Shown one piece after another: positions 1-45,662 of a DNA stretch of 45,662 nt (position 1 is its first letter; every line of letters begins with the position of its first letter). Made by a program: the position numbers and the translations under genes. Below the pieces are notes generated by a model. It was given only the letters and a program-made list of their open reading frames with translations, was not told where the DNA came from and ran no database searches. This stretch comes from Kiritimatiellia bacterium (GTDB lineage Bacteria; Verrucomicrobiota; Kiritimatiellia; RFP12; UBA1067): the NCBI GenBank assembly GCA_017418445.1, contig JAFONM010000019.1, positions 1 to 45,662 on the forward strand, in the 5' to 3' direction.

Positions 1-569
1 ACGGCGGCAAGTGGAAGCCGCTCCAGTATCTCGCCAAGCGCTTCTTCGAGCCGGTGCACGTGACGCTCTCGCCTGACGGTATGGTCAAGGTGATCAATGA
101 CACCGACAAGCGCGTCGAAGGGAAGGTTGTTGCGGTGTTCCACGGCTTTGACGGCAAGAACGAAGAAGTCGTAGTCGGCAACGACAAGGCCAAGCAGGTT
201 GGCATCGCTGTCGGCGCGAACTATGCCGCGGCGGTCGGCAAGATCACGCCTCGCGACGACGCTGTTCTCGAACTCCGGTTTGGCGATTCAGTAAACTTCC
301 CCGTTCGCGCGAACTACAAGGGCGATCTTCCGAAGGCGAACGTCAAGGCCGAGATCAATGGCTTCAAGGTGACGCTCGAGACCGACAAGCCGGCGTTCTG
401 GGTGTGGATGAACGTGAAGGGGATCCGCGGCGAATTTGACGACAACGCCATCACGCTCGTTCCAGGGCAGAAGCGCGTCTTCACATTCGAGCCCGCCGAC
501 AAGGCGACGACTCCGGAGGCGTTCAAGTCCGCTTTCGCCGTCACTCACCTCGTTGAAATCTGCAAATGA
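1..569 (+). CDS. GH2 beta-mannosidase-like glycoside hydrolase, C-terminal part (5' truncated by window)
   Basis: The reading frame is open from base 3 and stops at TGA 567-569; the catalytic domain lies outside the window. The first visible residues (KWKPLQYLAKRFFEPV) match the linker that follows the TIM barrel in GH2 beta-mannosidases, where a conserved Trp-Lys-x-Leu-x-Tyr segment leads into two C-terminal immunoglobulin-like beta-sandwich domains. The rest of the visible part alternates short beta-strand-like stretches, as expected for such domains. The family hydrolyses terminal beta-1,4-mannose in mannan or glycoprotein glycans. The exact specificity cannot be read from this tail, and another GH2 activity is possible. 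It is followed by a 139-base gap holding the dciA promoter, so it is probably the last gene of its own unit. Confidence 0.72.
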   Translation, partial: GGKWKPLQYLAKRFFEPVHVTLSPDGMVKVINDTDKRVEGKVVAVFHGFDGKNEEVVVGNDKAKQVGIAVGANYAAAVGKITPRDDAVLELRFGDSVNFPVRANYKGDLPKANVKAEINGFKVTLETDKPAFWVWMNVKGIRGEFDDNAITLVPGQKRVFTFEPADKATTPEAFKSAFAVTHLVEICK

Positions 570-577
570 CCATACTC

Positions 578-605
578 GCGTCCATAAGGTTGGAGGGTCG
601 GACGC
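578..605 (+). terminator. weak stem-loop after the GH2 gene
   Basis: GCGTCC at 578-583 is complementary to GGACGC at 600-605, with a 16-base loop, and is followed by TTCTGG rather than a clean T-run. It lies 8 bases after the stop codon. The place fits a terminator, but the stem is short and the U-tract poor. Confidence 0.3.
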
Positions 606-667
606 TTCTGGATATGTTTCTGCCATATCATGCTTTCCGTGCATTTGTTTGACGGCACGGGCCTGCA

Positions 668-697
668 TTGCGGCAGCGGGCGGAGATTTGGTATAAT
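668..697 (+). promoter_or_regulatory. dciA promoter (extended -10, near-leaderless)
   Basis: TATAAT at 692-697 is preceded directly by TGG (689-691), an extended -10 element, and by a -35-like TTGCGG at 668-673 with an 18-base spacer. With a usual start 6-7 bases after the box, the mRNA would begin about 5 bases before ATG 709. The 12-base core TTTGGTATAATA recurs before nnrD, fumA, glf and fmt. Confidence 0.75.
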
Positions 698-708
698 AGC
701 CGCCGGAA

Positions 709-1056
709 ATGGACTATGTAGACGAGTTCGGGGTTCCGTTGCCGCATTGGAAACCCCTTGCGCCGGAAGAACGCGGACGACACGCGACGTTCGGATCCGC
801 TGTGGATGCCGCGGTCAAGGACCTTTCGACCGAGCATAACGACTTCTTCGACTCCCTTGCCGACGTCTGGTCGAGACTTTTCCCCAACTGTCCCGCCCGT
901 CCAGGACGCTACGAGGACGGCAGGATATTCCTCTACGTCAGGAGCGCGCCGGCGCTGTTCTCGTTCCGTCCGAAGCTCCCCGCGGTGAAGCGCAGGCTCG
1001 CCGAGCTTCCCGGCGCGCCGAAACGCATCGACTTGATTCTGGAGATACGGAAATGA
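709..1056 (+). CDS. dciA: DciA-like (DUF721) protein, DnaB helicase loader/operator
   Basis: This 115-residue protein has the DUF721 pattern: an N-terminal helical part, a Trp-containing helix (DVWSRLFP, about residues 52-59), then a short strand set (DGRIFLYVRSAPALFSF) and a final helix ending with IDLILEIRK. DciA is the ancestral bacterial replicative-helicase loader, which interacts with DnaB; phage-derived DnaC or DnaI replaced it in some lineages. The length is at the short end for the family. The ATG is chosen because the promoter box ends 11 bases upstream. The stop overlaps the next start by ATGA, so it is coupled to the peptide-binding protein. The family call rests on pattern recognition and the sequence is divergent. 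Confidence 0.68.
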   Translation: MDYVDEFGVPLPHWKPLAPEERGRHATFGSAVDAAVKDLSTEHNDFFDSLADVWSRLFPNCPARPGRYEDGRIFLYVRSAPALFSFRPKLPAVKRRLAELPGAPKRIDLILEIRK

Positions 1057-2540
1057 GCCTCGTCGCTGCCGTGCTCGTAGCGGCGACGTTCACGCGTTCG
1101 CTGGAGCGGGTCAATTCGATGGACCCGATAATGTCGCAGTCCGCATACGACGCCCGCGCCGTCCGGCTCGTCTACGAGACTCCGCTCGAGATAGACTACG
1201 AGGCGCGTCCGTACAGGCTTGCACCAGGGCTCTGCGAACTCCCCGAGGTTTCGTCCGACGGACTCGTCTACACCTTAAGAGTCAGGCCGGATTCCCCCGT
1301 CACGGCGACGGACGTCAAGGATTCGCTCGAGCGACTGCGCGACGTGGACGGCAGGCACGGCTCGCTCGGCAGGTGGACGATGCGGTCCGTCGAGTCGATC
1401 GAAGCCGGTCCGGAATCCGACAGGCTGACCATTCGCCTCAAGTCGAGGCAGCACGTATTCCCGTGGTTCCTCGCAATGAGCTATGCTGCGGTCCACAGGG
1501 AGACGGGTCCGTACCGTCTCGCCTCGTGGTGGCGGAACCACGAGATGACATTCGAGAGGAATCCTTCGTGGCGCGGATGGAAGGATAATCCGAAAGGATT
1601 CGACAGGATCCGCTATCTCGTCGTCGACGATCCGTCGACACAGTGGCTGATGTTCCTTTCCGGGGAGATTGACTGCCTCGACGCGATCGCACGCGACAAC
1701 TGGGGCGCGGTAATGAGCGCGGACGGGAAGCTCGACACGCGACTCGCCGCATCCGGCGTCGAGCTGCACGGCGGGTTTCCGGCGCTGGAGGTCCGCTACA
1801 TCGGAATGAACATGCGCGACAGGACGCTCGGAGGCAACAGGAAACTGCGGCAGGCGATTTCGTGCGCGTTCGATTTTCCGACATGGAGGCGCTTCTACTG
1901 CAATTCGATAGATCCCGTCAACGGACCGGTTCCTGACGGCGTTGCGGGCAAGCTCGAGCGTCCTTCGCCGTACGCATGGAATATCGAGAAGGCCAGGCGA
2001 CTTATCGCGGAAGCGGGATATCCCGACGGGATGGATCCGAAGACGGGGCGCCGACTCGTCCTCACGCTTTCCATCGGACGTCCGACGCAGGACAGCCGCG
2101 AGGCGGGGGAACTGCTCGTCAGCTTCTTCGCGAAGATCGGGGTGAAGCTCGAGTTGAGGTTCCAGACGTGGGCGGCTTTCCTTGGCGCGGTAAACAACGG
2201 GGACTGCCAGCTCTACCAGATGGCGTGGGTGGGGGACTATCCGGACGCCGAGAACTTCCTCCAGCTCTTCCATTCCAGGAACGTAAGTCCGGGCGCGAAC
2301 CACTCATGCTATGAAAATCCCGAATACGACGCCGAGTACGACGCGGCGATGGCGGCGTCGACGGAGGAGGAGCGCAACTCGCACTGGTTCAGGTGTCAGG
2401 AGATACTGCAGGAGGACTGCCCCTGGATATTCACCCATGTCACCAAGAATTATTCGCTTGTTCGCTCGCGCGTGAAGAACCACATTCCGAGCGACTTCCC
2501 GTACGGAGAGGAGATACATCTGTGGACGGAGGAAAAATGA
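1053..2540 (+). CDS. ABC-type peptide/solute-binding protein (SBP_bac_5 family), orphan
   Basis: The protein has 495 residues and the family 5 extracellular solute-binding fold typical of OppA and DppA. Recognisable parts are the N-terminal MDPIMSQSAYDARAVRLVYETPLEID segment region (in shortened form the usual 'LDP..s....v..lYEtL'), SSDGLVYTLRVRPD, YPDGMDPKTGRRLVLTLSI and AWVGDYPDAENFLQLFHS near the C-terminus. Such proteins bind oligopeptides or similar ligands in the periplasm and pass them to an ABC permease. The N-terminus is hydrophobic (SLVAAVLVAATF) but lacks basic residues before it, so export is uncertain. No permease or ATPase gene lies nearby, which makes it an orphan. It begins in the ATGA overlap with dciA, and its TGA overlaps the tsaB start. 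Confidence 0.85.
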   Translation: MSLVAAVLVAATFTRSLERVNSMDPIMSQSAYDARAVRLVYETPLEIDYEARPYRLAPGLCELPEVSSDGLVYTLRVRPDSPVTATDVKDSLERLRDVDGRHGSLGRWTMRSVESIEAGPESDRLTIRLKSRQHVFPWFLAMSYAAVHRETGPYRLASWWRNHEMTFERNPSWRGWKDNPKGFDRIRYLVVDDPSTQWLMFLSGEIDCLDAIARDNWGAVMSADGKLDTRLAASGVELHGGFPALEVRYIGMNMRDRTLGGNRKLRQAISCAFDFPTWRRFYCNSIDPVNGPVPDGVAGKLERPSPYAWNIEKARRLIAEAGYPDGMDPKTGRRLVLTLSIGRPTQDSREAGELLVSFFAKIGVKLELRFQTWAAFLGAVNNGDCQLYQMAWVGDYPDAENFLQLFHSRNVSPGANHSCYENPEYDAEYDAAMAASTEEERNSHWFRCQEILQEDCPWIFTHVTKNYSLVRSRVKNHIPSDFPYGEEIHLWTEEK

Positions 2541-3145
2541 CGATCCTGGTGGTGGACCGCTCGACGGAGACGCAGTCCGCGGCGCTGGTCGAGGACGGAC
2601 GCATCGTTTCTGCAACGACAATCGAGGGAACTGATTCGCGCAGCGGCGAATGGGTTCCGAAGGTATGGGAATTCATGTCGGGCTGCAGACCGTCGCGCAT
2701 AGTTGTCGGAACCGGCCCCGGATCGTTCGCCGGGATTCGCGCGGCCCTTGCCTTTGCGCAGGGAATCGCCCTTGGATCGGGAGCGGAGGTCCTGGGACTT
2801 CCCTCGCCGTGCTCGTGTGCGCGTCAAGACGAACCCGTCGCCGTCGTCGGCGATGCGCGCAGGGGGAAGTTCTGGATCGCGCTCTTCGACGGATTCTCGC
2901 TCGCGACGCCGATATTCCAGGTGGAGGAGGCGGATCTCCCGAAACGCGTCCCGCAGTCCGCCAAGGTGTTCACCCCGGATGCCAAGCGCATCGGCGGGAA
3001 GCTCGCCGAGATGTTCGGGGACCGCTACGACGAGAAGGGCGGGGTGCCGACGGCGGAAGGGCTCGCGAAGGCGTTCCTGGCAAATTCAAGACTCCTTGTT
3101 TCGGAGCCGCTGCCGATCTACCTGAATCCGGCTGTCAGGGACTGA
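2537..3145 (+). CDS. tsaB: tRNA threonylcarbamoyladenosine biosynthesis protein TsaB
   Basis: TsaB is the inactive ASKHA-fold partner of TsaD in making the universal t6A37 modification of ANN-decoding tRNAs. The 202-residue protein begins MTILVVDRSTE (usual 'iLaiDTS') and holds the family signature GPGSFAGIRAALAFAQGIA at about residues 57-75. The Thr normally seen in GPGSFTG is Ala here. ATG 2537 is chosen because it sits 3 bases after a good GGAGGA (2528-2533) and overlaps the upstream TGA; the frame stays open further upstream but that part is shadow of the preceding gene. The gene lies between an orphan peptide-binding protein and a permease, with no other t6A gene in view. Confidence 0.9.
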   Translation: MTILVVDRSTETQSAALVEDGRIVSATTIEGTDSRSGEWVPKVWEFMSGCRPSRIVVGTGPGSFAGIRAALAFAQGIALGSGAEVLGLPSPCSCARQDEPVAVVGDARRGKFWIALFDGFSLATPIFQVEEADLPKRVPQSAKVFTPDAKRIGGKLAEMFGDRYDEKGGVPTAEGLAKAFLANSRLLVSEPLPIYLNPAVRD

Positions 3146-3151
3146 CGTTCG

Positions 3152-4099
3152 ATGGACAGTCTTCTTACGGTAGCGACGCAGGTCGGGATCCTCTTCGCGC
3201 TGATGTCCGTCGGTTTCGTCGCGCGCAAGACGAGGCTCCTGGGCGACGCGGCGATAAAGGGGTTTGTCGATTTCCTCGTCGTAGTGGTGACGCCGGCACT
3301 CGTGATTCATGCGTTCGAGCGTCCGTTCGACTCCTCGATGCTCTGTTCGCTTGCGCTTGCATTCGCATTCGCCATCGGCGGACATTTCGTCGCGATCGTG
3401 CTCGCCACCGCGTTCCTCCGTCATCGCAGCGCTCCGACCGAGAACGTCCTGAAGGTCGCCGCGGTGTTCTCCAACGCCGGGTTCATGGGCATCCCCCTCG
3501 AGTATGCTCTCTTCGGGAGCGAAGGCGTGTTCTACGGAGTCGTCTACGTGGGCGTCTTCAACATCGTGATGTGGAGCTGGGGATACTGCACGATGAGGGG
3601 TGTCCCGCCGAGTCGGATCGGAAGGGGAGAGGCGAGGATGATCCTGGTCAATCCGGGAACGGCGGGTCTCGCGATCGGACTCCCTATCTTCTTCGCTTCG
3701 GTCAACCTGCCGCAGGTAATCGACGTTCCCGTGAAGTGCCTTGCTGACATCAACACTCCGCTCGCGATGGTCGTGATAGGATATCACCTCGCAGGAGCGA
3801 AGGCGGGTCCGATACTGAGGACGCCGATGGCCTGGGCCGCGGCGGCGTTTCGCCTCGTTGGGTATCCGCTCATGATGATCGGCGCGTTCTCGGTCGTCGG
3901 ACGTTTCGTCTTCCTCGACCGCACGATGTGCCTCGCGCTCGTCGTCTCGTCCGCGGCGCCTGTTGCGGCTCTCACGGCAATGCTGGCGGCGAAGTACGGG
4001 AGCGACGTCGACATGTCCGTCGGACTCGTCAGCGGGACGACTCTCCTCTCGATTGCTACGATGCCTCCCGTCATCGCCTTCGCAATGCATGTCCTCTAA
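3152..4099 (+). CDS. AEC-family (auxin efflux carrier-like) transporter
   Basis: The 315-residue integral membrane protein has about ten hydrophobic segments in two halves. The N-terminal half shows ALMSVGFVARKTRLL and the FVDFLVVVVTPALVIHAF motif, and a middle part has VFSNAGFMGIPLEYALFG, the classic 'sNtgflGiPl' helix break of AEC permeases. The C-terminal half repeats the pattern with PLAMVVIGYHLAG. Bacterial members export or exchange malonate, malate or other organic anions; the substrate cannot be told from sequence. It starts 6 bases after tsaB and closes this operon. Confidence 0.87.
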   Translation: MDSLLTVATQVGILFALMSVGFVARKTRLLGDAAIKGFVDFLVVVVTPALVIHAFERPFDSSMLCSLALAFAFAIGGHFVAIVLATAFLRHRSAPTENVLKVAAVFSNAGFMGIPLEYALFGSEGVFYGVVYVGVFNIVMWSWGYCTMRGVPPSRIGRGEARMILVNPGTAGLAIGLPIFFASVNLPQVIDVPVKCLADINTPLAMVVIGYHLAGAKAGPILRTPMAWAAAAFRLVGYPLMMIGAFSVVGRFVFLDRTMCLALVVSSAAPVAALTAMLAAKYGSDVDMSVGLVSGTTLLSIATMPPVIAFAMHVL

Positions 4100-4144
4100 C
4101 CGCGCTTCACCAACCACCGACCAATAACCTCCAACTTGGCCATC

Positions 4145-4174
4145 TTGCCCTTTGGGCGGCAAGTATGATATAAT
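4145..4174 (+). promoter_or_regulatory. secG promoter
   Basis: TATAAT at 4169-4174 is preceded by TGA (extended -10 form) and by TTGCCC at 4145-4150, spacer 18. A small inverted repeat (CTTGCC 4144-4149 with GGCAAG 4158-4163, inner GCCC/GGGC) covers the -35 box and could be an operator. Unlike the leaderless group, the start codon lies 34 bases further on behind a GGAGA at 4196-4200. Confidence 0.7.
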
Positions 4175-4208
4175 ATGTGGAAATCCTAAAAAACCGGAGA
4201 ATCTAGAA

Positions 4209-4622
4209 ATGGTAGTCCTTAAAGTGATCCTTTACGTTGTCGAAGTCCTCGTGTGCCTGCTTCTGGGCCTTATCGTGATGCTGCAGAAGCCGAAGGAAGG
4301 CGGACTTGGAGGAGCGTTCGGCGGCGGAGCCCTCGAGGCGTCGCTCGGTGCCGACGCCGGCAACATCCTCATCAAGGCGACTGCGATACTCGGCGCGATC
4401 TTCCTCGCCAACACGCTCTTTCTCGCGAAGATCACCTCTACCGCGACTTCCGTCGCGGGGGACGCTCCCGTAGCAGCGGCGCCCGCGCAGCAGCAGGCTC
4501 CCGCCACGCCGACAGCCCAGGCTCCGGCAGCTCCCGCGGCTCCCGCGGCGCCTGCAATTCCCGCGGCGCCTGCCGCGCCTGCCGCACCTGCCGCGCCCGC
4601 AGCCCCGACTCCTGCCAACTGA
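4209..4622 (+). CDS. secG: preprotein translocase subunit SecG with Ala/Pro-rich tail
   Basis: SecG is the small auxiliary subunit of the SecYEG channel. Residues 1-75 carry the whole family: a first membrane helix (VILYVVEVLVCLLLGLIVML), the loop QKPKEGGLGGAFGGG that is diagnostic for SecG, and a second helix (ATAILGAIFLANTLFLAKI). The remaining 60 residues form a low-complexity tail built of repeated PAA units. The total of 137 residues compares with roughly 75-110 for common SecG. ATG 4209 was chosen over an upstream in-frame start because GGAGA precedes it and the promoter lies within the longer frame. Seventeen bases separate it from the epimerase gene. Confidence 0.93.
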   Translation: MVVLKVILYVVEVLVCLLLGLIVMLQKPKEGGLGGAFGGGALEASLGADAGNILIKATAILGAIFLANTLFLAKITSTATSVAGDAPVAAAPAQQQAPATPTAQAPAAPAAPAAPAIPAAPAAPAAPAAPAAPTPAN

Positions 4623-4638
4623 TTTCGGGGAGGGGGGA

Positions 4639-5682
4639 ATGAAGGTTCTTGTCACCGGCGGCTCCGGATTCCTCGGCATCAACCTCATACGCTTCCTTCG
4701 CGAGAAGGGCGTCGAGGAGATACGCGTACTCGACATAGCGGACTTTGACTATCCCGAGAAGAACGAGCCCTGGCTCAAGTTCACGAAAGGCGACGTCCGC
4801 GACATTCCCGCGGTCGAGAAGACAACAGAGGGCTGCGACATCGTCGTGCACTGCGCCGCCGCGCTTCCGCTCTACTCCGAGGAGGACATCCGCACGACCG
4901 AGGTCGACGGATGCCGCAACGTCCTCAACGCCGCGCGCAAGTACAACCTCGACCGCATGATCCAGATTTCGTCGACTGCCGTCTACGGCGTCCCGAAGAA
5001 ACACCCGATCTACGAGACGGACCCGATGATCGGCGTCGGACCATACGGACACGCCAAGATCGACGCGGAGAACATCTGCCGCGAGGCCATCAAGGACGGC
5101 TACTGCGTTTCCATCATCCGTCCCAAGAGTTTCATCGGCCCGGAGCGCCTCGGCGTCTTCGCGCTCTTCTACGACTGGGCGTACACCGGACACGGCTTCC
5201 CCATGATCGGTTCCGGAAACAACCGCTACCAGCTCATGGACGTCGACGACCTCGACCACGCGATCTGGAACGCGATGACGTATCCCAGGGACGTCGTCAA
5301 CACCGAGTTCAACATCGGCGCGAAGGAATTCACGACGATGAAGGAGGACTACCAGGCGGTCCTCGACCGTGCCGGACACGGCAAGAAGATCCGCGGCATG
5401 CCCGTGAAGCCTCTCATCTTCATCCTTCGCATACTGGAGAAGCTGCACCTCTCGCCGCTCTATCCGTGGGTCTACGAGACGGCGTCGACCGATTCCTTCG
5501 TGTCCATCGAGAAGGCGGAGAAGCTCCTCGGCTACAAGCCGCAGTATTCCAACAAGCAGGCGCTCGTCAGGAACTACGACTGGTACGTCGCCCACCTCGA
5601 CGAGTTCAAGGGCAAGAGCGGCGTCTCGCACCGTGTCCCGTGGAAGCAGGGTCTCCTCGCCTGTGCGAAGTGGTTCTTCTAG
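4639..5682 (+). CDS. NAD-dependent epimerase/dehydratase (extended SDR, sugar nucleotide)
   Basis: A 347-residue extended short-chain dehydrogenase. The Rossmann motif is TGGSGFLG (residues 6-13), the active site has ISSTAVYG and Tyr136-Gly-His-Ala-Lys140 (YxxxK), followed by IIRPKSFIGPER. A C-terminal substrate domain closes with helices rich in basic and aromatic residues. Such enzymes epimerise, reduce or dehydrate NDP-sugars for cell-surface glycans. The following gene, 2 bases on, is a glycosyltransferase, which supports a role in glycan assembly. The exact sugar is unknown. A clean GGGGAGGGG precedes the ATG. Confidence 0.85.
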   Translation: MKVLVTGGSGFLGINLIRFLREKGVEEIRVLDIADFDYPEKNEPWLKFTKGDVRDIPAVEKTTEGCDIVVHCAAALPLYSEEDIRTTEVDGCRNVLNAARKYNLDRMIQISSTAVYGVPKKHPIYETDPMIGVGPYGHAKIDAENICREAIKDGYCVSIIRPKSFIGPERLGVFALFYDWAYTGHGFPMIGSGNNRYQLMDVDDLDHAIWNAMTYPRDVVNTEFNIGAKEFTTMKEDYQAVLDRAGHGKKIRGMPVKPLIFILRILEKLHLSPLYPWVYETASTDSFVSIEKAEKLLGYKPQYSNKQALVRNYDWYVAHLDEFKGKSGVSHRVPWKQGLLACAKWFF

Positions 5683-5684
5683 AG

Positions 5685-6812
5685 ATGAAGATACTTCAGG
5701 TCCTACCGGCCCTCGAGCAGGGCGGCGTCGAGCGCGGCACGATTGAAATCGCGACCGCGCTTTCAGTCGCGGGCGTGCCGAGCGCCGTCGCGAGCGCCGG
5801 CGGACGTCTCGTCAGGGAGCTGGAGTCCCTCGGGGTCGAGCACTTCACACTCCCGCTCGCGTCGAAGAATCCCTTCGTCGTGCGGCGCAACGCCATCAGG
5901 CTCGCGAAGATCGCGAAGGAGGGCGGCTTCACGCTGATGCACGTGCGTTCCCGCGCGCCGGCATGGAGCGTGCGCACCGCCTCGAGGCTTTCGGATGTTC
6001 CGTTCATCTCCACGTGGCACGGACTCTACGGCACGAGGCCAAGGTGGCTCAAGATTCCGTACAACCGCGTGATGCTCTCCGGCTTGAAGACCATCGCCGT
6101 CTCGGACTGCGTAAGGGACCACATCATTTCCGTCTACGGCGCCGACCCGGAGAAGATCGTCCGGATCCACCGCGGAGCGGACGTGGGGACGTTCCGTCCG
6201 GACGCGGTGTCCGCCGAATCCGCCGCGGAAATGAAGTCTTCGCTCGGCTTCGCGCCCGAGACCCCCGTAATCACTCTTCCCGCAAGGCTCACCTTCTGGA
6301 AGGGACAGAAGGACCTTCTCGCGGCTCTCGGAATGATGAACCATTCGGACGTCGGCGTACTGCTTGTCGGTTCCGACCAGGGACGCACCGCCTATTCAGA
6401 CGAACTGAAGGCCATGGCGGCAAGGCTTCCGGAAGGGAAGAAGGTCGTCTTTCTCGACCATTCGGACGAGATGCCTCGCATCTACGCGATGAGCGAGGTG
6501 GTCGTGAGCGCCTCGTCCGCCCAGCCGGAAGCTTTCGGAAGAGTCATTCCGGAGGCCCAGGCGATGGGACGGCTGGTCGTCGGGACTGCGCACGGAGGGG
6601 CGTGCGAGACGATTTCCGACGGCGAGACGGGGTTCCTCGTCCCGCCCGCGGATCCGGCGAAACTGGCGGAAACTCTCGACAAGGTGCTTGATCTCCCCGA
6701 AAACGAGAAGTCCCGCATCGCATCAGCCGCCGTAGAGTCCGTCAGGACCAGCTTTTCGGTCGAGCGGATGTGTGCAAAGACGCTGGAATTATACCGCTCC
6801 GTTTGTGGCTGA
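5685..6812 (+). CDS. GT4-family glycosyltransferase
   Basis: The 375-residue GT-B enzyme opens with MKILQVLPALEQGGVERGT, the typical GT4 start in which the GGVE loop contacts the acceptor. The C-terminal Glycos_transf_1 domain has PARLTFWKGQKDLLAAL and the EAFGRVIPE segment, an E-x7-E motif that binds the nucleotide-sugar donor. It retains the sugar's anomeric configuration, and probably adds a sugar to a lipid-linked or surface glycan on the cytoplasmic side. ATG 5685 directly follows the epimerase TAG. The stop TGA at 6810-6812 lies just upstream of the fhs promoter. Acceptor and donor are not known. Confidence 0.88.
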   Translation: MKILQVLPALEQGGVERGTIEIATALSVAGVPSAVASAGGRLVRELESLGVEHFTLPLASKNPFVVRRNAIRLAKIAKEGGFTLMHVRSRAPAWSVRTASRLSDVPFISTWHGLYGTRPRWLKIPYNRVMLSGLKTIAVSDCVRDHIISVYGADPEKIVRIHRGADVGTFRPDAVSAESAAEMKSSLGFAPETPVITLPARLTFWKGQKDLLAALGMMNHSDVGVLLVGSDQGRTAYSDELKAMAARLPEGKKVVFLDHSDEMPRIYAMSEVVVSASSAQPEAFGRVIPEAQAMGRLVVGTAHGGACETISDGETGFLVPPADPAKLAETLDKVLDLPENEKSRIASAAVESVRTSFSVERMCAKTLELYRSVCG

Positions 6813-6838
6813 ATTTGCCATAACGGTCCGCCGAAATA

Positions 6839-6847
6839 TGGTATAAT
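6839..6847 (+). promoter_or_regulatory. fhs promoter (extended -10, leaderless type)
   Basis: TGG at 6839-6841 plus TATAAT at 6842-6847 ends 8 bases before ATG 6856, leaving at most about 2 leader bases. A TTGCCA at 6815-6820 is 21 bases away and too far to be a normal -35. No Shine-Dalgarno sequence can fit in this leader. Confidence 0.72.
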
Positions 6848-6855
6848 ATCGGGTC

Positions 6856-8619
6856 ATGAAGCTTGACCCGACCACGATGAAGGACTGGCAGATTGCGGAG
6901 GCGGCGGAAGAGTCGCTCCGCAGCGCCTCGGAACTTGCCGCCGAACTCGGCATAGAGGACGACGAGTGGACTCCCTACGGGAAGTTTCTCGCCAAAATCG
7001 ACGTCACGAAGGTCCTGGCCAGGATCGGCGCCGGCAGGAAGGGCAGGTACATCGACGTCACGGCCATCACCCCCACTCCGCTCGGCGAGGGCAAGACGAC
7101 GACCACGCTCGGGCTCGTGGAGGGACTCGGGAAGCTCGGCAAGAAGGTGATAGGCTGCGTCCGCCAGCCCTCGGGCGGTCCGACGTTCAACATCAAGGGC
7201 TCGGCCGCCGGCGGCGGACTCGCCCAGGTTGTCCCGCTTACCGCGCTTTCCCTCGGCCTTACGGGCGACATCGACGCCATCACGAACGCCAACAACCTCG
7301 CGATGGTTGCGCTCAACGCGCGCATGCAGCACGAACGCAACCACGACGACGCGTGGCTCGCCGAGCGCGGACTGAAGCGCCTGGACGTCGACCCCGACAG
7401 GATCCAGTTCCGCTGGGCGATGGACTTCTGCGCGCAGGGACTCCGCAGCATCGAGATCGGGCGCGGCGGCAAACTTGACGGATTCAACTGCGCATCCGGT
7501 TTCTACATCACCGTCGCGAGCGAGGTGATGGCGATACTTGCGATGAGTTCGGACCTCGCCGACCTCAGGAAGCGCCTTTCGAAGATCGTGGTCGCATATT
7601 CCAAGTCCGGCGCACCCGTGACGACGGCGGACCTCGAGGTCGACGGCGCGATGTGCGCCCTTCTCGTCAATGCGATCAAGCCGACTCTCATGCAGTCCAT
7701 CGAGGGACAGCCGATGCTCGTCCACGCGGGGCCGTTCGCGAACATAGCGATAGGCCAGAACTCCGTCGTGGCGGACAGGCTCGCCTCCGCGCTTGCCGAC
7801 TACGTCGTCACGGAGAGCGGATTCGCGAGCGACATGGGCTACGAGAAGTTCTGGAACATCAAGTGCCGCTGCTCCGGACTCAAACCCGACTCCGTAGTCC
7901 TCGTCGCGACGGTACGCGCCCTCAAGGCCCACGGCGGAGCGCCGGCCGTCAAGGCCGGGCTCCCGCTCGATCCGGTCTACACGCACGAGAATCTCAAGCT
8001 TCTCGAGAAGGGCTGCGACAACCTGCTCGCGCACATCGACATCATCCGCCGCTCGGGAGTCCAGCCGGTAGTCTGCCTCAACGCATTCTACACCGACACG
8101 CAGGCGGAGCGGGACCTCGTCCGCCGCATCGCCGAGAAGGCCGGAGCGGCGTTCGCGGTCTCGGACCACTGGCTGAAGGGCGGCGAGGGCGCGATCGAGC
8201 TCGCGAAGACCGTCGTCGAGGCATGCGACAGGCAGAACGAATTCGCGTACCTCTGCGACCTTTCGGAACCTCTCAAGGACCGCATCGAGCGCGAGGTGAA
8301 GGAGGTCTACGGCGGCGACGGAGTCGACTACGAGCCCGCGGCGGAAAAGAAAATCGCCGCGCTCCAGGCGGATCCCGAGACGGCGGGGCTTCCCGTCTGC
8401 ATCGCGAAGACCCAATACTCGCTCTCCCACGATCCGAAGCTGCTGGGCCGTCCGAAGGGATGGAGGCTGCCGGTGAAGGACGTCCTCGTCTACAAGGGCG
8501 CGGGACTCGTCGTCCCCGTCGCGGGCGAGATAAAGCTCATGCCGGGAACGTCCGCGTCTCCGGCATACCGCCGCATCGACGTCGATGTCGAAACGGGCAG
8601 GGTGAAGGGACTCTTCTGA
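6856..8619 (+). CDS. fhs: formate--tetrahydrofolate ligase
   Basis: The enzyme makes 10-formyl-THF from formate, THF and ATP, feeding purine synthesis, initiator Met-tRNA formylation and, in acetogens, the Wood-Ljungdahl methyl branch. The 587-residue sequence has the FTHFS P-loop TPLGEGKTTTTLGL (about residues 73-86), the segment RQPSGGPTFNIKGSAAGGG and GDIDAITNANNLAM, all hallmarks of the family; the length is slightly above the usual 555-560. Downstream lies purL, which shares the purine pathway that consumes its product, and fmt at 34210 is another consumer. It has a private extended -10 promoter with almost no leader. Confidence 0.97.
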   Translation: MKLDPTTMKDWQIAEAAEESLRSASELAAELGIEDDEWTPYGKFLAKIDVTKVLARIGAGRKGRYIDVTAITPTPLGEGKTTTTLGLVEGLGKLGKKVIGCVRQPSGGPTFNIKGSAAGGGLAQVVPLTALSLGLTGDIDAITNANNLAMVALNARMQHERNHDDAWLAERGLKRLDVDPDRIQFRWAMDFCAQGLRSIEIGRGGKLDGFNCASGFYITVASEVMAILAMSSDLADLRKRLSKIVVAYSKSGAPVTTADLEVDGAMCALLVNAIKPTLMQSIEGQPMLVHAGPFANIAIGQNSVVADRLASALADYVVTESGFASDMGYEKFWNIKCRCSGLKPDSVVLVATVRALKAHGGAPAVKAGLPLDPVYTHENLKLLEKGCDNLLAHIDIIRRSGVQPVVCLNAFYTDTQAERDLVRRIAEKAGAAFAVSDHWLKGGEGAIELAKTVVEACDRQNEFAYLCDLSEPLKDRIEREVKEVYGGDGVDYEPAAEKKIAALQADPETAGLPVCIAKTQYSLSHDPKLLGRPKGWRLPVKDVLVYKGAGLVVPVAGEIKLMPGTSASPAYRRIDVDVETGRVKGLF

Positions 8620-8673
8620 CGTCCGACAGGATTTCCAATTCGATACTCGACAAAACTTCTAGGAACTAGCAAA

Positions 8674-12534
<3,861 letters not shown>

Positions 12535-12537
12535 AAG

Positions 12538-14208
12538 ATGAACGGTGCGGTGCTGCTGTCCATAGCGTGTGCGATATTCCTCTGCGGATACTTTGTCTAT
12601 TCGAGGTTTCTGGGCAGGGTGCTCGGGATCGATCCGTCGAGACCGACTCCGGCGCACACGAAGTACGACGGCGTCGACTACGTGCCGGCGCATCCGACGG
12701 TCCTGTTCGGACACCATTTCGCGGCCATCGCGGGTGCAGGTCCGATCGTGGGACCGGTCCTCGCGGCGGAGTTCGGATGGCTCTCCGCGACGCTGTGGAT
12801 CGTTCTGGGATGCGTCTTCATCGGCGCCGCCCACGACATGATCGCGATGTTCCTCTCCGTCCGTCACGAGGGCGAATCCATCGGCTCGATAATCGGGACA
12901 ATCCTCGGCAGACCCGGGAAGGTCCTGTTCCTGCTCTTCAGCTGGTCGGCGCTGGTGCTCGTGGTCGCAGAGTTCAACCGCCAGATCGCGGGAACATTCC
13001 TCGCCGACCCGGCGATCGCGACGGCATCGATCCTCTTCATCGCGGAGGCCGTCCTCTTCGGACTCTGCGTCTACAAGTGGAGGATGTCCGTCCTCATGGC
13101 ATCGCTCATCTTCGTTCCGCTCATGTTCGGCTTCGTGTGGATCGGCAACGCCTTCCCGCTCGACCTCGTGAAGATGTTCGGACTCGCCCCGGAGACGGTC
13201 GGCGCGATATGGACGCTCGTGCTCATCGCATACTGCTTCTTCGCCTCGACCTGCCCGGTCCAGTACCTTCTCCAGCCCCGCGACTACCTGAACGCGTATC
13301 TCCTCTATGCGATGATGGTCCTCGGCATACTCGGCGTCTTCGTCGCGCATCCCCAGCTCACGGCGGACGTCTTCTCCGGATTCTCCGTCCAGAAGGGGAG
13401 CGGAACAGACATGCTCTTCCCCATGCTGTTCGTGACAATCGCATGCGGCGCGTGCTCCGGGTTCCATGCGCTCGTTGCGTCCGGGACCAGCTCGAAGCAG
13501 ATTTCGAGCGAGGGGTCGATAAGAAAGATAGCCTACGGCGGAATGCTCCTCGAGGGCGTCCTCGCGATGATCGCCCTGATCGGCGTCGCGGGGACATACA
13601 CGAGCGCCGGCTACATGAACGAGATCGCAAAGGACGGATTCGTCCCCGTTCAGATGTTCGCGAACACGATCGCCGGATTCTGCGTGAAGATCGGCATTCC
13701 GCAGAGAGCCGCCGAATCGTTCATGCTCCTCTCCGTCGCGGCGTTCCTCATGACGACCGTGGACGCGGGAACGCGCCTCGCGAGATTCTCGTGGCAGGAA
13801 CTTGTGCCGAAGAAGTCGATCGCACACAACATGTACTTCGGCACGGCGATCGTGTGCGCTCTCGCCGCAGGGCTCCTTCTGGGGAATCCGAAGGCGGCGA
13901 AGCAGCTCTGGACCCTGTTCGCGTCGGCGAACCAGCTCCTCGCGTCGCTCACGCTCCTCACGGCGACATTGTGGTTCTTCGCGAACAGGAAGGGCAGGTG
14001 GAGCTGGATAACCGGAGTGCCGATGATCTTCATGTTCTCGGTATCGACATGGGCGCTCGGACTCCTGTGCGTGAAGGCGGCCAGGAACGGCGCATGCATC
14101 CAGCTTGTTTCGTCCGCATTCCTCATCTGCCTTGCAGTCGCACTGGTCTGCATAGCGATTTTCCAGACCGGGAAGGCGAAGTCCAGGAATCTCGAAGCTA
14201 AGAACTAA
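12538..14208 (+). CDS. cstA: CstA-family carbon starvation/pyruvate transporter
   Basis: The 556-residue membrane protein has the CstA hallmarks YDGVDYVPAHPTVLFGHHFAAIAG early on (shown here in two parts: YDGVDYVPAHP, then TVLFGHHFAAIAGAGPIVGP), CVFIGAAHDM, the FASTCPVQYLLQPRDYLNAY region and GACSGFHALVASGTSSKQ. CstA proteins import peptides or pyruvate, often with a small YbdD partner, which is not seen here. The length is nearer the short CstA (BtsT relatives are about 700). Position directly after purL suggests cotranscription with the one-carbon and redox genes. Confidence 0.92.
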   Translation: MNGAVLLSIACAIFLCGYFVYSRFLGRVLGIDPSRPTPAHTKYDGVDYVPAHPTVLFGHHFAAIAGAGPIVGPVLAAEFGWLSATLWIVLGCVFIGAAHDMIAMFLSVRHEGESIGSIIGTILGRPGKVLFLLFSWSALVLVVAEFNRQIAGTFLADPAIATASILFIAEAVLFGLCVYKWRMSVLMASLIFVPLMFGFVWIGNAFPLDLVKMFGLAPETVGAIWTLVLIAYCFFASTCPVQYLLQPRDYLNAYLLYAMMVLGILGVFVAHPQLTADVFSGFSVQKGSGTDMLFPMLFVTIACGACSGFHALVASGTSSKQISSEGSIRKIAYGGMLLEGVLAMIALIGVAGTYTSAGYMNEIAKDGFVPVQMFANTIAGFCVKIGIPQRAAESFMLLSVAAFLMTTVDAGTRLARFSWQELVPKKSIAHNMYFGTAIVCALAAGLLLGNPKAAKQLWTLFASANQLLASLTLLTATLWFFANRKGRWSWITGVPMIFMFSVSTWALGLLCVKAARNGACIQLVSSAFLICLAVALVCIAIFQTGKAKSRNLEAKN

Positions 14209-14227
14209 TCCAGGAAGGAGAAGAAAA

Positions 14228-14602
14228 ATGGTTGCAATTCACACAGACAAGGCTCCGGCGGCGGTCGGCCCATACTCCCAGGCGCTCAAGTCCGGCGGAT
14301 TCGTCTGGTGCTCCGGACAGATTCCGATCGATCCTGCCAAGGGCGCCATCGTCGCGGAGACGATCGAGGACCAGACGCGCCAGGCGATCAGGAATCTTGG
14401 CGAGGTCCTGCAGGCCGCCGGAAGTTCGCTGCAGAAGGTCCTCAAGACGACGGTGTTCATCGCCGACATGAACGATTTCGCGGCCGTGAACAAGGTGTAC
14501 GAGGAGGAGTTCGGATCCGCAAAGCCAGCGAGGAGCTGCGTCGAGGTGTCGAAGCTTCCCAAGGGCGCGCGCGTCGAGCTTGACGCGATTGCCGAAGTCT
14601 GA
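14228..14602 (+). CDS. ridA: RidA family reactive imine/enamine deaminase
   Basis: RidA trimers hydrolyse reactive 2-aminoacrylate and other imines released by PLP enzymes. The 124-residue protein shows APAAVGPYSQALKSGGFVWCSGQIP at the N-terminus (start of the YjgF/UK114 fold) and PARSCVEVSKLPKGARVE near the end, where the Arg of PARS binds the carboxylate. It has a strong ribosome binding site (GGAAGGAG, 14213-14220). It sits between cstA and nfnA, the same spacing and strand as the operon around it. Confidence 0.94.
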   Translation: MVAIHTDKAPAAVGPYSQALKSGGFVWCSGQIPIDPAKGAIVAETIEDQTRQAIRNLGEVLQAAGSSLQKVLKTTVFIADMNDFAAVNKVYEEEFGSAKPARSCVEVSKLPKGARVELDAIAEV

Positions 14603-14629
14603 TTCCCCAATAAAATCCCAACCAGGCAC

Positions 14630-15499
14630 ATGAACAAGATAATAGAGAAGAAGCAGCTCTCCGAGAACGTCTTCATGATGAAGCTCGAAGCGCCGCTCAT
14701 AGCGAGGGCCCGCAGGCCGGGGCAATTCATCATCCTCATGGTCGAGGAGGAGTTCGGAGAGAGGATTCCGCTCACCATTTCGGATGCCGACCCGGAGGAG
14801 GGATGGATTCAGATAATCTTCCAGACCGTCGGGGCGACGACGATGAAGCTCTCTGCCAAGGATGTCGGCGACAGCATCGCGGCGGTCCTTGGTCCGCTCG
14901 GCCGTCCGACGTCCATCCGCGGGCTGAACGGCGAAAAGCCGGGACGCGTGGTGTGCGTAGGCGGAGGAATAGGCGTAGCGCCCATGTATCCGATCGCCCA
15001 GGCTCTCAAGGCGGCCGGCAACGACCTCACCATCATCATGGGCGCCCGCAGCAAGGAGCTCTTCGTGATGCTCGACGAAATGCGCGCCCTCGCCGGCGAC
15101 AAGCTCATCCTCATGACGGACGACGGATCGGCCGGCAGGAAGGGCGTCGTTACGGTTCCCCTCAAGGAGCTCTGCGAGAAGGGCGAGGTCGACGAAGTGA
15201 TCACGATCGGTCCGCCGATAATGATGAAGTTCACGGCGCTCACGACAAAGCCGTTCGGAGTGAAGACAGTCGCGTCCCTCAACACCATCATGATCGACGG
15301 CACGGGAATGTGCGGCGGCTGCCGCGTCACGGTCGGCGGAAAGACCAGGTTCGTCTGCGTGGACGGACCGGAGTTCGACGCGCACGAGGTGGACTGGGAC
15401 GTGATGTTCAAGCGCATGGGAACGTTCAAGCCGGAGGAGGCGGAGGCGAAGGAACACGTCTGCCGTTCCGGGATATTCGGAAAGGGGGTGTCGAAATGA
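14630..15499 (+). CDS. nfnA: NfnA-type ferredoxin-NADP+ oxidoreductase small subunit (FAD, 2Fe-2S)
   Basis: The 289-residue protein has an FNR-like FAD domain (RRPGQFIILMV), an NAD-binding half (GGGIGVAPMYPIAQAL) and, near the C-terminus, the 2Fe-2S loop with Cys228, Cys231 and Cys243 (GMCGGC...FVCVDG). Asp223 precedes the first Cys, as in NfnA, where Asp plus three Cys hold the cluster. Together with the next gene it forms NADH-dependent reduced ferredoxin:NADP+ oxidoreductase, which bifurcates electrons in anaerobes; close homologues are called sulfide dehydrogenase. The stop overlaps the nfnB start by ATGA. The start has no clear Shine-Dalgarno sequence. Confidence 0.88.
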   Translation: MNKIIEKKQLSENVFMMKLEAPLIARARRPGQFIILMVEEEFGERIPLTISDADPEEGWIQIIFQTVGATTMKLSAKDVGDSIAAVLGPLGRPTSIRGLNGEKPGRVVCVGGGIGVAPMYPIAQALKAAGNDLTIIMGARSKELFVMLDEMRALAGDKLILMTDDGSAGRKGVVTVPLKELCEKGEVDEVITIGPPIMMKFTALTTKPFGVKTVASLNTIMIDGTGMCGGCRVTVGGKTRFVCVDGPEFDAHEVDWDVMFKRMGTFKPEEAEAKEHVCRSGIFGKGVSK

Positions 15500-16914
15500 C
15501 GCCTAAGGAAAGAATGGCGATACCTCCTCAGGAGATGCCGCAGCAGGAGCCCGCGGTCCGCGCCCACAACATGAAGGAAGTCGCCCTCGGCTACACGCGC
15601 GAGCAGGCGATGAAGGAGGCGAGCCGCTGCCTCAACTGTCCGACGAAGCCCTGCATGCAGGGCTGCCCCGTCGCGATCAACATTCCTGGATTCCTCGCGA
15701 AGGCGTCCGAGGGCGATTTCGCTGGCGCTCTCTCGATCATCAAGGAGACGTCCCTTCTTCCCGCCGTCTGCGGACGTGTCTGTCCGCAGGAGAAGCAGTG
15801 CCAGAAGTTCTGCACGATGGGCAAGATCCTGAAGGACATCAACAAGGCGGTGGCCATCGGCAGGGTCGAGCGCTTCTGCGCGGACCTCGCACGCGAGACG
15901 GGCGCCGAGCCGGCTGTCGAACGTGCACCCAGGTCAGGCAGGAAGATCGCGGTGATCGGATCCGGACCCGCGTCGATCACGTGCGCCGCGGACTGCGCGA
16001 AGGCTGGTCACGACGTCACGATGTTCGAGGCGTTCCACAAGTGCGGCGGCGTGCTCGTCTTCGGAATTCCCGAGTTCAGGCTTCCGAAGACCATCGTTCA
16101 GCACGAGGTCGACAACCTGAAGAAGCTCGGAGTCAGAATCGAGACGAACTACTGCGTCGGCAGAACGCGCAAGGTTTCCGAGCTCGTCAAGGAAGATGGA
16201 TTCGACGCCGTGTTCGTGGGAACGGGCGCAGGACTCCCGAAGTTCATGAACATCGATGGCGAGAACCTCTCCGGTGTCTTCAGCGCCAACGAGTACCTTA
16301 CGCGCGCCAACCTGATGAAGGCGTACTGGGAAGGCAAGGCCGACACTCCGTTCTGGCACGGCAGGAAGGTCGCGGTCCTCGGCGGCGGAAACGTCGCGAT
16401 GGACGCGAGCCGCATGGCCCTCCGACTCGGCGCGGAGAAGGTCTATCTCATCTATCGCCGCAGCGAAGTCGAGATGCCGGCGCGTATCGAGGAGATCCAC
16501 CACGCAAAGGAGGAAGGCGTCGAGTTCCGGACGCTCCAGAACGCGAAGCGCATCCTCGGCGACGACACTGGCAAGGTCTGCGCTATAGAGTGCCTCAAGT
16601 ACGAACTCGGCGAACCCGATGCTTCGGGACGTCGCAGTCCCGTCGAGATTCCCGGAAGCGAATTCACACTCGACGTCGACACGGTGGTCGTCGCCGTCGG
16701 CAACGCGTCGAATCCGCTCATCCCCGCGACGACCGACGGACTCGAGGTCAACAAGCGCGGCAACATCGTCGTCGATCCAGAGACGAACATGTCGTCAATC
16801 CCCGGCGTCTTCGCCGGCGGCGACATCGTCCTCGGCGCGGCGACCGTGATTCTCGCTATGGGCGAGGGACGCCGCGCTGCAAAGGGCATCAACGAGTACC
16901 TCAGGTCCAAATGA
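15496..16914 (+). CDS. nfnB: NfnB-type large subunit / glutamate synthase small subunit-like oxidoreductase
   Basis: The 472-residue flavoprotein has an N-terminal double 4Fe-4S region (CLNCPTKPCMQGCP, then CGRVCPQEKQCQKFC), an FAD Rossmann fold (IAVIGSGPASITCA), a second nucleotide fold (VAVLGGGNVAMDASRMALR, with YRRSEVEMPAR for the NADPH phosphate) and the closing GVFAGGDIVLGAATVI. This architecture is shared by GltD and NfnB; the adjacent nfnA settles the choice for NfnB. ATG 15496 overlaps the nfnA stop. The complex balances NADH, NADPH and ferredoxin in the cytoplasm. The gene ends the 10-kb unit that began with fhs. Confidence 0.9.
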   Translation: MTPKERMAIPPQEMPQQEPAVRAHNMKEVALGYTREQAMKEASRCLNCPTKPCMQGCPVAINIPGFLAKASEGDFAGALSIIKETSLLPAVCGRVCPQEKQCQKFCTMGKILKDINKAVAIGRVERFCADLARETGAEPAVERAPRSGRKIAVIGSGPASITCAADCAKAGHDVTMFEAFHKCGGVLVFGIPEFRLPKTIVQHEVDNLKKLGVRIETNYCVGRTRKVSELVKEDGFDAVFVGTGAGLPKFMNIDGENLSGVFSANEYLTRANLMKAYWEGKADTPFWHGRKVAVLGGGNVAMDASRMALRLGAEKVYLIYRRSEVEMPARIEEIHHAKEEGVEFRTLQNAKRILGDDTGKVCAIECLKYELGEPDASGRRSPVEIPGSEFTLDVDTVVVAVGNASNPLIPATTDGLEVNKRGNIVVDPETNMSSIPGVFAGGDIVLGAATVILAMGEGRRAAKGINEYLRSK

Positions 16915-16955
16915 CATTGTGCGAATATTATGCAATAGTCATTGACACTTTTACA

Positions 16956-17004
16956 ATTGAAAAAGACGAGGACGTTATTATATAATGTTCTCGTCTTTTT
17001 CAAT
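16956..17004 (+). promoter_or_regulatory. long palindrome covering the araA promoter (operator and/or bidirectional terminator)
   Basis: ATTGAAAAAGACGAG (16956-16970) is a perfect inverted copy of CTCGTCTTTTTCAAT (16990-17004); with wobble pairs the symmetry extends inward to about base 16978. It has the A-tract, GC stem and T-tract order of a bidirectional intrinsic terminator, which would end the nfnB transcript. It also spans the araA -35 and -10, so it could instead bind a dimeric repressor. Both readings are compatible with the sequence. Confidence 0.65.
16957..16986 (+). promoter_or_regulatory. araA promoter inside the palindrome
   Basis: TTGAAA at 16957-16962 and TATAAT at 16981-16986 are separated by 18 bases. 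A further TTGACA at 16942-16947 has no -10 at a usable distance. The start codon is 40 bases beyond, behind AAGGAG. Confidence 0.6.
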
Positions 17005-17026
17005 AACAACGAAGGAGAAAAAAGTC

Positions 17027-18505
17027 ATGAAGCAGATGAAGGACTACGAATTCTGGTTTGTCGTCGGCAGCCAGTACCTCTACGGGCCCGAAGTTCTGGC
17101 GACTGTCGAGAAGCGCGGACGCGAGATGTGCGCGAAGTGGAACGCCGGCGGGAAGCTCCCGTGCAGGATCGTCTTCAAGACGATCGTGAAGACGTCCGAG
17201 GAGGCGACGAACGCCGTCAAGGACGCGAACCACGATCCGAACTGCGCCGGCATCGTCACATGGTGCCACACTTTCTCTCCGTCGAAGATGTGGCTGAACG
17301 GACTCAGGCTCCTGCAGAAGCCCTGGTGCCATCTGGCGACGCAGTACAATCGCCACATCCCGGACAGGGGAATCGACATGGACTTCATGAACCTCAACCA
17401 GGCCGCGCACGGAGACCGCGAGCACGGCTTCATCGGCGCGCGTCTCAGGAAGTCCAGGAAGGTCATCGCCGGCTACTGGGAGGACAGGGACGTCATCGAC
17501 CGTCTCGGTTCGTGGATGCGCGTCGCGGTCGCAGTCGACTTCTCCAGGAACCTCAAGGTGATGCGCTTCGCGGACAACATGCCGAACGTCGCGGTCACGG
17601 AGGGCGACAAGGTCCTCGCGCAGGAGGTGCTCGGCTGGCAGGTCAACACCTGGCCGGTCGGAGGTCTCGCGGCGGAAGTCGCGAAGGTGACTGACGCGGA
17701 GGTCGACGCCCTCATGAAGGAGTACAGGAAGCTCTATACATTCAACACGAAGAACATCAAGTCCGTTCGCTACCAGGCGAAGGAGGAGATCGCCATGAAG
17801 AAGATGCTCGACCGCGAAGGCTGCAAGGCGTTCAGCGACCACTTTGGCGACCTCTACGGACTCGAGCAGCTTCCCGGCCTTGCGGCGCAGCGTCTGATGG
17901 CCCAGGGATACGGATTCGGCGGAGAAGGGGACTGGAAGGTCGCCGCCCTGCAGAGCGTCGTCAAGGCGATGACGGAAGGACAGAAGGGCGGAACCGCGTT
18001 CATGGAGGACTACACGTACGAACTCGAGAAGGGCAAGGAGTATTCTCTCGGCGCCCACATGCTGGAAGTCGATCCGTCAGTCGCCTCCGGCAGACCCAGG
18101 ATCGAGGTCCATCCTCTCGGCATCGGCGGCAAGGCCGATCCCGCGCGCCTGGTATTCGAGGGACGCGCCGGCAAGGCGATCGTCCTCTCGCTAATCGACA
18201 TGGGCGGCAGGCTGCGTCTCATCTGCCAGGACGTCGAGGCCGTGAAGCCGATCTACCGGATGCCCAACCTCCCCGTCGCCCGCGTCATGTGGAAGGCGAT
18301 GCCGAATGTCAAGACGGGAGTCGAGTGCTGGATCACCGCCGGCGGCGCGCACCACACCGTCCTCACCTACGACGCGACGGCCGAGCAGATGCGCGACTTC
18401 GCGAGGATCATGGACATCGAGTTCGTCCACATCACGAAGGACTCGACGCCCGAAAAGCTCGAGCATGAACTGTTCCTGAACGATCTCGCATGGAAGCTCA
18501 GGTAA
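17027..18505 (+). CDS. araA: L-arabinose isomerase
   Basis: AraA interconverts L-arabinose and L-ribulose using Mn2+ in the cytoplasm. The 492-residue protein has the family start YEFWFVVGSQYLYGPEVL, the HTFSPSKMWLNGL and NQAAHGDREHGFI segments, the acidic catalytic region around FGGEGDWKVAAL, and DYTYELEKG and GAHMLEVDPS. ATG 17027 was chosen because AAGGAG (17012-17017) precedes it; the frame runs further up through the promoter. No araB or araD is adjacent; instead a HAD phosphatase follows after one base. Regulation is suggested by the large palindrome over the promoter. Confidence 0.97.
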   Translation: MKQMKDYEFWFVVGSQYLYGPEVLATVEKRGREMCAKWNAGGKLPCRIVFKTIVKTSEEATNAVKDANHDPNCAGIVTWCHTFSPSKMWLNGLRLLQKPWCHLATQYNRHIPDRGIDMDFMNLNQAAHGDREHGFIGARLRKSRKVIAGYWEDRDVIDRLGSWMRVAVAVDFSRNLKVMRFADNMPNVAVTEGDKVLAQEVLGWQVNTWPVGGLAAEVAKVTDAEVDALMKEYRKLYTFNTKNIKSVRYQAKEEIAMKKMLDREGCKAFSDHFGDLYGLEQLPGLAAQRLMAQGYGFGGEGDWKVAALQSVVKAMTEGQKGGTAFMEDYTYELEKGKEYSLGAHMLEVDPSVASGRPRIEVHPLGIGGKADPARLVFEGRAGKAIVLSLIDMGGRLRLICQDVEAVKPIYRMPNLPVARVMWKAMPNVKTGVECWITAGGAHHTVLTYDATAEQMRDFARIMDIEFVHITKDSTPEKLEHELFLNDLAWKLR

Positions 18506-18506
18506 G

Positions 18507-19148
18507 ATGAGATACCGCGGGGCGATCTTCGACCAGGACGGACTCCTCTTCGACACCGAAGTCACGTATCAGCGTGCCTGGATCGAGGCGGGGCGCCGCC
18601 TTGGACGCGAGATCGATCCCGCAGTCCCGAGGACGTTCTGCGGAATTTCTCCCGACGGGATCAAGGAGATCGTACGCAGGACGTATCCCGACATCGACGT
18701 CGATGCCTATTGCAGTCTTGCGCCGCAGATTTCGTGGTCCGAGCAGCTAAGTTCCGTGCCGGTCAAGAAAAAGGGACTCGACGAAATGCTTGCCTTCTGC
18801 AAAGCGAACGGAATAAGGACCGCCGTAGCATCGAGCTCGGTGAGAAGGGTGGTCGAGCACAATCTTGCGACTTCGGGTGTACGCGATTTCTTCGATGCGG
18901 TCGTAACCGGCGACGAAGTCGAGCATGGCAAGCCTGCACCGGATATTTTCGTCCTCGCTGCGAATCGCCTCGGACTCGATCCGCACGACTGCTGCGTCTT
19001 CGAAGACGCATTCAGCGGAATAAAGGGCGCCAACGCGGCCGGATGCGGCGCAGTGCTCGTTCCCGACCAAGTCCGGCCGACCGACGAAATCCGTTCGGTC
19101 TGCAGCGTCTTTCCCGATCTTGCCGGCGCGATCGCGGCGCTTCGCTAG
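18507..19148 (+). CDS. HAD-superfamily phosphatase/beta-phosphoglucomutase-like hydrolase
   Basis: The 213-residue class I HAD protein has motif I FDQDGLLFDTE (nucleophile Asp and acid Asp two residues on; Gln replaces the commoner Met between them), motif II with TAVASSS, a Lys in HGKPAPDIF and motif IV with CCVFEDAFSGIKGA. The cap is helical. Relatives dephosphorylate sugar phosphates or isomerise beta-glucose-1-phosphate. It starts one base after araA stops, which links it to pentose use, perhaps as a sugar-phosphate phosphatase; this is inference. It ends 3 bases before the convergent gene. Confidence 0.88.
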   Translation: MRYRGAIFDQDGLLFDTEVTYQRAWIEAGRRLGREIDPAVPRTFCGISPDGIKEIVRRTYPDIDVDAYCSLAPQISWSEQLSSVPVKKKGLDEMLAFCKANGIRTAVASSSVRRVVEHNLATSGVRDFFDAVVTGDEVEHGKPAPDIFVLAANRLGLDPHDCCVFEDAFSGIKGANAAGCGAVLVPDQVRPTDEIRSVCSVFPDLAGAIAALR

Positions 19149-19151
19149 GCG

Positions 19152-20357
19152 TCATTCTACGGGTATGTCGTATTCATCGTCCTCGACATCCGGGATTGCG
19201 TCTATGTCCGCGTCGGGGTTGTTGTTCCTCGGATCGCCCTCGGGGAAGTCGGGGATTTCATCTATGTCCGCATCAGACCTGACTGCCGGCTTCTTCGGTT
19301 TCTTCTTGGACGCGGGCCTGGTCTCCTCGTCGTCGTAGAAGCGAAGCGTGCCGTCGGTCTGGACGACGGGTTTCGCTCCATATTCGGATTTCGTCGGCTT
19401 TACGGGGTGCACTGCCAGCGGATCGGCGGGGGCGGCATCCTCGTGCTTGACGGCCGCACGTTCGGCAGCGGCCTGCTCTGCCTTCTTCGCGCGTGCTTCG
19501 GCCTCGCGAAGCTTCGCCTCGAGAGCCATGTTGGCGGCTTCTATACGACGAATCTCCGAAAGGGCCTTTTCCTCGGCGATCCGGGCGTTCGCCTCCGCTT
19601 CTTTCGACTTCCTGTTTGCCTCTTCGATTTCCCGGTCGGCCTTTGCGCGGGCTTCGGGCGAATACGCGTCGGGATATAGTTTCCGGCGTTGAAGGTCGAT
19701 CTCCTTTTCCTTCAGGCGTTTGGACTCCTCTGCGATCTTCGCTTCGCGTTCCTTGAGTTTTTTGTCCTGCATTCGCTGTGCTTCGGCCTGCTCCTTGAGT
19801 TTCTTTTCCAGCGCCGTCTTCTCGTCGTCGCTCATCCTGGGACCGTTTTCGGCGCGTGCCTTTGCCTCGGCGGCGGCCTGTTCCGCAAGTTTCTTTTCAA
19901 GTTCAAGCTGATGGAGCTTCACCTGAAGGGCCAGGTTCTGTTTCTGTATCTCGGCGTCTATAGTCGAAGGGGCAGGAGTCTGGGGAGCGGAATTACGGTT
20001 GGAGAGTTCTCGCATCAGCTGCTCGTTCATCTTGGCGGACTGTTCGAGCATCTGACGCTGTATGGCGGCGTTGGACTCCGACAGTGCCTTCAGCGCCCCG
20101 TCATTGCCCACGTTTCCGTTGTTGAGGCCGAGAATTATGAACATGAACACAGCGATGACTATGGTCATGACGATGGTGAAGAATATGCAGACCGTCATCA
20201 GTCGCTTGTGAGCCTTGGCCTGTTCAGCATCCACATATTGCTGGAATGCCTTGAGGACCGGAAAATCGTCCATGACGTCGCCGTATATGCTTACGGCGCC
20301 TGTCTGTTGCTCCGGGATTGTCCCATTGACATTATTCATGTTATCCGTATTGTTCAT
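19152..20357 (-). CDS. unknown membrane-anchored coiled-coil protein with acidic C-terminal repeat
   Basis: No family recognised. The 401-residue protein has a polar 50-residue N-terminus, one membrane helix at about 53-78 (preceded by AHKRL, so the N-terminus is probably inside), a Gln/Asn-rich linker, and a long Lys/Glu/Ala-rich region from about 135 to 305 predicted to be a coiled coil. The tail holds a twofold repeat, DADIDEIPD and DADIDAIPD, in a strongly acidic context. Its coding strand is less GC-rich than the neighbours. Upstream, 20358-20450 is AT-rich and has TTGACA at 20423-20418 on this strand but no good -10, and an inverted repeat CATAAT/ATTATG at 20404-20419. It may be a structural or envelope-spanning factor. 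Confidence 0.75.
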   Translation of the reverse strand: MNNTDNMNNVNGTIPEQQTGAVSIYGDVMDDFPVLKAFQQYVDAEQAKAHKRLMTVCIFFTIVMTIVIAVFMFIILGLNNGNVGNDGALKALSESNAAIQRQMLEQSAKMNEQLMRELSNRNSAPQTPAPSTIDAEIQKQNLALQVKLHQLELEKKLAEQAAAEAKARAENGPRMSDDEKTALEKKLKEQAEAQRMQDKKLKEREAKIAEESKRLKEKEIDLQRRKLYPDAYSPEARAKADREIEEANRKSKEAEANARIAEEKALSEIRRIEAANMALEAKLREAEARAKKAEQAAAERAAVKHEDAAPADPLAVHPVKPTKSEYGAKPVVQTDGTLRFYDDEETRPASKKKPKKPAVRSDADIDEIPDFPEGDPRNNNPDADIDAIPDVEDDEYDIPVE

Positions 20358-20450
20358 AATTTACCAAAATATCTAGATTTAAATTGATTTAGTCGCTATT
20401 GCGCATAATATGGATTATGTCAACTACGATTATTACACTTTATGCCCTGT

Positions 20451-21572
20451 TTATTCGGTAAATACATACCAATTGAATATCAAGTCGGAAGTCAAAAGTT
20501 TCTTGAACTCGTACAACTTCTCGAGTTTCGTATCTTCGGGCGCATAGAAAAATGCAGTGTATGTCTTTTCGGCGATAGGTTTGGCAATCCTGGCGGCTTC
20601 CTCCGGTGACGACGCAGGATGATCCTTGACGATGAGTTTGGGGTCTATGGATTTCTCGTCGGACCAGTCCTCGATTATCTCGGTGACTACGAACGTGCCG
20701 TTGGTCGAAAAATGGATTTCCGGAGGCTGTGCGAGACGTTCCTTGCGATCGCGCCATTTCTCCATCGGAACGAACGCCCGGTAGAAGAATTGTCCGTCCT
20801 TGAATCCGTTCATCTTGACGCGCGAGGAATCGATCATGGTCATTGCCGTCGCGGCGACGACGGCTTCCTTGAGAGAAAGATCCTTTGAGAAATCGGGGAG
20901 AACGTCGAGTTCGGAATCGAAGGAACCGTCCTTGAGCGCCCTCAGTCTCTCGCCGAAGGTGCCGGGTTCGACCTTGAGGTCGAAGGGCTTTACGGAAGTC
21001 CTGCCGTTCCATGTCAGGGTGAAAGTATGCCGCTCCCCTTCCTTCGTGTCGCATGTCGGAACGAACCTGCCGTATGTCGGGGACTGGTCGAGCGAGGCGT
21101 CGAACTGGAGAATTGACTGAGGACAGTTGTAGAGCGCGAAAAATGCGCACGGGGAATTCGTATGCGCCTCGGGGACGCCCGACGAATCGCGCCGACCGCC
21201 GCTGTAGACGATGGACGGGAAAGGAGCGTTGTCGACATCCTTCATGAAGTTCGTCAGCGCAGGTTCGATTGCAAGGAACTCCCCTACCGGCCAAAACCTG
21301 CAATTCCTGGAATCGAAATCGCGTCCGCGTGGAATTCCAGCCCTGTCTAGCGCCGAAACGAGATCGGCGATCGAATCTTCAGTCTCGAAGAGAGCTTCGT
21401 AGTCGTTGTCGGAGTCGGGACCGACGAAAAGGAATTCGACCTTGTCGACCTCCCTTAGACCCGTTGTCTTCACATTGAATGTTACGGAGTGCCGTGCGGC
21501 ATCCACGATGGGCGCCGCAGCAAGTACGGCGGCGACGGACGCCGCGAATGTCGTTACGAGCACCCTTTTCAT
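20451..21572 (-). CDS. unknown secreted protein
   Basis: The protein of 373 residues has a clear signal peptide (MKRVLVTTFAASVAAVLAAAPIVDA, residues 1-25) and a probable mature start at about ARHSV. The rest is a soluble mixed-strand protein without a motif I know. The ATG at 21572 is preferred over one 6 bases upstream because GGAGGA then lies at a normal distance and the start overlaps the aminotransferase stop by ATGA. It is the last gene of the minus-strand operon from nnrD. Function unknown. Confidence 0.75.
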   Translation of the reverse strand: MKRVLVTTFAASVAAVLAAAPIVDAARHSVTFNVKTTGLREVDKVEFLFVGPDSDNDYEALFETEDSIADLVSALDRAGIPRGRDFDSRNCRFWPVGEFLAIEPALTNFMKDVDNAPFPSIVYSGGRRDSSGVPEAHTNSPCAFFALYNCPQSILQFDASLDQSPTYGRFVPTCDTKEGERHTFTLTWNGRTSVKPFDLKVEPGTFGERLRALKDGSFDSELDVLPDFSKDLSLKEAVVAATAMTMIDSSRVKMNGFKDGQFFYRAFVPMEKWRDRKERLAQPPEIHFSTNGTFVVTEIIEDWSDEKSIDPKLIVKDHPASSPEEAARIAKPIAEKTYTAFFYAPEDTKLEKLYEFKKLLTSDLIFNWYVFTE

Positions 21573-22771
21573 CTGCATTCCTCCGCTGCACGTTTGAATC
21601 CTTCTGCGCTCCTTGCTATGATCTTCTCGTCAACCGCGCAGCTGAGACGGATGTGTCCCGCCCTTCCGAAACCCGATCCGGGAACGGCCAGGATCCGTTC
21701 CTTGAGGAGCGCGTCGACGAACCTGGCGTCGTCCCCTCCCGGAGCCTTCGGGAAGAAATAGAATGCGCCGCGCGGCATGACGAATTCGATGCCCGCGTCG
21801 GAAAGGACTTTCGCCATCAGATCGTGCCTGCGCTTGTATATGCCGATGTCGACCGTCTCGTTGCAGATTGCGGCGGCCAGTTTCTGGCCTACGACCGGGG
21901 CATTTACGTAGCCGAGAGTGCGGTTGACGAGGATGAGGGTGGAAATCAGCGCGCCTCCGTCGAGCTTCGACAGCTCTGGACTGACGACGATGTATCCGAC
22001 GCGCTCGCCGGCGAGCGAGAGGGACTTCGAAAAGCTGCCGAGGACGACGGCAAACCTGGTGAGCGGGAGGACCGGCGGAACTTCGGCGCCGTCGTACGCG
22101 AAGGCCCGGTAGGGTTCGTCGGAGAGGATATAGAGCGGACGCCCCCCTTCTCCACGCGACCTGTTGACGTCTTCAACGAGCGAGGCCAGCTTCCTCAGTT
22201 CGTCGATGGAATAGATCTGGCCGGTGGGATTGTTCGGAGAGTTGATCAGTATCGCACGGGTCTTCGGAGTGACGGCCGCGGCGATCGCTTCGAGATCGAG
22301 CGTGAAGTCTTCGTGTGTGGGAACCGGCTTCAGGACGCCGCCGAAGTGTCCGCAGTAGTTGCCGTATTCGACGAAGTACGGACTTGGCACTATCACCTCG
22401 TCGCCGGCATCGATCGTAGCCCTGAAGAAGCATACCAGGGCGCTTGCCGCGCCGACAGTCATCACGATGTCGTCGGCGCCCACTTCCACCTTCTGCTGAG
22501 ACGTGAGCATCTTCGCCATCGCCGCTCGAACGGCCGGGATGCCGGCGTTCGGACAATAGCCGAGCCCGAGCGGCTTCATCGCGTCATCCGCGATCCTGTG
22601 GAGAACGGCGCGCGCCGCCTCGGGCGGCGGGACGTCCGGATTCCCCAGCGAGAAGTCGCATACGGCGTCCTCTCCGTATTTCGCCTTGAGCTCGATGCCC
22701 TTTTCGAACATCTTTCTTATGAAGCTCGCCTTGCCGGCCGCTTCCATGAATGGCTTAGTTACTGTCTGCAT
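21569..22771 (-). CDS. PLP-dependent class I/II aminotransferase
   Basis: A fold-type I aminotransferase of 400 residues. Seen are DFSLGNPDVPPP, the YCPNAGIPAVRAAMA region, INSPNNPTGQIYS (substrate and PLP contacts), ILSDEPYRAFAYDG and the Schiff-base Lys249 in GSFSKSLSLAGERVGY; the carboxylate-binding Arg follows in HIRLSCA. It resembles aspartate/tyrosine aminotransferases that act on amino acid precursors. The position 19 bases after nadA in the same operon suggests aspartate supply for quinolinate, but the substrate is unproven. Confidence 0.9.
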   Translation of the reverse strand: MQTVTKPFMEAAGKASFIRKMFEKGIELKAKYGEDAVCDFSLGNPDVPPPEAARAVLHRIADDAMKPLGLGYCPNAGIPAVRAAMAKMLTSQQKVEVGADDIVMTVGAASALVCFFRATIDAGDEVIVPSPYFVEYGNYCGHFGGVLKPVPTHEDFTLDLEAIAAAVTPKTRAILINSPNNPTGQIYSIDELRKLASLVEDVNRSRGEGGRPLYILSDEPYRAFAYDGAEVPPVLPLTRFAVVLGSFSKSLSLAGERVGYIVVSPELSKLDGGALISTLILVNRTLGYVNAPVVGQKLAAAICNETVDIGIYKRRHDLMAKVLSDAGIEFVMPRGAFYFFPKAPGGDDARFVDALLKERILAVPGSGFGRAGHIRLSCAVDEKIIARSAEGFKRAAEECR

Positions 22772-22790
22772 TTTACTGGTTCCGTTGAAA

Positions 22791-23693
22791 TCACCTTATC
22801 GCGAGCATCGCCTCGATCGCCCTGCGGGCGCGGACCGCTATGCCCTCTGGAACGACGACACGGGTCTTCATCTCGCGCAGGGATTCGGCGAGATTCTCGA
22901 GAGTCGTCTTCTTCATGTTGGGACAGACAAGGCTTTCCGACACCGGTATGAAAGTCTTGTCGGGATTCTCGGTCTTCAGGCGGTGGAGTATTCCGACCTC
23001 CGTCCCTACGAGTATCGTCCTTGCGGAAGACTCTCGTGCGTAGCGGCACATCCCCCCGGTCGAAAGCCGTTCGTCGGCGGCGTCGCGGACATCCTTCGGA
23101 CATTCCGGATGCACCAGGACGGGTGCGCCGGGATGCGCCTTTCTCGCGTCGGCGATCGCCTTCGCGGTAAGCCGTGCGTGCGTCGGACAGTATCCCGGCC
23201 AGAGGAGATAGGTCCTTCCCTCTCCTTCGGCTATGTGTCCGCCGAGGTGCTGGTCCGGAACGAATATCACCTCGCGATCGCGCGGAACCGTCGCCATGAC
23301 CCTTTCGGCGTTGCCGCTCGTTACGCACAGATCGCACTCGGCCTTGACCTCTGCAGTCGAATTCACGTAGCAGACGGCCATGGCACCGGGGTGCTTCGCC
23401 TTGAAGGCGCGTAGCTGTTCGCCCGTGATCATGTCGGCCATAGGACAGCCGGCGGTCGGATCTGGAATAAGGACCGTCTTTGTCGGATTGAGTATCGCGG
23501 CCGTCTCGGCCATGAAATAGACTCCGCAGAAAACAATGACGTCCGCCTCCACTGTTGCGGCCCGGCGGGCGAGCTCGAGGGAATCGCCGGTGTAGTCGGC
23601 GACATCCTGGACCTCTCCGCGCTGATAGTTGTGGGCGAGGATCACGGCCCCCCGCTCCTTCCTGAGTTTCCTTATCTCTTCGACGATTTCCAT
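22791..23693 (-). CDS. nadA: quinolinate synthase A
   Basis: NadA condenses iminoaspartate with dihydroxyacetone phosphate to quinolinate in NAD synthesis, using an oxygen-sensitive 4Fe-4S cluster. Three cluster Cys are visible at the family positions: Cys83 (TAGCPMAD), Cys169 (WPGYCPTH) and Cys257 (LVCPNMK). Other signatures are LAHNYQRGEVQDVADYTGDS and FVPDQHLGGHIA. The 300-residue length is typical. No nadB or nadC is in view, so the iminoaspartate source is elsewhere; some anaerobes use an aspartate dehydrogenase instead. The gene starts 4 bases after plsC ends. Confidence 0.97.
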   Translation of the reverse strand: MEIVEEIRKLRKERGAVILAHNYQRGEVQDVADYTGDSLELARRAATVEADVIVFCGVYFMAETAAILNPTKTVLIPDPTAGCPMADMITGEQLRAFKAKHPGAMAVCYVNSTAEVKAECDLCVTSGNAERVMATVPRDREVIFVPDQHLGGHIAEGEGRTYLLWPGYCPTHARLTAKAIADARKAHPGAPVLVHPECPKDVRDAADERLSTGGMCRYARESSARTILVGTEVGILHRLKTENPDKTFIPVSESLVCPNMKKTTLENLAESLREMKTRVVVPEGIAVRARRAIEAMLAIR

Positions 23694-23697
23694 CAGG

Positions 23698-24537
23698 TCA
23701 CCTCTCGACGGGAAGTCCCCACTCCTCGAGCCTGGTCGCCATCCAATCGAATGTCTTCTCGTGCATCGCGCGCGACTTTTCGCAGGGAATCACGGGACCG
23801 CACGCGCAGCGGATGTCGTATGAAGTGTCGACCGGGCCGAAGTCCTTGAAGAAGTGCTTCAGAAAGCCCTTCTCGCGCGTCAGCTGGCAGCGCGTGTCCA
23901 CGACCAGCGGGACTATCGGGCACCCAGCCTTTTCCGCGATCTTCGCGCCTATCGAGGAGAATCTCGCGCGGCTGAAGACGGCCTGTCGAGTTCCCTGCGG
24001 AAAGATGAGGAAGCTGTTCCCTGCCTTTATTCGCTCGGTGCATATGCGAAGCATGTTCATCAGGTCCTCTCTCGGCGACTTGCGGTCGATAGGCACGAGG
24101 CCCATGTTGGCCGCAGCCTTCGCGAGGAAAGGCAGGTGCAGGAGCGAGCGCTTCGCAACGATGTTGAACGGTCCGAACGGGAGAATCGCGGGCGGGAACA
24201 GGATTGTCTCCGTCGTTGACATGTGGTTGCAGAGATAGACCACCGGACCGTCGTGTTTCTTTCTGTTCAGCCAGCCCTCGAAATGGACGTTCATGCCAAG
24301 CCGCTCCGCGCACGTCACCACGGAGAAGCAGAACCCCGCCCAATTCTGCGTGGTGAGCTTCCCCAGGGGTTCGTAAAGCGCACACATGGGGAACACGCGC
24401 GAAACGTGGAGCGAATAGACGAGAGTGGTCCACCAGCTCTTCCTGGCGCGTTTCGGCGCGCGATGGTCCTGGGCGGTGTCGTAACCGCCAGTCGTCAGGA
24501 GTGATTCCTGGAACTCGGATAGCGTCGTCTTCGTCAT
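23698..24537 (-). CDS. PlsC-like 1-acylglycerol-phosphate acyltransferase, divergent catalytic motif
   Basis: A 279-residue membrane-associated acyltransferase. Block I is NHMSTTE: His105 and Glu110 form H-x4-E where the family nearly always has H-x4-D. Block III is FPQGTR (179-184) where FPEGTR is usual, and block IV is CPIVPLVV. The N-terminal 75 residues include a hydrophobic stretch. Members add a second acyl chain to lysophosphatidic acid or act on other lipid acceptors. The start overlaps the preceding stop by ATGA. Because two motif residues differ, the acceptor or donor may be unusual. Confidence 0.85.
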   Translation of the reverse strand: MTKTTLSEFQESLLTTGGYDTAQDHRAPKRARKSWWTTLVYSLHVSRVFPMCALYEPLGKLTTQNWAGFCFSVVTCAERLGMNVHFEGWLNRKKHDGPVVYLCNHMSTTETILFPPAILPFGPFNIVAKRSLLHLPFLAKAAANMGLVPIDRKSPREDLMNMLRICTERIKAGNSFLIFPQGTRQAVFSRARFSSIGAKIAEKAGCPIVPLVVDTRCQLTREKGFLKHFFKDFGPVDTSYDIRCACGPVIPCEKSRAMHEKTFDWMATRLEEWGLPVER

Positions 24538-25403
24538 TCTTCCGCCGGTTCTGATTCTTCCGCCGATTCTGCCTTTTCGCCGTTCTCGGCCGCCTTGGCG
24601 CGGTTCTCGGCCATGCGCCTTTCAATGTCGGCCGCAAGATTCTTGAGACGCTCCTTGTATTCCTCCCGTTCGGCCGCGCGTTCCTCCTCGCGTCGCGCTT
24701 CCTCCTCGGCCCGCTGCTTCCGGTCTTCCTCGCGCTGACGCCTGGCCTCCTCAAGCGCCTTTTCGCGGGCCTCGCGATCCTCTGCCGCCTGCCTGGCGGC
24801 CTCGGCCTCCCTTTCTCTGCGCATCTGGCGAAGGGAACGCATGGAGTGCGGCGCGTCGCTGTCGGGCTGGGTTCTGACGCGCGACAGGAGCGGACTCCTT
24901 GCGGACGCCTGCCTGTCTTGCGCGACCGCGCTCCCTTTCGCATTCGGCGCCTGACCCTTGCCGCCCTCCTTGCCGATCACGACTTCAATCTCGACTCCGT
25001 CCTTTTCGAAAGTGACGGTCTTGGCGTCCGGATCGGCATCCTTGACCAGCCATCCGTCTTCGCGCGAACCGACGCTGACGTAATGGTTGCGAGGGGCCTT
25101 GGGATCGGTGGTGTCAGTAAAGCCAATCCATATCGTCCGCGTGGAATCGACGACAAGAGCGGTGGCATTGACGGATTTCTGCAACTGCTCCTGCTGCTCG
25201 GTGAGCGGGATTTCGCCTTCGCCGGCGGCCGCGTCCGTTTCGGCCCTCGATGCGGTCGGGCTGGCGGTGGGATCGAAGCCCTCCGGCGGTCTGCCGAATG
25301 GAGCACGGTCGATGATCGGCTGGTAGAGTTCGAACGGCCGCTTCTCGGCCGACGAAACTGCGGCCGCCGCTGTTGCGACGAGTATGGCGAATAAATGCTT
25401 CAT
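24534..25403 (-). CDS. secreted protein with central GspC/PilP-like strand domain and coiled-coil tail (unknown)
   Basis: The 289-residue protein has a signal peptide (MKHLFAILVATAAAAVSSA), a Pro/Ala-rich stretch, a short beta domain at about 85-145 (REDGWLVKDADPDAKTVTFE, then a VEIEVVIG strand), and a final 100 residues rich in Arg, Glu and Ala that should form a coiled coil. The beta domain resembles the small domains of GspC or PilP ('v..v....v.l..dg..'), but this is weak. The start is fixed by an ATGA overlap with the DUF1343 gene; no Shine-Dalgarno sequence is visible, so translation probably relies on coupling. Function unknown. Confidence 0.72.
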   Translation of the reverse strand: MKHLFAILVATAAAAVSSAEKRPFELYQPIIDRAPFGRPPEGFDPTASPTASRAETDAAAGEGEIPLTEQQEQLQKSVNATALVVDSTRTIWIGFTDTTDPKAPRNHYVSVGSREDGWLVKDADPDAKTVTFEKDGVEIEVVIGKEGGKGQAPNAKGSAVAQDRQASARSPLLSRVRTQPDSDAPHSMRSLRQMRREREAEAARQAAEDREAREKALEEARRQREEDRKQRAEEEARREEERAAEREEYKERLKNLAADIERRMAENRAKAAENGEKAESAEESEPAEE

Positions 25404-26506
25404 TTGGAGTAGAGGTCCACTTTCGTCTTGAGGAATTCGTCCTGACCCTCGATCCAGCTCTGGAACATCGTTCCAAGCTCCCCGCTTCTTATCGTGTCGC
25501 GAATTTCCGTCGAGCCGAAGAGCTTGTCCATCCATTCGGGCCTGCCTCCGACAGTGACCTTCTGGCCGTGATGCTGGAGCAGCGCGGTGAAGAGGAGAAC
25601 TCCTGCGGTGACGGGATAGTAGCCGACGGGACGCGATATGGAGAAGAGGATTCCGTTGAGCGTAAAACCCTTGTAGCGTCCGCCCTGTGGAGAATAGCGG
25701 TACGGACGCATCTCTACGCCGCACGTGTCCATCCCCGTCTTGAGGTCGTCCATTACGCCCTTCACGTCCAGCCACGGCGCGCCCAGGATGCGAAACGCCA
25801 GCGGTCCCTCCCTGTCGCAGTCGAGCGCCGGATACGCCTCGGTGAAAACCGTCATGGGATATGCGACGGCGCAGTCCCAGCTCCTTATCGAGGGACTCGG
25901 CGGAAGGAAGTTCGGCCAGGGATCGTGGTTCCTGTGGCTCCAGTTTGCGAGCTTGACTACCGAGAGGTCGAGATCCAGCTCCTCCGCGGTGCGGATCCAT
26001 ACGGCGCATTCGCCCGGCGTCATGCCGTGGCAGAAGGGAACGTTGATAGGCGCCACGAAGCTGGCGAACGCCGGCTTCCTCATAGGTCCGTCGAGCACGC
26101 TCCCCATGGGAACCTGACGGTCGAGGACCGTAACGGGTATTCCGAACTCGGCGCAGGCCTCGAGCATGTACTTGAGCGTCGCGAGATACGTGTAGCACCT
26201 TACGCCGATGTCGCACAGGTCAATGACCATGCGCCCGATTCCGTCGAGCATTTCCTTCGTAGGCCTGCGGTATTCGCCGTACAGGGAATGGATTGGAAGG
26301 TTCCAATAGGGATGCCACGCGTTCGGCGTCTTCTCTCCGGCCGCCGCCGTGCCGAAGAATCCGTGCTCTGCGCTGTAGAGCGCCTTCAGCCTGCCCGGGA
26401 AGTACTGAACGATCCTGCGCGTCGTGCTCGTCGCCTGCATGGTCAGCAATCCGAGCGGTTCGTTCGTCTCGGCCAGACGCACCTTGAGTTCCTCGTAGTT
26501 CACCAT
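25400..26506 (-). CDS. DUF1343 (NamZ, GH171-like exo-beta-N-acetylmuramidase) family protein
   Basis: The family was characterised as NamZ, which releases N-acetylmuramic acid from the non-reducing end of peptidoglycan fragments. Family motifs seen in order are SAEHGFFGTAAAGE, DLCDIGVRCYTYLATL, VLDRQVPMGSVLDGP (usual 'DRPNPigG'), FCHGMTPGE and a C-terminal half with YPVTAGVLLFTALLQHH. The 368-residue length fits. No signal peptide is seen at the N-terminus (MVNYEELKVRL), so the enzyme appears cytoplasmic and may recycle internalised muropeptides. GGAGGG lies 9 bases before the ATG, 25 bases after nnrD. Confidence 0.85.
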   Translation of the reverse strand: MVNYEELKVRLAETNEPLGLLTMQATSTTRRIVQYFPGRLKALYSAEHGFFGTAAAGEKTPNAWHPYWNLPIHSLYGEYRRPTKEMLDGIGRMVIDLCDIGVRCYTYLATLKYMLEACAEFGIPVTVLDRQVPMGSVLDGPMRKPAFASFVAPINVPFCHGMTPGECAVWIRTAEELDLDLSVVKLANWSHRNHDPWPNFLPPSPSIRSWDCAVAYPMTVFTEAYPALDCDREGPLAFRILGAPWLDVKGVMDDLKTGMDTCGVEMRPYRYSPQGGRYKGFTLNGILFSISRPVGYYPVTAGVLLFTALLQHHGQKVTVGGRPEWMDKLFGSTEIRDTIRSGELGTMFQSWIEGQDEFLKTKVDLYSK

Positions 26507-26531
26507 GGTTGCATTCCCTCCGGCAGAAATC

Positions 26532-27371
26532 CTACTTGTCGAACATAACTCTCAGCGATCCCATCGCCGCGGCGACATTCGCAAGCGACGGATCGAGACC
26601 GTCGGCCACGACCTTGTCTCCCGCGGCGCCGTGAAGCCATACCGAAGAGGCGGCCGCAATGAACGCATCGTCCTTGATATAGGCCCATCTCGCCCCGAGA
26701 GCCCCGGAGAGGAGGTCGCCCATCCCTCCAAGGGCCATGAACGGATTCCCGGTGGCATTCTCGTACGCCCTCGTGCCGTCGGCGGACACAACGAGCGTTC
26801 GGCATCCCTTGAGGACAACGGTGGCGCCGTAGCGGGCGGCGATCTCGTGCGCCGCATCGGACCTCGCCGCGCGCACTTTATCGGGTGTCGACCCGAGGAG
26901 CCTTGCCGCCTCCCCTTCGTGCGGCGTGAGGACGACGTCGCGCCCGGCGAACGGGGCCTTCTTGCTGCGCTTCGAAGCATACCAGCGGGCCAGGACGTTC
27001 AGTGCGTCCGCGTCTACGACGAATCTTTCGGTGCTTCCGGAAAGAAGCCTTGAAAGAAGCAGGTCCGTGTCGAGCGAGACGCCGAGACCCATTCCGACAA
27101 CGGTCACGTCCGCACGAGGAGGAACGCATGTCGGCGAAAGGTCGGTAAACGTCGCCTCTGGAACGAGCACGGCGGCCGCGAAGTGGGACGCCTGGGGCAC
27201 GACAAGCTGCACAAGTCCGGCGCCCGCGGCGCGTGCGCCGGACGCCGAGATCACGGGCGCATGCGGATATGCGGCGGAACCTCCTACGACGGTAACCGTC
27301 CCGACGGACCTCTTGTTCGCGTCGAGAGGCCTCGCACGGAATCCGCAGGCCAGCTCTTTGGGTATGGTCAT
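26532..27371 (-). CDS. nnrD: ADP-dependent (S)-NAD(P)H-hydrate dehydratase
   Basis: NnrD repairs hydrated NAD(P)H. The 279-residue ribokinase-fold protein has the N-terminal VTVVGGSAAYPHAPVISA, the VLTPHEGEAARLL strand-turn, VLKGCRTLV and the nucleotide site NPFMALGGMGDLLSGALGA with the conserved Asp of GxGD. It lacks the N-terminal NnrE epimerase domain often fused to it. Two ATGs are possible, 27377 and 27371; the -10 box abuts the first, which would put the transcription start at the second, so 27371 is preferred. It heads a seven-gene operon. Confidence 0.92.
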   Translation of the reverse strand: MTIPKELACGFRARPLDANKRSVGTVTVVGGSAAYPHAPVISASGARAAGAGLVQLVVPQASHFAAAVLVPEATFTDLSPTCVPPRADVTVVGMGLGVSLDTDLLLSRLLSGSTERFVVDADALNVLARWYASKRSKKAPFAGRDVVLTPHEGEAARLLGSTPDKVRAARSDAAHEIAARYGATVVLKGCRTLVVSADGTRAYENATGNPFMALGGMGDLLSGALGARWAYIKDDAFIAAASSVWLHGAAGDKVVADGLDPSLANVAAAMGSLRVMFDK

Positions 27372-27377
27372 GCCCAT

Positions 27378-27386
27378 ATTATACCA
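27378..27386 (-). promoter_or_regulatory. nnrD operon promoter (extended -10, leaderless)
   Basis: On the minus strand TGG (27386-27384) precedes TATAAT (27383-27378), with TTTGGTATAATA as in the other members. A -35-like TCGCAC lies 18 bases upstream (27407-27402). A normal start 6-7 bases after the box falls on the A of ATG 27371 or next to it. Confidence 0.75.
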
Positions 27387-27436
27387 AATATCATCGCTTT
27401 GGTGCGATGAAAGGTGCTATCTGCAGGACGGTGCCG

Positions 27437-28009
27437 CTACGCCTTGAGAAGGCGTTCGGCACACTCCGCCGAACTCCTCGCAACATCGGCGAACAGGCTG
27501 CGCCCGTGCGTGTCCATTGCGACGATTCCGCGGAAATCGGCCACTTCGAGGTGCCAGCACGCCTCAGCGGCGCCGAACTCGTCGAGGAAATCGACGCCCG
27601 CCACCCGTTTTACCGCCGCGGCCGAGACTGCCGCGGCGCCGCCCACGGCCTGGACGTAGATGCATCCGTACTTCTTCATCGCCGCGAGGGTCGCGTCGTC
27701 CATGCCGCCCTTCCCGATTATCACGCGCACCCCCGACGAGGCGATGAAAGCGGGCTCGTACGGATTCTCCCTGACGCTGGTAGTGGGGCCGGCCGCCTTG
27801 ACGCGCCATTCGCCTCCCTCGCGCACGATCACGGGTCCGCAATGGTAGAGAGCCCCGTCGCGGAAGTCGACCGCGATCTTTCCGCCGTCCGCGAAATGCT
27901 TGTGGAACCTGTCGCGGCCGGTATGGACGATGCCGGTGATGGAAACCGCGTCGCCTGCCTTGAGTGCCCGAATCCGGCGTTCGTCGAATGGATATTCGAG
28001 CTTCGTCAT
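27437..28009 (-). CDS. fumB: class I fumarate hydratase beta subunit (Fe-S hydro-lyase C-terminal domain)
   Basis: The 190-residue protein is the swivelling beta domain of the two-subunit Fe-S fumarase/tartrate dehydratase family, with AAGPTTSVRENPYEP, RVIIGKGGMDDATLAA, AVGGAAAVSAAAVKRV and GAAEACWHLEVADFRGIVAMD in order. ATG 28009 overlaps the alpha-subunit stop by ATGA and has GGAG 9 bases upstream; a longer in-frame start was dismissed for that reason. With the alpha subunit it converts fumarate and malate; L-tartrate dehydratase is an alternative that sequence alone does not exclude. The symbol is used here for beta subunit, not E. coli FumB. Confidence 0.9.
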   Translation of the reverse strand: MTKLEYPFDERRIRALKAGDAVSITGIVHTGRDRFHKHFADGGKIAVDFRDGALYHCGPVIVREGGEWRVKAAGPTTSVRENPYEPAFIASSGVRVIIGKGGMDDATLAAMKKYGCIYVQAVGGAAAVSAAAVKRVAGVDFLDEFGAAEACWHLEVADFRGIVAMDTHGRSLFADVARSSAECAERLLKA

Positions 28010-28821
28010 ATCCGCATGCTCCTTCTCCTGCAAGCCCAGCACATGTAGGCGACGGTAACGAAGAAGCTCGCCGGCACCCTCGGACGCGATGCGATCTTAA
28101 CGCCGAGAAGAGTCGTCCTCCCGCCGAGCCCCATGGGGCCTATGCCGAGCGAATTCGCCTCGTCGAGGATCTTCTTTTCCATCGCCGAGGACTTTTCGTC
28201 GAGGGGCCTCAGGAGCTGCTCCTTCGCGACTTCGTACCCCGTGGCGCGGTCTCCGCCTATGCAGACCCCGAGTATCCCGGGCGCGCATCCATAGCCCTGC
28301 GTCCTGAGGACGGCGTCCAGAAGGCACTTCCTGACGCCTGCCATGTCGCGTCCGGCGCCGATGGCGGAATCCGGAAGCGAATACTGGCGTGACATGTTCT
28401 CCGATCCGCCGCCCTTCATGACGAGCGTGACGGTCGGCTCCGGAATGTCGACGTAGCGGATCACGGGCGCACCGACCGCGCAGTTGTCGTCGTAGGACCT
28501 GCCCGTCACCGAATCGATGCAGTTCCTCCTGAGGTATCCGAGGCTCGTCGCGCGCGCCACCGCAGTGCGTATCGCATCCGGAGTCACGCGGCGCCTGAGG
28601 GATCCCGAGACGAAGAACGTGAGCGTCCCGGTGTCCTGGCAGAGGGGCGTGCCGGCCTTGCGTGCAAGCCTGCAGTTGTCGAGTATCGTCCCCAGGACGA
28701 CCGACGCCGGAGTCCCCTTCGTTTCGCGCCTGAGCGCGCGCCTGAGCGCACCTTCGACATCTTCGGGAAGGGACGAACTCGTCTCCTTCACGAGTTCAAC
28801 TATTCTGTCGACGATCTTCAC
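28006..28821 (-). CDS. fumA: class I fumarate hydratase alpha subunit (Fe-S)
   Basis: The 271-residue catalytic subunit has the family motifs GTPLCQDTGTLTFFV (cluster Cys), NCIDSVTGRSYDDNCAVGAP, MKGGGSENMSRQYSLP and GCAPGILGVCIGGDRATGYE, which supply the other cluster Cys. The catalytic 4Fe-4S cluster is oxygen-labile, fitting an anaerobe. The reading frame runs up through the promoter, so the start is placed at GTG 28821 (KIVDRIVELVKE follows), 7 bases after the -10 box; no Shine-Dalgarno sequence precedes it. Product and place: cytoplasmic TCA reaction or fumarate respiration. Confidence 0.9.
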   Translation of the reverse strand: MKIVDRIVELVKETSSSLPEDVEGALRRALRRETKGTPASVVLGTILDNCRLARKAGTPLCQDTGTLTFFVSGSLRRRVTPDAIRTAVARATSLGYLRRNCIDSVTGRSYDDNCAVGAPVIRYVDIPEPTVTLVMKGGGSENMSRQYSLPDSAIGAGRDMAGVRKCLLDAVLRTQGYGCAPGILGVCIGGDRATGYEVAKEQLLRPLDEKSSAMEKKILDEANSLGIGPMGLGGRTTLLGVKIASRPRVPASFFVTVAYMCWACRRRSMRI

Positions 28822-28828
28822 GCTGCGT

Positions 28829-28837
28829 ATTATACCA
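28829..28837 (-). promoter_or_regulatory. fumarate hydratase promoter (extended -10, leaderless type)
   Basis: TGG (28837-28835) and TATAAT (28834-28829) on the minus strand, within TTTGGTATAATA. Seven bases separate the box from GTG 28821, leaving about 1 leader base. No convincing -35. Confidence 0.72.
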
Positions 28838-28858
28838 AATAAACCACTCTGCGGATTT

Positions 28859-29449
28859 TCACTTTCTGTCCGTTCCTTCCCCGTTCCGAATGCCGAGATC
28901 GGTGAAGACGATTGTCGTGACCGAGCCGTCAGGCGACCTGATGAGCGCCCTTTCGAGCATCCTGTCGCCGACAAGCTCGAAGGAGGAGGCGATGCGCTTC
29001 ACGGCCCGTGCCTCCGGAACGAAGATGAGCTTCCATCTGCCGTCGTCGGTAAAGAGCGTGTCGACCCTGAACGCGCCGTCGAACGCCTCCGGATTCCCCG
29101 CGAGGAACCTGTCCGTCTCCCGCCTGATGTCCTCGTAGTGGGGCATTTCGGAAAGCGGCCTGGTCCTCGTCCCCTCGTCGTCCACGAACGTCATCGAGTT
29201 CGTCGACATCGTCACCTTGGACGGAAACGGCCAGCGGACTTCCCAGACGATACCCTCGCCTGCGACTGTGTGGACGAACCCCGTCGAGACGAGCGGCTTA
29301 GTGGATCCGGCGAGCGTCCTCTCCATCCTCCACGCCGCGTCGCCGTTCATCGAACGCCTGAGGGCAGACTCGCATGTCGACGGAATGACGACAGCCCCCG
29401 CGAACGCCGCGGACGCAATCGCAGCGAAGAGAAGTGCAATTCGCCTCAT
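28859..29449 (-). CDS. LolA-like outer-membrane carrier protein (ApeL-like)
   Basis: The 196-residue protein begins with a signal peptide (MRRIALLFAAIASAAFAGA) and has the half-barrel LolA pattern, with WEVRWPFPSKVTMSTN, MTFVDDEGT and a late VTTIVFTDL strand. LolA shuttles lipoproteins across the periplasm; shortened homologues are standard members of aryl polyene clusters, where they are thought to carry a lipid intermediate. The start overlaps the ligase/dehydratase stop by ATGA, which ties it to that operon. No LolB or LolCDE is in view. Assignment by pattern and neighbourhood, not alignment. Confidence 0.75.
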   Translation of the reverse strand: MRRIALLFAAIASAAFAGAVVIPSTCESALRRSMNGDAAWRMERTLAGSTKPLVSTGFVHTVAGEGIVWEVRWPFPSKVTMSTNSMTFVDDEGTRTRPLSEMPHYEDIRRETDRFLAGNPEAFDGAFRVDTLFTDDGRWKLIFVPEARAVKRIASSFELVGDRMLERALIRSPDGSVTTIVFTDLGIRNGEGTDRK

Positions 29450-30762
29450 TGCAGGCTCCCCTTCCACGATCCAGAGGTGCAAGGTCCGTTCGGACCCGTC
29501 AACGAGAACGCGAACTCTCCAGGCGCCCCGCGCGAGATCGAGAGGGCGACCTCCTCGCCGGGCGTGATTATCCTCTGGAACTTCAGCTTCCGGAACATTC
29601 CCGCAGCCGGCCAGTCGCGGAATGCCTGCATCGCGAAATGACGGATGAAATAGAGCTGCGCAACGCCCGGCAGTATAGGGAACTCCGGGAAGTGTCCCGA
29701 AAAGCATTTGAGGTCCGGCGGAAAGACGAGCTTCGCGTCAACGGAGTCCGCCGTCTCCCTCCACTCCGCAACGACCGGCTCCGCGCACCATGCGCCAAGC
29801 GCCTCCGCGACATCGGCTGCCGTGGACTTTCCCTGGGCGTTCGTCGGAATCTCGCGGACGAACCTGATCCGTCTCGGAAACGCGGTTTCGCCGAGCGAAG
29901 GGAGCAGGTCGTTCCTCAGCCGCGATGCGACCCCGGCGCAAGTCCCCTTCGCGAGCTCGGAAACTCCTTCGGGCGAAAGCACGACGAGCGCGCCGATTCG
30001 GACGACGCCGTCTCCGTAGCCCGCAGCGCGGACGCGGGAAACCAGACGATGGGATTCGATTGCAGACTCCACCGCGGCAAGGGAAACGTATTTCTCGAGG
30101 ACCTTCACGCGGCGGTCCAGACGTCCCGACAGCAGAAATCTACGTTCGTTCACGAAGCGGACGCCGTCCGCCATTGTGAACGGATGCGACATCGTCCACG
30201 GCGAGTCGACGACGAGGCCGTTCATTTCGTCGCCATGAGCCTCGACGCCGTCGAAAAGCGTCCATTCCGGACCGTTGGACTGGCGACGCCACGCGACCGT
30301 CCCCGCCTCTGTCGAACCGTATATTTCGAGAGGACACGTTCCAAGCGCGGCCGAGACGGACATGGACGTCTCCGTCCTCAGAAGGCTTCCCGAGGTGATG
30401 ACGTTTTCGATCTTCCCGCGAAGCGCGGCGAAATCCGGATGCAGGAGAGCCTTTTCGAGAAACGACGGTGTCGTCACGAGAAGCACGTGTCCGTCCTTCG
30501 CAAGGTGCGCAAGCTCCTCCACGGATGTCACGATTGCCGACTCGACGACGGAGCCTGCCGCCGCCGGCGCACGGACCCTCCACAGGGCGCCATACATGTG
30601 CTCCGGTCGGACCGTGGCGACTACTCGAGGTCTCGACATCCACACCTCCGGGAGCGACCTGACCAGCGCCGCGGCGTCCGCAAGCAGCGACGCCTCGCTC
30701 CTTGCGACGGCCTTCGCCTCTCCGGTCGATCCGGACGTCGCGAACTTCACCGTGTCATCCAC
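29446..30762 (-). CDS. acyl-AMP ligase fused to a hotdog dehydratase (ApeH-ApeI-like)
   Basis: The 438-residue protein joins two enzymes that are separate genes in many aryl polyene loci. Residues 1-325 are an AMP-binding ligase: phosphate loop TSGSTGEAK (9-17), IYGSTEAGT, GRLDRRVKVLEKYVSL and the catalytic Lys312 in NAQGKST. Residues 330-438 are a FabZ-like hotdog domain with GHFPEFPILPGVAQL, His357 being the expected catalytic residue. The ligase lacks the usual 100 or so residues before the phosphate loop. The start is GTG 30762, overlapping the preceding gene by 8 bases; no earlier start is in frame. It probably loads an acid onto an acyl carrier protein and dehydrates the growing chain. 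Confidence 0.8.
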   Translation of the reverse strand: MDDTVKFATSGSTGEAKAVARSEASLLADAAALVRSLPEVWMSRPRVVATVRPEHMYGALWRVRAPAAAGSVVESAIVTSVEELAHLAKDGHVLLVTTPSFLEKALLHPDFAALRGKIENVITSGSLLRTETSMSVSAALGTCPLEIYGSTEAGTVAWRRQSNGPEWTLFDGVEAHGDEMNGLVVDSPWTMSHPFTMADGVRFVNERRFLLSGRLDRRVKVLEKYVSLAAVESAIESHRLVSRVRAAGYGDGVVRIGALVVLSPEGVSELAKGTCAGVASRLRNDLLPSLGETAFPRRIRFVREIPTNAQGKSTAADVAEALGAWCAEPVVAEWRETADSVDAKLVFPPDLKCFSGHFPEFPILPGVAQLYFIRHFAMQAFRDWPAAGMFRKLKFQRIITPGEEVALSISRGAPGEFAFSLTGPNGPCTSGSWKGSLQ

Positions 30763-31141
30763 GCTTCACCCTCTTTCTCACGATCCACTCGCCGAGGAAC
30801 ATCGTCCCCATGAGCAGATATGCTATGCAGCCGTTGTACAGCGCCCATATTTCGCGGGACATGAACACCGTCGCGACGGTGACGGCGAAATGGAGCAGGA
30901 GAAAGACGACCCAGGCGCGTGTGACGTTGCGGCAGTACGCCACACCGCGATCGTCGAGCTTCTCTCCCATTTTCCGGGCGAAGACCTCGGCCAGGGGAGT
31001 GCCGAACAACGACGATGCGAAGAGCGCCAGGAAGACGAACACGACTATCGCGGGATACAGCCTGAACCAGGCGTTCGCCCTGGCGAAATACAGGACCCAG
31101 ACGGCCGCAATCGCAACGAGAGTCGTGGCAACTCGCCTCAT
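30755..31141 (-). CDS. COG4648-like membrane protein (ApeG-like)
   Basis: The 128-residue protein has three or four hydrophobic segments and the family-like C-terminal pattern: VAYCRNVTRAWVVFLLLHFA, then IWALYNGCIAYLLMGTMFLG and a final EWIVRKRV. This family is found almost only next to aryl polyene-type fatty acid genes and has no assigned activity. It is shorter than typical members of about 190 residues. ATG 31141 overlaps the stop of the second acyl carrier protein by ATGA; the frame extends further upstream but that is shadow. Its identity supports reading this operon as APE-like. Confidence 0.75.
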   Translation of the reverse strand: MRRVATTLVAIAAVWVLYFARANAWFRLYPAIVVFVFLALFASSLFGTPLAEVFARKMGEKLDDRGVAYCRNVTRAWVVFLLLHFAVTVATVFMSREIWALYNGCIAYLLMGTMFLGEWIVRKRVKRG

Positions 31142-31395
31142 CTGCCCTGTTCGGAGGCAAGCTTCAGTATGACGTCGGCCACGTCGCCGAGCGTCCGTAT
31201 CGACTTGAAGTCCTCTGCCTTCACCTTGAGCCCCGTCATGTTCTGGAGACGGACGACGAGGTCGACGGCGTCTATTGAGTCGAGGTCGAGGTCCTCGAAG
31301 AGCCTGGCCTCGGGCGTGAGCGCGGCGCGGTCGCATTCGAATTCCGAAACGAGAACGTCCGCTATGGCGGATATGATTTCTTCCTTTGTCTTCAT
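31138..31395 (-). CDS. acyl carrier protein 2
   Basis: An 85-residue acyl carrier protein with Ser40 in DLDLDSIDAVDLV as the phosphopantetheine site. It is a four-helix protein typical of type II fatty acid or polyketide systems. It lies 7 bases after the first carrier protein; paired carriers (ApeE and ApeF) are typical of aryl polyene loci. It is different from housekeeping AcpP, which usually has DSLD. Confidence 0.9.
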   Translation of the reverse strand: MKTKEEIISAIADVLVSEFECDRAALTPEARLFEDLDLDSIDAVDLVVRLQNMTGLKVKAEDFKSIRTLGDVADVILKLASEQGR

Positions 31396-31402
31396 GGCGA
31401 TG

Positions 31403-31681
31403 TCAATCCTCGAGTGTGATGCCGGCGTTCGCGGCGATGAAGGCGGCGAGCGATCCGACGGACCTGAAATGCTCCCTGTTCTCGTCCGAGTTCGTCTTGA
31501 ACTTCACCTGGTATTTCCTGCGGAGCGCGGCTCCGATTTCGAGCGCGTCGATCGAGTCGAGACCGACGCCCTCGCCGAAGAGCGGCCTGTCGCGCCCGAG
31601 ATCCGCGGCTGAAAGACCGTCCGCCTCGACGGATGCAAGTATCACTTCCCTTATCTGGTCTTCCAGTTCTTGTCTTTTCAT
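31403..31681 (-). CDS. acyl carrier protein 1
   Basis: A 92-residue acyl carrier protein with Ser43 in GVGLDSIDALEIG. Length and motif are typical. It starts 20 bases after glf. In the same direction lies fkbH, whose family loads a glyceryl group on a carrier protein, so this carrier or its neighbour could be an acceptor. ATG 31681 is chosen because the longer frame is shadow of glf. Confidence 0.9.
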   Translation of the reverse strand: MKRQELEDQIREVILASVEADGLSAADLGRDRPLFGEGVGLDSIDALEIGAALRRKYQVKFKTNSDENREHFRSVGSLAAFIAANAGITLED

Positions 31682-31701
31682 AGTCAGGAATCCGTATCGA
31701 A

Positions 31702-32802
31702 TCACTCCAGGGGCACGGCGAGCGCCGCCTCCACGGACTTGTCCATGTCGAAATACCTGTAGCTCCCGAGGCGTCCGCCGACGACAAGCCGGAATCCCGA
31801 ACCGGCGCGTCTGGCGTTGAGCGCGTCGACCTCCGCGCGATACTTCCCGAGCAGTTCGCGCGAATCCGCACTGTCGACGGGATAGTACGGCTCGTCCCCG
31901 GGATGCCATTCGGAGGGATATTCGCGCATGATGACCGTCTTCGGCGCGGCCATGACTTCCTTCTTCTCGGGATGGTAGTGCTTGAACTCGTGGATTCGCG
32001 TGAACGGGACCTTCGCCTCCGTGTAGTTCACGACGCTCGTCCCCTGGAAGTCCGCGACATCCACCGTTTCGCGCTCGAAGCGCAGCGACCTCCATGGCAG
32101 AGGCCCGAACCTGTTCTTGAAGAGCGCGTCGAGCGGACCCGAATAGTAGACCGGAACGTCCGTCTTCTCCGCGTCGTCGAGCGTGAAGACGCTGTTGCAC
32201 TTCACGGTAACGAGAGGATGGTCGAGAAGCCTCTCGAACAGGGAATTGTAGCCGTCCAGCGGTATGCCCTGCAGAGTGTCGTTGAAGTAGTTCACGTCGT
32301 ACGACGAACGCACCGGAACGCGCTTGATTATCGACGGGTCGATCTCCTCGGGCGGACGGCCCCACTGCTTCGAGGTGTACCCGCGGAAGAACGCGTCGAA
32401 GAGCGCCTTCGAGTTGGCCTCGTTTGCCATGAACAGCTGAACCTCCAGAGGCTTCAGGTCGACATTGAAGAAGGCGTTGATCAAGGCGAGTCCGAGGGGA
32501 AGGAAGTACGTCTTCCCTCCGTAGCGGGCGAGGACCTTGTGCTGGTAGCCGTTGAAGGCCGCGAAACGGCTGACGAATTCCCAGACCTCCGGTATGTGGG
32601 TGTGGAAGATATGCGAGCCGTACACGTGCACTTCTATCCCAGTCCCGGGATCCGTCTCGCAGCGGACGTTTCCACCGACGGCCGCGCGTTTTTCGAGGAC
32701 CATGGTGCGCTTGCCGGCCTCCGCCAGCCGACGGGCGATCGTCGCGCCCCAGATGCCGGCTCCGGCGACTATTGCATCGAATTTTTCGGTGTTTCTGCCC
32801 AT
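31702..32802 (-). CDS. glf: UDP-galactopyranose mutase
   Basis: Glf converts UDP-galactopyranose to UDP-galactofuranose using reduced FAD, giving galactofuranose for O-antigens or capsules. The 366-residue protein has the FAD fold IVAGAGIWGATIARRLAEAG, the HIFHTHIPEVWEFVSRF region, the YTSKQWGRPPEEI segment and the C-terminal FRLVVGGRLGSYRYFDMD. The length is typical. It is first in the operon with the carrier proteins and has a private promoter within the end of fkbH. Confidence 0.95.
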   Translation of the reverse strand: MGRNTEKFDAIVAGAGIWGATIARRLAEAGKRTMVLEKRAAVGGNVRCETDPGTGIEVHVYGSHIFHTHIPEVWEFVSRFAAFNGYQHKVLARYGGKTYFLPLGLALINAFFNVDLKPLEVQLFMANEANSKALFDAFFRGYTSKQWGRPPEEIDPSIIKRVPVRSSYDVNYFNDTLQGIPLDGYNSLFERLLDHPLVTVKCNSVFTLDDAEKTDVPVYYSGPLDALFKNRFGPLPWRSLRFERETVDVADFQGTSVVNYTEAKVPFTRIHEFKHYHPEKKEVMAAPKTVIMREYPSEWHPGDEPYYPVDSADSRELLGKYRAEVDALNARRAGSGFRLVVGGRLGSYRYFDMDKSVEAALAVPLE

Positions 32803-32811
32803 GGCGGGACT

Positions 32812-32820
32812 ATTATACCA
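32812..32820 (-). promoter_or_regulatory. glf operon promoter (extended -10, overlapping the fkbH stop codon)
   Basis: TGG and TATAAT (32817-32812) on the minus strand; TATAAT includes the fkbH stop TAA (32815-32813). Nine bases separate the box from ATG 32802. The core TTTGGTATAATA matches dciA, nnrD, fumA and fmt. Confidence 0.72.
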
Positions 32821-34213
32821 AATCCCCGTCGCGAAGTGTTGAAAGATGCTTGATATAATTGCGTTCGGCGTCCGTTTCGGACTCGAGGGAAAACCCGAAT
32901 CCGTCGAAAAGCTCCTTCACCGGAGCGTTCTTCGGCGAGCGCTTCCAGGTCGCGCGAAGAGTTTCGACGCCGCGTGCACGCAGACACTCCTCGAGACGCT
33001 TCTCCAGGGCGAACTCGACCTTCCTGTTCATCGCGCGGCAGCTCATCGTCCAGTCGACGACCTCGCCGTTCGCCGCATGGGCGAACGCTACGAGCCCCAG
33101 GTCGCCGAACCTGTCCGATACGCGCATCGTCACCAGGAGATGCGACTTGTCGGCGGCGAAGCGTCCGACTTCCGCATCCGTGTATCTGTTGCCGGAAACG
33201 TTGAACTGGTTCGTCTTTCGGGAGAGCTGCGCTACGCGCGGAATCTCGTCGTCGCGCATCACGTGGACGTCCGTCCTGATTTCGAGGTCCTTCAGGTAGT
33301 CGTCAAGCGAGCGGCCTTCCGCAACACCCTTCCGCGCCGCCTCGGCGCGATACATTTCCGTGCGCCCGAGATCCTCTGCCGTAACTGCGACCGGCGGGAA
33401 ATACAGCCGTCTCAGCCTGCGCACCGTGACAGGGAATTCCGCGACCGACACCTCGGGCATTCGCGCCCGCATTTCCGCGCGCTCCGCCGGATTGTCGTCC
33501 ACGAAGACGAACGAGTCCGTCCCAAGGTTCAGCATCTTCGCCGACTTCGCCAGGTTCTCAGACTTGGGTTCCCAGTCCGTCAGCATCGCGACGAAATCCG
33601 ATTCCTTAAGAACCATGCCCGGGCGCTTCCACGCATTCGCGACATCGTCGGCATTGTTTTTCGAGAGGACGACGAGCAGGACTCCTTCATTCTCAAGGGC
33701 CTTGACGCCGCTCTGGAATTCCGTGCGAGGTGCGATTCCGTCCACACCGTCTTCGCCGACCGCCCCGTCCCACAGGACTCCGTCGAGATCGAGCGCCAGG
33801 ACCTTCTTGCGTCCGCCTCTTCTCATCGCGAGAAGCCTGTCCGTCTCCGACGCTATCGAGCGCAGTCCTTCGAGCGACCAGGGCATGGAAGCGAGCTTCC
33901 ACATTCGCTCGTCATAGAACGATCCAGCCTCGTCCGCAAGATCCTCGAGGTCGGGCACGATCACCGGAGTCCCGGGAAATGACGCCTTGAGGGAATCCAA
34001 TGCCCGTTCGACGGAAGTGTCGTCGAAGGACGCGTGCGATCTGTCGAGAATGAGGACGATCGCCTCCGGCTCAAACGACTTCATTTCCGCGGAAGGCGCG
34101 AGCGCCGTCTCCATCCATGCGCCGAAACCGGACGGGAGCCACACTTCGTGACGCTCGCGGAGGAGTCCCGCGAGGACTTCGGTCGTCACGTTGGAAAGGA
34201 TCGCGAGCCTCAC
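32813..34213 (-). CDS. FkbH-like HAD-IIIC protein with acyltransferase domain
   Basis: The 466-residue protein has an N-terminal SGNH/unknown region (1-135), an HAD-IIIC domain with LALDLDGVLWDG (Asp142, Asp144) and VGEDG, a middle part with FVFVDDNPAERAEM (HAD motif IV) and a C-terminal GNAT-like half with KTNQFNVSGNRYT and VRVSDRFGDLGLVAFA. FkbH proteins take 1,3-bisphosphoglycerate, dephosphorylate it and load the glyceryl group on an acyl carrier protein for polyketide extender units or glyceryl-modified glycans. Two carrier protein genes follow 1.1 kb away. The ATG overlaps the fmt stop. Confidence 0.88.
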   Translation of the reverse strand: MRLAILSNVTTEVLAGLLRERHEVWLPSGFGAWMETALAPSAEMKSFEPEAIVLILDRSHASFDDTSVERALDSLKASFPGTPVIVPDLEDLADEAGSFYDERMWKLASMPWSLEGLRSIASETDRLLAMRRGGRKKVLALDLDGVLWDGAVGEDGVDGIAPRTEFQSGVKALENEGVLLVVLSKNNADDVANAWKRPGMVLKESDFVAMLTDWEPKSENLAKSAKMLNLGTDSFVFVDDNPAERAEMRARMPEVSVAEFPVTVRRLRRLYFPPVAVTAEDLGRTEMYRAEAARKGVAEGRSLDDYLKDLEIRTDVHVMRDDEIPRVAQLSRKTNQFNVSGNRYTDAEVGRFAADKSHLLVTMRVSDRFGDLGLVAFAHAANGEVVDWTMSCRAMNRKVEFALEKRLEECLRARGVETLRATWKRSPKNAPVKELFDGFGFSLESETDAERNYIKHLSTLRDGDLV

Positions 34214-35229
34214 GGTAGCGCTTCGAGAAGCAGGTCTTCGCCCGCGACAAGCGGACGTCCGCGGAGGAAATCCCCGCCGTCCATGAGCTTAGAGCCCTCT
34301 GGCTTGATCTTGGTGAGCATGAGCGCCGTGTCGAGACACTTCACTATGGGACCCGTACCGCGGAAGGGCGAGCCCTTCTGTCTCGAGGTGACGCACTTGA
34401 GGACGGTCCCCGGCTTCGCATCGCGCCAGCCATTCTCCATCGTCTTGACTATATCGGCCTCGACGACCACAAGTCGTCCGGTGTTGCCCTTCCTGCGAAA
34501 ACGTTCGGGAAGGAACGTGTAGCACCCAGGCCACGGCGAATAGGCGCGGATCCTGCGCTCCGTCACGATGACGGGATCGTCCCAGCGAATGAGTCCGTCC
34601 GTCTTCTTGAGCTTGTGCGCGAACGTCGCGAACTTGTCGTCCTGCGGAATCGGCGGCGGAAGCGCGTTGCGTCCCATGAGGACAAGCGCCTTCGCAAGCG
34701 TGACCCCGCCGGTGATCGCGAGGCCGTCCATGAGGTTTCCGCCGGTAGCATCCGAATAAATAGGCTCGTAGCTTTGCATAAGCACCGGACCGTCGTCCAT
34801 GCCGATGCCCATCTTGATGACGCTGACGCCCGTGAGGCGGTCGCCGGCGGCGATGGCGGCGACGACAGGCGATGCCCCGCGGTACTTCGGAAGAAGCGAG
34901 AAATGGCAGTTTACGCATCCCATCGGGGGAAGATCGAGAATCGTCTTCTTCAGGAACTGTCCGTATGCTACGACCGCTATGACGTCGGGCTTCCAGGCGC
35001 GAAGCTGCGCGAGCGAATCTTCGGAATTCACGTTCTCCGGAGTAATGATGTCCGTGAGGCCCTGTTCGACGGCGAACGCCTTGCAGGGACACGGAGTCAG
35101 CGTCTTGCCACGCCCGGCCGGACGGTCCGGCTGGGTGACGACGCCGACGACCTCGAGCTCACGTTCGCGCAGTATTGCGCGAAGGCAGGTGGCCGAAGCC
35201 CCGGAAGATCCCATGAATACGACTCGCAT
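34210..35229 (-). CDS. fmt: methionyl-tRNA formyltransferase
   Basis: Fmt formylates initiator Met-tRNA with 10-formyl-THF. The 339-residue protein has the N-terminal MRVVFMGSSGASATCLRAIL, the catalytic segment VNCHFSLLPKYRGASPV with the conserved Asn and His, and MGIGMDDGPVLMQ. In the C-terminal OB-like domain YSPWPGCYTF is present. The partner peptide deformylase gene def, often adjacent, is not here. The stop overlaps fkbH by ATGA. A private promoter precedes it with almost no leader. Confidence 0.96.
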   Translation of the reverse strand: MRVVFMGSSGASATCLRAILRERELEVVGVVTQPDRPAGRGKTLTPCPCKAFAVEQGLTDIITPENVNSEDSLAQLRAWKPDVIAVVAYGQFLKKTILDLPPMGCVNCHFSLLPKYRGASPVVAAIAAGDRLTGVSVIKMGIGMDDGPVLMQSYEPIYSDATGGNLMDGLAITGGVTLAKALVLMGRNALPPPIPQDDKFATFAHKLKKTDGLIRWDDPVIVTERRIRAYSPWPGCYTFLPERFRRKGNTGRLVVVEADIVKTMENGWRDAKPGTVLKCVTSRQKGSPFRGTGPIVKCLDTALMLTKIKPEGSKLMDGGDFLRGRPLVAGEDLLLEALP

Positions 35230-35237
35230 GGCCGCAT

Positions 35238-35246
35238 ATTATACCA
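35238..35246 (-). promoter_or_regulatory. fmt promoter (extended -10, leaderless type)
   Basis: Minus-strand TGG (35246-35244) with TATAAT (35243-35238), in TTTTGGTATAATA. Eight bases lie between the box and ATG 35229, leaving about 2 leader bases. Confidence 0.72.
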
Positions 35247-35274
35247 AAACGCCCTTATGTTGTGTGGAAACGAA

Positions 35275-35321
35275 GCCGGATGTCGGTTCGAGGGCGACGG
35301 AGCCTCGAAATCGACTCCGGC
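35275..35321 (-). terminator. long stem-loop between DUF4173 and fmt
   Basis: GCCGGA 35275-35280 pairs with TCCGGC 35316-35321, GTCG 35282-35285 with CGAC 35312-35315, and TTCGAGG 35287-35293 with CCTCGAA 35303-35309, giving about 17 pairs around a 9-base loop. It lies after the DUF4173 stop and before the fmt promoter on the same strand. No T-run follows on the minus strand (TTCGTTTCC only), so it is a weak intrinsic terminator or another RNA structure. Confidence 0.5.
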
Positions 35322-35353
35322 CTGAACGAAGCTGCCCGGGAAAAACGATGACG

Positions 35354-36670
35354 TCAAGTGACAACGCAGATTTTCAATACGGGAATCGCACAGAGAAGCG
35401 CAAAGAGTGCGCCTATCGTGCATATGGCCCAGCGAACGGCCTGGAAAGGAACGAACAGCCTTGCGAACGCAAGGGCGTTCCAGACCATCATGACGCACAG
35501 GAACCATGCCGACAGGAGGCGTCGCGGAGTCAGTCCCAGCTGGATGTAGTTCCAGAGCTTCCATCCTCCGAGAAGGCCGACCGCGAAGCCGGCCACGAGG
35601 AACGCCGCAAGGAGGATGCGGATCGCCCTTTTCTCTTTGGACACGTTGCCGCAGAGGTAGTGGAGCCCGCCAAGGATTGCGAAGTCGAGGACCATGATCC
35701 AGAACAGATACCAGAATCCGCCGACGGCGAAGATGCACGCCCTGTGCGCGCTCATGGGCTCGTCCGCCACAACCGCGACGGAGAAGTCGGCCGCCTGCAC
35801 TCCGAAGAAGACGAGGTAGAGGATCAGGAGCGACAAAGGGACAGTCACTGCAGCCGCACGCGGAAGACGAGGAAGGAGCCCGAGAAATCTGTCAAATGCG
35901 GGACGCCCCACGAACGGCGCTCCACGGCGCAGGCTCCCTCCGACGAGTCCGAAAAGCCACGCTCCCGCCGGAATCGAAATCATGAACGATACGAGGGTGA
36001 TTCCGGATATCTGCTCAACGATCCAGTCGAGCACCTTGAATGCGAAATCGCCAAGTCTGTCCGTGAAGGACGCGAACTTCGCGTCCCCGCTTGCCAGGAG
36101 AGCCCAGGCGACGAGCGAGACTCCGGCCGCGATGAAAAGACTCGCGACGATTCCGGACAACCGCTTCGCTCCCGCGGCCGTGACGTCGCCGCGGAGCCCC
36201 GCAATCGACCTGAGGACGGAACGCGTCCTGAGAAGCATGTTTGCAAACCCCGCACAGGAACCCAGAAAGAAGTCGAGCGGAAGCATGATGCCGCTCCTTC
36301 CCTCGCCCAGAACGCCGCTGCGGGCGAGAACCCAGTAGATCGCCAATGCGTGCCAAACGAGAAACTCCCATTGACCTATCGGGAAAGGATGGAATCCCCA
36401 GCATCCGATCGACGCGGAGAGAACGAGCCAGCACGCCGCCCAGAACCAATGCCACGCCGGCCCCTTCCGTCCCATCGCCCGCGCCGCGAATTCCACGGTG
36501 CACACGAAAACTGCGGCGAAGGTCGGATATCCAATCCGCACAGTTTCGCGTGCGAGGCCCACGAGGCACCATCGCGTGTATCCGAACGCGGCGACATAGC
36601 TGACAAGGACCGCGGCAAGCAGTCCCAGCGCAGCCATCCTGCCCATCTTCGCTTCAGTTTCGCCAGACAT
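35354..36670 (-). CDS. DUF4173-type integral membrane protein
   Basis: The 438-residue protein has about eleven hydrophobic helices and the family-like ending RILLAAFLVAGFAVGLLGG, then WKLWNYIQLGLTPRRLLSAW and a last pair of helices. The function of the family is unknown. ATG 36670 is chosen because GGAGG lies 7 bases upstream. It follows an XRE regulator by 2 bases and a DUF2975 protein, a small combination often seen together in bacteria. Probably in the inner membrane. Confidence 0.75.
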   Translation of the reverse strand: MSGETEAKMGRMAALGLLAAVLVSYVAAFGYTRWCLVGLARETVRIGYPTFAAVFVCTVEFAARAMGRKGPAWHWFWAACWLVLSASIGCWGFHPFPIGQWEFLVWHALAIYWVLARSGVLGEGRSGIMLPLDFFLGSCAGFANMLLRTRSVLRSIAGLRGDVTAAGAKRLSGIVASLFIAAGVSLVAWALLASGDAKFASFTDRLGDFAFKVLDWIVEQISGITLVSFMISIPAGAWLFGLVGGSLRRGAPFVGRPAFDRFLGLLPRLPRAAAVTVPLSLLILYLVFFGVQAADFSVAVVADEPMSAHRACIFAVGGFWYLFWIMVLDFAILGGLHYLCGNVSKEKRAIRILLAAFLVAGFAVGLLGGWKLWNYIQLGLTPRRLLSAWFLCVMMVWNALAFARLFVPFQAVRWAICTIGALFALLCAIPVLKICVVT

Positions 36671-36672
36671 GT

Positions 36673-36888
36673 TCAGTCCTCCTTTTCGTTGTCGAAAGTC
36701 AAGATATCGCCCGGCTGGCAGTCGAGGACGCGACACAGCGCCTCGAGAGTCGAGAACCTAACAGCCTTTGCCTTGTCGTTCTTGAGTATCGAAAGGTTCG
36801 CCGGCGTGATTCCTATCGCATTGGCGAGGTCGCCCGCGCTCATCTTCCGCCGGGCGAGCATGATGTCTATGTGTACCCTGATGGACAT
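36673..36888 (-). CDS. small XRE-family (Cro/C1) transcriptional regulator
   Basis: A 71-residue helix-turn-helix protein with nearly only the DNA-binding domain: MSAGDLANAIGITPANLSILKNDKAKAV (helices 2 and 3, the turn at IGITPAN) and TLEALCRVLDCQPGDIL, the usual closing helices. It resembles YozG-like regulators paired with DUF2975. A strong GAGGAGG precedes it, 12 bases after the DUF2975 gene. It likely binds the palindrome at 37395-37432 and controls its own operon. Confidence 0.92.
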   Translation of the reverse strand: MSIRVHIDIMLARRKMSAGDLANAIGITPANLSILKNDKAKAVRFSTLEALCRVLDCQPGDILTFDNEKED

Positions 36889-36900
36889 TTCGCGCCCTCC

Positions 36901-37347
36901 TCAAATCGTTAGATCGAGTTCGCCCTTCATTCTTCTGGCGCTGTCGAATGCATCGCCGACGACGAGGACGAGGAGTCCCATGAATAGCGCGCTGAGGCCT
37001 ATCAAACCGAGAAAGTACAGCCTCGTCACGATGCAATCGGCAAGCGCAATCACTCCGGCGGCTGCGCACAATATCGCCATCGTCCTGAAGCGACCGACAT
37101 TGGACGACGAGAAGACTTCTCCTTTGGCAATCGACGAAAGAAGTCTGAATATCTCATAGAGCGCCAGCATCGCGACTGCGGCACAGGCATATCCAGAAAC
37201 CAGCAGCACGTTGCCAAGGGTATTCCGCGGAATTGCATACCATGCGCATACAAGATCCACCAGGTAGGGACCCAAAATCGCCAAACCGACCGTCATCAAT
37301 GCGAACACGACCGTCAACAACCTGGACAATATGAACTTTTTATCCAT
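36901..37347 (-). CDS. DUF2975 membrane protein
   Basis: The 148-residue protein has four hydrophobic helices and the family features IFRLLSSIAKGEVFSSSNVGRFRTM between helix 2 and 3. DUF2975 proteins usually lie with an XRE regulator, possibly as a sensor or antagonist. ATG 37347 is chosen because AAGGAGG lies at the right distance. First gene of its operon, whose promoter and operator are at 37380-37432. Function unknown. Confidence 0.85.
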   Translation of the reverse strand: MDKKFILSRLLTVVFALMTVGLAILGPYLVDLVCAWYAIPRNTLGNVLLVSGYACAAVAMLALYEIFRLLSSIAKGEVFSSSNVGRFRTMAILCAAAGVIALADCIVTRLYFLGLIGLSALFMGLLVLVVGDAFDSARRMKGELDLTI

Positions 37348-37379
37348 TTCAACCTCCTTATTAACAGGGAACGGCTGAT

Positions 37380-37408
37380 ATGATATCACATTTATTATCG
37401 TAATGCAA
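37380..37408 (-). promoter_or_regulatory. promoter of the DUF2975-XRE-DUF4173 operon
   Basis: On the minus strand TTGCAT (37408-37403) and TATCAT (37385-37380) have a 17-base spacer. The -35 lies inside the palindrome 37395-37432. The first gene begins 32 bases after the -10. Confidence 0.6.
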
Positions 37409-37432
37409 TAATGAATTATTGATTAACGATAA
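37395..37432. promoter_or_regulatory. 17-base imperfect palindrome, probable XRE operator
   Basis: TTATCGTAATGCAATAA (37395-37411) and the inverted copy TTATTGATTAACGATAA (37416-37432) match at 14 of 17 positions around a 4-base centre. It overlaps the operon's -35 element and sits in a very AT-rich patch. Such a site suits a dimeric XRE repressor acting on its own operon. Confidence 0.65.
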
Positions 37433-37481
37433 ATATTTTCGTATTTCAAAACACGTGACATCTTGCAAAAGAATGATGGGA

Positions 37482-38114
37482 TCAATCAATGAATCCGGCG
37501 GTGCGGAGCTTTTCTTCGGTAAGGCCAGCCGAGGAGGCGGACTTGGCAACGTACTTGCCGACGATGTCGCCTTCGAGGTTGACGTTGTCGCCGACCTTCT
37601 TCGCGCCGAGCGTGGTTTCCGCCGCCGTGGCGGGGATGAGGTCGACTGCAAGCCAGTCATCCCCGAGCCCGGAAATGGTGAGGCTCGTTCCGTCGATCGT
37701 GACGGATCCCTTGAGGACCGATTCCGCGGCCAGCACCCTTCCGCACTTGACGCGCAGCTGAAAGTCCCTGCCCTTGGTTTCCTTCGCGATGATCGTTCCG
37801 CGGCAGTCGACATGGCCCTGCACGATGTGTCCGCCCATCGCGTCGCCCGCACGGAGCGCACGCTCCAGGTTCACCTTCGCTCCGGGAACCAGGTCGGCAA
37901 GCCCCGTACGCGACTCAGTCTCGCGGAGGACGTCCGCGGTAAAACGCGAACCGTCGCACTTGACGACGGTAAGGCAAACGCCGTCGACGGCGACGGACTC
38001 GCCTTCCTCCAGAGGAGAACCCCAGGGCTTGTCCGCCGCGATTTCGAGCACGAGTCCCGCACCGCGCGAAACGCGCCTGACCGTGCCGATTCTCTGTATC
38101 AATCCCGTGAACAT
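37482..38114 (-). CDS. ribE: riboflavin synthase alpha chain
   Basis: The trimeric enzyme dismutates two 6,7-dimethyl-8-ribityllumazine molecules to riboflavin. The 210-residue protein shows the two lumazine-binding repeats, MFTGLIQRIGTV...GESVAVDGVCLTVV and GGHIVQGHVDCRGTI...VTIDGTSLTI. It starts 4 bases after ribD. ribH and ribBA are not in the window. No FMN riboswitch is seen because the gene lies inside an operon. Confidence 0.97.
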   Translation of the reverse strand: MFTGLIQRIGTVRRVSRGAGLVLEIAADKPWGSPLEEGESVAVDGVCLTVVKCDGSRFTADVLRETESRTGLADLVPGAKVNLERALRAGDAMGGHIVQGHVDCRGTIIAKETKGRDFQLRVKCGRVLAAESVLKGSVTIDGTSLTISGLGDDWLAVDLIPATAAETTLGAKKVGDNVNLEGDIVGKYVAKSASSAGLTEEKLRTAGFID

Positions 38115-38118
38115 CGCA

Positions 38119-39165
38119 TCACACCTCCAGTAAATCGTACACGCCTTCGCAGTCGCCGGCGAACGAATCGGAGAAGCCGGCCTCTACCAGATGGAACCGC
38201 GTCGCCCTGGAAAGCGGCTTCGAGCCGATGACGATCGGACTCGTAATCCTGAACCAGCGGTCGACCAGACCTTGCTCAACCAGCGAGCGGACGAGGTTGA
38301 GTCCGCCCTCGCAGAGAACGTGCATCACGCCCTTGCGTCCGAGGTCCTCGAGCGCCTTGCGCGCATCGCGGTAGACAAGCGTCTCGTTGGGAGCGCCGTC
38401 CGTGAAGATCTGCGCCTTCCCGGGAAGCTTTCCTGACCTGGAAATCACCACGCGGACAAGATCGTCGTTGCGCTTCCCGTGGGAGAGGAGCGAAGGATTG
38501 TCCCTGCGGACCGTCTCCGCCCCGACCATTATGGCGTCGACGCATTCCCGGAGACAGCCTGTACATTTGCGGGACGCGGCGGAAGATATCCACTTCGCGT
38601 TTCCGAAGTCGTCGCAGATTTTCCCGTCCAGGGACATCGCAAGCTTCACTGTCACGAACGGCATCCCCGTCGCCACATGCTTTGCGAACGGGGCGATGAA
38701 GCGGGTCGCCGCCTTGACGAGGGTCTTCATTCCGCCGCATGCATCCCATTCCGCCGGATCGGTATTTGCGCGGCAGGGACGGACGCACTCGACGCCGTGC
38801 CTGGCGAGGACGCGCTTCGCACGTCCACGGTTCTCGGGATTCGGATCGGGCACGGCGTAGACGACCTTCTTGATTCCTGCGGCGACAATGGCGTCCGTGC
38901 ACGCCCCGACGCGTCCCGGCTTCGAGCAAGGTTCGAGCGTCACGTAGATGGTCGCGCCCTTGACGGAACTGCCGTGCTTCGCCGCGTTCTTTATCGCCGC
39001 AACTTCGGCATGGTCTCCTCCGCAGCGCCTGTGCCAGCCTTCGCCGATGATCTTGCCGTTCCTGACTATGACTGCGCCGACGGGAGGATTGGGACGAGTG
39101 TGTCCTTCGCCCTTTTCGGCGCACCTCAATGCCTGCCAGAGGAAATTGGTGTCGGTCTCGGTCAC
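38119..39165 (-). CDS. ribD: bifunctional diaminohydroxyphosphoribosylaminopyrimidine deaminase / 5-amino-6-(5-phosphoribosylamino)uracil reductase
   Basis: The 348-residue protein has an N-terminal zinc deaminase domain (HAEVAAI and LEPCSKPGRVGACTDAI, which supply His and two Cys) and a C-terminal RibD_C reductase (VTVKLAMSLDGKIC, WISSAASR and LCEGGLNLVRSLV). These catalyse steps two and three of riboflavin synthesis. Start ATG 39165 overlaps the nusB stop by ATGA. A further Cys pair (KCTGCLREC) lies where the reductase usually has SGDEARAD-like sequence, a local difference of unknown meaning. Confidence 0.95.
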   Translation of the reverse strand: MTETDTNFLWQALRCAEKGEGHTRPNPPVGAVIVRNGKIIGEGWHRRCGGDHAEVAAIKNAAKHGSSVKGATIYVTLEPCSKPGRVGACTDAIVAAGIKKVVYAVPDPNPENRGRAKRVLARHGVECVRPCRANTDPAEWDACGGMKTLVKAATRFIAPFAKHVATGMPFVTVKLAMSLDGKICDDFGNAKWISSAASRKCTGCLRECVDAIMVGAETVRRDNPSLLSHGKRNDDLVRVVISRSGKLPGKAQIFTDGAPNETLVYRDARKALEDLGRKGVMHVLCEGGLNLVRSLVEQGLVDRWFRITSPIVIGSKPLSRATRFHLVEAGFSDSFAGDCEGVYDLLEV

Positions 39166-39605
39166 GGAAGGCTCTTGGCGTACTTGTCGAGTATGCCGTT
39201 GACAATCTGGCGCGATCGCGGCGACGAGAACCAGTTCACGAGGTCGATCGCCTCGTTGATGACGACCGGACGCGGAACGTCCGTGTTGCCGAGCTCCCAG
39301 ATACCCATGCGGAGAACCGCGCGCTCGACCGTGCCGAGGCGGTAGAAGTCCCAGTTCTCCAGCAGAGGAGAGATGATGGCGTCGATTTCGTCGCGCTTCT
39401 CGAGCACTCCCGCTACGCGCTCCTCCGCAAAGGCCTTGAGCTTGCCCTTGACGGCGACAGGCTCAGAGCGGTCGTCGGGAAGCCCGAGTGCAATCTCCTC
39501 CCAGAACGAGTCCATGAACATCCGGACGTCGTCCGGAGGATTCACGTCCGCCGCAGTGAGCATCTGAATGGCCCACTCGCGGGCCTGTCTCCTGGTAGCC
39601 GTCAT
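39162..39605 (-). CDS. nusB: transcription antitermination factor NusB
   Basis: NusB with NusE binds boxA RNA and supports rRNA antitermination. The 147-residue all-helical protein has ATRRQAREWAIQML at the start and LGTVERAVLRMGIWELGN plus VVINEAIDLVNWFSS near the end, the family signature. It precedes ribD, a common gene neighbourhood (nusB with rib genes) in many bacteria. It starts 9 bases after the GH78 gene. Confidence 0.95.
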   Translation of the reverse strand: MTATRRQAREWAIQMLTAADVNPPDDVRMFMDSFWEEIALGLPDDRSEPVAVKGKLKAFAEERVAGVLEKRDEIDAIISPLLENWDFYRLGTVERAVLRMGIWELGNTDVPRPVVINEAIDLVNWFSSPRSRQIVNGILDKYAKSLP

Positions 39606-39614
39606 CTTAAGGTC

Positions 39615-42170
39615 TCACTTGACTATCTCGAGGGTGTGGGTGCCGGGACCGTATACGGACGAATGTCCGTTGGCGACGACCGTCGCCTTCGTGCCGGCCG
39701 GGATGGTGAACATCCACATGCATTGTCCCTCCTGGGTGTAGTTCCACTGACTCCTGATTATGCCGCCCTTCCCGTTGCGGAAGGCCGCGCGGACGTAGCC
39801 GAGGCGCGGATCGGGTATCGGAGCGAGGACGAACTCCTCGTCGAATCCGCCCCTGGGACCGGGCCTGATGCCGGCCGCGTACTCGTAGAGCCACGCGAGG
39901 ACCGCGCCGTAGGCGTAGTGGTTGAAGCTGTTCATGCCGACGGGGCCGAATCCGTTCTCCTTCGTGTAGCTGTTCCAGCGCTCCCATATCGTCGTCGCGC
40001 CCTGGTCTACGGAATAGAGCCAGCTCGGATTCCTGTGCTGCAGGAGAAGCGTGTATGCGACGTCCGGCGCGTGCGCCTGGCAGGTGAGCGTCTCCATGAG
40101 GATGGAGGTCCCGAGGAAACCGGTCTGCAGGCAGTCTCCGTGCGCCTTGATGTTCTCGAGAAGAGCCTTGCGCGTCGCCTCGACTTCGGACTGGGACTCG
40201 AGAATTCCGAGATGCAGCGCGAACAGCGCCGGAGTCTGCATCTTGCGCAGACATTCGGGAATGCGTCCGTCCTCGAGAATGTCCTTCCTGACATATGCGA
40301 GAGCATCGGCGGACATTTTCGCGTACCTCGCCTCGGCATCCCTGTCGCCGATCGCCTTCGCCATGTCGAGCATCATGCGCGAATCCATGAGCCAATAGCA
40401 TCCGCCAAGATATTTCCAGTACAGGGCGGCCTCGGGAAGAGGCTCGCGCCACCCCTTGCCCTTCTTCCAGGCGGTGCCGGAACAATCCTCGTAGTCCTCG
40501 AAACTGAGCCAGTCCGCATACTGGAACTTAAGGGCCTCGCCCTTCGCATAGCGGTTGTCGGCGAGCCAGTTCATGAAGCGTTCCATCGAATTCCAGTGCT
40601 CGCGGAGGATGTCCGTGTCGCCGTACTGGCGCCACATCGTCCAGGGGATTATAATGCCTGCATCGGACCAGCCGAGGCGTTCGTATCCAGCCGGGCCGTA
40701 TTCTCCCTCCGGCGATACGGACGAATAGGATCCGGCATCCTCCTGCGTGTCGCGCACGTCGCGGAGGAACTTGCGCATGAAGCCGAGGACGTCCGCGTTG
40801 TAGCTCGCCGCCCTGACGAAGACCTGCGTATCCGCCATCCATCCCTGGCGCTCATTGCGCTGCGGACAGTCCGTCGGGACGGAAAGATAGTTGGAAAGCT
40901 GTCCCCAGTATACGTTCGCTATGAGACGGTTCACGTCGTCGCGTCCGGTCTCGATCGAGCCGCGTTCCATTCCGCGGGCGATGGAGGTTATCGGAATCGA
41001 CTCGAACAGCTTGAACTTGACGTGGGCCGTCGCGGTGACGGAGACGTAGCGGTAACCGAAGAACGTGTAGAGCGGCATGTACGAATCGACGCCCGCTCCA
41101 TGGAAGGTGTACTCGATGCGCATTCCGTTCGGGCACCGCAGGTTGGCGCGGTAGACGGAGCCTTCCGGTCCGTCGTTGCCGCGGCTCTTGAGTCCGTTGG
41201 AGTCGTTGAGCATCTCTGCGGGAAGTATCGTGAGCCTGGTGCCAGCCTCCGCGACCGCCCTGAAGCGCGGAACCGCTGACGCGTTCTGTCCGAAGTCGAG
41301 CACGAGCGTCTCGCCGGGCCAAATGTCTATCTGGGGCGAATTGGTGCAGTCGCGAAGGCTGATGACGCGTCCGAACGCCTTGTCGTTCGCGCCCGTGACG
41401 CCCTTCCATACGTACGCCTGCCTCGCCCTCATCGCAAGATCGCGCCGCATGTAGACCGAGGCCCCGCTCTGAGGAAGTATTTCGCCCTTGAACTCGGTAT
41501 TCTCGACGGCAGGCGTGACGTCGACAGCGGTCCTCCTCGCGTCGTAGTATTCGCCGTCGAATATGCCGGCTCTCAGGACGGGTCCGCCGACTCCTGCGGT
41601 CCAGGAGGTATCCGTCGTGAAGCGCTTCTTCGATCCGTCGGCGTATGTCATCTCGAGAACGGCTATGAACGCGCTCTTGTGGCCCTTGCTGCCGTTTACG
41701 CGGTCGTTCCACCATCCGGTGGACACCATGGCCGAGATTTCGTTCGTCGCTCCGGAGGCGCAGTTGAATATCGGAGTGACATCGTAGGCGAAGGAGCGCT
41801 TCGTCTTTCTGTTGTGGGTGAATCCCGGCTTCAGGACCTCGTCGCCTACACGGGTGTTGTTGACGAAGACGTTGAAGACGCCGAGCCCGGACGCGGTGAG
41901 AATCGCGCTCTGGACGTCCTTGTCGTTCTTCTCGTATCCGTAGAAGACGCTCGTTCCCTCGGGCGCCGGCCCCTGTCCGTTCTTCTCGCGGACGGGCTCG
42001 GGGGCGTTGACGGCGGAAATCCACTTCGCGCCGGACCAGTCCGCCGCGCGCCCCGGGAGGAACACGTACGAGCGCTCCGGTTCGGCCGGAGCGCTGTTCT
42101 TCATCTGAAAGCAGCCGCCCGCGACGACCGCGAGCACTGCACCTGCGACATGGCGAGCGACTGCCTTCAT
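39615..42170 (-). CDS. GH78 alpha-L-rhamnosidase, probable lipoprotein
   Basis: The 851-residue protein has a signal sequence ending VVAGGC, a possible lipobox though not the textbook LxxC form. Then come the N-terminal beta domain (GLGVFNVFVNNTRVGDEVL and GYRYVSVT), a sandwich (LVLDFGQNASAV) and a six-hairpin catalytic domain with DCPQRNERQGW: Glu440 is the expected general acid (Asn replaces the usual Asp before it). Glu730 in TIWERWNSY is the probable second acid. It releases alpha-L-rhamnose from plant polysaccharides or glycosides on the cell surface or in the periplasm. It sits between serC and nusB, an odd place. Confidence 0.92.
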   Translation of the reverse strand: MKAVARHVAGAVLAVVAGGCFQMKNSAPAEPERSYVFLPGRAADWSGAKWISAVNAPEPVREKNGQGPAPEGTSVFYGYEKNDKDVQSAILTASGLGVFNVFVNNTRVGDEVLKPGFTHNRKTKRSFAYDVTPIFNCASGATNEISAMVSTGWWNDRVNGSKGHKSAFIAVLEMTYADGSKKRFTTDTSWTAGVGGPVLRAGIFDGEYYDARRTAVDVTPAVENTEFKGEILPQSGASVYMRRDLAMRARQAYVWKGVTGANDKAFGRVISLRDCTNSPQIDIWPGETLVLDFGQNASAVPRFRAVAEAGTRLTILPAEMLNDSNGLKSRGNDGPEGSVYRANLRCPNGMRIEYTFHGAGVDSYMPLYTFFGYRYVSVTATAHVKFKLFESIPITSIARGMERGSIETGRDDVNRLIANVYWGQLSNYLSVPTDCPQRNERQGWMADTQVFVRAASYNADVLGFMRKFLRDVRDTQEDAGSYSSVSPEGEYGPAGYERLGWSDAGIIIPWTMWRQYGDTDILREHWNSMERFMNWLADNRYAKGEALKFQYADWLSFEDYEDCSGTAWKKGKGWREPLPEAALYWKYLGGCYWLMDSRMMLDMAKAIGDRDAEARYAKMSADALAYVRKDILEDGRIPECLRKMQTPALFALHLGILESQSEVEATRKALLENIKAHGDCLQTGFLGTSILMETLTCQAHAPDVAYTLLLQHRNPSWLYSVDQGATTIWERWNSYTKENGFGPVGMNSFNHYAYGAVLAWLYEYAAGIRPGPRGGFDEEFVLAPIPDPRLGYVRAAFRNGKGGIIRSQWNYTQEGQCMWMFTIPAGTKATVVANGHSSVYGPGTHTLEIVK

Positions 42171-42191
42171 ATATCCCCCCTTGGCCGAAAC

Positions 42192-43283
42192 TCAGCCGTT
42201 CTTCTTCTCGAAGTCCTTCATGAACGCGACGAGCGCGTCCACGCCGGCCGTCGGGAAGGCGTTGTAGATCGTGGCGCGGATTCCGCCGACGGAACGATGT
42301 CCCTTGAGAGAGCTCATTCCGAGAGCCTTCGCGTCCGCGACGAACCTGGCCTCGAGCTCCTCGGTGGGGAGGCGGAAGGTGACGTTCATGTTGGAGCGGA
42401 ACTCGGGAAGAGCGGTGCCGCGGTAGAACTCCGTCGAGTCGATGACGTCGTAGATCTTCTTCGCCTTCTCGTCGTTGAGCTTGAACAGATTGGCCTTGCC
42501 CATCTTCTTCACCCACTTCATGACCTCGCCGAAGACGTAGATCGAGAAGCACGGCGGCGTGTTGTAGAGGCTCTTGTTGTCGACGAACGTCCTGTACTGG
42601 AGCATCGTCGGGATGTTCTCGGCGCCCTTCGCCGCGAGTTCCTTCTTGATCGCGACGACGGCCATGCCGGCCGGACCGAGGTTCTTCTGGGCGCCGGCGT
42701 AGAACATGTCGAACTTCGTGAAGTCGCGGTCGATGCCGAGGATGTCGGAGGACATGTCGGCGATAAGGACGCCCTTCACCTCGGGAATCTTCTTGAGCTG
42801 CGCGCCGGAGATCGTCTCGTTCGTGCAGATGTGGGTGTAGACCGGATTCTCGGAGAACTTCCACTCGTCGTCGCGAGGCATCCTCGTGGGGATGTCCTTC
42901 GCGCAGTCGCAGATCGTGTTCGCGTTCGCGCCGCGGAGGGCCGCGACGATCTTGGCTTCCTTGAGGGCCTTGCCCGACCAGGTGCCTTCCTTCGCGTAGT
43001 CCGCCGTCTGTCCGGCGCCGAGGAAGTTCATCGGAATCATGGAGAACTGGAGGGACGCGCCGCCCTGGACGAAGAGGACCTCGTAGTCGTCGCCGATTCC
43101 GCAGAGCTCCTTGAAGTTCGCGATCGCCTCGTTGTGGATCTGGTCGTAGTCCTTGCCGCGGTGGGACATCTCCATCACGGACATCCCCGTTCCCTTGTAG
43201 TCGACGAGGTCCGCCTGGACCTGCTGCAGCACTTCGAGCGGGAGCGTCGCAGGACCCGCGGAGAAGTTATATGCCCTTCCCAT
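42192..43283 (-). CDS. serC: phosphoserine aminotransferase
   Basis: SerC makes 3-phosphoserine from 3-phosphohydroxypyruvate and glutamate, using PLP. The 363-residue protein has the start YNFSAGPATLP, GTGMSVMEMSHRGKDY, FVQGGASLQF and the Schiff-base Lys200 in FYAGAQKNLGPAGM; the phosphate-binding HRSVGGIRATIYNA follows. A promoter lies 84 bases upstream with a hairpin leader. The ribosome binding site is weak (GGAAGAAAG). It probably heads the operon serC, GH78, nusB, ribD, ribE. Confidence 0.97.
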   Translation of the reverse strand: MGRAYNFSAGPATLPLEVLQQVQADLVDYKGTGMSVMEMSHRGKDYDQIHNEAIANFKELCGIGDDYEVLFVQGGASLQFSMIPMNFLGAGQTADYAKEGTWSGKALKEAKIVAALRGANANTICDCAKDIPTRMPRDDEWKFSENPVYTHICTNETISGAQLKKIPEVKGVLIADMSSDILGIDRDFTKFDMFYAGAQKNLGPAGMAVVAIKKELAAKGAENIPTMLQYRTFVDNKSLYNTPPCFSIYVFGEVMKWVKKMGKANLFKLNDEKAKKIYDVIDSTEFYRGTALPEFRSNMNVTFRLPTEELEARFVADAKALGMSSLKGHRSVGGIRATIYNAFPTAGVDALVAFMKDFEKKNG

Positions 43284-43324
43284 TTCTTTCTTCCTTTTCT
43301 TTAGAGTTTATCGGTTTTCGTGTT

Positions 43325-43359
43325 CTACCGTTCCAAGAGATTATCCGGCGGAACGATAG
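43325..43359 (-). other. hairpin in the serC 5' leader
   Basis: On the minus strand CTATCGTTCC (43359-43350) pairs with GGAACGGTAG (43334-43325), ten pairs with one G-U, around a 15-base loop. It would be at the very 5' end of the mRNA if transcription starts near 43360. No T-run follows, so it is not a terminator. Confidence 0.55.
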
Positions 43360-43366
43360 GTTGGAT

Positions 43367-43396
43367 ATTATACTATTTTTGGACCCGAAAGTGCAA
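43367..43396 (-). promoter_or_regulatory. serC promoter
   Basis: On the minus strand TTGCAC (43396-43391) and TATAAT (43372-43367) have an 18-base spacer. No TG extension precedes the box, in contrast to the leaderless group. The leader is about 77 bases. Confidence 0.7.
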
Positions 43397-43454
43397 TAGT
43401 CCGGGCCGATACGGCCGACGCGCCCATTCGGCATCCGCCGGGCCGCCCGACCTG

Positions 43455-44024
43455 TCATTGCAGCATCTTCAGGAAGTTCTCGAGCTGCTTCACGCCCTCG
43501 GGAGTGCCTATGGACTCCGGATGGTACTGGACGGACTCGATCGGAAGCGTCCTGTGGCGAAGTCCCATTATCTCTCCGTCCTCGGCCTCGGCCGAAATCT
43601 CGAGGACGTCGGGCAGACTCGCCCGCTCCACGGCGAGCGAATGGTAGCGCATCGCCGAGAACCCCTGGGAGAGCCCCTTGAAGACGCCCTTCCCGTCGTG
43701 CCGTATCCTGCTCGCCTTGCCGTGCATGAGCTTATGCGCGTGAACGATCCTTGCGCCGAACGCCTGGGCGATCGACTGGTGTCCGAGGCAGACCCCGAAA
43801 AGCGGAATCTTCCCGGCAAAGGCCTTCACCGCCTCGAGCGTGACGCCCGCCGTATCCGGATTGCCCGGACCCGGCGAGAAGACGATTCCCGCGGGATTCC
43901 GGGCGGCGATTCCGTCCACGTCGATCTTGTCGTTCCTCACGACCTCCATGTCCGCGCCCAGTCCCCTGAAAGCCTGGACGAGGTTGTAGGTGAAGGAATC
44001 GTAGTTGTCTATCATGAGTATCAT
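43455..44024 (-). CDS. trpG: anthranilate synthase component II (glutamine amidotransferase)
   Basis: The 189-residue class I amidotransferase supplies ammonia to TrpE. Seen are MIDNYDSFTYNLVQ, VFSPGPGNPDTAG, the nucleophile Cys79 in FGVCLGHQSIAQAFG, MRYHSLAV and the closing His-Glu pair in VQYHPESIGTPEG. PabA, used for folate, has the same fold; the trpE neighbour and overlap favour TrpG. ATG 44024 overlaps the trpE stop by ATGA and follows GGAGGAG. Confidence 0.95.
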   Translation of the reverse strand: MILMIDNYDSFTYNLVQAFRGLGADMEVVRNDKIDVDGIAARNPAGIVFSPGPGNPDTAGVTLEAVKAFAGKIPLFGVCLGHQSIAQAFGARIVHAHKLMHGKASRIRHDGKGVFKGLSQGFSAMRYHSLAVERASLPDVLEISAEAEDGEIMGLRHRTLPIESVQYHPESIGTPEGVKQLENFLKMLQ

Positions 44025-45484
44025 AGCTCCTCCTCCGCGAACTTGACGGCCTCGAAGACGGCCTTGGACTTGTTGACTGTTTCCTGGTATTCCTTCTTCG
44101 GATCGGAATCGGCGACGATTCCCGCGCCTGCGCGCATCGTAAGGGTCCGTCCGCTCTTGACGAGCGTCCTTATGACGATCGCGAAGTCGATGTCGCCCGA
44201 ATAGCTGAAGTACCCCGCGGCGCCGCCGTAGATGCCGCGCGGGGATTTCTCGTAGTCGGCAATGAGCTGCATCGCGCGGATCTTCGGGGCGCCGGTGAGC
44301 GTCCCCGCCGGAAACGCCGCCCTGAGAAGATCGAATCCGTCCTTCCCTTCCTCCAGGATTCCCTCCACCTCGCTCACGAGGTGCATCACGTGCGAATAGC
44401 GCTCGACGTGCGCGAAGTCCTCGACCTTCACGCTCCCCGTCTCGGAGACCCGTCCCAGGTCGTTTCGTCCAAGGTCGACGAGCATGACGTGTTCGGCGTT
44501 CTCCTTGACGTCCTCCCTGAGGTCTCGCTCGTTCGCGAGGTCCTCGGCCTCGGTCGCGCCCCTCGCGCGGGTCCCGGCGATCGGACACGTCGTGCACCTG
44601 CGCCCGTTGAGTTTCACGAGCTCCTCCGGCGAAGACCCCACGAGCGAGCGTCCGCCGATGCGCATGAAGAAGTTGTACGGGGAGGGATTGACCATCCGAA
44701 GCGAACGGTAGAGGGCTACGTCATCGACGTCGGACTCCTTGGTGAACTTCTGGGACGGGACGACCTGGATGACCTCGCCGTTAAGTATGTCGCGCTTGCA
44801 CTTCGCGACGATGTCCTCGAATTCCGCCTCGGTCATTTCCGGGACGAACGGTGCGGAATCTCCGGCGACGCGGCGACGCGGCGCGCGGCGCTCCCTGAGG
44901 AAGAACCTCGCGTAGAGCTCGTCTATCCTGTCCGCCGCCTTCGCGAACGCGTCCGGATCGGCCGTGTCCGCCGCGACGATTATCATTACCGTGCGCCTGA
45001 GTCCGTCGAAGACAAGGATGTTCTCGGCAATCATGAACGCCGCCGTGGGAGTCCCCTGCTCGTCGCGGCGCGGAACCTTCGGCTCGAAACGCGAGACGGC
45101 GTCGTAGGAGAGGAACCCGACCGCGCCGCCCTGAAACGGCGGGAGCGATGGATCGGGACGGAATCCGCGCGCATTCACGATTCGTCTCAGAGCGTCCAGG
45201 ATGTCCGCCTCCGGCAGAAGTTCGGTCCCTCCGCCCGCGGAGCGCAGGAAAGTCGCTCCCGACTGCGCGAAGACCCCCGTCTTGGGATCAACGCCGAGGA
45301 ACGAATATCTCGCTCCCGCGCCTCCGACCACGCTCTCGAGGAGGAACGCGTCCGCGTCGCCGGTCCTCGACAGAACCGATACCGGAGTCTCCATGTCCGC
45401 GAGATACTCGCGGTATACGGGAATGACGCCTCCGCCCTTCGCCTTGGCGTCGTATTCCTCCTGCGTCATGCGTCTTGTCATCAT
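44021..45484 (-). CDS. trpE: anthranilate synthase component I
   Basis: TrpE turns chorismate into anthranilate. The 487-residue protein has FLLESV (LLES at 48-51, the usual tryptophan feedback site), GGAVGFLSYD, PSPYNFFMRIGGRSLVGSSPE, CPIAGTRARGATEAED and GTLTGAPKIRAMQLI. ATG 45484 is preferred to the one next to it because AAGGAG lies 8 bases upstream. It lies behind a trp attenuator, so it is controlled both by feedback and by transcription attenuation. Other trp genes are not in the window. Confidence 0.96.
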   Translation of the reverse strand: MMTRRMTQEEYDAKAKGGGVIPVYREYLADMETPVSVLSRTGDADAFLLESVVGGAGARYSFLGVDPKTGVFAQSGATFLRSAGGGTELLPEADILDALRRIVNARGFRPDPSLPPFQGGAVGFLSYDAVSRFEPKVPRRDEQGTPTAAFMIAENILVFDGLRRTVMIIVAADTADPDAFAKAADRIDELYARFFLRERRAPRRRVAGDSAPFVPEMTEAEFEDIVAKCKRDILNGEVIQVVPSQKFTKESDVDDVALYRSLRMVNPSPYNFFMRIGGRSLVGSSPEELVKLNGRRCTTCPIAGTRARGATEAEDLANERDLREDVKENAEHVMLVDLGRNDLGRVSETGSVKVEDFAHVERYSHVMHLVSEVEGILEEGKDGFDLLRAAFPAGTLTGAPKIRAMQLIADYEKSPRGIYGGAAGYFSYSGDIDFAIVIRTLVKSGRTLTMRAGAGIVADSDPKKEYQETVNKSKAVFEAVKFAEEEL

Positions 45485-45514
45485 TTGCCTGTCTCCTTTG
45501 GTTTTTTATTCTGT

Positions 45515-45553
45515 AAAAAAGAAGCGGCCCCTCATCCTTCGGATCGGGGCCGC
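45515..45553 (-). terminator. intrinsic terminator of the trp attenuator
   Basis: The stem GCGGCCCC (45553-45546) with GGGGCCGC (45531-45524) has eight perfect pairs, extended by an inner ATCC/GGAT pairing, and is followed by TTC and six T residues (45520-45515). It ends 30 bases before the trpE start, leaving room for its ribosome binding site. Confidence 0.9.
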
Positions 45554-45587
45554 ACTTCCGTGCCTTCTTGCTCTGGCGTCTGGCTTT

Positions 45588-45662
45588 TCAGCAATGACGG
45601 AGCGCGCCTCCGATCGTAGGACCGAGGCTGCGCCACCAGAATGCTGCAAGGTTCATCGTCAT
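45588..45662 (-). CDS. trpL: trp operon leader peptide with tandem Trp codons
   Basis: A 24-codon frame runs from ATG at the window edge (45662) to TGA 45588-45590: MTMNLAAFWW then RSLGPTIGGALRHC. TGG TGG is at 45638-45633. An alternative start is the second ATG (45656). It is followed by the terminator and by trpE, and its codons contain the pairing segments of an attenuator (see findings). The promoter is outside the window. The size and tandem Trp match known trpL peptides of proteobacteria. Confidence 0.85.
   Translation of the reverse strand: MTMNLAAFWWRSLGPTIGGALRHC

Follow-up and report, generated by a model that had tools for sequence, protein, structure and literature searches.

The window analysed here, a stretch of 45,662 nt, ends shortly beyond the 5' end of a minus-strand trpE gene, and the question raised by this locus is whether the short Trp-rich reading frame and the hairpin that lie ahead of trpE form a transcription attenuator. 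A sequence-only reading had proposed a complete one in which all three RNA states could be recognized. We conclude that trpE-trpG in the window are likely controlled by a trp attenuator in which the ribosome decides on transcription, with a probability of roughly 0.9. As far as sequence comparison can tell, the locus has the Trp codons, the pairing segments and the terminator of such a system, and the segments covary across relatives.

On the minus strand the order of elements is Trp leader ORF, intrinsic terminator, AAGGAG site, trpE and trpG. The leader ORF, MTMNLAAFWWRSLGPTIGGALRHC followed by a stop (45588..45662, minus strand, 24 codons), begins at the contig end and has a second in-frame ATG at 45656. 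Its tandem Trp codons, UGG UGG (TGGTGG in the DNA, 45638-45633, minus strand), are the predicted stalling site. Segment 1, GCGCAGCCTC (45633-45624, minus strand), pairs with the core of segment 2, GAGGCGCGC (45610-45602, minus strand), with one bulged A, and this helix is seen in the minimum-energy fold. The wider form of segment 2, GATCGGAGGCGCGCT (45615-45601, minus strand), is the putative antiterminator strand and lies within the leader codons; it is complementary to segment 3, AGTGCGGCCCCGATC (45556-45542, minus strand), at 13 of 15 positions, one G-U pair included. Segment 3 overlaps the terminator 5' arm (45553-45546), which the antiterminator (segment 2:3) and the terminator thus have in common. 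In our masking model, a ribosome at the leader stop codon, TGA (45590-45588, minus strand), would hide the 3' portion of segment 2. The terminator hairpin (45520..45559, minus strand, -23.5 kcal/mol) has the core arms GCGGCCCC (45553-45546) and GGGGCCGC (45531-45524) and a U tract (T6, 45520-45515); arms and tract were read from the minus-strand sequence, as was the AAGGAG site before trpE (45498-45493). trpE (44021..45484, minus strand) encodes anthranilate synthase component I, with Pfam domains Chorismate_bind and Anth_synt_I_N, and its end is overlapped by trpG (43455..44027, minus strand), a glutamine amidotransferase gene with Pfam domain GATase. The positions given in the sequence-only reading for the Trp codons, segments and terminator 5' arm were all correct, and its bulged-A helix and its count of 13 paired positions over the terminator 5' arm were both reproduced.

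The word complete was too strong for this attenuator, because both the window and its contig (C64) end at position 45662. The first ATG is formed by the last three bases of the contig, so this ATG is only the earliest possible start codon, and the promoter, ribosome-binding site and leader 5' end all lie beyond the contig. The first Trp codon is preceded by 8 codons in the window and mostly by 8-12 in relatives, where the start codon was set by rule. The source genome is a MAG of 1.39 Mb in 77 contigs and is 64.9% complete.

The proposed mechanism is as follows. When charged tRNA-Trp is plentiful, the ribosome would pass UGG UGG and reach UGA, where segment 2 would be covered or bound to segment 1, so that the terminator would form and trpE-trpG would be off. 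When charged tRNA-Trp is scarce, the ribosome would stall on UGG and mask segment 1, leaving segment 2 to capture segment 3 during its transcription, and the polymerase would continue into trpE-trpG.

We folded the window leader with and without ribosome constraints. The minimum-energy fold of the whole leader was -65.9 kcal/mol, compared with -54.5 +/- 4.3 for shuffled sequences, none of 200 of which was as stable, and this unconstrained fold shows both the segment 1:2 hairpin and the terminator. The segment 2:3 duplex has an energy of -31.9, which was equalled by 1 of 200 leader shuffles, and ranks first among 119 own and cross pairings. The ribosome was represented by a mask covering 17 nt upstream and 12 nt downstream of the first base of the A-site codon, and nascent RNA was modelled by folding an RNA that terminates 2 nt beyond the terminator 5' arm. 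In this nascent model segment 3 paired with the leader at 0.82 when the A site was at either one of the Trp codons (0.83 in a repeat) and at 0.70 when it was three codons beyond them; the pairing fell to 0.00 for a ribosome at the stop codon and to 0.02 when the ribosome was left out, the last two values being identical in the repeat. Of 500 shuffles, one matched the value at the Trp codons and none the on/off difference. The full-length window RNA behaved differently at equilibrium: the terminator arm paired with segment 4 at 0.69 and with the leader at 0.09 when the stall was at the first Trp codon, and with a stall at the second Trp codon leader pairing was 0.65 versus 0.17 for the terminator in the ensemble, the best single structure still containing the terminator hairpin. 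Since full-length equilibrium folds mostly retain the terminator, segment 2:3 would have to form first, during transcription, as a kinetic switch. The textbook attenuator switch is kinetic too. The three RNA states of the sequence-only reading can be reproduced by constrained folding of nascent RNA, and in full-length RNA only in part.

Related genomes were searched for TrpE and for Trp codons ahead of its gene. A TrpE match was found in 46 of 58 genomes, 26 of these 46 being of the same genus (own genome included). A leader with tandem or interleaved Trp codons stands before trpE in 22 of the 26, the exceptions being L094, L103 and L104, which are without a Trp leader, and L093, which has one Trp codon. 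Among the remaining same-order genomes 11 of 20 have a Trp leader before trpE, for 33 of 46 overall (own genome included; judged by reading), so the Trp codons are kept in related genomes, as the attenuator reading would have it. In a sample drawn evenly from the phylum, a TrpE match was obtained for 129 of 145 genomes. Of the 28 loci L129-L156, 21 have a Trp leader by reading (five are repeats of same-order loci, and the count omits L138 and L147), and 80 further loci, also judged by reading, yielded 6 with leader and terminator and 3 with a leader without terminator. By this motif scan the candidate attenuator is frequent in certain families; in other families most loci gave no hit. The closest TrpE matches were from the Verrucomicrobia MAG UBA6982 (63% identity) and the Kiritimatiellae MAG RGIG3282 from goat (57%), and the remaining 78 of the 80 TrpE loci kept, a set that may omit very near records, have at most 48% identity. 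By these matches the source genome is likely to belong to the Kiritimatiellae. Short ORFs with WWW or WW also lie upstream of several Bacteroidetes trpE genes, among loci L045-L081 from Bacteroidetes and others. Strong His-run or Leu-run short ORFs were absent from 30 HisG and 30 LeuA loci of the relatives, in a scan that is weak because the loci are short, hisG or leuA is not necessarily the first gene, and the Leu scan also required a terminator.

For comparative analysis of the pairing segments, 63 leader candidates were picked by eye, and the 60 in which a scan detected a terminator enter the counts; L232, L235 and L236 were dropped since the scan gave none. We had excluded L144, in which a second reading frame extends almost to trpE, L138 as doubtful, and L002, L128, L140-L143 and L146 as duplicates of L086, L082 and L112-L116. 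The leader region started at the last Trp codon and included 8 nt beyond the stop codon; the segment 3 region started 6 nt ahead of the terminator and stopped where the terminator 5' arm ends. Over the 60 loci the energies of the own segment 2:3 pairings total -1177.5 kcal/mol versus -860.7 +/- 25.1 when partners are permuted, and none of 20,000 permutations was as good. The same result, 0 of 20,000, was obtained separately for the 26 nearest loci (the 22 same-genus loci plus L003, L086, L092 and L096) and for the 34 others, and two loosely filtered subsets, in which L083, L106 and L109 were misplaced, gave 91 of 20,000 (7 loci) and 0 of 20,000 (19 loci). Relatedness makes permuted partners more alike and should thus count against this result. 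The pairing segments accordingly covary in relatives, as had been anticipated. Locus by locus, the own segment 2:3 pairing was in the best 5% (at most 10 of 200 shuffles) in just 36 of 60, and in L086, L099, L107, L109, L118, L152 and L201 it lay near the middle of the shuffles.

When the nascent model was applied to the 60 loci, mean pairing of segment 3 with the leader was 0.67 with the ribosome at the first Trp codon, 0.43 at the last Trp codon, 0.22 at the stop codon and 0.20 with no ribosome; controls in which the stretch from the Trp codons to the terminator was shuffled gave 0.25 at the first Trp codon, 0.07 at the stop codon and 0.18 with none. Pairing at the first Trp codon exceeded 0.5 in 50 of 60 loci, compared with 8-19 of 60 for any one of the 20 shuffle sets, and a strict pattern, above 0.5 at Trp and below 0.25 both at the stop codon and without a ribosome, was found in 26 of 60 loci versus 1-8 per shuffle set. 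Against expectation, modelled antiterminator pairing of at least 0.4 persists at the stop codon in 20 of 60 loci, and it persists without a ribosome in 15 of 60. The proposal that a stall frees segment 2 while a ribosome at the stop codon allows termination agrees with the nascent model of the window and only in part with its full-length folds, and in the model these 20 loci miss the second half of it. The best segment 2:3 duplex starts ahead of the leader stop codon in 53 of 60 loci, so that the position of segment 2 within the peptide codons, which had been thought worthy of remark, is usual in the lineage.

More elaborate arrangements were also observed. Two or three terminator hairpins lie between leader and trpE in 17 of the 60 loci (L111-L116, L131-L133, L137, L139, L145, L151, L156, L157, L159 and L160). 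A shared or second antiterminator for such tandem terminators was looked for in 12 of the 17 and no consistent pattern emerged: the pairing partner that did better than most shuffles was the leader in L114 and L115 and the stretch after the stop codon in L132, L151 and L156. Two successive Trp-codon leaders before a single trpE, with a terminator-like hairpin after each, occur in L136 (about 420-40 nt upstream of trpE), L159 (about 345-40 nt) and L144 (about 375-50 nt); the two leaders of L136 are near copies of each other, and the hairpins of L144 and of the first leader of L136 were judged by eye.

Other explanations of the window locus have to be weighed against attenuation. The hairpin might terminate an upstream gene, or be a constitutive premature terminator, with the Trp codons present by chance, and the sequence upstream of 45662, which lies beyond the contig, leaves room for such a gene. 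We consider this very unlikely, because, where the contigs of relatives extend further, a promoter-like site before the leader scores above 95% of shuffles in 39 of 57 loci, a terminator stands between leader and trpE in 60 of 63, and both the recurrence of Trp-rich codons in 22 of the 26 same-genus genomes with trpE and the covariation of segments 2 and 3 argue against chance. In the case of trans action, the leader would serve mainly as an sRNA or as a functional peptide released by attenuation, cis attenuation being secondary. The attenuator would indeed yield a terminated leader RNA of about 145 nt, and rnTrpL and peTrpL, as reported for S. meliloti, offer a precedent (PMC7298713); the leader peptides, however, share little across groups beyond the Trp codons, yet motifs recur within groups, which leaves some room for a peptide function, and we give trans action as the main role hardly any weight.

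Tryptophan control could also be exerted through a T-box, TRAP or TrpR and not through the ribosome. TrpR is present in 11 of 16 same-order genomes, three of which (G039, G044 and G050) combine it with a Trp leader, but none of 24 same-genus genomes gave a hit in a search that was positive in 2 of 14 controls; its absence from the source genome taken by itself is weak, as this MAG is 64.9% complete. The T-box (RF00230) was detected in none of 40 genomes and not in the window, with 5 of 14 controls positive, and a search with 4227 Rfam families returned nothing above gathering score in the window or in 8 related loci, three matches being far below their gathering scores. By these searches, which covered TrpR, the T-box and the Rfam families, control of this kind at the window locus is highly improbable. 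Because neither TrpR nor the T-box was found in the same-genus genomes searched, ribosome-mediated attenuation is predicted to be the main tryptophan control in the lineage.

The relatives also bear on the start of the leader RNA. In 26 of the 39 loci with a promoter-like site, the first in-frame start codon is 7-11 nt after the -10 hexamer (for example L085, L091, L111-L116 and L131-L133), a spacing at which transcription would begin no more than a few bases from the start codon, and the leader RNA of those relatives is therefore predicted to be near-leaderless. Leader start codons were assigned by rule, and this rule placed the start after the Trp codons in L134-L136, L148 and L155, of which L134, L148 and L155 are among the 39. 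Mean Shine-Dalgarno pairing in the 39 loci is weaker before the leader (-2.4 kcal/mol) than before trpE (-4.6 kcal/mol).

The trp genes of the source genome are on two contigs, and a second Trp leader precedes the other group. This leader, MTTQFFNSYWWWRRACEAR followed by a stop (L261 7200-7040, minus strand, on contig C65), includes the peptide WWWRRACEAR ending at the stop codon and is followed, after its terminator, by fused trpD-trpC and a trpB-like gene; all of these lie upstream of TrpA, which is on C65 as well. The ATG of this leader follows the -10 site at a distance of 27 nt. For the whole-leader fold the z-score is just -1.07, the terminator prevails in every state of the full-length RNA, and in nascent RNA the pairing with the leader is 0.67 with no ribosome, 0.77 at the Trp codons and 0.05 at the stop codon. 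The core GCGAAGCGAGG stands opposite CCCCGCTTCG in the second leader, and its counterpart GATCGGAGGC opposite GCCCCGATC in the window; when the two leaders are aligned in this way, segments 2 and 3 differ together. The source genome appears to use the attenuator twice, before each of two trp groups on separate contigs.

Split trp genes are seen in other genomes of the genus. trpE and trpA are on different contigs in five of the same-genus genomes searched for both, which may partly reflect assembly. A second Trp leader with terminator is found before trpB-trpA in G008 and G021 and before trpC-trpB-trpA in G005, none was present within 814 nt upstream of trpA in G007, and G004 has a single leader followed by trpE, trpD-trpC, trpB and trpA. 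Pairing specificity between the two attenuators of a genome was considered and is not claimed, since at least one cross pairing equals or beats an own pairing in all four genomes: the own pairing of the window trpE unit (-31.9) is stronger than the crosses (-17.8 and -23.0), and the second leader pairs more strongly with the window segment 3 (-23.0) than within its own unit (-20.0).

In E. coli, trpL has tandem Trp codons at segment 1, exclusive 1:2, 2:3 and 3:4 pairings, and a terminator before trpE. The window is like this attenuator in its tandem Trp codons, exclusive pairings and terminator before trpE, and differs in that its segment 2 is inside the leader ORF, before the stop codon, and in that TrpR was not found in the 24 same-genus genomes examined here. 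The sequence-only reading had remarked that the mechanism is less common outside proteobacteria and some other groups; it is already in print for Actinobacteria, whose trp attenuators have double or triple UGG codons, a GC-rich terminator and an alternative hairpin (PMC1262725). C. diphtheriae is described there as having a candidate attenuator on both trp operons, and so resembles the source genome in having one per trp group, whereas the source genome belongs to another phylum and its groups start with trpEG and trpDC. The S. meliloti report describes a separate trpE(G) unit under attenuation and a trpL RNA that starts at its ATG (PMC7298713), comparable to the near-leaderless starts predicted in relatives of the window; unlike this trpL, the second leader of the source genome has its ATG 27 nt past the -10 site, and the window 5' end is beyond the contig. 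No described trp attenuator for the phylum was present among the open-access matches listed, which were judged by titles and abstracts and lie mostly outside subscription journals.

For the genus we offer a broader reading tentatively, at somewhat less than even odds: that attenuation is the only Trp-specific control, that TrpR has been lost, that the trp genes are split into units in several species with an own attenuator and co-diverged segments for each unit, and that the leader RNA is near-leaderless in most relatives. The mechanism itself is already known, and the added interest lies in its many relatives across the phylum and its likely duplicated use in one genome. The findings widen the range of the classical trp attenuator by a phylum in which the open-access literature searched gave no described case, and the roughly 60 candidate attenuators with covarying segments, together with four genomes that have two, would provide a natural series from which the rules of the switch may be read.
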